NCBI RefSeq assembly: GCF_032854445.1
Contig: NC_088295.1
Coordinates: 60,121,249 to 60,185,248, forward strand
DNA length: 64,000 nucleotides
Direction of reading: 5' to 3'
From: Liolophura sinensis
Taxonomy: Eukaryota; Mollusca; Polyplacophora; Chitonida; Chitonidae
Positions 1 to 64,000 of the stretch are shown here, piece after piece; the first letter of the stretch is position 1, and every line of letters starts with the position of its first letter. A program made the translations under genes and the position numbers. The notes beneath the pieces were generated by a model, which did not search any database, was not told the DNA's origin, and saw nothing but the letters and a program-made list of their open reading frames with translations.

Positions 1-298
1 AAAGTATCCCGGTTTCCTCCACCAACACTGATAGCCAACGACAGCGAGTAAATACACAACAACCAAATTACTAGTATTCTAAACTTGCAAAAGAACTTAA
101 ACAATGGGGTCGCCTGTTCACATTCAATTCTCACGGATTTGAATCCGGTGGTTTGACAGGTGCCTGATGCTGGGCATTTATAGTGAAATCCACCTATAAA
201 TCAGTGGTTGAAATGAAATAGTCTGGAGACTACAGTGCAGAACAATAATCAAACAAACATATAAACTGGGATTAGATTTTAAAGAGAAAATCTAAACT

Positions 299-520
299 TG
301 TGTACCAGGGAACTTGTAAAACTCCTTAATTTTCGCCTGTATCAAGACAGTGCAAAGCTGTGAACTCATTTGTTCTTTCCTTAATTACATCCCAATTATC
401 GGTGTAGTGTGGTCATAAAATATACATGTAGAACACACGCACTGTAACCTCATAGAGGAAAATGATGCGTTCTACTGTCATTTGGACCTTTTGTAGAGCT
501 TGTCCTCAAATCTCGCAGTC
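299..520 (+). mobile_element. Element A copy
   Basis: TGTTCTTTCCTTAATTACAT and TTCTACTGTCATTTGGACCT match the element A core. In the AFG1L intron left of exon 903-973; nothing coding seen in 1-902. Confidence 0.65.
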
Positions 521-902
521 TGCAAAAACTTCACTTTTCCTGGTCTACATGTTATCGTGAGTGTGAAACTGACCTAGTTTCAAGCTTGCAGTGAGTCTTT
601 TTCTGCTGAATACTTTGAAACTCATTTGGCATTGTAATATAATACAGCTAACTGAATAGTGATAACTTAACTACTGAAGGCTGATCAGATCACCAATATA
701 TGATAATTTCAATGCAGCAAACTGCATTTACAGCTGAATTAATGCCACTGTTCAGTGAAAGTCTAATGATTTCTTGGTAACTTCAAAATGAATCATTTCT
801 TAACTTTAAAATTAAACTGACATTACCTTCAAGCAGACATTTTCTCAAAATACACTGATGTGACATGGGTGAAAATGTTAAAATGTTGAAATGGACTCTT
901 AC

Positions 903-3900
903 CATCATTTTCTTCATACGCCAACTCCTGAAATATTCTGTCTAAATGTATATTACAGTTTGGTTCGGAAGTCCTGAAAGTGGAATTCAGAATACCCTTA
1001 AAGATTATTAAGGAAAAGAAACTAATGAAGACTGCCACTGAAATGTATACAAAATGAAAATAACATTTGACTGGTTGTTGTTGACAACCAGGTCTTGAAT
1101 AATAAGAGAAAGATGAACAAACATTCTGCCAGTAGAAAGCATGTCCCCTTCTGATTTGAGCTATCAGAGCTATCTATTACCCCTGAGTCACTGGGTCCTT
1201 TCGCCGTGCTGGCACGCTAACACTTGGCCACGGAGGTCCCTACCATTTGAGAATCTGAAAACAAGCACTTACAAAAGAAAGATTCTGCCCTCAGCTGGAA
1301 GTCCTTGTCTTCTGTAATCTATTCCAGAGTCCAAGGATAGAATGTCACAATATTGCTGCAATCATAAAAATGATAAAAAAAAACTTCCAAATAATGCAGA
1401 TTCGTCAATATATCTGAATACAACATCTTTCCTGTTTGGGTGCCCAGAGAAATGTTTTTATATTTTGTAACAGCCATCAAACCATCATTTCACCGCCAAG
1501 TGAAATGATTGTTCCCTGTGATAAATATTGGTTCAATAGGCTTAGCACTAACTGGTTTTCACTGACACCTATTGAACTACCAAAACACGAGAAAATGGTG
1601 AAATTGTAACCACTGAATAAACTTTTGAATAAACATTCATTCGCCCTGATGATAATTTAGACACTTGTTAAAATTCTTTTGAATGTTACTAAGCTTCAAG
1701 ATTACCTTTAACACACCAATAAATGGTATAAAATTACCACGCTGGAGTCCGTTCTTATACAAATCTGAAAATGGGAAAAACAGTGGAGAAATTATATATA
1801 CAACTCGTCTGTACACTTTTTCTTTTGACATACATGGACACAAAATCATAGCTTCTATGAACAACTGTCCTCTCAGGGAAAATTTGGCCCAAATTAGATT
1901 CTGACATAGACTTTGATGTCAATCGAATTTAGATTTTATTCAATAAAAATAAAGAAATAAAAGTATCACTTAAAGTGAACATAAAGTCAGCCACTAAACC
2001 TTAATTAATTAATTAAGTAGTACTAGTATTACAAAAATGTTCTAAATATATTTTAAAAATTCTACGCCACTTATCAACAAAATAAATAGCACACACTCTT
2101 CAGTACCTAGCCACTCATTTGGTGACGCCATTGTGCCATGTCATAGCTATCTAGAGTGACGTCACAAAACCTAGGAGCTCTCCCGTACCATCGGTATTAA
2201 ACAATGTAACAATGAGAAAATACAAACAAAAATGCCTGATACCCAACCAAAGAGTATCAGCTCTGTTTCGTCTTCAAAGGGCCAATGTTTCTTTTAGTTT
2301 GGCGCTTGGTCAGGGCGATGTTCGTGGATACAAGCGTCGTGTGTTAGAGGTCCTGATCGCCCTCATCCTGCATGGGTGTAAGCATTTGGCCTAGCTGGCT
2401 GTACCAACTTCAGGGAATTTACTGAAGACAGTAGGACCTTCTGACTGATAACAGACTTCTGCATTCAGAATTGGGGAAGATATTTTCATAATAAATCAGA
2501 CTTTGCTAAGAAAAAAAAAAGTCACAATACTTTTCTTAAAGCAATTTCTCTCCCTAGGTAGTTTTCTCACCAGGTCACCCTGACAAATTGCTGCAGTATC
2601 CTGCCCAATATGTATGCATTGTGACTCAGTTCCCTGATCTTAAATGTGTGGTCCAAAATGCATCAGTTTAACACTTAAACTAACCATAAAATCCAATTTA
2701 TTGCATCAATATCTGTCTCTCCACTATAAGAAACCACACTGGCAATTGAGTACTAATAGGTTTCTTGACATGACGGCCAATTATCATATGACGCTTTCAG
2801 CGCTAGTGATTGGCCAAGTTCATAAGGGCTTCTACAGCATGGCTACTCGGAGTGAATTGTCTGTCAGTGCCATATCCCAAATACTGAACTTCATCTTCTT
2901 GGCTTTAAAAACTTAACAGAATTTTTTTCACATATTTTCCCGTGATAACTGTGTCCTATATCATTTTTTCTATGTTTATATAGTGGCAGACTTTATGTTC
3001 ACTTTAAGGCTATGAGTCTGACATACACAAATATATTCCAGTATATAAAATGTTGAAAATACAGGTATGGACATCCATTTTCCACATCCTAAGGAATTCA
3101 TAGATTAATGCAAACACACTCCATTGCTTACAAACTTACCATCTGGGTGCCTATTTGAAGTAGCCACGATAACAATGCCATGTTCAAATAGCTCTGTAAA
3201 CAATCGCCTTAATATCACAGCGTCTGCTATATCCGTTACCTGCAAGAAATAAATTAGACCTTGAAATATCCAGTCATGGTTCACAGACAATGTAAACAAT
3301 GTAGCATGTAGTTTAACGAAAGAGCTGTAGCTAGCTTCACAAAACATGTACGTTCAAACAGCTCTGTAAACAATCGCCTTAATATCACAGCGTCTGCAAT
3401 ATCCGTTACCTGCAAGAAATAAATTAGACCTTGAAATATCCAGACATGGTTCATAGACAATGTAAACAATGTAGCATGTAGTTTAACGAAAGAGCTGTGG
3501 CTAGCTTCACAAAACATGTACACTCAAACAGCTCTGTAAACAATCGCCTATATATCACAGCGTCTGCAATATCTGTTACCTGCAAGAAATAAATTAGACC
3601 TTGAAATATCCAGTCATGGTTCATAGACAATGTAAACAATGTAGCATGTAGTTTAACGAAAGAGCTGTGGCTAGCTTCACAAAACATGTACATTCAAACA
3701 GCTCTGTAAACAATCGCCTTAATATCACAGCGTCTGCAATATCCGTTACCTGCAAGAAATAAATTAAACCCTGAAATATCCAGTCATCCTTCACAGATAA
3801 TGTAAACAATGTAGCATGTAGTTTAACGAAAGAGCTGTGGCTGGCTTCACAAAACATGTACATTCTATACAGAGCGTTAGTATGACATGCCAGTATGACT

Positions 3901-6900
3901 GTCATCCCAAAGACTTTAAAACTCGCTTGGCGCTCAGCACTGAGAGGACAGAGCTTAACTTTTCAGTAACAAAACCATTTCTGATTTCACAAAATTTCAC
4001 AAAAACAGCAAATGGCAAAAACAATGGGGACCTCGTACAACTTCTTCGCACCTGTAAATAAAGTGGTCCAAAGCTATGAGCCCCCATGTTCTTTCCTTTA
4101 TTACGTCATAATTATCGTTGTATGTGTGCTCATAAAACACCTACGTAGGAAACACAAATGCAATCCAATGTCTCAGAAGAAAATGACGTGTTCTACTGTG
4201 ATTTTGCACCTTTTTGTGTAGCTCGAGTCCTCCACTGACCAGCCTTACCTGAAACTCATCAAAACACAGCAACCAGGACTCCCCAGCTATCTGCTGAGCC
4301 ACAGGAGGTATGGGGTCAAACGCATCACCCTTTCTTACGCTGCTTCGTTTGGGCTGGAGTTTTTTGAGAGCATGAATTCCTGTTGATAAATTGAACAACA
4401 TTAATATAACAGTACAAAGAATTCACTGACACAAAATTTATAGTTAGGGTAAATTCAATATGGCTGATAGTGGAAGAAAATCATCACTCTTCAACTTTAT
4501 CTACTAGCCATTCTTGGGGATGAAGGCTAAACCTCCATTCTTTTTTCTTAAATTCACAAATATCCTACCCTTTTCCTATGTTGCACCTAACAATTTCTTG
4601 AACTTTCTTTCTCCCTTTAACCCCCCTCCCCCACTTTTACCCAAATTCTGTACTTGATGTTTGGTGAGCAGAACAGCTATTAACATCTGAACCTTTAATA
4701 AATAAACTTGTACGACGAAAATGTGTACATCTGGTTAATATATGTACGTTGATCAGATCAGTTTAAAAAGCAACAGTGGGCACATCTGTATACATGAAAT
4801 CCCTAAATCATTACTGTAGTGAGTGAGTGCTGGGGGTTTAACGTCAATTTTTCAGTCAGATGACGATGAAGGAATCCTTACAATGCACGTAATGTGCCTC
4901 CATGTTGCAGAACAGATTTCCACTGCTCTTTTATCTTGTGCTGCTTCACTGAGACGCCTTGCTGAAGGCAAGTAAGCCGACCCGCCTGAGCCATTATACC
5001 GATACGGGTTAACCAGAAGTTGCACTATCCCCTTCATGCTGAACGCCAAGCCAGGAAGCTGCACCTTCCTCTTTTAAAGGTGTGACTCGACCCAGGATTG
5101 ACCCTGGATCTACCACTCCCGAAGCAGATTACAACATTATATTTTATAAAGATGTGCTGGTAATTTGTTTGTTAAGACATTCATATTTAACAATACATGT
5201 TGAATTCATAACCTGGTTTAATTAGTTTCCCTAAAAAAGAAAGTAGCAGTGGCAATGTCACTTACTTTCATGCACATTTAACATGAACCTGTGGAAGTGG
5301 ACTCGCTGTTTTCTCTCCACGGAGCAGCAGCTGTGAAACATGTCCATTAACATGGTCTTTCCACAGCCTGGTGGTCACCAAAAATAAGCACAAATCAATA
5401 AGTTTACCTTGCATTAGCAACCATACAAGCTGACAGATGTAAAACAACAAAATAATTTAAATCACCATTTACACATCTAGTGATTTGCTATTTTCTGTCC
5501 AAATATATGTCAAATCTGCTCAATTTTGTGCTGACCTCAATGTTATTAAGCCATGAGCATGTCTCAGATTTAAATCAGTGTCATCAACTAATTAGATTGT
5601 AATAAGGGTAACATATTTCCCCGAGTTTTTGCAAACTGTTGGAGTAAAGCCCAAATTATAGTATTAGATGACAGACAACAATATCCCTCAGCCTGGATTC
5701 AAAACTTCTTTGTACAGAAGATTTAACTAATGGATTGGCTGAAACAATAATCTGACTCACACTTACAATGGATACTGCATTACTCTGAAGAAAACTGATT
5801 CTTACCTACACTTCCATGTAAGTAAAGCCCTTTTGTGGGTTTACTTTTCTTGTTTAGTCCTAATGCCTACAAATCAAAATGACAGAAGCTCATTTTCATA
5901 AGCCTAATGTTTATGTGGACGTTGCATGTTAAATTCTAGACAGAATGCTATTTACCAGTTTTATTTGACTTAACCACATTAGGTAAATCAGAGGGAAGAA
6001 AGACTGAAAACAGTCAATGACATAATATGTCCCACTTCAGACTTCTGCTGGTATCCCAATGCACTAATTTAGCTAACTCTGTTCAAATCAGTTATACAAA
6101 CAATGTAGAACAGCTTTCTACAAAAATACTGGGTTTACTGTGCTGGCTGATCTGAAAAATGAAGACAATATCTCACAAAAACAAATCTATAGCTGTTTGG
6201 CCTATCCAGTATGTTGAGGACATGTAACTTTCCCGTATGAGGTAGTGTACCTTATGTAATGCTCAGTATAGCCTGATATGCTGATCAGTCTTACAATGTT
6301 AGTTGGGTGTCAGGCTGTATTTGAGAGCTTGGTGTAATTCTTCACGCTCTTTGACTTACAGGTTGTAATCAAACAGTTAGAGCTTGATTTGATTTTGTAT
6401 TGATTGGTTTGATCTGTCCTGCTGTTCTCAAGAATATTTCACTTATATGATGATGGCCAGCATTAAAGTGGGGAGGGGGGAGGGGGGAGGGGGGTTCCAG
6501 GCTCAGGGAAGCCCACGACCATTCGCAGATTACAGGCAGACCTTCCCAAGTATGAACGGAGAGAAAGCCAGCATGAACTGGACTTGAACAAGCCTGATTT
6601 GAATATTGCAAATAAAATGGAATACCCAATTGTGATTTCAGTGAAGATTCCCATGAGCCATACTCACCTTTCCTATCCAACTTGTAGATGGTGGCTGGTA
6701 GCCCTTCAAGGCTTTGTTCAGGTTTTCCAACTGTTGGATAACAAATCCCTGATGTGCATCATATCGCAGTTCATTTGCTTCGACTTTAGCCTTGTAAGCC
6801 TCCACAACATTGTCATACTTTCTGATACTCGTCGATTCTGCAGTCTGGGAAGACTGAGCAAACCCGTTTTCCTCTGCATTTAGTTTGGTCACTGTGCTGT

Positions 6901-8143
6901 AACAATACCCTAGAATAAACATGAAAATATGTGGGTACATCATTTGTTAAGCTACTTAATTGGTGCTTAAACTCTACTCAGTAACTTCTCATTTATACTA
7001 TGTCAGTCAGTTTTATGGGTGGAGGGGACCGAAGTGTCTGGCATAAACCAGCAACCGTTACATGTCACATTTAAATTATGCTTACCTTATTGGTGGAAGA
7101 AAAGTGGTCTTCAACTAATGTTAAACTGAGCAACAGTCACACAAGCATCACGAGCCACTTGTAGACAACAAGGCCCCACAAGCAGTGGGTGTGGGCAAAT
7201 AAAAATACGTGTCCACATTTGGGCTTGAAGCCACACTTTAGGGGTCACTTTAAGACAAGTGCCTCTAACCAACAGACCACAGCTCATTCCCTGAATACAT
7301 CTGACAGGAAGATAAATAACTACATTCATTTCTTCCATCTTTCATGTATTCTTCATTTCATGCATACAACAGGTGTCATGTTTATAAGCAGAGGAAACCA
7401 GAGTGTCAACAAGAAAATATCATCCTTCTATCACTTCCCTAGTTTCCCATCGCTAGGTATCTCAATCTGACACCCCTGCACACTTACAGATGCAGTGGAT
7501 GAACTGAAACAAGAGCTGGATGCAATCCTGTGACCTCATGGGTTCTGGGGCATGTTGAGCGTGACAAGATCATTGTCTTTGGGAGAGATGGACGACAATA
7601 TATGTACACATATAATATACATGCAGTTGGTCAACTTATAGCAACATGCAACACAGAACAATGTGGATAGCTTCAAGTATGAGCTGACAGAGCTTGTACT
7701 TTTATTCCAGCATGACTTTCATTTTAGATTGAGAGTTAAACTCGAATGCACAAATAGGAGTCTACACGATCTTCTATAATAAAATTTTAAAATTTTGCGT
7801 TGTGGGAAGCCATTGCAAACATTTGTTTTCCTCTCATTATTAAATACCAGATACATTACTAGCTATTCGATATTATGCGCACCCTAAAACTGGGAGGAAA
7901 ACAAGCTGAAACTTTCACTAGTTTTTACATGGCATATTAGTGTATTAAGCATGGCTCCACCGAGTGTCCTATTTCCGTGCACCTGTCAACAACAGCTCGA
8001 TTAAGCTGTTGCTCACGTCAAACAATGACAGTTTGCTCGATCATCTGACTCTTACCAGGTAAGAGCAGTCGGGTTAAACTAGGTAGCAATGAGCAATATG
8101 TCCCAGTGCCTCGACATCGCAGCAGACGACAAGGCGTCTGCAT
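903..8143 (-). CDS. AFG1L: AFG1-like mitochondrial AAA+ ATPase (AFG1L/LACE1), partial: C-terminal exons lie off the left edge
   Basis: Exons in gene order: 8056-8143, 6668-6909, 5806-5866, 5266-5367, 4249-4379, 3140-3239, 1706-1764, 1273-1355, 903-973. All phases agree and give about 312 codons; the human protein is about 480 aa. The ATG at 8143 opens an Arg-rich, acid-free leader ([17 protein letters not shown]...), as expected for mitochondrial import. Walker A is GSVGCGKT (about residues 127-134), split across the 5806/5367 junction; Walker B is LLCFDEFQ (about 201-208); the sensor-1 region is VATSNR. Further blocks match human AFG1L closely: [20 protein letters not shown] and LDSGIDYR. 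The family acts at the mitochondrial inner membrane in quality control and turnover of nuclear-encoded respiratory-chain subunits. The final exons (the NFDTIFLRNIP-like part in human) were not found in 1-902. The exon at 3140-3239 is preceded by three tandem partial copies of itself, listed separately. The first junction (8056 to 6909) rests on phase and a good acceptor only. Confidence 0.93.
1095..1250 (-). mobile_element. SINE head fragment
   Basis: On minus, GGGACCTCCGTGGCCAAGTG...AAGGACCCAGTGACTCAGGG matches the tRNA-like head of the main SINE; the body has decayed. Lies in the AFG1L intron between exons 1273 and 973. Confidence 0.6.
3182..3866 (-). repeat. Tandem array of a partial AFG1L coding exon plus its upstream intron (170-bp unit, four copies)
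   Basis: The block starting GCTCTGTAAACAATCGCC recurs at 3191, 3361, 3531 and 3701, an exact 170-bp period. Each unit, read on the minus strand, holds about 110 bp of intron ending in CTTGCAG and then the first ~58 nt of the exon, encoding [19 protein letters not shown]. Acceptor-adjacent exon starts fall at 3239 (real, followed by the rest of the exon and a GTAAGT donor), 3409, 3579 and 3749 (truncated, with no obvious donor). Copies 2-4 share GCAAT where the real exon has GCTAT, so they resemble one another more than the source. Copy 3 carries an L-to-Y change. The first two units encountered by the spliceosome are decoys unless a downstream GT is used. Confidence 0.93.
4012..4230 (+). mobile_element. 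Element A copy next to an AFG1L 5' splice site
   Basis: AATGGGGACCTCG start, TTCTTTCCTTTATTACGTCA core; ends about 18 bp from the donor of the AFG1L exon at 4249-4379. Confidence 0.7.
4820..5120 (+). mobile_element. Interspersed element of the GTGAGTGAGTG family, copy 1
   Basis: Shares order and sequence with 33155-33490: GTGAGTGAGTG, GGGTTTAACGTCA, TTTTTCAGTCA, GTAATGTGCCTCC, TTCACTGAGACG, GTGTGACTCGAC, ATTGACCCTGGATCTACC. In the AFG1L intron between exons 5266 and 4379. The 5' motif is familiar to me from molluscan short repeats. Confidence 0.85.
6397..6597 (-). mobile_element. SINE copy, 5'-truncated, with expanded G-rich tract
   Basis: Tail and body of the main SINE in an AFG1L intron. 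The normally GGTGGGAGG part has become GGGGAGGGGGGAGGGGGGAG-like (6470-6496). Confidence 0.8.
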
Positions 8144-8484
8144 CGTTGAAGGTTACAAGTCAACTCGAAAAAATGTTTTGTTATTACTTTGTGCAAGTAG
8201 AGTTACCGCCCTTCTTTTCCAAACTGAACTCTAGAAAATTTAAGTTTAAAACCATGTATGCATATTTTTAATTGTCTTTTGTTCCATTCAGATAAATGTA
8301 AACCCGCGTTTGTTGAGAAAAAATTTCACAACAAATTGATATTCTAGTGTTTGTTATTTAAAGAGTTTGTAAGCGTTGTGCAGAAGTGTAGAGGGACAGT
8401 ATATAATCAAGAGTTATCTTCCCCGCGTTCTCTTCAGAATGCATGACGTCATCGTAATATGCGTTGTAGGAGTACCCAACAAAG
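8144..8484. promoter_or_regulatory. Shared divergent promoter of AFG1L and SNX3
   Basis: The two start codons (AFG1L at 8143 on minus, SNX3 at 8485 on plus) are only 341 bp apart with no other gene between them. A perfect palindromic CRE (TGACGTCA) lies at 8444-8451, 33 bp before the SNX3 ATG. No obvious TATA box is placed for either gene. The head-to-head arrangement matches what I recall of the human locus. Transcription starts cannot be placed from sequence alone. Confidence 0.75.
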
Positions 8485-11400
8485 ATGTCGGCTCCGAACA
8501 CAGCAGCGCCTGCTACAGCCAGAATTCAGCCTAAAAAACAAACTTTAGAAGATGCCTACTCTCCACCAGCAAATTTTCTGGAAATAGATGTTCTAGACCC
8601 GCAAACCCACGGTGTTGGGAAGAAAAGATACACAGATTACGGACTGAGATTACGGGTTAGTTGTTGATAAGTCATTTTGTCATAAGGAAGTGAGCGGATA
8701 TGGCCAAATGGTTTAAGGCAGTTGTCATTGATAAACACGGCACCGTCGACCAGACATTTGCCAAAAGGGGAAGAGGTCTTCTCTGATGGACAAGTTTATG
8801 ACTTTTTGTCAAATTTGAATCCATTGATGTGGTACTCTCAGAGTAGAACAATGACGTTAAAATACACAATAATGTTATTGTTAGAAGCTGTCAGACTGCA
8901 TTGATTGAATGTTTTGATTTCAGTTTTATCTTTTTTGATTTAAGGCATAGATTTGGCTACAGGTTATTGTTTCTTTTTTTTTTAATTTGTGTAAATGATG
9001 CAGTTGACTCATTGGCTATTTATCAAGACAGTCATGTTTACAATTGTTGTTTTCATTGTGGTCTCCTTCAGTCATGTTTCATAATATGTAACAGCTTGTA
9101 TGACATCATTGACCACCAGGTGAATGAGCCAGTACCATGGCTGATGCCCTTATGTTCTAAGATCAAAGGAATGCAATGCATGACATTTTGAACAAATTTT
9201 GCATTCTCCAGATTTTCTGCATTGGTTTAATGTAGCCCATAAGTAATAATTAAATATTTTGACAGTATTATCACCCAATGCATTTGCAGTGTTACATTCC
9301 AGCAGAAATTTGCATTTTGCTGAAAGCGAAAAAACAAATCAAGAAGGGAAGCCAGGGGAAAATTTGTCCCTGAAACCAGCCTGACTTGCTCTGACAGCTT
9401 AACATTTTATTTTTTTGAATAAATCTCTAAATTTGACTTGTTGATTTATGAGAGAAACTATTATCCAGATGTTTTAACAAACTGGAAGACTTTCGTCTTT
9501 AATGATGACATTACATTTAAGACAGTACGACGTCACAATAGAACCTGATAACACTGTATCATTGTAGACATTATTTTACAATCCATTTCAGAAGTAACAG
9601 TGGCTTAGGTACCTGGTTCACATTAGCGCCACCTTAAGGGATTAAAAAATGTACCGCCTTCCCATTATATTTGTTCGGGATCATGAGTTAAATGAAAAAA
9701 ATATTCTGATTTCAGACAAACTTGCCAGTGTTTAAGGTTAAAGATTCCACAGTGAGAAGGCGATACAGTGATTTTGAATGGTTAAGGAATGAGCTTGAAA
9801 GAGACAGTAAGGTGAGTAAGCAATGTCACATCCAGCCTTTTGAGGTTTAAAAAGAACAGGTCCAACCTGTGCAGCAATCCAAATCGTTTCAATACAGCAA
9901 GTATTGTCTGTGTGGTTTCCTGCACTCATAAACCTGACCGCCATTATTTATTACAGTGAAACTTGAGCATGGCATTAACATACCAATCAGGTACATGTGA
10001 TGAAATAAGGAAGTAAATTCAGCAGATTTTGCATTCCTAAATATATGGAAGTAAGAAGCTAATTGCACCAGCCATTGACAAGCTGAGAGCAGATGTAGGT
10101 TGATGTATTTCTTTAGATCAAGTTGGAGGCAAGCCACTTATGGTGAGCAGATCTTATTTTATTGTGATTGTATGGCAACTGCACATGGTCAATATCTCCT
10201 CACTATGGTATCCTGTGTGTCTATCCACGAGAGTGCAATTATGGTATTGTCTCTGTAGAAATTGCTCTCATTGTTAGTCAGACTGTGGCCATGGAAAACT
10301 GATTGCCTCTGCCATTGAAATATATATACTAGCATACTGTAGTTCTTCAACCTTTTCACATGTTTGTAGGGTGTTTACCCAACTATATTCTGAGGGCATT
10401 ATTCTGCGTAGACTGATAAAATGAAGCCCTGAGATTGGGCAAACCAACCAGTGTAGTTTTGTCCCCAAAATCAAATTAAAAATGTGCATGAATTGCACTG
10501 AAATTGCTCTTTCATATGTGAAAAGGTTGTTGAATTCGGAAAATCATTTTCTCCCTGATTTGTTAGATCTTGGGATTGCCCTTGCCATTTGCAATCAGCA
10601 TAAAATTTCTGTTTTGGGAATAACGTAACCAACATTGAGAGAAACATAAAAGAATAAATTCCATCAAAAGTCCGATAAAAACTATAGGACACTCAGTAGG
10701 GCCCTTTTCAGAGGGTCGATCAGGTTACCCCCAAAGAACATAATTTTACGAATGGCCCAGTCTGAAATATAGGTACAGAGCTCTAACACTGTTCGAGTGA
10801 GAGGCTCATTACCTGTAGTCTGTTCTTGTGTTTAAACTTTTTATGAAATGATTGACCAAATAAATTTGTTTTAGTTTACTTATTTAACTGATAACTTCAC
10901 TGATGAATTTTGCCATTTCTGACATACAGACTTGCACATGATATTATTTGTGGCATGTTCTCAACAATGCAAGTAGGGTTGTGTAAACAATGCATGTAAG
11001 GTTGCCTAAACAATGCATGTAGGGTGGTGTAAACAATCCAAGTGTTGTTGACCACTTATTGTCACTTGGGACGACCCAATAAGAACAAATTCCAAAAATT
11101 ATTTTGTATTTGAAAACAGTAATGTGATCAGATTTATTTGATGTTGTAGTGACATTCTTTGTTGTTTATTTCAGATTGTTGTACCTCCTCTGCCAGGGAA
11201 AGCCTTGAAGCGTCAGTTACCATTCCGTGGAGATGATGGTATATTTGAGGAAGAGTTTATCGAAGAGCGGAGAAAAGGGTTAGAACAATTCGTTAACAAG
11301 TAAGTATAATTTGTGAAAACAAACATTGATTTGATATAAAACAAAATACTTAGGTTCCACATTATGTTCACTCATATGAAACATATCCAGCAAGTACATA

Positions 11401-11718
11401 GATTGACACTGAATACATGGAGAACAAATTATTTCCATATAACATCACCAGCTTCTGATGTTTATGTAGGGTGTTACAGGAAATCTTGCCTCACAAAAGC
11501 GCCACCTCACGGGATTAATAAATATGATGCCTCCCCATTATATATATATGCTCTCTGTGTTTAGTCATACTTTTTCAACTTTGCTGTTACCAATTTCTGT
11601 TTTATTTCACAGGGTGGCAGGACATCCTCTGGCACAGAATGAGAAGTGTTTACACATGTTTTTACAAGAGCCTGTAATTGACAAAAACTATGTTCCTGGG
11701 AAAATCCGCACATCGTGA
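8485..11718 (+). CDS. SNX3: Sorting nexin-3 (PX-domain, retromer cargo adaptor), complete
   Basis: Four exons: 8485-8655, 9716-9811, 11175-11299, 11613-11718, with canonical GT-AG introns and a total of 498 nt (165 aa), close to human SNX3 (162 aa). The protein is almost entirely a PX domain, which binds phosphatidylinositol 3-phosphate on early endosomes; SNX3 works with retromer in recycling cargo such as Wntless and the transferrin receptor. Recognisable blocks: [12 protein letters not shown], the basic [10 protein letters not shown] loop that contacts the 3-phosphate, the VVPPLPGKA proline loop, [26 protein letters not shown] and [17 protein letters not shown]. The start is the first ATG, in frame with the family N-terminus. 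Human SNX12 is a close paralogue; at this distance the gene could represent the pre-duplication SNX3/12 ancestor. It shares a promoter with AFG1L. Confidence 0.96.
10335..10540 (+). mobile_element. MITE with ~25-bp inverted termini, copy 1
   Basis: Begins AGTTCTTCAACCTTTTCACA and ends TATGTGAAAAGGTTGTTGAA, imperfect inverted repeats around about 160 bp of non-coding DNA (GGGCATTATTCTGCGTAGAC). In SNX3 intron 2. Confidence 0.8.
10970..11042 (+). repeat. 24-bp tandem triplication
   Basis: Three units of about 24 bp built on GTAGGGTTGTGTAAACAATG, in SNX3 intron 2. Confidence 0.8.
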
Positions 11719-11792
11719 TCAGCTGCCGTATACTGGGAGGCGCGAGCCAGATAGCTAGCCAGCAATGGGAACTAGAAGCTCTTGTCTTATAG

Positions 11793-11798
11793 AATAAA
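11793..11798 (+). promoter_or_regulatory. Probable SNX3 polyadenylation signal
   Basis: A canonical AATAAA lies 75 bp after the SNX3 stop codon. It is the first one downstream and would give a short 3' UTR. Further AT-rich sequence follows, so a longer 3' end is possible. Confidence 0.5.
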
Positions 11799-14700
11799 CT
11801 GACTTACATCTGTCCTTTATTCTCTTCACCTGAGTACACCTCAAATCTTTTTTATTCAGATACATAACATCGTACTGCTGGCTCGTTTGATTTGTTTCTA
11901 CCCCATCGTTTTCGTTTTATCGTTTTAACACCATTTGGTCGCTATTGACAGGGCTTATGTCAATATATATATATCAATTACCCAAGTGGAATCAGTTCAT
12001 GTCAAAGGCACAATGAAATTCAAAAGGTGTTGAGAAAATTATCGTACTGGGGACCCGGTAGAAGATTTCACATAAATGCAGATAACTAATATTGCAAAAT
12101 AATACCTGGGTGCTGTGGTCGTTCATGCTTGCATTGTATTACTACCTGCTATATGTGAATGAAATATCAGCCTCGTTTAAATCGGATCCTTTTGTTTCCT
12201 TAGCACGGTAAAAATGAGAAGATCTGAATTAAATGAGATTTTCACAAATTGTGTTCTCCAGGAGACATTTTCATCGAACATACTAGAACTGGAACAAGTA
12301 CAAATACTGGCCCACAGTGGCATACAAGTCCAATTTCTACACAAGATTGTTTCCAAATTTGCTTGATTCTGATTTAGATGATAATGACACGCTTAGTTAG
12401 GTGTGGAACGATGTGATATTTAATTAAACTACATACAAATTACGTCTTTGAAATCTTACAACTCTGGGCAGCATTATTCAAGAGTGTATTAAAAGTTAAG
12501 CCGGGCTTAAAGCTTAATACCAGTCTTGGCCTAATACAAAACTAATGGCACTTCAGTCCAGATTAAAGTTAATGCGGTTAACTGCCAATGCACTTTTGAA
12601 CAACTGCGCCCTGTGCCCAGATGTTCAAAAGGTTATTAGGAGTTCAGCCTGAACTGGATTTTTTTGTTACTTTTGAACGATTGGCCTTGGCTGTTTAATT
12701 ATTAAGAGAGTTGGGGAGACCATAGTGGCTTTGTCAGCACTGGCATCATGGCTGCTACACTGGTCTTATGACTTAAAAGTATTAACATGAATATGAATAG
12801 GGCATTATTGAGTTCAGGTTTTGATAAGTTAATTTTGTGTACAAATTTGTGTGAAATTGACATCTTGAGCAAAATGAAGCAGAAAATGTAATCTTGTTAA
12901 AGAGATTGTTTAAGTACGAGAGCACTGTGTACTGTACATTTACCCCTCCCCGTTGGACTTACTTGGGACTTGAGCTAGTTCAAGGCAAACTGGATTGGTT
13001 GATGTATTTGGTACAGTTAAAACTGGCATGTGGTACTTCGCAAAGAGTTTAGTGTGTGTGTTGTATTGTAACTTGAAAGAAGGGTAAATTTACTATACAG
13101 ACTTTGCCATGGTTATCAAGCAAGCAATCAATCAATCAATCAGTCTGTAATATAAAACCTCACTTTGTATTTCTCAGAATCCTTGAGCAAATTGATTGTG
13201 TGATACAGTAGAGTAACATATTCTGTATTTTTTTTTTCATTTACTCTGTAAACCTGAACGCCCTGGGTCATTTGTTTTGTTTTTGTCTCAGTTTGAACCA
13301 GTCCTGGGAGCAACACACAAACGAACGCATCAACTTTGTACTTTTGTAAATGTGAAACCCGTTACCTACATATGAAATCACACCATTAGCCCTTAAACAT
13401 GAAAATTTGGAAAATTGATAATGGCCTTGTCTAAGGAATGAACACCATTCTTGATTTTGACAGTTTATTTGTTTTAAGAATATTTTTTTTTCTTTTTTCT
13501 TATTGGGCAGCCAGGTCATTTTTTTCAAGATGATGTACAGCAAGTGTGTAAGTACATGTATTTGTGAGAGATGTGAGCACGAAATCAGAATTTAGATAAG
13601 GCGAAGTCCATCATTGTTGTCAAGATTTATAATTATGTAATGTACTAAGTATTCGTTAACGTAAACTGGACCTACAAATGTACAATATGTGCTAAAATTC
13701 AGTCAGACTCACAACATTGTAGGCTTTTTCACTAAGCCATATCTAACTCCACTCCAGACTGATTCTAGTGTGTATTCTTGAGAAAAGGCTGCATGTTCAA
13801 CTGATAATGACGAAAATTTATCGTCGTTAAGCAGGGAACTGGCCTGATAATTGAAATTGGGCTCATCCACAATGTTTACAGCTTACTTAAGCGAAATATT
13901 TTATTTTTTAATTTTCCATGCCTTTAATGAAAATGAAAAAAAAAATTAAACATTGTTTACATATAAATGTATGTATAATGAAAAGTGTGTATACATGGAT
14001 AGTTTATGTGCTTACAAGATGTTGGCTGTATTCCTCATGTTACTGTTGTTAGTTGTGACTCTGACACAAAATTATGATCAGTCGGCTACAGCTTTGCAGA
14101 TGATGGGGTTAAAAGCCTCCCCCAAAACAAAACAGTCACTGTCACTGGTGCCCAGGCATTATATTATATACTGATTAATGTTTCTGTATGCAAATACAAA
14201 TATATAAACTAAATCATTTTTGTGGTTTATTGTCATCACTATTGTCTTGCTGGGGCCACTTTCACAAAATGTTGTGGATCCATTTGTTTCGTAGCTTTGA
14301 CAGTCGGTTCAACAGGTTGCTATGTCTGTCGGTCGCTCAGCTTGTCAACATGGCTTTTGACATGGCCAGCCTTCCACTTACCACTGGACGTGCGTTCAAG
14401 ATGACATTGACTTCAAGCGGGATGTCAAAGCTGCATGTATGACGTATTTGCGGTTGTTTCTGAAATAACCTCGTCTCGGATATAAGTTTGGCCTTTTTAT
14501 ATATTCTTGCCCTCATTATTCTGATTGCCATAATTTTGAGCAGGGTATTAAGCAACTGTGGAAAAAAAACGGGAAAGACCAAAGTATAACACTGCTGTTT
14601 TTCCAGGTACCTGAAAAATTCTCTGATTGCAGATTTTCAGAAAAAGTCATTTCACAGAGATTTACCACACTTTTCTCAACATATGCACTCTCGAAAAATG

Positions 14701-14879
14701 ACACCCTTATGGTCATGAGATTTTCTGTTTCAATATAATCAGTTTTTAACTAGTTCAAATTTGACCAAAATTATGAAAAAAGGACGTATACAAGAAAATT
14801 AATGAGCATTGTCAATATGGATGTTGAAGGTTGGATGACCAAGTTCACGCAAAATGTTTCATTCTATTGTTAGCAAAAA
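11799..14879. other. Intergenic stretch without recognised genes
   Basis: Between SNX3 and the PDE10A 3' side. AT-rich, with an (AATC)n microsatellite at about 13123-13143 and T-runs at 13230. No exon, RNA gene or transposase recognised on either strand. Confidence 0.5.
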
Positions 14880-15088
14880 CAATGGGAAACTCGATGATGA
14901 GCTAACCACAGTCCAAATGATAGTAGACTGCATTATCTTCTGTGACGTTACAATGCATGTGTACTTCATGTATGTTTTATGAGCACACTACACGGACAAT
15001 TGTGACGTAATAAAGGAAAGAGCAAATGAGTTAAGTTTTGGACTGCCTTGATACAGGCAGGAAGGAGCTTTACAAGTTCCCCATTTAC
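14880..15088 (-). mobile_element. Interspersed element A (AATGGG...CCCATT ends), best copy
   Basis: Ends AATGGGAAACTCG and CAAGTTCCCCATT are short inverted repeats. Core on minus: CTCTTTCCTTTATTACGTCA, GTGTGCTCATAAAACATACA. Related copies are at 299-520, 4012-4230, 18790-18998 and 19160-19335. Intergenic, SNX3-PDE10A. Confidence 0.72.
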
Positions 15089-15705
15089 TCTCATCATAAT
15101 TCTAGATCATGCTATAAATGAAATATTTAGGATTATGGTGTAAAACATCTGTCAAATAAATAAATCAAATGTATGAGATTTACGACTGACCTATATACAA
15201 AAATATTGATTATGACTTCACATGCATGTTCTCGAGTGGCAGTCTGGAAATGGTTAGCCCCATTAATACAGAAGATGTATATGTCCTCATCGCAGTGCCT
15301 TAGTGCTGTGCATATTGCAGAAAAGTGTTGAGAAACATGTTTTTCTAACATAATTCGTCTTCAAACCCATATATATAAACCTACAGCACGTAAACCAGTT
15401 TATTATTACCGGATGTATACAAACCATGATATAGATATCCACTGGTGCAGCCTTTTAATCCCATGGTTTGACCAGTGGGACTGGATTCAAACCTGTGGAG
15501 TTACTTACTAGTTAATGGCCTGCACCTTAACTATCAGCAATCAATGGTCAGCAAAAAAAAATTTAAAAGTTGTGTCTGTTACAGTTTTCAATGGTCGTTC
15601 TGCTGGAGCTCACTTAGTCACTTTTAGTTTTCTTTTGCTTGCAACTAGAATATTCTTGAATGTGCAACAACACAGATCCAAAAGCCAATTTTAACAAGTG
15701 AAGAT

Positions 15706-15711
15706 TTTATT
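15706..15711 (-). promoter_or_regulatory. Candidate PDE10A polyadenylation signal
   Basis: TTTATT on plus (AATAAA on minus) about 1.26 kb beyond the PDE10A stop codon. I saw no AATAAA on the minus strand closer to the stop. A TIR element (15948-16453) lies between stop and signal, so the 3' UTR would include it. Weak evidence. Confidence 0.3.
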
Positions 15712-15947
15712 TTGACTCTTCATATAAAGTAAATTAAATGTACATAACGTTTATCACAGGTTAGCTTCTATTTACAGAGGCACAGTTATATTTTTAGTAC
15801 AGATACTTCATTTTCAACAATAAAACATAACAAGTAATGCAATGATCTCCATAAATAATACATTTTTCATGAAATTATTCAATGTGGCAGAAAAGGTTTG
15901 TGAACATGCTGACTAGCTTTGTGAGTATGCCAAAGATATCCTGGGCT

Positions 15948-16453
15948 GTTTCTCAAAAGGGACGTAGGACAGTCATAGATTTAGGCCCGTCTTAAGTCAT
16001 AAAATCTGTGACGTCACAGTTTCTCAAAGCAGATATACATCCCCGGTAGGTCGCAAATTTTGAGCACATGATGAGGTGTTGTAGGTTGGTTGTAACAAAG
16101 AAAAAACCTGCAAATATGGCCCAGAGACTAGGCACATGTCAAAAGGCACATGTCAAAACATTATGCAAGTTTCAGTAACCCGCTAGAGAAAATGAACCTG
16201 AGAAGTATTGGCGCACATAACCCCCTTTCGTTGAAGCTTATGTTGTCATTGTTTTCTCGACATCAGTACGAGTACATTTTTTACCTTTTTTCATTAAAGA
16301 GTTCCAGTTCTTGTGCAAAACTAGGTTGCTGATAAGTCGTAAAAGTTACAACCACCAGAGCGATTCATGCTTTGAGAAACCGACGTAGTAAGAAAAGCAG
16401 TCATGAATACCATATGCCATCATAAAGTTTGGACACTTTTGAGAAATAGCCTG
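15948..16453. mobile_element. TIR element carrying a CRE
   Basis: Ends GGCTGTTTCTCAAAAGGG and CACTTTTGAGAAATAGCC are inverted repeats; inner repeats TTTCTCAAAGC / GCTTTGAGAAA form a second pair. It contains a perfect TGACGTCA at 16009-16016. No transposase, so a non-autonomous DNA element; between the convergent 3' ends of SNX3 and PDE10A. Confidence 0.75.
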
Positions 16454-16970
16454 CATGTGTAATCCATCTAAAATTGTTGGTTTGAGCTTTAAATGAATTT
16501 ATGAATTTATCTCCATTTACACATATAGCTGTGTTGCATACTAGTATATGATATAAGACACATGCATGTTTAGCATGCACCTTCTGTTAGGGAAAGTAAA
16601 ATCTTGCAGCACTGATGTAGCACTACAGTGCCATTGGAAAGTGTCATGAAAGTGTTGTGCGACTTCATACATGTCAGTAAAATTGTGCCAGAGCCAAAAC
16701 TGTCATATGAGTTGAGAACATGTGTATTAATGGAACCAATTGTGATAAGATATGGATGGAGTGAAGGTGGTGTTGTGGTTGTAAGGCAAGTAATGTATGC
16801 TGCGCAAATGACTCGTTGTGCCCACGTTTCTGATGTGCTGGTGAAAGTGAAAGTCGCTTGTGTGTTTATGAATGCATACATTAGTTTGAATTAAATGATC
16901 ATTTCTTAAAATATATATTTAACACCAGGCAAGACTATAGTTATCACTGATCTGGTGATCTTGTCAACCT

Positions 16971-19900
16971 CTAGCTTGTATTCCCTACAGCAATCCTTCT
17001 CCAATTCTCCATATTTTCCCTGAAACAGACAAGCAGGTTACTGGGAAGTTAGAAGTAAGGCATGACAAATGTTGATGAAATTGTTTTTAAGAGGATTCCG
17101 CAGGAAAACTGGATGTTTTAAGTGTTTTAACAAGACTTCGTAAAGTTTGAGCAAAAAACTTTGCTCCCACGTCACGCTAATAATACATACAGCAATTTGT
17201 GACACTGGGATTTTGGGAGACATTTTTGAGTGGTGAAAGAATGGAATCCTCTCATTATTCTTGTCAAAAAAGTGGAGCTATCTGACAGTGGCCTGTTTTA
17301 CAAAGCAGCTGCATCTTGCGCCTGGCATAACGTTCAAGACAACATATACTGGTAGTGTAGACATGTTGCCACAGCCAATGCACTGGACACAACACTTCGT
17401 ACACCACACTTTGTAAAACCGGGCTCTGATCAGCATGGGCAAATGCTCCTTTTGTTGAACTATTCTGAGACTTTCAAACTCATAATGAACAATCATGTTA
17501 TTAAACCTTTGAATGATCCGGAATGTTTATGGATCATTCACTACCCATTCAGGTTATATATTATGGAAATCAGCTAAATGTGAACTGTGACCCTATACCC
17601 TATAAGACATTGGGAAATCCATGCGTGCCACACACTACCACCATTCTCTAGTTCCTCAAACTCCATGAACATTTACCCTACAATTTTTGTTGTGTCAATT
17701 CAACACCTTCATGCATACAGAAGCGAGAATGGGGTCAACAAAATGCAACTGTTTCAATTCTGATACACAAAAGGCCCCAAAGCTAATCCTTAGTGTGTAT
17801 GAAAGAGCCAATGGGGAATCATGTAATTATTAAATATTAAGTAAATTGTTAACAAAACAGTAACCAAAATACTGCATATCTAAATTTGAATTCCAAACCA
17901 AAAATCCTTTTCTACTGAAAACCAGAAATGTTAGTTAATCGTGGGATATCATTTCCACCTCTTGACACCCAAACAGTGTTGATATTCTCCACATCAGAAC
18001 GTTCTCATGACAGGGTCAAGAAAGTATGCTCACTTGCAGCTGTCCAGCAATGGTCGAGTGCCTGGTAAGGCGTCACACAGGGTTTGGTAACAAGGGGTGC
18101 AGACGAACTGTAGGAAGCCGACCTGTTGTTTAGGCATTTCATCTTTCTTGTCCCTATCCATCATCGGTAATACATCCAAGCCTCTCTTCTTTTCCTCATC
18201 ACCCTGAGAAAAACATAAAACAGATACAGAGATAACAATAGTACTGACATTTATTTACACTAACTGTAAATAAGCAAATGGCATCAGCTTGGCACAGAAT
18301 TATATAAAAAGAAAAAAAAATTGAACATTGAATGCATGCCACAGATTCATATTTTATAGAATGTTTTTGTCAGCAAAAGAAAAAGAGAAAAGGATTATTA
18401 ATGAAGATTTATAATGTCAACTCTTCAACAAAACTCAACAAATGTTTTTTTCTTCATATTTTTCATCTTCCTAACTGGGAAATCAAGGCAGTAAGACAGA
18501 AAAATGTTATTGAAAATCGTCATACTCAGGTACAAGTTAAAAAAAAAATCCTTTTTTCCCTCAAAACATGATAGACCTGATCAAAATTATTGACAGGAGG
18601 CTGACACTGTGACACCATGCAATCACAACTGATATCCAAGGGTGCCTGACAGAACACCAAACAGTGCTAAGCATACAGTGGTCGAATGCTCCATACCAAG
18701 GCAAAAAAAAAAGATTTTCAGTATTCTTGACATGAAGAGAATACATTACTATGTAAACAGAGGCTATAAAACATTGGGATGTGTGTAACGCACTCGTAAA
18801 ACAGTTTTCCGCCTATAGTTCAACTTCCAAAGCTGCAAACTCATGTTCTTTCCTTTATTAATGTCACAATTATCAGTGTATGTGCACTCATAAACATATA
18901 TGAAGCCCACACGCACTGCAAAGAAAACAGAAGAAAACGATGTGTGCTACTGTCATTTGGACCTTCTGTTTAGCATGTCCTTGACTCTCCCATTATTCTG
19001 ATATAGAGGGGCTTTGCACATGAAACAATGGTCTCAAAGGAATCACTTTTGCAGTAACTGTCAGCAAGTTACACCAGAATTCTATTCTGGAGTTCCCCTT
19101 AATATCTTTTATCTCATGTCAATGGGATGCTTGAGGAAGAGCTACACTAAAGCTCTAAATAGCAGTAGGACTCCATTCCTTCAGGGCCGCTGCTGTGCTT
19201 ATGTACTGTATCAATGTTTATATAAGCACAAATACACCTATACTTGTGACGTAATAAAGAAAATGAAAGAAATAAGTGCTCATAGTTTTGGGCAGTTTTG
19301 CTACAAGTGGGAAGGTGTTTTACGAATTCACCATTATTTCCACAGAGCAAAACAAAACGTCACTTTTAACTGCCAAAAAACATTTACTGATATTATAAAT
19401 TGTGAATGCATTTCTAACCTGCATATAAAACTCTTCATAGACCAGCTCTGCAGTTTCTTGTTGTACTCTCCAAGGTTTGCACACCCCAGACAAGTCAGCT
19501 GCTGTCATTGTCAGATTCTTTATCAGGTCTCTATGGCAAAAGTTAGAAAACATGCATTAATATACTGATCTAATCACAGAAAAGACACGTTTCTCTGTGC
19601 TTTTCCACAAAATGCACAATAATGTAAGCCATCAACCTGAAATATTTAACCTTAGGGCTGACATGTCTGAACCGTCACTCCAGAACATGCAAGTGACAAT
19701 TCATAATCGATAATGTTGTACCGGATCAGTCAACCGGATATAGCACACATTGGTTAAATATGTTTAACCTTTCTCTGGCACCATGTTGTCACAATGACGA
19801 CCTAGCAGACACCTGCAAGCAGGACCCTGACACCATCTTATTGACATCAAACCGTCCTTTCCCAGCGCATCATAAGGACATCACAGAAAAGACAGTACGA

Positions 19901-22900
19901 CATTACAGTAGAAAGTGGTACATTCTTGGTCTTGTTCAACAATAAATTTTTGACATGACAATGGATCGGGGTCATGCTTTATACCAGCGCAACCTCACTA
20001 AATTAAAAAAGATATGCCACCACCCCATTTTCTTCACCAACAAGGGAATGAAAGAGTCCATTTTGAATGATCTTTGCTAAGTGGCAACTGACATTCATAT
20101 ATGACAATGCTCATTAATTTTCAGGTATATGTTAACTTTCACAATTCAGGACGGGTTGAAAATAGTAAAAAAAAATATAATTCTTGTGTAAAAACAGAAA
20201 ATCCCATTATATCTAGGGTAGCATTTTCTGAAAGTCTACATGTTGATGAATAGAAGAAAATAGAAAACGCAGTTTGAATGGCTTACACCAAAAATTTATG
20301 ATCTGCCTCTAGTATAGTCCCTTTAAAGGACACTTAAATGAAGTCAGGGTAAACCATATCCTAAACGTGAGTCAAATTTGCCAAATTGTAGAAATGTCTG
20401 GGCATTTATCAATGTAATATGCAATAGCTGTGAAAATGCATAAAAATGAAAGCTTGACAAGATCAAATTACAGTGCAACCCAGCTTAAAAAATGTATTAT
20501 ATACAGTTTCAAATTTAGAGCTACATCACACTAGATGGAACAACATCAAATCTTTCATCCTATGAGTAACATTCTGACTTTCAATCTTATTCAAATTAAG
20601 TCAGGTTAAATATCAAGCTGAGACTCACTTTATAGAGTCATCACAAGTTACATGATTTATGGGGCCTTCTGCCAGAATAGCTGAGAGTCTCTTCTGAGTG
20701 GGGAAGTAGAGAGCCAGATCTGTGGCAATGATGGCTTGTTGAATCCTCTCCAACATAATCTTGTAATCCTCTGCACACAGATGGCTGAAAATTTCACTAC
20801 CTTGTTGCTACAAAACAAAGAGAAAAACTGGATAGGAATACATGTATCAAAATAGATTCATAAATTTATTAGTATAAGAAGAATGTATGGAAACGTCTGA
20901 AAATTTTAAGTGCAGGGCAGAATAATTCAGTGCTGTGTTCTATTCAAGACAGTATTTTAAATTATGAAAAGTTTGGGCATTTTTTTGTAATCTATCTATT
21001 ACAAGAATGATTTGATTTCCTTTTTTTTTTAAGAACTAGAATGCATTGAGAGGGCAAAAACTTCCACTCGTAAGAATTCCCCACGACAAACAAAAGGACA
21101 ACAATCTCTAAAATGTCTGACTGGTGCTTATGCAAAGTTCCAGCTGTGCACAAAGTTTCATTAAATTCCTTCATAAGTTTCGCCCTAAAGTTGTTGACAG
21201 AGGCTCATCCAACTGGGTACATAGCTTCTTTACAACATCTGGTAATGGTGAAAGTTTATTTAAAAGATTCCTGGACCTCGATCACATCCAAGATCAAATT
21301 GGAATGTGCTTGTGGCATAGTCCAGCCATGCAATAAAGTTCCATCAAATTTGTTAATAACTTTCCCAATAAAGTTAATGAGAGACATTTGGGAATGGTGA
21401 ATCACTTAACAGATTCCTGGATCCAGGTCATGACCAAAATGTAATGGATTGGTGTTTGTGAGGGGTGAACAAAGTTTCATCGAAAAGTGTGAATAACCTT
21501 TTTCTTGAAATTAAAAGTTGCTGACAGACATTCGAAAATGATAAAGAATTGTTTAATAGATTCCTGGATCCAGATCATTACCTAAGTGAAATGGACTGAT
21601 ACTTGTGAGCACTGAACAAAGTTTCATCAAAACCTGTGACTAATTTAGTTTTCCATATTAAAAGTTGTAGACAGATATTTCACAATGATGAAGAATCATT
21701 TAATAGACTCCCGGACCTAAATCAAATGGATTTGTGCTTGTGAGTTAGTTTTTGCGACCTGTACGACAATTATGAAAAGAGGTTGTGTCCAATTTTCTTT
21801 CTACGCTTCTGATTGAGCTAACTTACTGAAGCCGGGAATCTGACCAACCCTTCTCCTGATGACATGACATTTCATTCCATTCTTGGTAAAAGTGATTCTG
21901 ACAACATGATTTTACAGAAAGATTGACAGTTCAAAAAGATCTAAGGATACGGGCATTCATCTGGTGTGCAAGAAAGATAAGTTTTCTTGAACACTCAGTG
22001 AATGTAAAGATTACATTTAGTAATAAAGAAGTCATAGCATGACCACGTGATCATTACGGATTACTTTCTTCTCGGGGCTCCGCAACTTGAAGATTACAAT
22101 CTGTAATGATGGGATCATGTTATAACAATCATGATACCATCATGATTACACCATAGCTAATACTTAGGCAACTAGAAAAAGTCTTACACACCTCCATTCA
22201 TGAGGTGATTATTGTTACCTGTAAAATGGTGACGGTTTGCTTGTAGTGATGCTGCTCCATGACTGATGTGGTATACAAGGCTGCCAGAGGCTGGTGGGTC
22301 TTCTGGAAGAAGGCATTGTTGAAGCCCCTGTGGTCTACATCATGACAGATGGCAGCTATTATCATTGCTTGGGCCTGAGAGTAAATATGACATACTTTAC
22401 AAGAAAGGAAAATTTATATAATCTGAAGTTTCACAGTGTCATCAAAACTACTGTAGTTCTTCCTGTTATCAACACACATTAATATTTAACTCTTACTTGG
22501 TTATATAAGAATCTTGGCAATCACATATTTGTTCACATGTGATTGTCAGCTCAAGTTTAATGCGTCTATTAACTGATCACACGATAAAAAAAAAAGAAGA
22601 AATTGATGACTTCATACCCATTAAACTGCGGTAACATCTGAACCATGTATACAACAAAAGACACTCCATTTTCCATTCTGCGATATCTGACATTGCAGTA
22701 TTTGATTTAAATTTATCTCGAAAGATTTAAGGCACTAATAATAAAGATAAGGTTCTCACTTCAGCATCTGTCATCATCCCAGGAGCAACCTTGAGAACAC
22801 AGTAGACGGTCTGAGCCACATGGAAGCCATGTACCCAGTTGTGGTACTGTACCGGGCGGTAGTTCTTCCTTACTGTCAGGATGAAGTGGGCTAGTTTCTG

Positions 22901-25900
22901 GACATCAAACCTGTGAAAGGCAACACAAACCATGCAGAGGAAAGTAGACAATTGTGGACCAAGTAGAATACCAAGATAAAAATACATGTGTTGAGGCATA
23001 AATAAAGTATAATTTTATCCGTCTACACAACATAATGCACTCAGAACAACCTTAAATGAACATGTTGTAAGCATACAAAAAGGTTGAAGAATTACAATGA
23101 TTCATTTTTGAGGGACCACACAAATGAAATTCATACAAACACTTTACTTACACTTGTCCAAATAAGTCAACCACAAGTCCAATAAAAAGTTCTGGCAGCT
23201 GAGGTAAATAAGGCACACAGTAGAAATCAAACCTGAAGATAGAAACAGAAAAGCTTTTTAATCTAGGCACATAAGAACAAAATCATAGCAAAGTAGAAGA
23301 TGAAAACAGAAAAAAAAAACAAGATTTTGTACATCTTTCAACTGAGACCCTCTCCTTCACAAAAAAAAAGAAAACGCAAACATTTCTTAGATACCATTTA
23401 TCTAACTAAATTTTATTGATACAACAAGTAGTGCAAATTTTGAGCTGCTGATTATAGAAAACACAAATATTCATGCATATAGTACTATTTCACCAGCAAA
23501 CTACATGAAGTCTGCCATGGTAAAGTCTTACTTGTCAGCTCTTGGAGGGAAATCCTCTGGTTTCATAACTGGTTTAGCCACTAATTCTACATACTCCTCT
23601 TCAGAGCACTGCTGGTGGAAACTCAGCAACTCTAAGGCTACATTGTACATGTCCTGCTGATGCTTCAACAGGCTGTATAACTGTAATGTAAAGTAGACAA
23701 AGATAAAGGGTAACCAGTTCTGAAAATATAAGACAAAGGGATTGATTGAATGATCAACAGATTCATTCATATATGACGCAACGCTCAAGAATTTTTTGCT
23801 TATAGCACTCGGTTTTATGTGTGGCAGCAACCAGTGCCTGGCAAATCCAATCTTGAACAAGTTATTTATTTATTTATTTATTTGATTGGTGTTTTACAAT
23901 GGTGACAAACATTCTGGTGGGAGGAAACTGAGCTGAGCCCAGGTGAAATGGCAAGTTCTTAAGGCATCTGATATACAGATACACACGTTATACTGATGGA
24001 AGACAAAAGGCCTTCAACAAACAGTAGACTGTGCAAATGGCCCCATGAGTGACCTACTTATTGTCCCCATGGCCCCACAAGCAGTGACAGTGGGAGAATT
24101 TACAAGTTCCCTGTCCATGGCCGGGATTAAATCTGCACTTCGTGTCCTACCAACTGAAAGGCAAATGTTTTTAAACACTAGACTAGAATACACCAGTCAA
24201 TTTCAAGGCTGAAGGCAACTGGAGCACCTACATGTACAGTAAGCAAAGATACCATATCTTTGTTTACTACATTCAACCAACTACATTTATAAATTTACAT
24301 GTGGTCTATCATGAAGATTTACATCACATATTATTGTGACATCTAGGTAATAAACATCTGGTTGGTGACAGCCGTGTGGCCGTTTGTGCAGACTAGTGTT
24401 CGCAAAAGGCCACTTGTCTTCCACTAACATTGGTGCTGATCTGCACATCACACATGAAAGATTGTAAATAACTTACCAAAGATCACTGGTTTTCTCCACA
24501 CATAAAACTGATCATAATGGTTAAGGTGAAAATTATGTTGAGCCAGAATCAATTGAATAAATAACTAACTGAATAAATAAATAAATAGATATTAAATATG
24601 TCCACAGATTGTGTCATGCTAAAAATTGGCAACACTGAGTAACCTGGTCACAACTGCTACATGTAAATGACCTCAAAATGAGCGAATGTAACAGGCATGG
24701 CCTAATTCACTATTGTATTCTTCTAACTGATTACTGGTAATTCTTTGTCCACTTATTTATGAATTTTTATGAATTTAGAAACAGAAGATCCATAGATCAG
24801 AGAAAAGTGATCACATTATTTATGGTTACCTTGGAATAGTGTAGAGCCAAAGCACAATACACTGCAAAGGTCTTGAAAGCATTTTCATCTACAACATAGA
24901 TACATACATGTTAACATTAAGAGTTAAACATGCAAATGCTTGGATACCATTTATACCAATCTGCCAAACCTTAAACCAAAGACCTTAAACAAATTTGTAT
25001 TCTCAATACGGACTAATGGCAACATGGTCATCATCTGTATAATAAAGAGAAAAATGACGTAAAAGTTTGCCCCAAAACTTGCACTGTAATTGGCGAGTAA
25101 ACGTAATGATTAGTACTGTCTGCTGAAACTTCCATTTTTTTCTTCCAAATAAATCTCATAACACTTTTATGGGACAAACAGATCTCTTATAATCTGGAAA
25201 AATGTGCAGCTGAGTCATGTATTCCTAGGGGTGTACTTCAGTCATAAAATATTTATATAAGGTTCCTTCTGTCACATTATTCACTCTTACCAGTTAAAAT
25301 AGACACTAAAAATTTAACCATATTTAAGTTTGTTTATCACAAGCAGAACTTATCTAAACTACGATGAAAGAAAAATTCCCTCGAAATTCACCAATGAAAA
25401 ATGAATGTGCTTTCAATATCAAATTTAAGCTGAAGTCAAAAGCAAATGTACCTGTATGTATGCTTTTGGGTGTTATGTTTTTTTACAATTTTCAGTCATA
25501 GGGCGACAAGGAGAAAAGTACGAGTGTGCGTACATTGATTGGATAGGGTAGTGTCAAGGAGTCACAAAAAGTATAATGTTGTAGTCTACACAGAATAATG
25601 TCTTCAGAATATGCTTGAATCACCCTCCAAACATGCGAAAAGGTTAAAGAATTACTGTATAACACAGATTGACATCATTTAAATGTAGATGTAAATCAGG
25701 ATTAGTGTCAGCAAATTTATCAAATGCTGGGGTGTTATACCCTAATTTGATTGTGGGTAACAAATATATGTACATGTACTAACCTCCCCCTGTAAAGTGA
25801 TCTCCATCGCGTTTGTTCACCAGTTCTATAACACCTATAACTTTCCCACGGCTGATGATGGGCATACAGAGGATGCTACGGGTAACGAAACCCGTAGCTT

Positions 25901-28900
25901 TGTCTACGTCAGCATTGAATCGGGGATCTTTATAAGCATCATGGATATTGACAGACTGCCCGGTCTTAGCAACATGTCCTGCAATGCCTCTGTTAATTGA
26001 AAACCTGTAAAAAAATAAAACACGAATGCCATCTGTAAATGGATCAAATTAACAAGTCAACAAGTAAATGTCCATTAACATCACATACACAAGGTCACTG
26101 TTGGAATTTGTAATTTACTGTTCTCACTTATGTAATGTAGTTACAAATTAATTCTGACATCCATATTCCCTTTACTGAAGTCTCCACAGAGTATCAATGA
26201 TGCCAGACATCTGCGTGACTAGGTAGCCATTATATAACAGTTCAACTGAAACGATACCAGTAAACACATGTACATTGTACAGTCACGAAATGGCTCAGTT
26301 TTTAACATATAGTTTAGCAGATTTCATGTGATACATTTGGCTTGATTCTAATATTGATTCATTCACATTAAAGTGTGACCTAAGTGTGTTTAGAAGCACT
26401 TGAAGACTTAAAATTATACACTTTTTAAATGAAACACTTGTACTGTGTACTGTGCTCTTGACCATCTGTGCAGCTCGTCCCTGAGTCTCCCATCGCATAG
26501 TCACACAGCATACCTAATCTGTGACTTCTTCTCAAAAATAGGTCTGTCATGCTCATCCACTTTCCCATCATCAAAGTAATCTGCATACATCTCCTGTTTT
26601 TCCTCATCCACAAGAAACAAAGAGGCACGGTCAGCATTTACCAGGCCTTTTGTGTACATCTGTTACAAAACAAACACAGTTATCTGCTATATAACAAAAA
26701 CAGTTGTACATGTACATATACACATTTCAGAAAAACTTTATTTGCTCTGTCGTTCCAGAAACTAAATGCTTACGATTTTAGGCTGTAGTATTTTATTTAC
26801 TTGATTGTTTCCAAATGCTGTACTTAAGAATATTTCACTTACAAGATGGTCAGCTGGTGGAGTTTTCTTACACATTTAGCTTAATGAAAGTTCCACATTA
26901 AGTATGACTCTTTATTCAAGTTTTTATACATCTATCAAATTAGTCCTCACTTAATATTACCCCCTGAAACAGACATTGCTATTCTTGCATTATTTATTTA
27001 CTGATTCAAAACTAAAAATAGAAAAAATCATTATACCAAAATATGGTCCATAAAGCCCACCTTACAATCCCAGCATTTAACTGGACTTTTTTTCAGAAAA
27101 AAACTTCCAAAAAAAAACTGGTGTATGTACACATCTTAAAACAGTTTTAAAGACAGAAACAGTTTACCACTTGCTACATGCACACTACAGGTACTGTAAT
27201 TCTTCAGTCTTTTTGCATGTTTGCTACGTGGTTTATTCAAGCATATTCTGAAGGCATTATTCTCTGTAGGCTGATAAAATAGTACTTTTGAGAAGCCCAG
27301 AAATTTGTCAATTCAATCAATGTAGTCATGGCTCCAAAATCATATTAAAAATGTAAATTAACTGTACTGAAAGTTGCTCTTTTATATGCAAAAACGTTGA
27401 GGAATTAGGGCAAACTCCCTGGTTCAAAGCCAGCATGACCTGCACAAAGTACTACATATGACACCACCTGTTGTCTTATAGTCCATCTTTTTTCCTCTTT
27501 AATGAACTTTTTTCCTTACATTTACCACCATGATACTTTAACTTACCATTATGTTTTGGATCAGTGAATCAATACTCATCATGTCATCAAACATGATCCT
27601 GCCAAGTACAAAAAAAGAGTTGCAAAAACATGTGCATGTAGTGTTAGATTCACAACAGGTGGTTATAAATTTACTGATTTGCTGTGAACGACGAACAAAT
27701 GGACATCAGCATTTCCCTGCCCCCTTTTATTCTCGTGGTGGGGAATAAATTAAAGTATTAAAATAAAGAATATAACTGTTGAAGTAGGAACACATCAAGA
27801 AATCAAAGTGGGATGGAATGGAATTACAATCAAAATTCAGCTGCTTTTCAAACTTAAACCCACACAATCAGCTGAGTCAGGCAAGATGATGACGTGCCAG
27901 ACTTGGAAAATTCTTGAACAGTAATCATTCAGTTGAACATTAAAACAAATGTCAATAGCTCTGAGAAAAATAATTACCTTGTTGTACCCAGCAGGAAGTC
28001 ATTCAATTTGGTCTGTGTTGTAAGTATTCGGTTCAACTTGAAAATGGGGGGAAAAAGTTAAATAATTATGACAATCTTAATGTTATAACAACTGTGTGTA
28101 GAATATCACTGCATTGTTCAGTGCCTAGCTCTGAGGTCAGTTAAGCATGTTCCCATCTTAGCTTCGACATTAAACACCTGAACTGTTACATTCACTAGCC
28201 TAGATCTCAGTCCTGCTCTGTGCAAAAGTGCCAATGCTGTACGCCACAAAAAGAGGTGTCCCATGATCTTAAAGTAATTCTGAATTCAAATCACCTCATT
28301 ATGTGGGAATAACAAAGGCCATAATATCGCAAATAACACAAATGTAAGCAACACACCCACTCGGATAGCATCAGAACTTCGCCACCATTTTCAAATCATG
28401 CGATTTGGTCGCTAGAGTGGACTCTGCTGCTCTTCCCAAAATTAAGAGCATCATTTTCCACTACAGAATCAATTATATATCATTTCTGTTCATTATTAAC
28501 ATAGAAATTAAAGTTAAGACTCCCAAATAATTTGTCACTTACCCTTCAGATGGTTTGAATCATATCATTCCCTGAGTTCCATGATCTGTTTCTGGAGCAT
28601 GCCAAGTGTGACCGACTCAAATTGAAAATGCCGAGTTAGCCAAGTTTGGCTTGCCCCCAGTGTAAGATACATTTGTGTTAATTATGACCTTATGGTCTTA
28701 CTATTCACCAATAAATTGGTGATATGAAGTAGGAATTACTGAAGGATTACAGGAAACATGAATTTGTAGCGTACAGCTTTGACATGTTGAGGACAGCACA
28801 AGCGAAAGGAACAAGTTCCAGGTTAGTAAATGGAAGAGTACAGATCTGTATTTCTGAAAGCCCAGCTGGGAAGAATGAAACAGATCTCAGATCTACATGT

Positions 28901-31900
28901 ATTCAGCGCCATACAATCCTAACTTAATTGTTGCCTATTTCACAGAGCACATGTGTGTGTAAGGCGATCAACAAAGCTCAACAAGTCGTTTGTTGTTTTC
29001 AAGCTCACTTTTTGTAAAAAATGCACTAGTTATAAAAAGTGACAAGAGATAATAGGATCATGTGGAAATCCTCGGCATTGATTACAACATAGAGCTATCG
29101 CCACGCAGGCTCATTGAAATCCCCAGAACAGAAACATCACCTAGGCCATTTTTTTTCTTAACATTATTCTATAGGTCTAAAACTTTGTGCTGCACTAATT
29201 TTGACATTATCCAGATGAAACCAATTGAATTGTAATCTTCAGACGAACACTGGGTGATGCCTAAATTCCAATTAGCCGTTACAACTTTGTAGACTGTTTC
29301 GCTTGTTCAACCCTCGTTAAGTTAAACTATCAGTTGTTTTTTGAAAGTTGCACGTTGTGTACTCAGCGCACGTGAAATTTGTCTTTTTTTAGACAAAAAA
29401 AGTACAAATCGTAATGATTTTTTCCGCTATAAATTTACAATACAGCCTTTATGGGATAAATAGGATATGAAATTCATGACTCTCGATATCAAATCGCCGG
29501 GGGCTCAGAACAAATGAAAACTACTACTCTCGTGCAATAAATTTGATATCTTCAGGTCACTCATTACATATCCTCTATAAACGCAACCGGGCTTACCTAT
29601 ATGTACCCACCTATCTAGATAAAATTCACAGACTGAGTCTGTTACCTCCCACAAACAAGTTTTTAATTCATGCCCAATGTGACATAAGAGTAATTATCAA
29701 ATGGTACTGCCTATACTGTAGGTATTATGTTGAGATAGTTACTTGTATATGTATTTAAGATTACACATGGCTTATGGAATGTGCATTAGTACAAAAAATT
29801 ATTCATAACAAAGTCCTGGAATACCTCCAACGCTAGGCTTAGAAGAGCACTAGGCAATATTTCTATAAATGCAAATGATCATCAAGTACACAAATTGTTT
29901 TTCACTGAAATACTTTCAAAAATAATGTAACCTACCTGAAACTCATGGAGGGACACAACAACCCAACTCACGAGCGAGTTCACAGTCTACATAAAAAAAA
30001 AAAAAAAAAATGCATAACAGTTTAGTAAAACATATTAGAAACAACCAGGGCTAGACTATGAAGACCACATGTAACAAGTGGGATAAACGTGGTAGAAATG
30101 TTCAATGGACAGTTCATTACCATGTAATAAAGTCTACATGTATATCTCAGAACCTTGGAGAATTATGACAGTGTTGAGAATGAGAAATCCAAAAACTTAT
30201 GGTAAGTATTTTATATAAAATCGTATATTTATATAACAGACACATTTTGCATAGGTCTTGTGGCTACATCAGGCATTGCTTGGTAGGCATTTTCTCTCAC
30301 TGAATCAATCATCAGATGTCAAAATAGTACACTACCCTCAAAATAACTTGCAACTTCGTAGTGCACATAGTCTGCTATGTAAAACGTGTCCATGGTTGGA
30401 CGATATGGCACTGATCATGGAAAGAATTTGGAAATAAGATGGAACCATTTTCTCGTTCTTTTATATGACATCACAAAAATGTCTTTTCAAGTTTAGTTTG
30501 GACAAAGACAGTTTGCCAATGTGAAAATCAATGTCATTACCCTTTAAAGACATACCCTCATTTAACAGATTAAAATAATAAATTTTACTGAAAGAAGCCA
30601 ATGATGCTATCGAGAACATATATTAATAAACTCACTTGTAACTCCCATTTGCCAAATGATTCTTTCGTTTCATCCCTTGTGAACTCCATGATTCCTGTTA
30701 AGTTAAAAAAAATTCTTGTTTCTTTTGCAACCAAATTGTGAAAATGTTGTGCATGTAACAGAACAAGAGTTACAGTATGATGAACCCAGGTTATAATGTA
30801 CATGTAGCTTTTTGGTAAGAGTCTTCAGAAAATGATTGCATGTGCTAAACAAGAGTTATCCAACAATGACATATTTTGTTCCCAAGCCCTAGCATACTGA
30901 AATTGGGGTATGACCCTTTCATAACTTTTTAACCTGAAAAGGTTAAGCACGTGCACATCTTCAGATACTCACAATAACGCTTACTGCACTATTTTTATGT
31001 AACCTGTTGAAAGATGAAGCTGTGCTGACAAGCTCTCAATAATTCATATTGAAATAACCTTGAAAAAACTATGCAGGGAATGCTACCCTAAAAGCATATA
31101 TACATCTATGATGATAAATTCGAAAATAATTCCGAGAATACCAAACCTATATATGCATGTCTACATGTCATGACCAACACATCCATCGCTTTTCAGGAAA
31201 ATAAACTGAAAGTTGCATGAAAAGTTTCTGAGCAACCCAATAAAAACTTTAGTCTGAGTTGCGTTTACACAAAATGGTTATGGGCAGAGGGACAGGCGAG
31301 CACATTAAATGAATGACAAACACGTAAATACATACTAAAAAAAATACACTGTATAAAGATGAAGAGACTCAATGCACTATAATGGAGCAATAGCCCACCT
31401 AGAGAATACAGTAAATTGTGTTAACTAACCTACCTATAAGGTCATGTGATGGTAGGATGACCGGCACACAGATCACAGAATGGCAATCATAATCTTCTCT
31501 GCCAACCCCTTTGGGAAACCTCTGATCCTGCAAAATGTAAAAACAGTAAATGTATATACATTACATGTGATTTTTTGTTAAATGCTCCTCCATCAAAAGC
31601 TGTTCAGAAGTGAAGTTTTTGTCATTCGTATGTTTGCATATGTATTTTAACTGTAGAACTACAATGATTCACTGATTGGTTCTCAACACCATGTACTCAG
31701 GGAACATTTCACTTATACAATGACAGTCTGTTTCCATGGTATAGGAATCCAGAGCGACTGGAGTAAACCACATGACTTTTGGCAAGTAACTCACAAACTT
31801 TCCAACATCACATTGGTGGAGGAAAAGTTATATCCTTTCAATGACACCAATATCCAAAGAACACTAAGGGTAGGGGAATCTAAAAAATTCTCAGAGGATG

Positions 31901-34900
31901 GGATTGAACCAACACCCACTTACGTGCACCAACTACAGAGATGGACTGTTATTATTATGTTGACAAGGTAGACAATGCAAACAATGAAAATGGGTAAAAG
32001 TAACAGACTCAGTAGCATGGATTCAACTCTACTAATATAATACAGGTACACGGAAAAACAACTTACTGATTTAATGTCTTTTATAAGCAAGGTCTGCTGT
32101 TCTTTGGCAGCATGTGCAGCAACAGTTGTGTTTAAACCCACTGGACCAAAGGGTATCCTAGAAAGTGAGAGAGCAAACTGCACTGTGTCATGAAATAAAG
32201 AACATACTACATCCAAACTGTCTAAAATTGTAATCGCACAGTGTGATCATACTGTGATTTACACAATATGGTTCATTAAATGATGTAAATCATATGGAAT
32301 AGTACACTGATCCTCAACTGACCAGCCAGATTTTGTCTATACATCAAATTGTACCACATGATTATGCATCGGAACATTCATACATCCACTGGCCTTTCAT
32401 AGGAATGGTGAGGCGGCATATTAATTCCGTGAGGTGTTTTGAAGTAGGACCTTGAGCCATTGTTACATCAAAAATACACTGTCCATCAGAATGCAACATC
32501 TTCAGTGTTACAATGTGTCAGTTTACACTGTAATGTCGTACTGTCTTTAATGTGACTTCATCATGTTGAGCTGGGAAAGGAACATTTGACATCGACATTT
32601 GACGTCAAGGTCCTGCAGCGGGTAGTTTGTTAGATCCCCACTGAACTAAAGTGCATATTGCAGTTCACATCAAAGAAGTAGAGTGCCACATGCAGTGCTT
32701 TGCAGTTGCTTTCAAATTACCATGTTAATTAAATCAGCCTCATCTGTATCTAATCCACCGGTTCATCTTAAAAATAAACACAGTATTAACTAATTTGAAG
32801 CCACATTATTAACGAAAGCACATGCATGGTGATCCCTTCTAATTTGACAGAATTTTTCACAAACGAATCATGATTTCTCTTTTATCCAAAATGTATACAG
32901 TTTATGATCATATTCATGGTAGAACAGCACATCTTTCAATTATCTATTACCAAATGAGTTTTTAAAAGGTGGTAAAAATACCTACCCTGTAACATCACAT
33001 TGAATTTTATTACTTACTTTTCTTTCTTGTCATTGTAGATGCACAGCTCCTGAAAAGCAAAATTATAAAGATTGTTGTGGTATACATGTTATACTTTTGA
33101 TATACATGTCGTTGGTCATCATTACTGCTAAGCATAACAGCATTTACAATAATGAATCTTGGGGTGAGTGAGTGAATCTTTGGGGTTTAACGTCATACTT
33201 AACAATTTTTCAGTCATATGACAACGAAGGAGTCCCTAGAGTAATGTGCCTCCTTGTTGCAGGACGGATTTCCACAGCTCTTTTTCTGGTGCATCTTCAC
33301 TGAGACGGCTTACCAAAGGCAACTAAGCAGTCCCACCCCAGCCATTATACTGATATGAGTCAACCAGTTGTTGCACTATGCCCTGCTCAACGCCTGGAGA
33401 GGAAGTTACAAATTCCTCTTTTAAGGTCTTAGGTGTGACTCGACTTAGGATTGACCCTGGATCTACCGCCTACCAAAGCAGATGATCTTCCACCTGTGTT
33501 ATCGGGTGTGAATCTAAGGTATTTCTTGACTGGATATATACATGTACATATATGTACACCCAACACATGCATGTAGCATTGCACAACAAGATTTCAACAT
33601 TTCTATTGTTGAAGTTTACTCAGGCATGTTTCTGAACATATTCTGACCAGAATGATACAAGCACTTTTTTCATACCAGAAAGTGCAAGTACCTGTACAAA
33701 GAGTGCTCAGCCCAGCTATTGAGATGTACATCCAGAATAAACCACATAAAATGCATGTTATGTTTCAAAGTCAGCCAAAAATTTTCAGATTTGAATAATG
33801 ATCACCTGCCTGAAACATTTCCCTTTGCACGTGTAATTACAATAAATGGACATTCATAACTTACCGTGTCGTCCTTCTCCGGCACGTATAAAGTGAAACC
33901 ATCCGCTTTCAGGGCTACAATAAAAAAAAGAAAAAAAGAAAAAAAAAAATGAAAAATTTATTACACTTGATGAAAAACAACACATGTAGAATAGGTCAAC
34001 TAGACAAACAATGATCGCCTTTCATATTTCATATTTAATGGTATGCTAAACTAATGTATTTATATATGGTACACTGCATTTGTGAAAGTTTGCCAGAAAC
34101 GTGTGGATGTTCGTGGGCTTCCCCTAGAGCTCTGCCCAGTTTTTTCACACCATACTGCTGGCCGCCGTCGAATAAACGAAATATTCTTGAGTACAGCGTA
34201 AAACACCAATCAGATAAATATATAACAGACAAAATATAATTTCATTCAAATTGCTGTAGATGAGACCTATATACCCTTTGAATGACATTCCTGCCAGAGC
34301 TGTTTATGTACTTCAAGCTTGCAGCCTCAGCAAGACAACAGAGCCAGAACTGCTTATGTATACAGTAATAGATACATACAAAATAAGACTTTGAGTTGAA
34401 CTAAGAGATAAAGTTTGTTCTAGTCACCAAAGGAGTGAATGGAATAATCATTTACAATGCTTACCTCCAGCTAAAACATGGCACAATTCATTTAGGAGGC
34501 AGTGTGTGTCCAAATGTGATTCTTCACTCAGTTTTAAGATGTGCTCACATTTGTTCAACAATTTCACATCACAATACTGAAATCAAAGAGGACAGCATTA
34601 TGACCCAACAAATGTACAAGCTCGGAGAAATACATGTACAGCTTTCTAATTTAGGAGTCCTTTAAGCAAACTAATTTGGGAAAAATTATAGTTGTCAGCT
34701 TTACTTATAAACCTTTGAACTGACAATCCACATGAATACAGGGAATTTTTTTTCAAACATTCAACATACCCAAAGTTTGGGATATAAAAATGCACTTCCA
34801 AAGCACACCAAGTCCTTAAAATGATACTTTTGATGCCAACAAAGTACAGTTAAGAAATCAACTAAAATTCACAAAAATTAAGCAGCTCTGTAAGGTGGAT

Positions 34901-37900
34901 GAATCAACCAGAATCAAGTAAACTCCTGTGTTTGAGAACAAATACCTTACATCATTTTGATGTATTAAGTTCTAGGGTTTTCTCCAGAAAATAAATTTGG
35001 AGTTCATTTGAGGCCGAAATGTTGGTGGTAGAGGGGGTGGAAAGTGAGAGAGGGTGGTATTCCCCATTTCTGACAGTGGGCCATTAGTACTACACGCACT
35101 ATCCCCGCTTGCATTAGGTCATAGATCTCGAACACACAGATAGTAAAAATAATAAGGCGATGTTGACGAGATGCAGGAACGAGACTGGTTGGTGATGCTG
35201 GGGATACACAGGAGTTTGGTGAGTGTGCCAACTGGTTTGTTTAGTGCTTTAACTATTTATTACCGTCAACATAACTGTAAAGAGATTAAAAAAATTTTCC
35301 ACTGACAACTGAAAAGCCTTTTCTTTTTTCACTTTTCTGCATGTACGAGGGGGAATTTTCTTTAGCTTTCTCGGGGGAAGGGGGCCATTCACTGCACGCA
35401 AAATGGACATAGTGGAAACTTAGAGTTCATTAGCATTTTGATATTAAGGCATTCCAGGTTTAGAAAACATCAAAGTTGCAACAAACCTGTGTTTGAATCA
35501 GAGGACACCGATAACCATGCTCTGAAAGAAAAAAAACATAACATACAACTGATACATCTACTGCCAAAAAAAAAATACCTGACCAGGGATGTACATGCAT
35601 ATGTACCTGTATGATTTCATCACGTGTGTTTCATCGAAATAGTGCCCTAACAGTTTAAAATATCTGTGGAAAAATGTTGAGAATAAATGTAACGTGCTAC
35701 TGAAACATGTGGAGCGAAAAACTTCAACCAAACTTCCCTCCCCCAAATTTAAGCATAAAGATCTATACATGAATCTAATGTTCCTTGCACCATGTGCCAA
35801 ATTATTAGATTTGAAAATAGCAGGAAAGCATTTCTCCTTGTGGTTCAGAGCTTATAATATCACCTGTTCTGTGTTTTTCATGACACCTCCTTTTTTCCAA
35901 AATCTTCTCTAGCACAGCAGAGCTTACATGTTCCACTGAGTATTCAATGTAAAAGTCCTGGTGTTTCAGCAAATATGAGTTCACATCACTTGCTGACAAC
36001 TCTGTAACATGAAGTCAGAGTAAGACATACATGCATGTATGCATTGAAGGAATACAAAACATCTATTGAAAATTTCTCGACAATAAACAACAATGTTTAG
36101 AATCTCAAACAAACAGTCATCACAAGCAAGATACACATGCTCAAAATCACGATTAACAGAATGAAAAACAGACCAATATGACTGGCAAAAAAAGGCATAT
36201 ATCAAGAATGTAGTTACTTGAAAATATTCTTGTGACCCTTGGTTATAATTATCGAAAAAAAAAAAGAACAACAATTAAATTATTAATCTGAAGATGGTTC
36301 TCCAGTGGCTTTTGATGTTAGTGAGTACTTCCACAGCTAGGTCATCTCAACTGTTATGGTATCGGTGTAGGACTATCCATAAGTATTGTTGGAAACAATG
36401 TCAAAAGGATGTCATTGTGATGTTGTAACATTTAAAACCACATACTTAAATTTATAGGCTTTATTTTGAACACAATTACATGTACCTGTAGTCACAAAAC
36501 TCATCTACATCTAACAACACTTAGGATAAGTGATGAATAATCTGTCAATTAAAGCCGAAAAAGTGATACCATGCTAGTCTGAGATTGCTCTGATGATGTT
36601 TGGAAAAATTTTGTTCAGCCACATCAGCCCAAACCAACATCAGAGTGCACTACATTTGAAAACGTAATTTTTTTCTCAAATTTTTCTTTAAATAGAGCCG
36701 GCTCTGACAATGGTTTGGGGCCATCCTTGGCCAAACAAAAATTTTGCCAAATCTAATGTCAGAAATCTCAAAAACCATGCATGATGACAATTATGAAATT
36801 TATAACTTCATTAGCTGAACATTTCATGCGCCTTGTTTTTATTTATCTATCTGAATCTTGATTAGTGTTAAAGTTAACCGACCCACTATTAAATTTTTTA
36901 CTTCCACAACAGCGATACCTAGCTGATAGTTCTGAGATCGGTTAGCCGTGTTCCCAGCTTAGATTCCGTATTAACCGCTCTGAACCATTATATTCACTAG
37001 CCTGGGACTCGACCCTGTCATAAGCGCTGTCTCCAAAGTGCCAATGCTGTATGCCACAAAAAGAGGTGTCCTATGATCTTAAAGTAATTCTGAATTCATA
37101 TCACCTCATTATTTGGGAATAATAAAGGCCATAATATCACAAATAACACAAATGTAAAATGACACACCCACTCAGACAGCATCAGAACTTTCACAAGCCG
37201 CCATTTCCAAATCACTTGACTCGGTTGCTGGGTGGACTCGGCTGGTCTTCTCAAAATTAAGATCATCCTTTTTCTTGCTGCCCATGTATTTATTTCATTT
37301 ACTTGATTGGTGTTTTACACCATACTCAAGAATATTTCACTTATACGACGACAGCCAGCATTATGGTGGGAGGAAACCGGGCAGAGCCAGGGTGGAACCC
37401 ACAACAATCCGCAGGCTGCTCGCAGACATTTCCACTTACCACCGAAGAGGAAGCCAGCATGAGCTGGACTTGAAACTCACAGCGACCACATTGGTGAGAG
37501 GTTTATGGGTCATTACACTGCAATTAGCGCACTTACCAACTGAGCCAATGAGGGCCACACCGTTGATGTAACGGTGGGATACATTTGTTTTAATTGTGAT
37601 GTTATGGTCTTTACTATTCACGAATACCTAGGTTATATGAAGTAAGAATTACTGAAGGATTACAGAAAACAAGTTCTTGTAGCGTACAGTTTAACAGGTT
37701 GAGGATAGCACAGGAAAGGACCGAGTTCCAGTTTAGTAAATGGAACAGTACAGATCTGTATTTCCGAAAGCTAGGCTGGGAAGAATGAAACAGATCACAG
37801 ATGTACAGTGTACCTAATTAAGCCATATTCGTCCACATATAACAAATGTAGCATATAAACGTTTGATACCTGATGCTTCATGCTTTCCTGTCGTGTCTAT

Positions 37901-38048
37901 GGATTGTTTTCTTACTGCTCCGCCATGCCCAGGTAGAGGAACCTTCTTCCCAGCTATGTTTGGGCTTGAAGCTCCCACCCCCATTTTGACGTCTTTTTTT
38001 CTTCTTACGTTTCTTCAAATTTCCCTCGCGTTTCATCATCATCAACAT
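16971..38048 (-). CDS. PDE10A: PDE10A-type dual-GAF cAMP/cGMP phosphodiesterase, complete (23 exons)
   Basis: Exons in gene order: 38009-38048, 35864-36001, 35487-35521, 34465-34576, 33865-33914, 33018-33049, 32067-32157, 31434-31527, 30636-30694, 29936-29986, 27978-28036, 27547-27598, 26514-26659, 25784-26004, 24830-24888, 23532-23680, 23152-23232, 22760-22910, 22219-22374, 20629-20807, 19419-19530, 18034-18203, 16971-17019. The sum is 2286 nt (761 aa; human about 779), in frame at every junction. The N-terminus ([15 protein letters not shown]) resembles the human TDEKVKAYLSLH segment. GAF-A spans about residues 75-235 (DLIGIMEF), GAF-B about 255-410 ([30 protein letters not shown]), the catalytic domain about 450-755. 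Catalytic signatures: [69 protein letters not shown] and the invariant glutamine in QQVGF. PDE10A hydrolyses cAMP and cGMP. The first exon is the least certain: it is chosen by phase and a GTAAGA donor. PDE11/PDE5 relatives fit less well across GAF-B and the metal site. Confidence 0.95.
17283..17427. mobile_element. Short TIR element (~145 bp)
   Basis: AGTGGCCTGTTTTACAAAG and CTTTGTAAAACCGGGCTCT are imperfect inverted repeats. In the last PDE10A intron. Similar GGCCACTTTCACAAAA ends occur near 14235 and 59575. Confidence 0.65.
18790..19335. mobile_element. Two element A halves in inverted orientation
   Basis: 18790-18998 is a plus copy (TGTTCTTTCCTTTATTAATG) and 19160-19335 a minus half (TGTGACGTAATAAAGAAAAT, AGGTGTTTTACGAATTCACC). 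Together they form a ~545-bp foldback with ~110-bp imperfect arms. In a PDE10A intron. Confidence 0.6.
21150..21755 (+). repeat. Diverged tandem array, four ~140-180-bp units
   Basis: AAAGTTTCATCAAA-like starts at 21152, 21335, 21471 and 21618; each unit continues with AAAGTTGTTGACAGA, then AATAGATTCCTGGATCCA, then GGATTGGTGCTTGTGAG-like sequence. In the PDE10A intron between exons 22219 and 20807. No coding content. Confidence 0.85.
22995..23100 (-). mobile_element. MITE, copy 4, truncated
   Basis: Reverse half-copy ending CAAAAAGGTTGAAGAATTAC, between PDE10A exons 23152 and 22910. Confidence 0.6.
23860..24180 (-). mobile_element. Diverged SINE-like element with (ATTT)n tail
   Basis: Starts at an ATTT microsatellite (23862-23884), then TTGATTGGTGTTTTACAATG and GGTGGGAGGAAACTGAGC as in the main SINE tail, but the remainder differs (GGCCCCACAAGCAGTGACAG) and is shared with 7165-7200. 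Possibly a second SINE subfamily with the same tail. In a PDE10A intron. Confidence 0.6.
25475..25662 (-). mobile_element. MITE, copy 3, one end lost
   Basis: Reverse copy ending ATGCGAAAAGGTTAAAGAAT, with AGAATAATGTCTTCAGAATA as core. In a PDE10A intron. Confidence 0.65.
27192..27408 (+). mobile_element. MITE, copy 2 of the same family
   Basis: AATTCTTCAGTCTTTTTGCA to ATGCAAAAACGTTGAGGAAT, with the same core (TTCTGAAGGCATTATTCTCT). In a PDE10A intron. Confidence 0.8.
28120..28905 (+). repeat. PDE10A intronic element, copy 1 (~0.8 kb)
   Basis: Shares colinear blocks with 36930-37805: AAGTGCCAATGCTGTACGCC, AAAAAGAGGTGTCCCATGAT, TTAAAGTAATTCTGAATTCA, ATGAAGTAGGAATTACTGAA, GAAAGCCCAGCTGGGAAGAA. 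It also holds about 200 bp (28455-28660) missing from copy 2. No ORF or terminal repeat recognised. Confidence 0.88.
33155..33490 (+). mobile_element. Interspersed element of the GTGAGTGAGTG family, copy 2
   Basis: Second copy, about 75-80% similar by eye to 4820-5120, in the PDE10A intron between exons 33865 and 33049. Confidence 0.85.
34083..34225 (+). mobile_element. SINE copy, 3' half
   Basis: Body and tail of the main SINE (TGCTGGCCGCCGTCGAATAA, AATATTCTTGAGTACAGCGT, AAACACCAATCAGATAAAT) in the PDE10A intron between exons 34465 and 33914. Confidence 0.85.
36930..37805 (+). repeat. PDE10A intronic element, copy 2, interrupted by a SINE
   Basis: Second copy of the 28120-28905 element in PDE10A intron 1, ending about 200 bp from exon 1. 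A reverse SINE (37285-37560) replaces the central ~200 bp of copy 1, so copy 2 was modified after, or by, SINE insertion. Confidence 0.88.
37285..37560 (-). mobile_element. SINE copy, near full length, inserted in a duplicated element
   Basis: Reverse-oriented copy: tail (TGATTGGTGTTTTACACC, AGAATATTTCACTTATACGA) first, tRNA-like head ending GAGGGCCAC last. It interrupts the second copy of the PDE10A intronic element at 36930-37805. Confidence 0.88.
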
Positions 38049-38200
38049 TGCTTTTCGAACGTTTGACGTCAAAACACGCGCGCGTTCCTTGGTGAGCTCG
38101 CGCTGACTGCAGACGACAACTTCCGGATGTTATGTACCTCAATACGAAGAAGAGTTCCAAAAAGCTGGGAAGTTCGACTTACGTGTGTTTGACAGATTCA
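38049..38200. promoter_or_regulatory. PDE10A 5' region / divergent promoter with CRE and ETS-like site
   Basis: A locally CpG-rich patch (ACGCGCGCG at 38075) surrounds the PDE10A start. A perfect CRE palindrome TGACGTCA is at 38064-38071, 16 bp upstream of the chosen ATG, and an ETS-type ACTTCCGG lies near 38119-38126. RMI1 starts 1.45 kb away in the opposite direction, so this patch may also serve an RMI1 5' non-coding exon. Core promoter elements are not otherwise visible. Confidence 0.5.
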
Positions 38201-38505
38201 CAAGCATATTACACTCTTTGAATTAATGATGGTGGGGTCAAGCAGTGGTTTGAATAGTTTTACAACATGATTGTGTAGAAATTCCCGTGAGTGAATTTGT
38301 ATCGATCAGTTTGAACTGACATTGATTCGATGTATAGGCCTACTTTTGAGAAGTAGAGTGTCATTTCCCGCCCGAATGAAGACTTCACATGCATGTACCG
38401 AGGACTTAAAGTCGTGAAGAGCTTTTCGCACAGTACACAACGAATCAGTGCCAGATCTTGTGTACTTCACTCATCAGACATTGATTTATGTGAAATCCTA
38501 ATATG

Positions 38506-39021
38506 CTATTCGTTGACCTGCAGTGTAAATCTTGTTGTGCAAGAATATTTGGATACTGAATGTGAACGACTAGATGCTAGCATAGTGCAAATATGAAAGA
38601 GCGAAGCGTAGTCATCAAAGACTAGTGAATGACCATCTAATATCAGACGGATGAATGCACTGGAAACTATAACTTTTGGTCTACTGTGTTTGTATACGGT
38701 GTAGATCTGACTTGATACAGGCATATTAATTGCCATTGCTATGGTAACTGGCGAAAACTTCCCACTACACTCCACAACAGCTACATGCGTGGAGGAAATC
38801 ACCCTCACCTCACCACCATAGATTTGGTACAGGCCACAGTAAATGTTAATTAAGATAGACTGAAATTCAGGTGCTAAGGCAACTTGGTGACAGTTCATCA
38901 CTAGTCTGAAATTCAGATGGCATTCTGTACTGTTTATTTTTCGGTGATGTGGGTTGTTCCCATCAGCTAGTGCTTCAGAGTGAAAAGCTACTTTCACAGG
39001 CTGGCATTGTGTAACAGCCAT
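38506..39021 (-). CDS. Unrecognised ORF, about 171 aa from the first ATG, upstream of PDE10A
   Basis: An uninterrupted minus-strand frame is open from about 39110 to the stop at 38506; the first ATG in it is at 39021. For AT-rich intergenic DNA this is long. The translation has mixed composition and hydrophobic stretches (SILINIYCGLYQIYGGEVRV, FSPVTIAMAINMP) with no domain I recognise, no clear signal peptide and no repeat character. It could be a small intronless gene, an exon of an unseen transcript, a decayed transposon ORF, or chance. It lies in the intergenic space between the divergent PDE10A and RMI1 genes, antisense to any RMI1 5' exon. Confidence 0.3.
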   Translation of the reverse strand: MAVTQCQPVKVAFHSEALADGNNPHHRKINSTECHLNFRLVMNCHQVALAPEFQSILINIYCGLYQIYGGEVRVISSTHVAVVECSGKFSPVTIAMAINMPVSSQIYTVYKHSRPKVIVSSAFIRLILDGHSLVFDDYASLFHICTMLASSRSHSVSKYSCTTRFTLQVNE

Positions 39022-39525
39022 TGGGGAAATGACAGGCTCGGTCTGAACCAATTCCGAACTATAAAAACACAGAGAGTCATACTGTGGATGCTTTTTCCAT
39101 GAATGAAAATAAAGCTAGCCCTTGATTGATGAGATTGCTTACTGGGATGGTTGGGATCCCAAATATGAGTTTAAAATAGGAGCTTTATAAGGTAATCTGC
39201 CAGGCATGCTTAGTGCATAATTTAGTTTTACACTTGTCTATGCATGTGAAAACCTTGCTCCATGGTCATGTATAAAGTAAAATGTTTTTGGGATATATGC
39301 TAAGAAAGTCAAATAAAGAAATAATTAAGCTTACTGGGGACTCATTTTCAACATATGTACTACAGCTGTGTATAATTCAGAATACTACATGAACGTGTGG
39401 CTTTTCTTTGGTTTATGTACGTTGTAAATAAGAAGAAAACTTCTTCGTTTTTTTTTTGTTCATTTTTGCTCTCACCTTCTAGGATTATTTGATCTATGTT
39501 GTAGGTTTGTTAAAAGTAAGGCAGG

Positions 39526-42500
39526 ATGATTGGGTTCACACAGGTAAAATCATGTCTTCAAGGGAGACAAATCCGAGTTCCTGATGACTGGCTGGAAGCT
39601 TGCTTGGAATGGTTACAGGAGGAGAATCAGGCAACACAGTTTATTTATTATACATGTAGTAGTATTTAACCAACAGCAGTTTGAAAAGTTTAGTGATGTA
39701 CTGAAATCATTAGGTTTTATCTACACTTGTGTTAAATATATTGGTATGCTTCTTTTTTGTGGATGTCTGATTTACTTTAGTTTGGGGGCAGAATGTAGGA
39801 AAAATGGAGTTTTCAAAACTTTCGCAACAGTTAACCTCAACAGACTTTATGAACAAAAGCATCAGTAACTTGAGACCTCATTGACGTTTCCTGGTGAGCT
39901 AATATTGAATTTCTTGTGATGAACACTTAGTGTGTTCATAAATAGTTTAATAAACCTTGTAAAGTTTTCACTGTTCTCTGTCATGAAAATAGATTCTCAT
40001 GTAACGATACTTGTCATCCAGGGGGCACCACTGACCACTGATCAGCTGACAGGTATGGTGTATGAGCAATTTTTGTCTGCGGACCTCCGTGAACTTCAGA
40101 TGGGATGTCTGCCTCCTCAGCTGGCGCACGAGACTAAATTCATGTTACAGGGGGTTTTCTGCCTTCAGGTTAGTATTTCTGAAGATGTATTTTAATACAA
40201 CAATATAAAGGTGAAATCAGTTTTTAGTTTTTATTTTTCAGGTAAGCTGTCACCAAAACATCCAAGAACAAACTAGAACTGAAAATCTGCCTTCCTATTT
40301 TCCCAATTTTTAGGTTTTATGTATTTCTGTTTTTCAAGGGTTTCCCTTCATGTAAATATGTCTTCAGCAGGAAAAAATGCTGGGACATTTTCCACAGATT
40401 AGATGATTTAAAAAAAAAGACATTTATTCTGCCCATGTGTAAATCAGTCATTTAAAATTGTGTGGCTTAAAGTACAGAGGGTATACTTGTCTACCTATAT
40501 CTAGGCTGCCTTAGGTGGACAAAATGCTCTCAGCAGCTGTCGGGCCCATGGCCTAAGAGGTTGTGTGTTGGAATCCAGCATTCGGGCCCATGGCCTAAGA
40601 GGTTGTGTGTTTCAACCCAGCTTTCGGGCCCATGGTCTAAGAGGTCATGTGTTTAAATCCAGCTTTAAGTAATGCGTTTTGTTCTGGGGAAGGTTGGAGG
40701 TTTACTCCGGGGACACGGCTTTCCTCGACTCATAAACATAACTATAGTCAAATAAGTGAAATATTAATTAAATAAGTTAAAATACCAATCAGTCAATAAA
40801 TCCTAAGACACATGAGCTTCTTTTTGAATAACGGCTTGGGCTATTTAAATGGTCTTACTTTCGATGAAGACCACTTGTCTTCCACAAAATTTGTCATTAA
40901 CTTGACATCAGTTGGCTGTTTCCATGCCTGTGTCAATATAAGAAATGAGACGTTAGAGCAGGGAAACAGGGCTGGATGGCTTGGTGTCAATATAATGTGA
41001 CTTGGTGGTGTGCCATGTTTGGTGCCTTCGGCATGATACATGCATGTCAGTGGCAGCATCACTTTTACGGCATAGGCTCACCCTGCCACAAGAAAACAAA
41101 CATATATACAGTATATGCCTGCAGGAAAATGTAAGTGAAGTTGTACAAAAACGACAAAGCTAGATACCAAAGAACTTAAGAAAAAAACAGTTGTATTGGA
41201 CGTAGAAAAGAGTAGAAAAAGAAGGTACATGCGCATGTATGTTCATGACTTCTGGTTTATTTAGGTGGATTCACTTTTGGATGTCAGTCAGCCATATTAT
41301 GGTCAGCTTCAAAAGGTCCAGGGGACAGAAAACGCCAATGTACATGTCACAGCCACTCAGCCAACACAGCCAGCAGTAAGTTGAAAATGAGTTGTCTTCC
41401 TCATGGAATGCATTGGATTTCCTGAATAAATGAGGGACATATTTTTAACTTACAATCTGCTGTATTTCGTCTAAAGTTTCATATGTAAAATGCACTTCGT
41501 AAAGCACATAAAGGTCTTAAAATGACATGTTTGATACCAAAATGTGTTCATTCTGGTAAGAAAATTCTTAACAAATAAAAATGTGAAAGTGGCCCATTTA
41601 AGGTGGATGAATTATTCAGAATCATGCAAAATGTGTTACAGTACTTAATACTTGTGCTACACTATAGTCTCAGTTTCTTCATTCAAACTTTTGTGTTATA
41701 GATTTATCTTCAAGACTATTTTCATGGTGCAAAAGCAAGTATATGAACCTTGACTTTGTCATGCTTGTAAGCTTCCAAATAAGAATTACCTTGAATTTTT
41801 TGGTGGTAGCATTCTTCTTAGTTTTCTACCTGGTAGTTTATTTTCACATCCTTGTGCTGTGACTTGTTGTCGATTCAGCCTGAGATGAAGGCAGGTAGGA
41901 TGCTGATGTTGAAGCTGACAGATGGTGTAACGGATGTACAGGGGATAGAGTATCAACCCATCCCAGCCCTCCACAAAAACCTACTCCCAGGATGTAAGGT
42001 GAATCTACAATCTACAATACAATTATTGTGTGTGTTAAAAACTGACATCTTGTACTCTTTTAACTACATATGTTCTCCATCACTCTGTGGAAGGACATAG
42101 TTGTTGTTGGGTTGGTGTTTTTCTTAATCTTGAAATGCAGATGTGTTGCAGCTTGTCCATTGGTCCTTTTGAATTGTTATGTTTTTCATGTGAAAATTAC
42201 CTTATTAGTGAATGTGAACTGTACAGTGAAGATGATCGGTTGTCTTGAATAGTTATAAATAATTTCTTTAAGGTGGGTAGGGGACTGAACCAAAAGCTCA
42301 GTAGATGAGTTTCTCCTGTCTAAGGTGCATTTAAGCACATACAGTACCAGAAGTTTAAAGATCCATACTGGTTTTAATATCACTGTGTACACTGTGTGGA
42401 TGTAATGTGATGATTATTTTGAAATCTTGATGGGGTCTCTGTGGCCTAGAGTTTAGCATGCTAGCACAGCACAATGACCCAGAAGCCTATCACCAATGCG

Positions 42501-45500
42501 ATTTCTGTGAGTTCAGGTCTAGCTCATGCTGGCTTCCTCTCCAGTTGTACGTGGGAAGGCCTGCCAGGAACCTGCAGGTGATCGTTGGTTTCCCCTGGGT
42601 TCTACTTGGTTTCCTCCCACAATAATGGTGGCCACTATTGTATAAGTGAAATATTCTGCGTGAAATTGATCTCATATCAAATATATAAATAAACAAGTAA
42701 ATCTTGACATTTATGTAAAATATTCATAAGTGCTATCTTCTCCATTTATACCCAAAGTGGAGCATTTATGTTTTTTTCTCATTAGCAAGGTTTTGTCCCA
42801 AGTGTCAAACCCAAACATATATTATTGGTAATCTCCAAAAAACCTGCTTGATTGTCACTCAGTTTCAGGGCAGAGGTGATGTACATGTATATGGGTCTTC
42901 TTAGGGTCAGGTATTTCTTGAGTATGTGGATGGTCATGGCTGGTGTTGTGGTAAACCAGTGAATATATCAGACATTAGGATTGTTGTGATGCGACTATAG
43001 TAATGATATAAAGCAGTGTTAAACCCAGATCTTTCTTAAAATTGTTCTGTGTTATTATTTGATGATTTTCTATGTACAGGTGCGGATCAAGGGGAGATTA
43101 CTGTGTCGAAAAGGTGTTCTCTTCTTGAAATCTGAAAATGTGGAGATACTGGGAGGTGAGGTGGACTCTCTTGTGGAGAGCAATACACAGGACAGACTGC
43201 TGCAGAATGCACTGTGAGTGGTTTCGTGAAGAAACTATGCTGGCAAATATTTGAAAACTTGTGTGGTAAAATTTTGTCTTTAGAGATAAATCTTTACAGT
43301 GAATTGTCATAAATTTATTCGATCTGCAGAAATAAATGAATGACAGCGACTTCACGGCTCAAAGAGGAACTGTAGATTATATATTTAATGTGATAGGCCA
43401 TAGATAACTGAAGGAGAAATTAATGAAATGGCTGAGATAAAATTTGATAGAATTTGTAATCTATGAAATATTGCTCATATGAAATATACTATCAAACAAT
43501 AATTTTTTATTGAGATATTCTTATTTTTATTTATTTATGTTTTCAGAGCATCCATTGGCCAATCCTCCACAGAAGATCATCATATGGAGTTTAATAATAC
43601 ACAGATAACTCATCCAACAAACAGCACTGCTGGGCCTAACACTGGGAGGCAGGGGGAGACAACTGGAGGCCTCCTGAGGGGAAACGGGAGTGGATTACAG
43701 AGTAACTCATCTGCAGGAAGGCCACCATCAAATAGAATACATAATAGTGGGAGCTATAATACAGCAGGTAATTAGGCAGCTCAAAGCTTTAAAATAAATG
43801 CAATTTTGTGTGAACAAACTCTTCAGAGTGCAGCCCTGTCAGACATTGACATCAAATGATAAAATTGGTTGATTGTTGTTTCTCACTGTACTTAAGTATA
43901 TTCCACTTACTGGTACATGGCAGAGGCCAGCAGCATAGGTGGATGAGACTGGAGGGCCAGAAGCAGACCATAGACTTATGTTAAATAACTGGAATAACAT
44001 TCTGAATTGTGATGCACAGATATTCTCCTGCAGAGCAAGCCCAGTGTGTATCATCTAGTGCCACATTGGTGTGAAGCATGTGATCTCTATCATTGAGTGC
44101 CACATGGGTGGGAAGCATGTGATCTTTATCATTGAGTGCCACATGGGTGGGAAGCATGTGATCTCTATCATTGAGTGCCACAGTGGTGGGAAGCATGTGA
44201 TCTCTATCATCGAGTGCCACATGGGTGGGAAGCATGTGATCTCTATCATCGAGTGCCACATGGCTGGGAAGCATGTGGCCTCTATCATTGAGTGCCACAT
44301 GGGTGGGAAGCATGTGATCTTTATCATTGAGTGCCACATGGGTGGGAAGCATGTGATCTCTATCATTGAGTGCCACAGTGGTGGGAAGCATGTGATATCT
44401 ATCATCGAGTGCCACATGGGTGGGAAGCATGTGATCTTTATCATTGAGTGCCACATGGGTGGGAAGCATGTGATCTTTATCATTGAGTGCCACAGTGGTG
44501 GGAAGCATGTGATCTCTATCATCGAGTGCCACATGGGTGGGAAGCATGTGATCTCTATCATGGAGTGCCACATGGGTGGGAAGCATGTGATCTTTATCAT
44601 TGAGTGCCACATGGGTGGGAAGCATGTGATCTCTGTCATCGAGTGCCACATGGGTGGGAAGCATGTGATCTCTATTATTGAGTGCCACATTGGTGGGAAG
44701 CATGTGATCTCTAGCGACCTTCATGTAGGACCACTTGAACGCAAACACAAACGAGCTGTTGACCGCTTATTGCCACCAAGGTCATGAGAACACTCAAGGC
44801 AGAATTCCCTGCCATAGACTTGGGATTGAACCAATACCTTGGTATTGTTTTGAAAATGAAATGTGCTTCAGTATAAGACTTGAAAGACTTGTAAATTGAA
44901 CAGTCAATCTTATCTTTTTATAGAGGTTATTACTTCAAATTTTTCTCACTTTCTTGAATTTTGCCACTTCATTCTCATACATGTGACTTGCGCAAATACT
45001 TCTGATGGCATTGCGTGTGTTTGTTCACTTATATGTATTCTGATGAGGGTTTGTCAAATTTTAGGTTCTTACAATCTTCAATAGAACATTCACATATCTT
45101 TTACTGTGCTCCTCCAAGGAAAGATTAAAACATATTAAATTAATCGACATTGTGCCAACTCTCAGAAGTTATGGACAGAGCAAACAAGCAATAATTAATT
45201 AATTATTTCTTTTACATTTCAGCAGATGAAATGGATGATGATGATGATGACTTCTTGGCATCCCTTGGAACATCAGATCTAGCTGCTTTGGATGAAAATG
45301 TGAGAAATTCGGTCAACATTATGGTCTTAAGTATTTGTTTGGCAAATTTCAGTTCATCATTTTACAGATAAATAGGAACATTATCCCACCTTCCTGTAGT
45401 TTTGTCAAGATGTGTGTTTTAACATTTCATTATCGGGCAGGTTGAGGTGTAATGCTGCCATAAAATAATCTCCACTTACATGACAGAAGTTAGGTTTATG

Positions 45501-48500
45501 GGTGAGAGAAACTGGAGTGTTCTTATTAAACCACTGCCCTTTTGCAAACAGCAAGAGCTAGATTTGAACATGCGATGTAAATACAAGTTCTTCCAAATGT
45601 GACATTCTTTTACAAGTCGTGTAGACATTAGCCGTCAACTGAATTGTTCAAGACGTGTTCAAAACTCGATGTCAACGTATCTTTTTACCAGTGTGATGAT
45701 GACATGAAAGATGTAAACCTTGGGCAAAGGCTGAGGCCTGAGAATAAGCTGTCGTCAACCTCCAGCCATGTAAGCAGATTGCAGAAAGATCCTGAGCAAT
45801 ATCCTACACCCATTGGTCTGACCAAGCCAATGGCTTGTGTAAATGGGATAAGGCAGCCACTCACAGCTCAGCTTAGATCAGAGGAATCAAAAGAAACTTC
45901 AATGACCAGACCGTCACAGCTTGGGCAGCCAGGAAAGACAGGCAATCAGAACATATCTCCAAGCCACATGACAAGGGTTACCTCATGTCAGATGTCAAAT
46001 CAAAGGTCAGACAGTAAGTCAATGGACACCATGGAATCTGAGATTCAAATGGAGCTCGAAAACTTAGCCGACCTCATGGATGACGACTTTCCCATGGATG
46101 ATGATGATGACTTTGATGACAGCTCAGTGTTTCACCCAACAATTCCGAAACGATCAAAACCATCCAAATCAAATGTTATCAAGAGTGAATGTAAAACTTC
46201 CACAGATCCACCATGTCCTGCAAAAAGTTTGAATACTCTTGGGAAACAGAACAGTCTAAGCAATTCCATAACTGACAATGACCCACATGCATTATGTAAA
46301 CCTGGAGATACCTTCAGACAAAGCATCATTTCACCTAGTGCTAGCACTGTCACATCTGGTGGAGATGGCACTTCTTCTAAGCAGTGTGGTGACAGATCTA
46401 ACACGGGCACAGGACTACCCAGCTTTTCATTTCCAGACTTTTCCAAGTTGACCAAACCTGATGATATCATCAGCCACATCAGAAGTGTTGCCGGCAATGT
46501 TCAGATGACAAGTATGGGTAGGTTATTAATGGTCTCACAGCTTTTGGGGAAGAGGTCTGCTTTTTTGTCGCTTTGAGTTTATAAGTAAGACAAAGTATTG
46601 ATGCAAAAATATCAGCCAGGTCTGTTCGCATGTAACCGTTCAGAACTCACGAGTCACATGATTTTACAAAGTCTTTCACAAAGTGCATATAGCGTTACTA
46701 CCATGGCAACCAGTGCTGTAGATGAAATCTGGAGGTACTATAGTTGTGGTAGTGACATTGACGTAGCACTACATGGGTTTTGTGGATCGGGCCCGTTACC
46801 TTTATAAGCACTTCTTTTTGTATAAAGAATTACACTATTTGCATGTTTTTCTTCCTTAAACTTTATTCCACAATGTGTGGATAACTTAACACGAAAACTT
46901 TTTGTGTTGCCCTTTGTTGTGACATTTGTTGAAATTGTTATGGTAAGGTGTGTGAACAGTTCCTACAAACATTTTGTGTTACAGATGCATCGGATGACGA
47001 CCCTTTTACATATCTCTCTAAGGTGGAATCCATGTTACAATCAAGGAGACCCTTTTGCATCAAGGTCAAGGTAACTTGTTACATTAATGCTGTGTGTAAT
47101 TCTTTACCTCATGCTGTCTTCCTCTCTGGGCACTCATTGGACGGTCTTCCAGCAACTTGCAGCTGGCCATGGGTTTCCCCAGGGCTCTGTCTAATTTCAT
47201 CCTATCATAGCGCTGACTGCTGTGGTATAAGTGAAATATTCTTGAGTACAGCGTAAAACTTCCAATAAAATAAATAAATTAAAGCTGTTATCAAACAGTG
47301 TTGCCAGGGCCCACGCTACTAATTTTTTACCACTTTTGATATTCTGGTATATATAAAGTTCGTGAAAATGGGGAAAAAAGTGAAAAAGGATTTGCAGGAA
47401 TAATCTAGATTTGATCCAGAGGCAGCTAAATACAGTGTCCAGTGAGGCTTAAAATATAGGGGGTAAAATATTCTGAAATAAATCATGAAACCCCAATCAA
47501 ATCAAATCAAATCAAATCAAATTAAAAAGCAACAAATATAACCTAAATTTAAATTTTGCAGGCATATGTGGGCACATTACTGAGTCGTTTGGAAAGCGGT
47601 AAGGGAAAGGGCTGGACTCTTACCTGTAGACTTAATGATGGTACAGCTACACTTGATGTGGATATCACTGACCAGGTAAGTAATATAGGTTGATACTGGG
47701 TTAAGCTCTGCCCGATTTCTTCCCACCATAATACTGGCCGTGGTCGTATAGGTGAAATGTTCTTGAGTACAGCATAGAACACCAGTCAATTAAGTAAATA
47801 AATGAATAAATACTGGGTTAAGGCTGGAATCATACTTTTACTCAACTCATCTCAACTCGCCTTTTTTCTCAGATTCTAAGCTCTTCTGCTTGCTAAGTAG
47901 TGACGCAACTCGACTGGAATTGTGATCCAGTCGTTATATGTGTGTTGGTTCAATATTGTTGTATTAAGCTTTCGTGTATGCCAAGCTAAACAATATTATT
48001 TCTGTATGTTATGCTGTTAAACATAAACAAAAAGTGGAATTCCAAATAACATATCTGTTATCAGTACATTTTTCTTCCTCTGTGCTTAAAATGTCATTAA
48101 AAATTTGTTAGCAATATATATATTTTTTTTTTTGGCAGGCTCTTACAAAAATGATTGGTTTTTCTGTTCAAGATAGTTTGGTGAGTGAACATGCATGTAC
48201 ATGTCTTTATTAATTTGTGTGCGGGAAAATTTGCAAACAAATATTTGAAAAGTCATGATGTATGAATTAATTGTTCCAGCATGATAAATGCAGGTGCATG
48301 CGATAACAGCTAAAACCATTAAGCATAGTATCTTAAAAAGCACTGGGGGCCTCCGTGGCTCAGTCGGTTAAAGCGCTAGCGCAGCGTAATGACCCAGGAG
48401 TCTCTCACCAATGCGGTCGCTGTGAGTTCAAGTCCAGCTCATGCTGGCTTCCTCTCCGGCCGTACGTGAGAAGGTCTGCCAGCAACCTGCGGATGGTCGT

Positions 48501-50629
48501 GGGTTTCCTCCGGGCTCTGCCCGGTTTCCACCCACCATAATGCTGGCCGCCGTCGTATAAGTGAAATATTCTTGAGTACGGCGTAAAACACCAATCAAAA
48601 AAAAAAAAAAATAAATAAAAAGCACTGTATGTAGAACTCAGGGTTTGCATGTGTGTACATTTAAAGCTGAATAGCATGGTGGGATGTTCCATCATTGATG
48701 CTGTGTGGATATTAATTACCATACATTACAAAATACAGCCTCTTTGTATATCAGAATGAGTTTTGAAGTAATGTTAATGGTAATGTTAATGGTGGTATCT
48801 AAAAGAGTACTGTATGTATTGAGCTCAGATCTTGAGTACATGCAAAGGGAGGTAACACGATGGACACGTACCATCATTGATGTCCTGCATGTGTGTTTAA
48901 CGGGAATTTAGAGTTTGAACTCTTGTTGCCAAAGGTTAAAAAAAAGGTACTTGTCTAACTTCTGTTGACAGTAATTAACCGATCACTTGTCTAACCGTGT
49001 TTCAAAGGCACAAATAATATGTCTTTCCTGCAAGAACTTCTTGTGTTCACGGACGTTCACGTCTTCTATTTTGGCCATCGTTGGACCTCACTAAACAACT
49101 TTTTTAAGGTGCCCATGCTATAGAAATGTAATCGAAAAACATGTAGTTGCCTAACATATTTGACAGGGTGCAGAAGGACATTTTTTTTTAAAGGAAGTCA
49201 AACTTGAAACTCTCTTACTCACTTGACACACTGTAAATTACAAAATTCTTGACCCACACATCTTGTTATTAAAGGTAAATGTTTAAAAGTACTTCATATA
49301 TTGAGCTGAAGTTTTGCATCCAATTCTTGCTAACAGTTCTCTGCTTTTGTCTTAGGCTTACATGTATAAAAAAAAATCGTAAATAATATACATATGTGTG
49401 ACAGTTGAAATAAATTTGTAAAGACAAACTTAAGGAATAAATAAAAAATCTCTCGGATTTTCTATTACAGGCTTTGAAAAGGGAAGAAAGAGGGAAATCT
49501 GATCTTTGGGAGGTACTTATTCAGGTTCTGTTCTATGTAACACTGAGGACTGGTACATGGTAATAACAACCATGTTAAAGAGAAAGGAAAACGTGAATGC
49601 TGCAGGTTTCTTTAGGGTTTGAATGTATATACCTATAGTTTGAACTATCAAGGGTGAAATCTGGACTGTCTAACATTTATTTTGTTAATTGACAAGTATT
49701 TTATGCAACATAAAACCCCATGTTTGGAGGTGAAATTTAACAAAGAAAAAACCCTCAGACATGTGCTCTGTATATGAGGGAGTCACTACCTTTTTTATTT
49801 ATTTATTGGTGTTTTATGCCATTCTCCAGAATATTTCCTTTATACGACATGGCCAGCATTATGGTTGGAAGAAACCGGGCACTACCCGGGGGATACCATC
49901 CACAGGTCAAAATGATAGATAAAATTTGTAATTCTGTATTCAGTGTGATAGATGACATGTGGAATTCTGTATTCAAAGTAATAGATGAAATCAAGAATTA
50001 TGTATACAAAATGATAGATGAATTCTGGAATTCTGTATTCAAAATGATAGATGAAATCTGGAAGTCTGTATTCAAAATGATAGATGAAATCTGGAATTCC
50101 GTGTTCAAAATGATAGATGAATTCTGGAATTCTGTATTCAAAGTAATAGATGAAATCAGGAATTATGTATACAAAATGATAGATGAATTCTGGAATTCTG
50201 TATTCAAAATGATAGATGAAATCTGGAAGTCTGTATTCAAAATGATAGATGAAATCTGGAATTCCGTGTTCAAAATGATAAATGAAATCTGGAATTCTGT
50301 ATTCAAAATGATTATTGTGGGAAGACATTCAGCAGAGATATGACCATCCATAGTTTGCAGGCAGACCTTCCCATGTATATCAGCAGAGGCAAATAGCATG
50401 AGCTGTATTTCAGAATAAGATATGGAAATAATTGTTTGTCATGGAATTGATTTCTGATTTTCAGAGGATCAATAACTGCCAGTTAAAGGTGATCAACACC
50501 TCGTCCATTTTCAAAGTGGAGTATCAGCCAACATCTGCCAGAGCACAGGTCACAGAAATCACACCAGTGACATGCGAACACATAGAGAAACTCTACGCCA
50601 GAGTCTGCCTTCAGATGTCTGTCAGTTAA
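39526..50629 (+). CDS. RMI1: RecQ-mediated genome instability protein 1 (BLM-TOP3A-RMI complex OB-fold subunit), complete
   Basis: Thirteen exons: 39526-39630, 40022-40168, 41265-41375, 41879-41998, 43080-43213, 43547-43767, 45223-45299, 45692-46517, 46985-47070, 47562-47675, 48139-48180, 49471-49512, 50465-50629; total 2190 nt (729 aa; human 625). RMI1 stimulates TOP3A in double Holliday junction dissolution and bridges to RMI2. N-terminal helical region: VPDDWLEACLEWLQEEN and YEQFLSADLREL (residues 15-60). OB1 (about 80-205): VDSLLDVSQPYYGQLQ, RMLMLKLTDGV, IEYQPIPALHKNLLPG, LGGEVDSL. A Ser/Asn-rich linker with acidic patches (DEMDDDDDDF; LMDDDFPMDDDDDF) fills 206-580. OB2 (about 585-729): DDPFTYLSKVESML, VGTLLSRLESG, GTATLDVDITDQ, MIGFSVQ. 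The ATG at 39526 has an upstream in-frame TAA and the exon aligns with the human N-terminus, though an upstream exon spliced before VKSCLQG is possible. The first intron needs a GC donor. Confidence 0.94.
40541..40666 (+). repeat. 42-bp tandem triplication, tRNA-like
   Basis: CGGGCCCATGG(C/T)CTAAGAGG recurs at 40541, 40583 and 40625. Each unit carries a sequence resembling a box B (GTTTCAACCC). In the RMI1 intron between exons 40168 and 41265. Confidence 0.88.
42428..42700 (+). mobile_element. SINE copy, near full length, diverged
   Basis: Same family as 48346-48616, in an RMI1 intron. Head (TCTGTGGCCTAGAGTTTAGC), middle (AGCTCATGCTGGCTTCCTCT) and tail (GTATAAGTGAAATATTC) are present; the tail carries a short deletion. 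Confidence 0.85.
44055..44712. repeat. 39-bp minisatellite, about 17 copies
   Basis: Unit of 39 bp built on GTGCCACATGGGTGGGAAGC followed by ATGTGATCTCTATCATTGA; variants alternate ATGGGT with AGTGGT and CATTG with CATCG. It lies in the RMI1 intron between exons 43767 and 45223. Because the period is a multiple of three, several frames on both strands stay open (200-255 codons); these are repeat artefacts rather than genes. Confidence 0.97.
47105..47275 (+). mobile_element. SINE copy, 3' part, next to an RMI1 donor
   Basis: Body and tail (GTCTTCCAGCAACTTGCAGC, GTATAAGTGAAATATTCTTG) starting about 35 bp after the RMI1 exon ending at 47070. Confidence 0.8.
47492..47522 (+). repeat. (AATCA)n pentanucleotide microsatellite
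   Basis: Five to six consecutive AATCA units 40 bp before the RMI1 acceptor at 47561. Confidence 0.9.
47695..47805 (+). mobile_element. SINE tail fragment
   Basis: GCTCTGCCCGATTTCTTCCC...GTCGTATAGGTGAAATGTTC, the 3' end of the same SINE, starting about 20 bp after the RMI1 exon ending at 47675. Confidence 0.78.
48346..48616 (+). mobile_element. Full-length tRNA-headed SINE with 11-bp target duplications
   Basis: Best copy of the dominant SINE of this window. The tRNA-like head has an A box (TGGCTCAGTCGGTTA) and a B box (GAGTTCAAGTCC); a ~150-bp body and a conserved tail (GTGAAATATTCTTGAGTACG) follow, ending in A-rich sequence. The direct repeat AAAAAGCACTG flanks it exactly (48335-48345 and 48617-48627). 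It lies in an RMI1 intron, sense orientation. Confidence 0.93.
49907..50318. repeat. 33-bp minisatellite with a 5-unit (165-bp) higher-order period
   Basis: About 12 units of AAAATGATAGATGAAATCTG plus GAATTCTGTATTC. Translated, the units read KMIDEIWNSVF, KMIDEFWNSVF, KMIDEIWKSVF and a KVIDEI(K/R)NYVY variant, and the order V-F-K-I-F repeats after five units. In the last RMI1 intron (49513-50464). The 189-codon plus-strand frame through it is a by-product. Confidence 0.95.
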
Positions 50630-50699
50630 CACAGACATCTTCAGATTTGAAGAATATGGACATACTAAGTGACATAACATGTATATAAGCATTGCACCA

Positions 50700-50850
50700 G
50701 GTGCCTGTGGTATAGTGGGATAACTTACTAGCACAGCACAATCATTTAGGAACCTCTCACCAAAGCGATTCCTGAGAGTTGAAGTCCAGCTTCCTCTCCA
50801 GTTCTTTGCGGGAAGGTTTTCCAGCAACCTGCACTGTATAAAAACGAAAT
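50700..50850 (+). mobile_element. SINE copy, decayed, just after RMI1 stop
   Basis: Head-like GGTGCCTGTGGTATAGTGGG, middle with AGAGTTGAAGTCCAGC and CCAGCAACCTGCA; tail shortened. Probably within the RMI1 3' UTR. Confidence 0.7.
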
Positions 50851-50919
50851 GTTCTAAATTGCATTCATTTTCTGGAAATGCTTCTGTTTTAGGGGAACAT
50901 TTTGTGTCAGAAAATGATA

Positions 50920-50925
50920 AATAAA
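50920..50925 (+). promoter_or_regulatory. Probable RMI1 polyadenylation signal
   Basis: AATAAA 290 bp after the RMI1 stop, immediately beyond a decayed SINE copy (50700-50850) that would lie in the 3' UTR. Confidence 0.45.
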
Positions 50926-51831
50926 GGAGATGTAGAGTGTGCTCTCAGATATCTGGCAGATAACAAGAAGCTTTGTTCAATGTCTACATGCATATAGCAG
51001 TTTGCAGTTGACCTACTTCACAGCTGCATGTTTGTAAGGTAGTGTCTTATTGTTGCGTGATGCAGGAATGTAAAAGTTTACTGTACATTTATTATGACGT
51101 CAGAGCTCTGATTGGAACGTTATGGAACAAATGATTCTTTTTCAACGTCATGGAGTCTGAGTGTAAAATGTCAAAAATGTAAAAACACAAGCGATATTTG
51201 TAATCTCTATGAAGTAACACTTTTATGATTGAAGGAAATTCTGATAGTTCACCTCTGCATAAATCATAAAAGCAAATCTAACAAGTAAACAAACTCAAAT
51301 TCTTTTATTTGTAGAGATGAACACTATGAACTGATGTAACTAGGGAGGTAAACGTACCCGCCGGTGTCTTGCATGACACACTTGATGTTGTTTGAAAGGT
51401 CATTTCTATTTAATATGTATACACATGGCCCACAACTGACAGCAGGGTAGAATGTTTAATATTGCCACCTTTTGCATGAGGTTGTCAGGGTAAAGTTATA
51501 TTTCGTAGAAAATGCTATCCATATCACAGGAAACTAGAATAGACACATTTTGTCAGTTCATGTTCGCCGGGGGAAAAAAAATGACTTTTTATAAAGCCTT
51601 CTCAAGATTGGATGTCTTCATTTTTCTTTGCAATAAATAATTTTATCATTGCATTATTCTATTCATTTGTTTATCACCAAACTCAGTAATTTTCCACTTT
51701 AATGATAGCAGTTACCCAGCTTTATAATGAAGGATCCTGGAATGACAAGGGTAAACCAAGCACCAAGTTACTGATTTATTAAATTTTTTTCATAAGTGTT
51801 TTACACCATACTCCAGAATATTTCACTTATA

Positions 51832-53341
51832 TACTACTGGAATAAAGTAACTGTGCATCATCTGCACTTATGCCATGCTCTAATGAATTAAGATAAGAAT
51901 ATGATATTTGGTATTCTGTTTAATCACTGTTTAACTGTTGACAGGATAATCTCGAAATCTTTATGATTTGACACTAGGCATCATGATACGCCCTCGAAGA
52001 GATGTGGTGTCAAAAGTCAGTTCACAAACTCAATATCGTGTGTGTCCACCACTGGCGCTGATGCAGGCTTGACAACGACGACGCATAGACGACACTAAGC
52101 GAGTGAAGAAAGCTTGGGGAATGTTGTTCCATGTCTGAAGCAACATTTGTCCCAAATCAGCTAACGTCAATGGCTGATTCGGGCCCTGACGTAATCGCCG
52201 TTCCATTTCATCCCATGCGTGCTCGATAGGGGACAGGTCAGGAGAAACTGCTGGCCAAGGGAGTACCGGAATGTTGTGCTGTCTCAAGAAATCCGTCACA
52301 ACACGAGCGACATGTGGACGGGCATTATCTTGCTGAAGTGTGATGTTACGTCCATGTCCTTGAATGAACGCTTGCACATGAGGCAGAATGATCTCGTCCC
52401 TGTATCGCAGGCCTGTCAGATTGCCATTCACAATGACAAGTTGGGTCCGCCCATGAGATGTGATGCCTCCCCATACCATAACGCTGCCGCCACCAAACGC
52501 TCGACGTTGAACAACGCACGCGTCAGCATACTGTTCACCAGGACGTCTGTACACCCTTGCCCTGCCATCTGAGCCGTCCAGATGAAATCTCGACTCGTCA
52601 GTGAACAGAACACCATCCCAATCTTGTCTCCTGTACCGTAGATGTTGTCTGCACCAGACAAGACGTGCCTGTCGGTGACGTTGAAGCAAAATCGGACGTA
52701 TGGCAGGACGTCTGGGCCGGATGTTGCGCTCCCGCAGTCGGTTCCGTACAGTCCTGGAACTGATTGGGCGTAAGTCAGGAATGGTCCGAGCAGTCAAACT
52801 GGAACTCTGGAATCGATTCCTTAGATGGGTCAGCCGAATATGGTTGTCTTGCTGACGTGACGTCACACGTGGATGGCCGGACCGGGGCAAATCTCTCGTG
52901 TTCCCATTCTGTTGAAAACGTCGCCATAGAGAGGATATCGTGTTTCGATGGACACCAAAATGTCTGGCAACTTCATTCTGGGCCATTCCAGTCTCCGGCA
53001 TACCCACGGCGCGGAGACGCTGATTTTCTGTAAGCCGTGGCATGTTGTACGCACAATTTATGTTGAAGTTAACGTGTTTTCCACAACATTTAGAGGCTAA
53101 AGAATAATCAACAGTTCTTCAATTTTCGAAATCAGGTGTGTGAACTTCATGTGTCAAACATCATGCAGGATGTGAGTCATGTCATTATACACGAAGTGCA
53201 CGTGCCACGCGCGATACGTGACATGACATTTCATGAAAAATGCTTGGCTAAATGTTTATTGACGGTTAGGTTTATAACTTTTCAAACATCTTTTGTTTTG
53301 TCCCATTTTCTGTGATGCACAGTTACTTTTTTCCATTAGTA
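51832..53341 (-). mobile_element. Tc1/mariner DNA transposon, complete, with TIRs and TA duplication
   Basis: The element is 1510 bp. The left end and the reverse complement of the right end share about 27 of 29 terminal bases, TACTA-C/A-TGGAA-T/A followed by AAAGTAACTGTGCATCA. It is bounded by TA at 51830-51831 and TA at 53342-53343, the target duplication typical of Tc1/mariner. It carries one intact transposase ORF on minus. The outer flanks join into one interspersed SINE, so the insertion is nested. Confidence 0.95.
52030..53043 (-). CDS. Tc1/mariner-family transposase, intact DD34E
   Basis: Single 337-aa ORF with no frameshift or stop. An N-terminal helix-turn-helix (AQNEVARHFGVHRNTISSLW, residues 21-40) is followed by a second HTH-like region and a basic linker (about 95-125). 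The catalytic triad is visible: D149 in FTDESRF, D239 in QQDNARPH and E274 in SPIEHAWDEM, with 34 residues between the second D and E, hence DD34E. The glycine-rich box GGGSVMVWGGI (about 184-194) is typical of Tc1 transposases. Full length plus near-identical TIRs suggests recent, possibly current, mobility. GC content is higher than in the surrounding introns. Confidence 0.97.
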   Translation of the reverse strand: MPRLTENQRLRAVGMPETGMAQNEVARHFGVHRNTISSLWRRFQQNGNTRDLPRSGHPRVTSRQQDNHIRLTHLRNRFQSSSLTARTIPDLRPISSRTVRNRLRERNIRPRRPAIRPILLQRHRQARLVWCRQHLRYRRQDWDGVLFTDESRFHLDGSDGRARVYRRPGEQYADACVVQRRAFGGGSVMVWGGITSHGRTQLVIVNGNLTGLRYRDEIILPHVQAFIQGHGRNITLQQDNARPHVARVVTDFLRQHNIPVLPWPAVSPDLSPIEHAWDEMERRLRQGPNQPLTLADLGQMLLQTWNNIPQAFFTRLVSSMRRRCQACISASGGHTRY

Positions 53342-53884
53342 TATGATGGGGGCCAGCATTATGGCGGGAGGCAATCAGACAGAGTTGGAGGGAAACAAGT
53401 TACTGATACGAGACGTATATATGCATACCATATGTATACGTATACATGATCTTCCACGAAAGGTACACGATTGTTGGAAAACAGGTGTCTTATCTACTCA
53501 GTCATGGATCTCAAGAGAGGACACGACCTACAGTGAGTTTTTACATGCACAGTTACATGCAACTCTTTCTGTACATCTGCATGTAGCTTTATACACAGGT
53601 CAGTATAACACAATGATAAGTTATTTAAAAACTATAGCAATTCACTCAGAACTTTCGTTTTCTTTCAGTTGACCTGAATTTATTGGTTTACTTGTTTGGA
53701 CAGTTTCACGCTGTAGCCAAGAATGGGCCTTTTATTAGATAGTGGTCAGGGTGGGAGAATCCATTAAGACCTGGGATGAATGACTGATTACAGCCTACAC
53801 CACCTGGACAATATGGCATCCATATCATGGTCAAACCATGCTTAAACCAGGAGACAGTAAACGGTTTTTGATTTTATTATTTCT

Positions 53885-53985
53885 TTGATTAGCATTGAAT
53901 ATTTCACTTATGCGACACCGGCCAGCATTTATGGTGGGAGGAAAACGTGCAGAGACCGGGTGGAAACCCACGGCCATCTGCCAGA
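53885..53985 (-). mobile_element. SINE fragment
   Basis: TGAATATTTCACTTATGCGA...CCAGCATTTATGGTGGGAGG, reverse-oriented body of the main SINE. Confidence 0.75.
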
Positions 53986-54479
53986 TGACCAGGATGCTAT
54001 TTCACGCGAAAAATTCTTTCTACGAAAACGACTACTGTCCTGAAGAGGAGACATACATGTATTAACCTTGAACATGTACTTCAGAATGTCGGACCACAGG
54101 GTAAGTTTATTTCATTGTTGTATGATGCCATACTTGAGATGTTTTCATTGTACATTAGCGTTGTCTGTTATAGGATAGAGGAAACTAGAATGCCCAGGAT
54201 AAACCACTCCCCTTAGGCAAGTCAATGATAGACTTTCCCATGTGTGTCATAGAGAGTTGCATACTAGTGGAAATCTGCCCAAACAGCTCAACATACCACG
54301 CAAAGGCTCCCAAAAATTAACCTCGAGAAAATGCGAAAATTGTCCAATAATACGTTCAAATTTAAATTTAGTATACATTGTACAATATCCCAGGAAATTA
54401 CAATCCTGAATTCCAGATATATATTTGTGCCCCACAAACAATGTGAGTGTGACAAGTTCTGTCCAAGAAAACATCAAAG

Positions 54480-56865
54480 CACAGTCTGTTTCTATGAATA
54501 AGACATGATAAATGTTAATTTATTGCTTTAATGTAATTGTATGTGTACAAAGGACTGACAATAATACAAGTTATATCCGCTCTGAAGACTGGTAAGCCTA
54601 TATATTTTCCCCTTCCCTCCAGTGAACTGAGAAGGCAAGTATGGGAGACCTTCACACGGGGACTCCAAACTACCTCAACAATTCAAACAGTAAAGTATAA
54701 AAATAGAGCCAATAGCACTGGCTATAGACACGGAACAGTTTTATCACATCCTTATCATGATTCATCAGTTCAACTGAAGGCTTCAAGGGCAGGTGTATGT
54801 CAGGCACATATGACAACTGATAAAAACAATCTGACAGCACATCTGTCCATAGGCAGAGAGTAATATTTGATAAACAAAATCTGGTGTACAAAATTGTGCA
54901 AAAATGGCAATATCAAATATGATAGCAGATGCTATGTTAAAAACTAGATCACGTAAATGGATATGTATAAATGATAAAGCCTTTTTTCTTGATATGAATG
55001 GGAGAGAGAAGAACACTGACAAATAGCTGACATGATATTTTCAGAAATGTTGAATTGTGAAGTAAACAATGGAATGACTTCCATGGCAACTATGATAGAT
55101 AAAATAACTGTACATAGATCAAATGTTAACCAGTAAGAAAACAGTTTTGTTCTAGAGATTTCTTTAATATAATGCCATCTTATCGTCACACAAATTATGT
55201 TTCAAGAGTAAGGTGGAATGTGTTTCTAGGAGAACATATTGAACTGTTATGATCAATTTGATAACCAATCAGTACTTCAAGATTACATATTCTGCACAAC
55301 CGACGAAAGTAGCTAAAATAAAAAAAAAATAAAAAATAAAAAAAAAAGATGTTAATAAAATATGCAAAATGTGATAAAGATGGTGGATGTATTCTTAATT
55401 CTGTACACATTTATACAAAGCAAATGACTCCAGCCAATATACAATTACCAGAACTTTTCATATGTAAATAACAACCATACATTCCATTTGTAACAACAAC
55501 TTGTAGTCAATGTCTAATTCCTCGGATGATTTCGAGAACAAACAAGAGGGAAGAATGGAAATTTCTGCGTGGTCCAGATGTATATAAACTTAAAATGAAC
55601 AGTTTGAAGAGAATCAAATGTACTTGTACCTGTCTTGGATAAAAATCCAGAAAGACAACTGCCACGGGAGCACATTAAGAATGATGTAACTTATAGTTTG
55701 GAGGACATTTTAAGTTGATAACATGCCTAATTTTAAACTTGTTTTAAATTTGTAACATCTATATAAGAGTTATATTTTCTGGGGGTATGCGATTGGGTGG
55801 CACTTTCTAATAATCTCTATTTCAAATACTTATTTTGAAATTCTCACGATAATTACCTAACAATCATATATACAACCTGTATGCCAAACGAAAAAAAAAA
55901 AAAAAAAAAAAAAAGATATGCAATATAACACTTGAAAACTATATTTGTTGTGTGGAGAAGTGAAACATTGGTTAGATTTGAAATCAGGTGTTTTCTATAC
56001 AGGCATGCAAAAACAAATCAGAAATAAAACAAAATCCTAATGAACAAAGACATCAAAATTAGCACATTCACCTTGCGTGTTTTCACAGTGGTAATCAAAG
56101 TCAACCAATTTTATTTAAAATAAAAAAAAATAAAAACAAGAACACAAAATTAAAAAAAAAAAAGAAATAACCACTAAAGGTGTGCAGTTCATATGTATTC
56201 TACAGATGTAACCCCTAATATTGAAATATTATGCTGAGGTTTTGTAATGCGCATAATGCATATCTTAAAATGTGGCTCTGCTAAAATAGCTTAACATCTG
56301 TTCCAAAATTAACAAATTTACGAACTATATCCAAAACAGATCAGTTGAATTTTTAATGCTGTGAACAACCTGGATTTGCAGATGTAATACATGTAACTGT
56401 GATATTGTAGCAAATAATGGCAGTTCAAAAGTAATTTACACAAGGACAAAAAACATCACAGTTCTGAATGTGGTAGGCACAACTGAAAAAAAAAAAAAAA
56501 AAAAAGGCACAAGACTTGAAATAATCCTGTCGAAAGGTTCCCCAATCTAGTTTCCATGAAAATGGTACAAATGCTTGAAATGCCACCTTAAACTGGAACT
56601 AATGCTTTGAGCAAATTCCAATGTCGCATGTATCTATCCGGGCCAACACAAGCCTGCCTTGGATAGGCATCATTAACACAGTGGTGTAGTGTGTGGTCAA
56701 AGTCTTAATATGCTGGTTAGATTATGTGGATTCGATATGTACACAGCACACAGTAGCCGTCCACCATGTTCCCAGGGAAACCATATACACTATGTTACCA
56801 TAGCAAAAGGCCACACTGCCAAGACTGGCCTGGAAGAAAATGGTAAAAAGTCTCAAGGCACACAC
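54480..56865 (-). other. Non-coding stretch, probably 3' UTR and downstream of the afadin-like gene
   Basis: No convincing coding exon on either strand. AT-rich with A-runs at 55319-55347, 55890-55915, 56124-56162 and 56484-56504. Short ORFs here have no recognisable content. Confidence 0.4.
56110..56115 (-). promoter_or_regulatory. Candidate polyadenylation signal of the afadin-like gene
   Basis: AATAAA on the minus strand about 750 bp beyond the stop codon. Other AT-rich hexamers lie further left, down to about 54500; which is used cannot be told. Confidence 0.25.
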
Positions 56866-59800
56866 CTATTGACCGTTCTGCATTTGAGATTCAATGGACC
56901 TCTGTACACGTGAGGCCTTGGGTTTTTCTGTTGGGGTATTCTCACCAGCTTCTTTAGCGAAAAACTTCATTTTGTCTCTGAATGACATACGTTCAGTGCC
57001 TGAGCCTTTAAGAGGCTGTTGTGCCTTCTTGGCCTGAATGCGCGATCGCGGGTCACGGTACACTTCCTGGGCACCCACTACCCCCGGGGTGTCTGTCACT
57101 CTATAGGACACGTTTGCAGCACTAGTCTGTTGAGGTGGAGTCTGGAACACATCATTGGGGCCCACTGCGGAGTTTGGGGGCCCCCCATAGGAGTAGCGAC
57201 TGTCATTGGGAGACTGGGGCTCCTGAGAGGAAGTGGAAGAAGACCGATAAGAGGAGTAAGAAGGATGCTGACTGTGGTCATCTTCACTACTCACGCTATA
57301 CGTGTTAATCTGCGTCTCTAGCCCAAATGACACGGACTTCTTAGGCCCGCCCGGACCGCCACTACCATCTAGATTGTTCCTCATGGCGGGTCTGTACGCA
57401 GAACTGTTCATGTAGTTTGTTTGGTCAGTGGGCGGCCCATCTGGCTGACGTATCGATGGCTGCTGGTGATGATGGTGATGCTGCTGGACATACTCGTAGG
57501 AAGACTTGCGTTCTGGAGGCGGTGGAGCGTTTAGCATTCCGCGCTCATACGGCAAATCCATGTGGTTGTTTTGTTGCTGGGCAAGATGTGGAGGTTGCTG
57601 ATACGAGTAGTTGGGCTGTGGTGCCTGGTAACTATGGAACTGGTTGTTGTTGTTGTAAGGCGGGTGGTACGGGGTGGGCTGAGAAAGTGCATCTAGTCTT
57701 TTCCTCTCCTCTTTGACGCGTATTTCGCGCTGCTGCTCCTGGCGTTCCCGCTCCAACTGCTCCTGTCTCTGCCTTGCCAGCTCCTCCTCCTGTTTCCGCG
57801 CCTGGGCACGAAGCGCCGCCTCCTCAGCATCACGCGCTTCCTGCATCTCTCGCATCTGTTCTCTCTCCTGAAACAAAGAATACATGTAACATTTTGTCCA
57901 ATAAAATTATCAAGAGAAAACCATCTTTTGCAACAGATTACCTGAAATGGACTGGGAACACTTTCAAAAAATTCCATGCATCCAATTTCTCATAAGGTTT
58001 TTCTTACATGATGTTTATGTTAAACTATCAGACAGTGATTTATAAGAAACTTCCGAAAAATCCATTTACAAAGTTTTATGGAGTTCACACTTCATAAGAA
58101 TGATAAGCAATATGTTCAAAATTATGGTCAAATGCAATAGAAACAACAACAACAGACTGATATTTACAGGCCATTACGGAAATAGTAAATATCGAAATGT
58201 GTACAACAATCAAATAAGATGAAACAGTAACATGTCACTCATTGTTGCTCCCACTGTCCATCAAAATACTTCAGTCAGTACAAAAACTCTGCAATTTGCT
58301 GATACAATTCACTTTTCATTTCAGTGGTGTATGGACGAATTATATGATAGTGGCCGGGTGGAGACCATAATGCCCACAGCAAACCACTAACCACTACTCC
58401 ATCTGACACAAGAGCTGGATTTCCACCAATGCCTTCACTGATGAGAGACAGATGGGCTGAAGCATGAACAACACTTCACCAGACTCAGTCAGTATTTAGC
58501 CACACAGCCAGTCCAGGGTATGGCTTTAAATTGAAATGTGATCATTAAATGCAGCTTACTCTCCTTGCGATTCTACGTGATTCTATCAATTCTACACTCT
58601 GAGGGAAGACACCTGGTTTTCTGATATGACTGAAAAATACTAGTTAAGGAATGTCCAAGAAAAATACCTTGACAAGCGAGTACACATGGCTTGGACTGTG
58701 ATGGAAACTAACCCACAACATCAAACACAATCTGTTTACTACCCATCCCTTACGCAGGCTAAATTTCTTGATCCTTACCATTTCTCGTTTCTTCTTGAGT
58801 TCCTCCATCTTGCGCTGCCGAGCCTTTTCTTCTTCCTGCATTAACAGTCGCTTGTTCTCTTCAAACTCTCTCCTTTGTCGCTCACGCATATCCTGTAAGA
58901 GCAGATTGTGTTACTTACAAATTCAGGTTTCAACTCAAGGGAGATAGCTCTGATATAACCCAATAGAGCTGAGTTATCTTCCCTTTAACAACATCCCGAT
59001 GTCATCCACTTCTGACTAGGTTGTAACCGTACTGTTTCTCATTTGACTTACAATAAAAACATTGCAGGACTAGATTCGTTTCTACAGCAACAAATCTGCT
59101 CAGCTTCTGATCACGTGGTACACAAATTCTTCTACAGCAACCAAGCAAAAGTTTGGAGTAAGAAAATACTAGATGGACACAAATAGGTATTTTAAAGGCT
59201 CAGGATTACAACCAACAAATGATGTTAATACCACAATCTCCACTTTGTACATGCTGTTAATGATGATTTCAACTTTATTCATGTGAATTTGTCACAATAA
59301 ACAAGTTGAAGACTCGTTTGAACTGTTCAGCTCCTCTAACCCTGGAATACAGAAGCAGGTGACCAGAGGCCCGCTCTGCAAAAGCTGTCATCACAGTGAC
59401 ATATCTCTTCACTGTTTATTGTCATGAAAGTTGCACCAGATGCAGTTTGCAAATGACTTTTAAAACAAACCCTTTGGTCCACTTTCACTTTGAAAATCAA
59501 TTTTCAGAAACTTATTTCACAAATTGTGTCGCCTATAGGGTGCTATAACTTAGACGTCTAAGACAGTTTTGAAGTTTTGTGAAAGTGGCCCTGGATCACC
59601 AATCCCCAGAGTGAAGTCATTAGTATGTTTTGTTTTCTAATCAAATTCTTACCCTCTGGCGCTGTAAGTATTCTTCCTGTTTCTTTTCTTTCAACTCTTG
59701 TCTTTTTTGTTGGCGAATTCGTTGCTCTTCCCTTTCCTTTTCAAACATTTCTAATTTTCTTTGCAACCTGGAAAGAAAATGACGTAAATATTCCTGAATC

Positions 59801-62800
59801 CAGTTATCTTACCAATGTTAACATACATGTAAACATTATTTCATCCCCCTGTTTTCAAGGTCATTCTTTTATTTGCGACACACATATGCTCTATGACGTT
59901 GTTTTGGGGATGGTGAACAGTAAATAATTTTGCCTTAAAACTTGTCCTTTTCGAGGAAACTAAATGTCACAAAAAGTTACCAGTGTTGCTTTGATGCATT
60001 TTTCCAGTAGAATGTCACCCTTCCTTCCAAACCAACTTCAAAACAAGTTTTTAAGATCAACAGAACTCCCAGAATCAGGTAAAATGTGCAACTTGATCAT
60101 GGGCAAAATTTTAGGTTCACAGTGAGGGCATTTTTTGAAAAATATGCACGCGTCACAGCTTGTCACAGTTCAGTGTTTGGTCATTTGTTATTGTTCTGAG
60201 ACTTCTACATGTACACAGAGTAGTAAAAAAATCAGATCCGGTTTTTCTTGATATCTTATGAAATTCGGTATCGTTTTTTTATTGAAAGTTTCTACTTTCC
60301 AGTATCTACATCACAGCTTACCTTTCCATTCTATCCTTTTCTCGCTCATATTCATCGTAGCGATGCCGATGGTGCATCTCCTCCAGACGCAACTTCGTCT
60401 TCAGCAAATCATCTTGCACTTTTTGTATTAACTGTTCCCTTTCCTGCAAATGTCACAAAATATAAGTTTATACTAGAGCCCTAAGTCAAGATTAGTTGAC
60501 TTTTCCTACCCCATATTCAAGGACTTTTGGAACTAAGTAACTGTTTATTCCAGGGCTTATCGAGGTCTACATAGTACCTAATTTCTCAAATACAAACAGC
60601 TAGAATGAGACTTACTGCATACTTCCTTCATATGAATCTTTTTCTACGGGTTATTAGCTTATCTACTTATATATTATTTCTTACATATTCCTTTGGGAAC
60701 TGGTGTTTTAGATTGTTCTGGAAAAGCTTCTTGTGATCATAGACTTGGAAAAGCCCCTTTATCTTTTTTGGAGTGGTCAGAACGTCAGAACTTGACACTT
60801 TGACTACGCATCAGTCGTACACTAAACAACAAGTTGCTGATCTACTCACCAGTAAAAACAAGCCACTCACCACTAACGACAAGCCACTCACCTGTAACGA
60901 CAAGCCACTCACCACTAACAACAAGCCACTCACCACTAACGACAAGCCACTCACCACTAATCTTTCAGAGACCTCATTGTCAGAGTCGTCGTCGTCCTCG
61001 TCCTCATCGTCATCATTGCCACGCTTATCCACCTCCTCCACACGACGCTGGAACTCCTGTTCCAGACGCAGCTTCTTCAGCCTGTCCTCTTCCTGGGGAC
61101 TGATGTACTGCAGCTTTGACTCCAGCTCTGCAATCTCCTGCTCCCGCATCTGCTTCAGCGTCATCTGCTGCTTCTTCATCTCCTTCTCCTTCTCTTCCCG
61201 ATCCCACGGAGACGACGGCATCCCCTTCTCCCCGTGCTCTGCCTTAACATTAACATTCTTCACAGGTTTCATGGCCACTGGCGGTTTCCTCTGACCGCTA
61301 ATGTCATTGCGGTTGACAGGCTCTTGAAGCGGGGATGAATTTCTTCCTTGGTCATAACGTGGGTGGTAGTTTGAAAGTTGGGCAAGTGGCTGGGATCCAG
61401 GTTGGCCCCGGGGGTCATATTGAGTCCTATCAGGCCCATCGTGAAATCGGTTAATGTTCTGGTAGTTTGGCTGAGAGGAGTAAGGGTCAGACTGCTGAGA
61501 GCCCGGGGAGTGCTGTGCAGCAGGGTTATAAGAGTCTCTATTGTATACATGGTCTGGGTAGGTCTGGGGTCTGTCTGCCTCGTGGAGGCCCCGTCTCGGG
61601 TCCCGGGGGTCTCTGTATGCCTCCATGCTTTCATACGGCTGGTTCAGCTGCTGCATGAGGCGATCCTGTTCCCGTCGGATAGTCTGCTCAAGTCTGTAAT
61701 CTGATGAGGAGGGTGGTGGTGGAGGTGGGGGCAATTCCACTTCTTCCGGGGGAGGAGGCAGCTCTGGAGGCACCTCAGGGGGAGGGGGAAGCTCCTGGGC
61801 CTCTGGTTGTCCATACCCAGGGGGATAACGACTCCTGTTGGGCTGTGGTTCGTAGTAAGACATCTGTGGATTATGACCATAAGGTGGCTGGGAGCTGTTG
61901 TTCGCTGGGTATGAAGGATGCTGAGGAATGTTGTTCTGTGGATAGTTGTTTGGCTGGTAATTGCTCTGTGGATTATTGTTTGGCTGGTAATTGTTCTGTG
62001 GATTGTTGTTTGGCTGGTAGTTGTTCTGTTGTCTGGGCTCTGGGTGATTGTTTAGCCTCTGGTCAGGTCGTTGTTGATGTTGCTGGGGCTCCCCTTGGCG
62101 TTTCTGATCTTGATACTGAGGCTGTTTGTTGCGTCTATCAACTGGCTGTCTCTGGACTTCGACGTGCGACACTTTATCTGGCCTGGTTGCTACATTCTTC
62201 CATGTGGGCACCTGTGACCTTGTCACTTCAATGTGCTGGATTTTGGATGGTGCAGGTTTATGAGTCACAGCTGGCTTGGACTTGACCTGAGGGCGATCAT
62301 GTGCCATGTCTTGAGGGCCTCGCTCATGTGGCCTAGGACTTGTGTTCTCATAGTACCCCACCTGTCGTGGTTGGTTAAATCCAGTGCCCCTGGGGTCGTG
62401 CTCTGGGCCATGCTGCCCGTATGGTGGATTCGGCCTATCGGGGTAACCCGGACGTCTCTCAATGGACTGGGAGTTTGGTGAAAGCTGTGCTTTGTGGTTA
62501 GACCTTTCATTCCTCTCTTGCCACTCCCGAACACGGCTTGCTTCAAACTCTTCCGACTTGGGTCGTATCTGGTGCGTATCCGGTCTCTCTGGCTGCGACA
62601 TGTACGCCGATCTAGGGCGATTATCATCCCTCTGCAAGGAAGACGAAGACGAAGAGGACGTCCTCTTGTTGGGCACTGCTTGTTGTGGAGGCGACCATTT
62701 GTTTCTGGAGTCATTACTGGCATTGCTATAGTTGGGGGAGTTGTTATCAAACCTCCTGTTATTAGGGGGCTGGTCTTTATGCCTAGCCGGGTCCATGCGG

Positions 62801-64000
62801 GGTTGATTCTCGTAATTCCCGTTTGGTCCACCATTATACTGTTGGTGTGGGTCTAACCTCGCTCTTGGGTCCCCGTACCCTCTGGGGTCATTGCCTGGTC
62901 CGTAGTCACGGTTGGGCTGTTGGTTCCTGGGCAGCACACTGGTGGAGGTGGCCCCTCTTATCTGCTGTGGGTCCTGTCTCCCGTACATCTCCTGCTGGGT
63001 GAGGTTTGATGTGGACTTAGACCTGCTGTCCATCTCCCCTGCCCCTGGTTGTTTGTACATGTGAGGGTGCTGGTTGGAATGAGGATGGTGGTCATCTCGT
63101 ACATTTGATGATGATGGTGCACGTGGCCTTTCCGAGTTTGAGATGTCACCTGCAAAAATAACAGCAGAGGTAAATTACCACTATTCACAACAACAATGAA
63201 CTCCTTCTGAAAGATTTATGGGAGAGGAAATCCTCATAACAAATGACAATGTCCCAAATCAATTAAGTTTCTTGAATGCCATTGGCTGATTAGACGGGTC
63301 GCAATATCGATGTACATTTGCCAGCATTGCAGGCCACGCCCACATGGGGTATAGGGATCACATTACTTTATATCCTGTACAGCTGAATAATTCACGAGTT
63401 CAGGTGAAGTCATTTTTCATGGCGTGTCATTGTGATATCATGCCACTATATCAGTGTTTTTCTCACTGACCATGGCTTGCATGGTTTTTTTTTTTTGGCT
63501 CAGGTTTTATATATGCAAGAATCGTTGTAAATTTGAAAAACATTATAGGGACACAATCGCCATCCATGTGTTGATAAGGGTATATAGGGATTTCAACCCA
63601 GAGTACAAAATTTTTAATTTTTTAAAAATTTTACATATTTTAAGTATGTGCTACTGAACACGCATATGAGTTATAATGCGGTAAATAACACAAAGTAAAT
63701 GAACGCAAGAGTAGGTTTTAGGTTACAGTGGAAAGTATTTCCAATACACTGTAGCGGACAAAGCGAAATGACTCATGTTGATTGCCGCCGACAATGCGGA
63801 TCATTTACATGTAAATGTAGTATCCTACATGTTAAGGTTTTCAGTCAAAACCCAGTAGAACAATGGGATTGCACATGTACTTACTATTGAGTGAGGGTGA
63901 AGACCTGGCTAACTGGCTCTGCTGAAGCCCGGGACGATATTTACCACTGACCATGCCAGGCTCCCTGGGGTGATCCCGACCATCCTTTACCCCATTGTAA
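56866..64000 (-). CDS. AFDN: Afadin/canoe-like junctional scaffold, C-terminal exons only (5' part beyond the right edge)
   Basis: Exons in gene order: 63885-64000 (runs off the edge), 60955-63149, 60322-60443, 59653-59767, 58779-58892, 56866-57867 with the stop; phases agree. The ~1,200 visible residues are low-complexity and coiled: Gln/Asn/Pro-rich with a decapeptide repeat based on NNYQPNNNPQ; three LPPPP motifs (ELPPPPEVPP, ELPPPPEEV, ELPPPPPPPP) followed by LEQTIRREQDRLMQQL; SSPWDREEKEKEM; an acidic DDDEDEDDDDSDNE run; a charged coiled coil over four exons; then a tail with PGVVGAQEVYRDPRSR, MSFRDKMKFFAKEAGENTP and KASRVQRSIES. I associate the SPWDRE, QEVYRDPR and SF-K/R-(E/D)...KASR blocks with afadin C-termini; canoe/afadin links nectins to actin at adherens junctions. 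The diagnostic RA, FHA, dilute and PDZ domains would be upstream. Linkage to PDE10A (both human 6q27) supports the call. No alignment was possible. Confidence 0.72.
60841..60960 (-). repeat. 21-bp tandem repeat of 5' splice sites at the end of the giant afadin-like exon
   Basis: ACTCAC (GTGAGT on minus) occurs at 60844, 60865, 60886, 60907, 60928 and 60949, exactly every 21 nt. Unit on minus: TTAGTGGTGAGTGGCTTGTCG. The first site in gene order (exon end 60955) leaves phase 0, which matches the next exon; because 21 is divisible by three, any of the six would keep frame, each adding a heptapeptide like VSGLSLV. The fourth site in gene order reads CAG|GTGAGT, the best consensus match. The frame stays open across the array. 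Confidence 0.9.

Follow-up and report, generated by a model that had tools for sequence, protein, structure and literature searches.

Known recursive splice sites carry G at +5 within a YAG|GTRAG consensus and occur typically in very long introns. In the human genes UBC and VCX3A, dual-specific splice sites have been described as tandem arrays (Duan et al. 2024, PMC10809524). A review (PMC3443670) covers introns gained when an AGGT-bearing segment of the genome is duplicated in tandem. For human genes in segmental duplications, De Grassi and Ciccarelli (2009, PMC2812944) reported variable internal tandem repeats that lie where exon and intron meet, and the references cited there include Rogers 1989 and Zhuo et al. 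2007. In a stwintron, as defined in PMC8469720, an internal intron interrupts a splice element. The array described here lies in the AFG1L gene of a chiton, within a window of 64,000 nucleotides (C1:60121249-60185248 of the genome), and it resembles the UBC and VCX3A arrays in that AG|GT stands at an equal place in every unit and the distance from GT to AG is the unit length.

TRF detected the array in the window with a period of 170, 4.0 copies, 95% matches, no indels and a score of 1247, and a second, separate repeat search returned copy spacings of 170, 170 and 170 (Table 1). The first-pass annotation had placed four copies of a 170-bp unit at 3182-3866, and both searches confirmed this. 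Read on the minus strand, each unit consisted of 113 nt of intron end, with CTTGCAG as its last bases, followed by 57 nt of exon head. Each array acceptor read CTTGCAG|GTAAC, with CAG|GTAAC at the matching position of the unit in all four copies, and in three of three steps the next AG followed the GT at 170 nt. The same annotation had described a minus-strand AFG1L gene in which three truncated copies with intact CTTGCAG acceptors accompany a single complete exon, and all of this held; the open reading VTDIADAVI(L/Y)RRLFTELFE was likewise found in four of four copies. Its estimate of about 58 nt of exon per unit was right about the exon head and slightly off in length, as 57 nt of the 100-nt exon were measured. 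A genome search over 609,464,459 bases in 632 contigs, in which the best candidates alone were scored and very common words were skipped, returned four matches to the unit, all at the AFG1L array. The array is real and local.

We identify the gene as AFG1L, encoding the AFG1 ATPase, a mitochondrial ATPase. Eight exons (E2-E9 in our numbering) fused into a single open frame of 282 residues, and the product matched PF03969 (AFG1_ATPase) without a break at 235 bits (E 1.5e-69, profile positions 4-236 of 361). The joined exons contained GCGKT and LLCFDEF, which we take to be the P-loop and Walker B, respectively. Skipping of the complete exon E6 resulted in an early stop. A genome search with PF03969, again with the best candidates alone scored, gave seven matches, all within C1:60120221-60126637 and all belonging to this one gene, which runs past the window edge into the adjoining piece L005. 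The unit and PF03969 genome searches, on the candidates scored, revealed neither a second AFG1L gene nor dispersed copies of the unit, and no relatives of AFG1L were found in the PDB at E 0.01. Elsewhere in the window, a transposase-like open frame of 362 residues was observed at 52030-53118 (PF13358 DDE_3, PF01498 HTH_Tnp_Tc3_2), and a 39-bp unit repeated 17 times at 44049-44713 left several frames open on both strands.

Table 1. Coordinates of the AFG1L array, its surroundings in the window, and three further arrays at exon edges elsewhere in the genome.
Feature	Position	Strand	Evidence
AFG1L exon E5, ending in Walker B (...LLCFDEFQ); donor CAG|GTAAGG at 4249/4248	4249..4379	-	Reading frame, splice signals
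1009-nt intron holding three truncated copies	3240..4248	-	Splice signals, sequence
Copy of a dispersed repeat, upstream of the array within the same intron	4019..4222		72-76% identity between copies
Tandem array, 113 nt intron end and 57 nt exon head per unit	3183..3865	-	TRF, second repeat search, copy alignment
Truncated exon head C4, starting at 3749, transcribed first; acceptor at 3750; CAG|GTAACG	3693..3749	-	Sequence
Putative removable 170-nt GT...AG segment between C4 and C3	3580..3749	-	Sequence
Truncated exon head C3, starting at 3579, L to Y change; acceptor at 3580; CAG|GTAACA	3523..3579	-	Sequence
Further putative removable 170-nt GT...AG segments	3410-3579 and 3240-3409	-	Sequence
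Truncated exon head C2, starting at 3409; acceptor at 3410; CAG|GTAACG	3353..3409	-	Sequence
Complete exon E6, 100 nt, starting at 3239; donor ATG|GTAAGT	3140..3239	-	Frame, splice signals, copy alignment
L020, C2H2 zinc-finger exon, acceptor side; 52-bp unit x 22	G000:C10:13160800-13164300		zf-met 2.5e-5, exon behind last copy
L021, arylsulfatase B exon, donor side; 61-bp unit x 42	G000:C6:71571800-71575300		PDB 1fsu, 7.5e-7
L024, COMMD6 exon, donor side; 85-bp unit x 15.9	G000:C8:2593300-2596300		COMMD6 match 7e-14

Donor strength was scored with a human donor matrix applied to the chiton gene, and ten authentic AFG1L donors, at 5.5-12.2 bits, served as the yardstick. On this matrix, CAG|GTAACG, present in three copies, scored 7.43 bits, above three of the ten authentic donors, and CAG|GTAACA, present in C3, scored 7.20 bits, above two of the ten. 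Between the first truncated acceptor and the acceptor of the complete exon, no GT other than CAG|GTAAC(G/A) scored above 2.6 bits, and in eight other introns examined, five of 360 GT sites reached 7.2 bits. The donor of the complete exon scored 10.5 bits and that of the upstream exon E5 scored 11.5 bits. As every acceptor reads CAG|GTAAC, a feature that the first-pass annotation had overlooked, the best donor of each truncated copy coincides with its own acceptor. Every unit also contained, besides its GT and AG, a pyrimidine tract and a branch-point-like CTAAT (TTAAT in C4). The array acceptors thus take the form of dual-specific sites, and the units that of intron-like GT...AG segments. In principle, any unit could be removed as a small intron, and the normal mRNA would be left whatever path was taken. 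From all three truncated acceptors, read-through continued for 42 codons and then met a stop.

Among the four copies, 16 of 170 columns were variable, some changes being private to one copy. Counting as C1 the copy that holds the complete exon, pairwise differences over 170 nt were 6 (C1-C2), 9 (C1-C3), 10 (C1-C4), 5 (C2-C3), 8 (C2-C4) and 11 (C3-C4). The earlier statement that copies 2-4 resemble one another more closely than any of them resembles the real exon was therefore wrong, as C1-C2 differ less than either C2-C4 or C3-C4. Variable columns made up 10 of 113 in the intron part and 6 of 57 in the exon part (P=0.78); this equal variability fits an absence of selection on the truncated heads, and the comparison of column variation between the two parts across the four copies gave no signal of such selection. 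The splice-site columns 97-118 were invariant (0 of 22, with 2.1 expected; P=0.10), which leaves weak selection on these signals conceivable; in the wider stretch of columns 94-119, 2 of 26 were variable (P=0.54).

The joints of the array pointed to its origin. The exon reads ...TTTGAA|CATGG and the intron ahead of the array ...TATAGAA|TGTACATG, while the copy joint reads ...TTTGAA|TGTACATG and is seen again between copies with single-base changes, so that three bases, GAA, are common to both sides of the duplication joint. The simplest history would be a single tandem duplication via these three bases, in which base 57 of the exon that follows Walker B would have been fused to intron sequence 113 nt ahead of that exon, followed by unequal exchange that raised the number of copies to four. 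A dispersed repeat as the source of the array was not supported because the unit was found nowhere else in the genome search. The intron does carry a dispersed repeat upstream of the array, diverged copies of which (72-76% identity) were observed at 350-492, 14915-15085, 18842-18974 and 19215-19339.

We consider it likely that the array is a neutral local duplication, probably harmless, which exon definition allows splicing to bypass; stepwise removal may serve as a rescue. The last acceptor would be chosen as the sole one followed by a strong donor (ATG|GTAAGT, 100 nt away); since only the last copy has such a donor within exon range, exon definition should pick it, and the truncated copies would not be defined as exons. 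The array would then be a near-neutral passenger carried in the intron. This reading is favored by the single location of the unit, the open reading frame intact over eight exons and the unbroken 235-bit PF03969 match, as well as by the even variability of the intron and exon parts and the frequency of long-period arrays in this genome. Against use of the last acceptor stands the identity of all four acceptors over the last 17 intron bases, and in classic duplicated-acceptor competition experiments, the upstream acceptor was often favored. If an upstream acceptor were used, the joined exon would again end in CAG|GTAAC and the remainder could be spliced out 170 nt at a time, yielding an identical mRNA, and transcripts that failed in this would meet the stop after 42 codons and be degraded. 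That such a ladder is the regular route, in which the first acceptor is used, the regenerated CAG|GTAAC serves as a donor and 170-nt units are removed singly up to the complete exon, appears unlikely. Every unit offers the GT, branch-point-like motif, pyrimidine tract and AG that the ladder calls for, and AG|GT at every acceptor scored 7.2-7.4 bits on the human matrix, above two to three of the ten authentic donors; however, the C at +5 makes for a weak donor compared with the 11.5-bit donor of the upstream exon, and an intron of 1,009 nt does not need stepwise removal.

Competition from three intact acceptors ahead of the real one, together with the premature stop on read-through, could also produce unproductive transcripts stopping after 42 codons and so lower AFG1L output, perhaps in dependence on copy number; we regard this as quite improbable, as the copies look neutral by column variation. 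The first-pass annotation had proposed, as an alternative to the truncated acceptors being ignored, that GTGAAG, about 15 nt into each tail, could act as a cryptic donor to yield proteins with repeated ATPase segments. The motif was measured at 12 nt. The 69-nt pieces ending at GTGAAG keep the reading frame and contain no stops, their inclusion would give proteins with one to three repeats of a 23-residue ATPase segment, and the one-insert product still matched PF03969 at 248 bits summed, compared with 235 without the insert. The donor strength did not support it. TTTT|GTGAAG scored 0.58 bits against 5.5-12.2 for the authentic donors, and with the insert, which lies directly after Walker B, the AFG1_ATPase match was no longer single but fell into two stretches. 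Inclusion of such pseudo-exons is very improbable, and it was dropped as the main reading because of the poor donor score. An assembly artefact is scarcely credible. The array was read in one assembly only (Liolophura japonica, GCA_032854445.1), but 16 of 170 columns differ between copies, private changes included, and the HiFi reads used, which averaged 8,347 bp at 14x according to PMC11068029, exceed the length of the 683-bp array plus its unique flanks. Passive carriage of a local duplication remains our preferred account of the AFG1L array.

Long-period tandem arrays are common in this genome. Arrays with a period of at least 100 and at least 2.8 copies, after merging, occurred once each in 5 of 15 pieces (203 kb), one of them being a satellite that filled its piece; the sample comprised 13 arbitrarily placed 10-kb pieces (one satellite), L005 and the window. 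Tandem pattern searches of the genome returned 16 matches to TTGCAGGTAA and 39 to TTTCAGGTAA, in 20 clusters by count, of which 19 were examined (the window and 18 loci, L019-L036, with one on C12 left out). An exon edge inside an array, supported by homology, was found in 4 of these 19 clusters: AFG1L, a zinc-finger gene, arylsulfatase B and COMMD6. The zinc-finger array carried 11 TTGCAGGTAA sites and shared the architecture of the AFG1L array, its unit combining a 3' splice site with the first part of the zinc-finger exon. The other two lay on the donor side. The arylsulfatase B match reached the last residue of the exon, the last 15 nt of which lay inside an array counted at 42 copies that extends to near the end of the retrieved piece; in Pfam, unlike in the PDB, a search with this piece found no match at E 1. 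The COMMD6 match also reached the last residue of its exon, with the exon tail and donor inside the array. Suggestive flanks without homology support were seen at L027, L028, L031, L034 and L036, and the L027 piece, the one of these five that was searched, had no PDB match at E 1. L029 (G000:C4:15615200-15618200) contained no array, and an exon-like open stretch lay between two TTTCAGGTAA sites; both of its edges read TTTCAG|GTAA, acceptor and donor alike. At L022 (G000:C2:18224000-18227500), a 36-bp unit repeated 22 times within a 334-residue open frame had seven TTGCAGGTAA sites, and a UBC-like coding array is possible there. Two GAAA control patterns gave five clusters (L037-L041), in which no exon edges were found by eye.

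Whether tandem arrays are enriched for AG|GTAA was explored in the same searches and is not claimed. Counted by eye with a 20-kb join, so that a cluster is not necessarily an array, CAGGTAA after TTG, TTT, TTC and TTA gave 9, 11, 8 and at least 31 clusters from 16, 39, 50 and 142 matches, and CAGGAAA after the same triplets gave 2, 3, 10 and 10 clusters from 2, 11, 36 and 39 matches. Reversed-pattern controls returned 7, 27, 5 and 71 matches for the GTAA patterns and 2, 2, 2 and 9 for the GAAA patterns. As background, 12 pieces (120 kb, satellite piece L017 excluded) held 20 CAGGTAA and 34 CAGGAAA. The pattern pairs disagreed, with TTC reversed in clusters, and the two controls of 27 and 71 were high; for these reasons enrichment was not claimed. 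The search pattern is also itself the donor consensus, and donor-side arrays were therefore found with bias, leaving enrichment unproven. It is doubtful, at present, that the AFG1L, zinc-finger, arylsulfatase B and COMMD6 arrays form one 'self-excising' class, in which exon-edge arrays would survive through a dual-specific repeated edge, with units spliced out in unit-length steps and copy number drifting while the mRNA stays unchanged.

The AFG1L array represents a natural competition among duplicated splice sites, in which four alike acceptors share one intron and a single complete exon stands behind them, and thus a natural test of whether exon completeness decides splice-site choice. Public RNA-seq of this chiton species from five tissues is listed in PMC11068029. 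With the three further exon-edge arrays, it becomes testable whether duplications that span a splice site are tolerated mainly at AG|GT boundaries, an idea proposed earlier from human genes such as UBC.

Compared with the known systems, the AFG1L acceptors share with recursive splice sites the CAG|GTAA form, in which acceptor and donor are juxtaposed; they depart from the consensus by the C at +5, reading GTAACG or GTAACA, and they lie in an intron of about 1 kb. In contrast to a stwintron as defined in PMC8469720, AFG1L has an uninterrupted upstream donor, CAG|GTAAGG, and an uninterrupted last acceptor. In AGGT-duplication intron gain, a copied AGGT-bearing segment likewise creates a potential donor and acceptor. 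There, however, an exonic segment is copied and a new intron arises, whereas in AFG1L an existing acceptor was copied, 113 of the 170 nt of the unit are intronic, and the expected mRNA has no new intron position. The repeats of De Grassi and Ciccarelli (PMC2812944) also lie in tandem across exon-intron boundaries and can form new introns; their units average 30 bp in recent human paralogs, in contrast to 170 bp at the one locus found in this mollusc. The literature search returned no paper on a chiton tandem repeat that includes an intron and splice site, and in the parts of the literature covered, no earlier description of the AFG1L array was found. In anatomy, the array fits a known kind, the tandem dual-specific array. 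As in UBC and VCX3A, units could be removed from the RNA with the flanking join unchanged, which for AFG1L is predicted from the sequence only. The UBC unit is wholly coding and, at 228 nt, a multiple of three, whereas the AFG1L unit is part intron and part exon and, at 170 nt, is not; use in RNA has been shown for UBC, while the AFG1L array, which is known from its DNA, lies unlike that of UBC inside a pre-existing intron.
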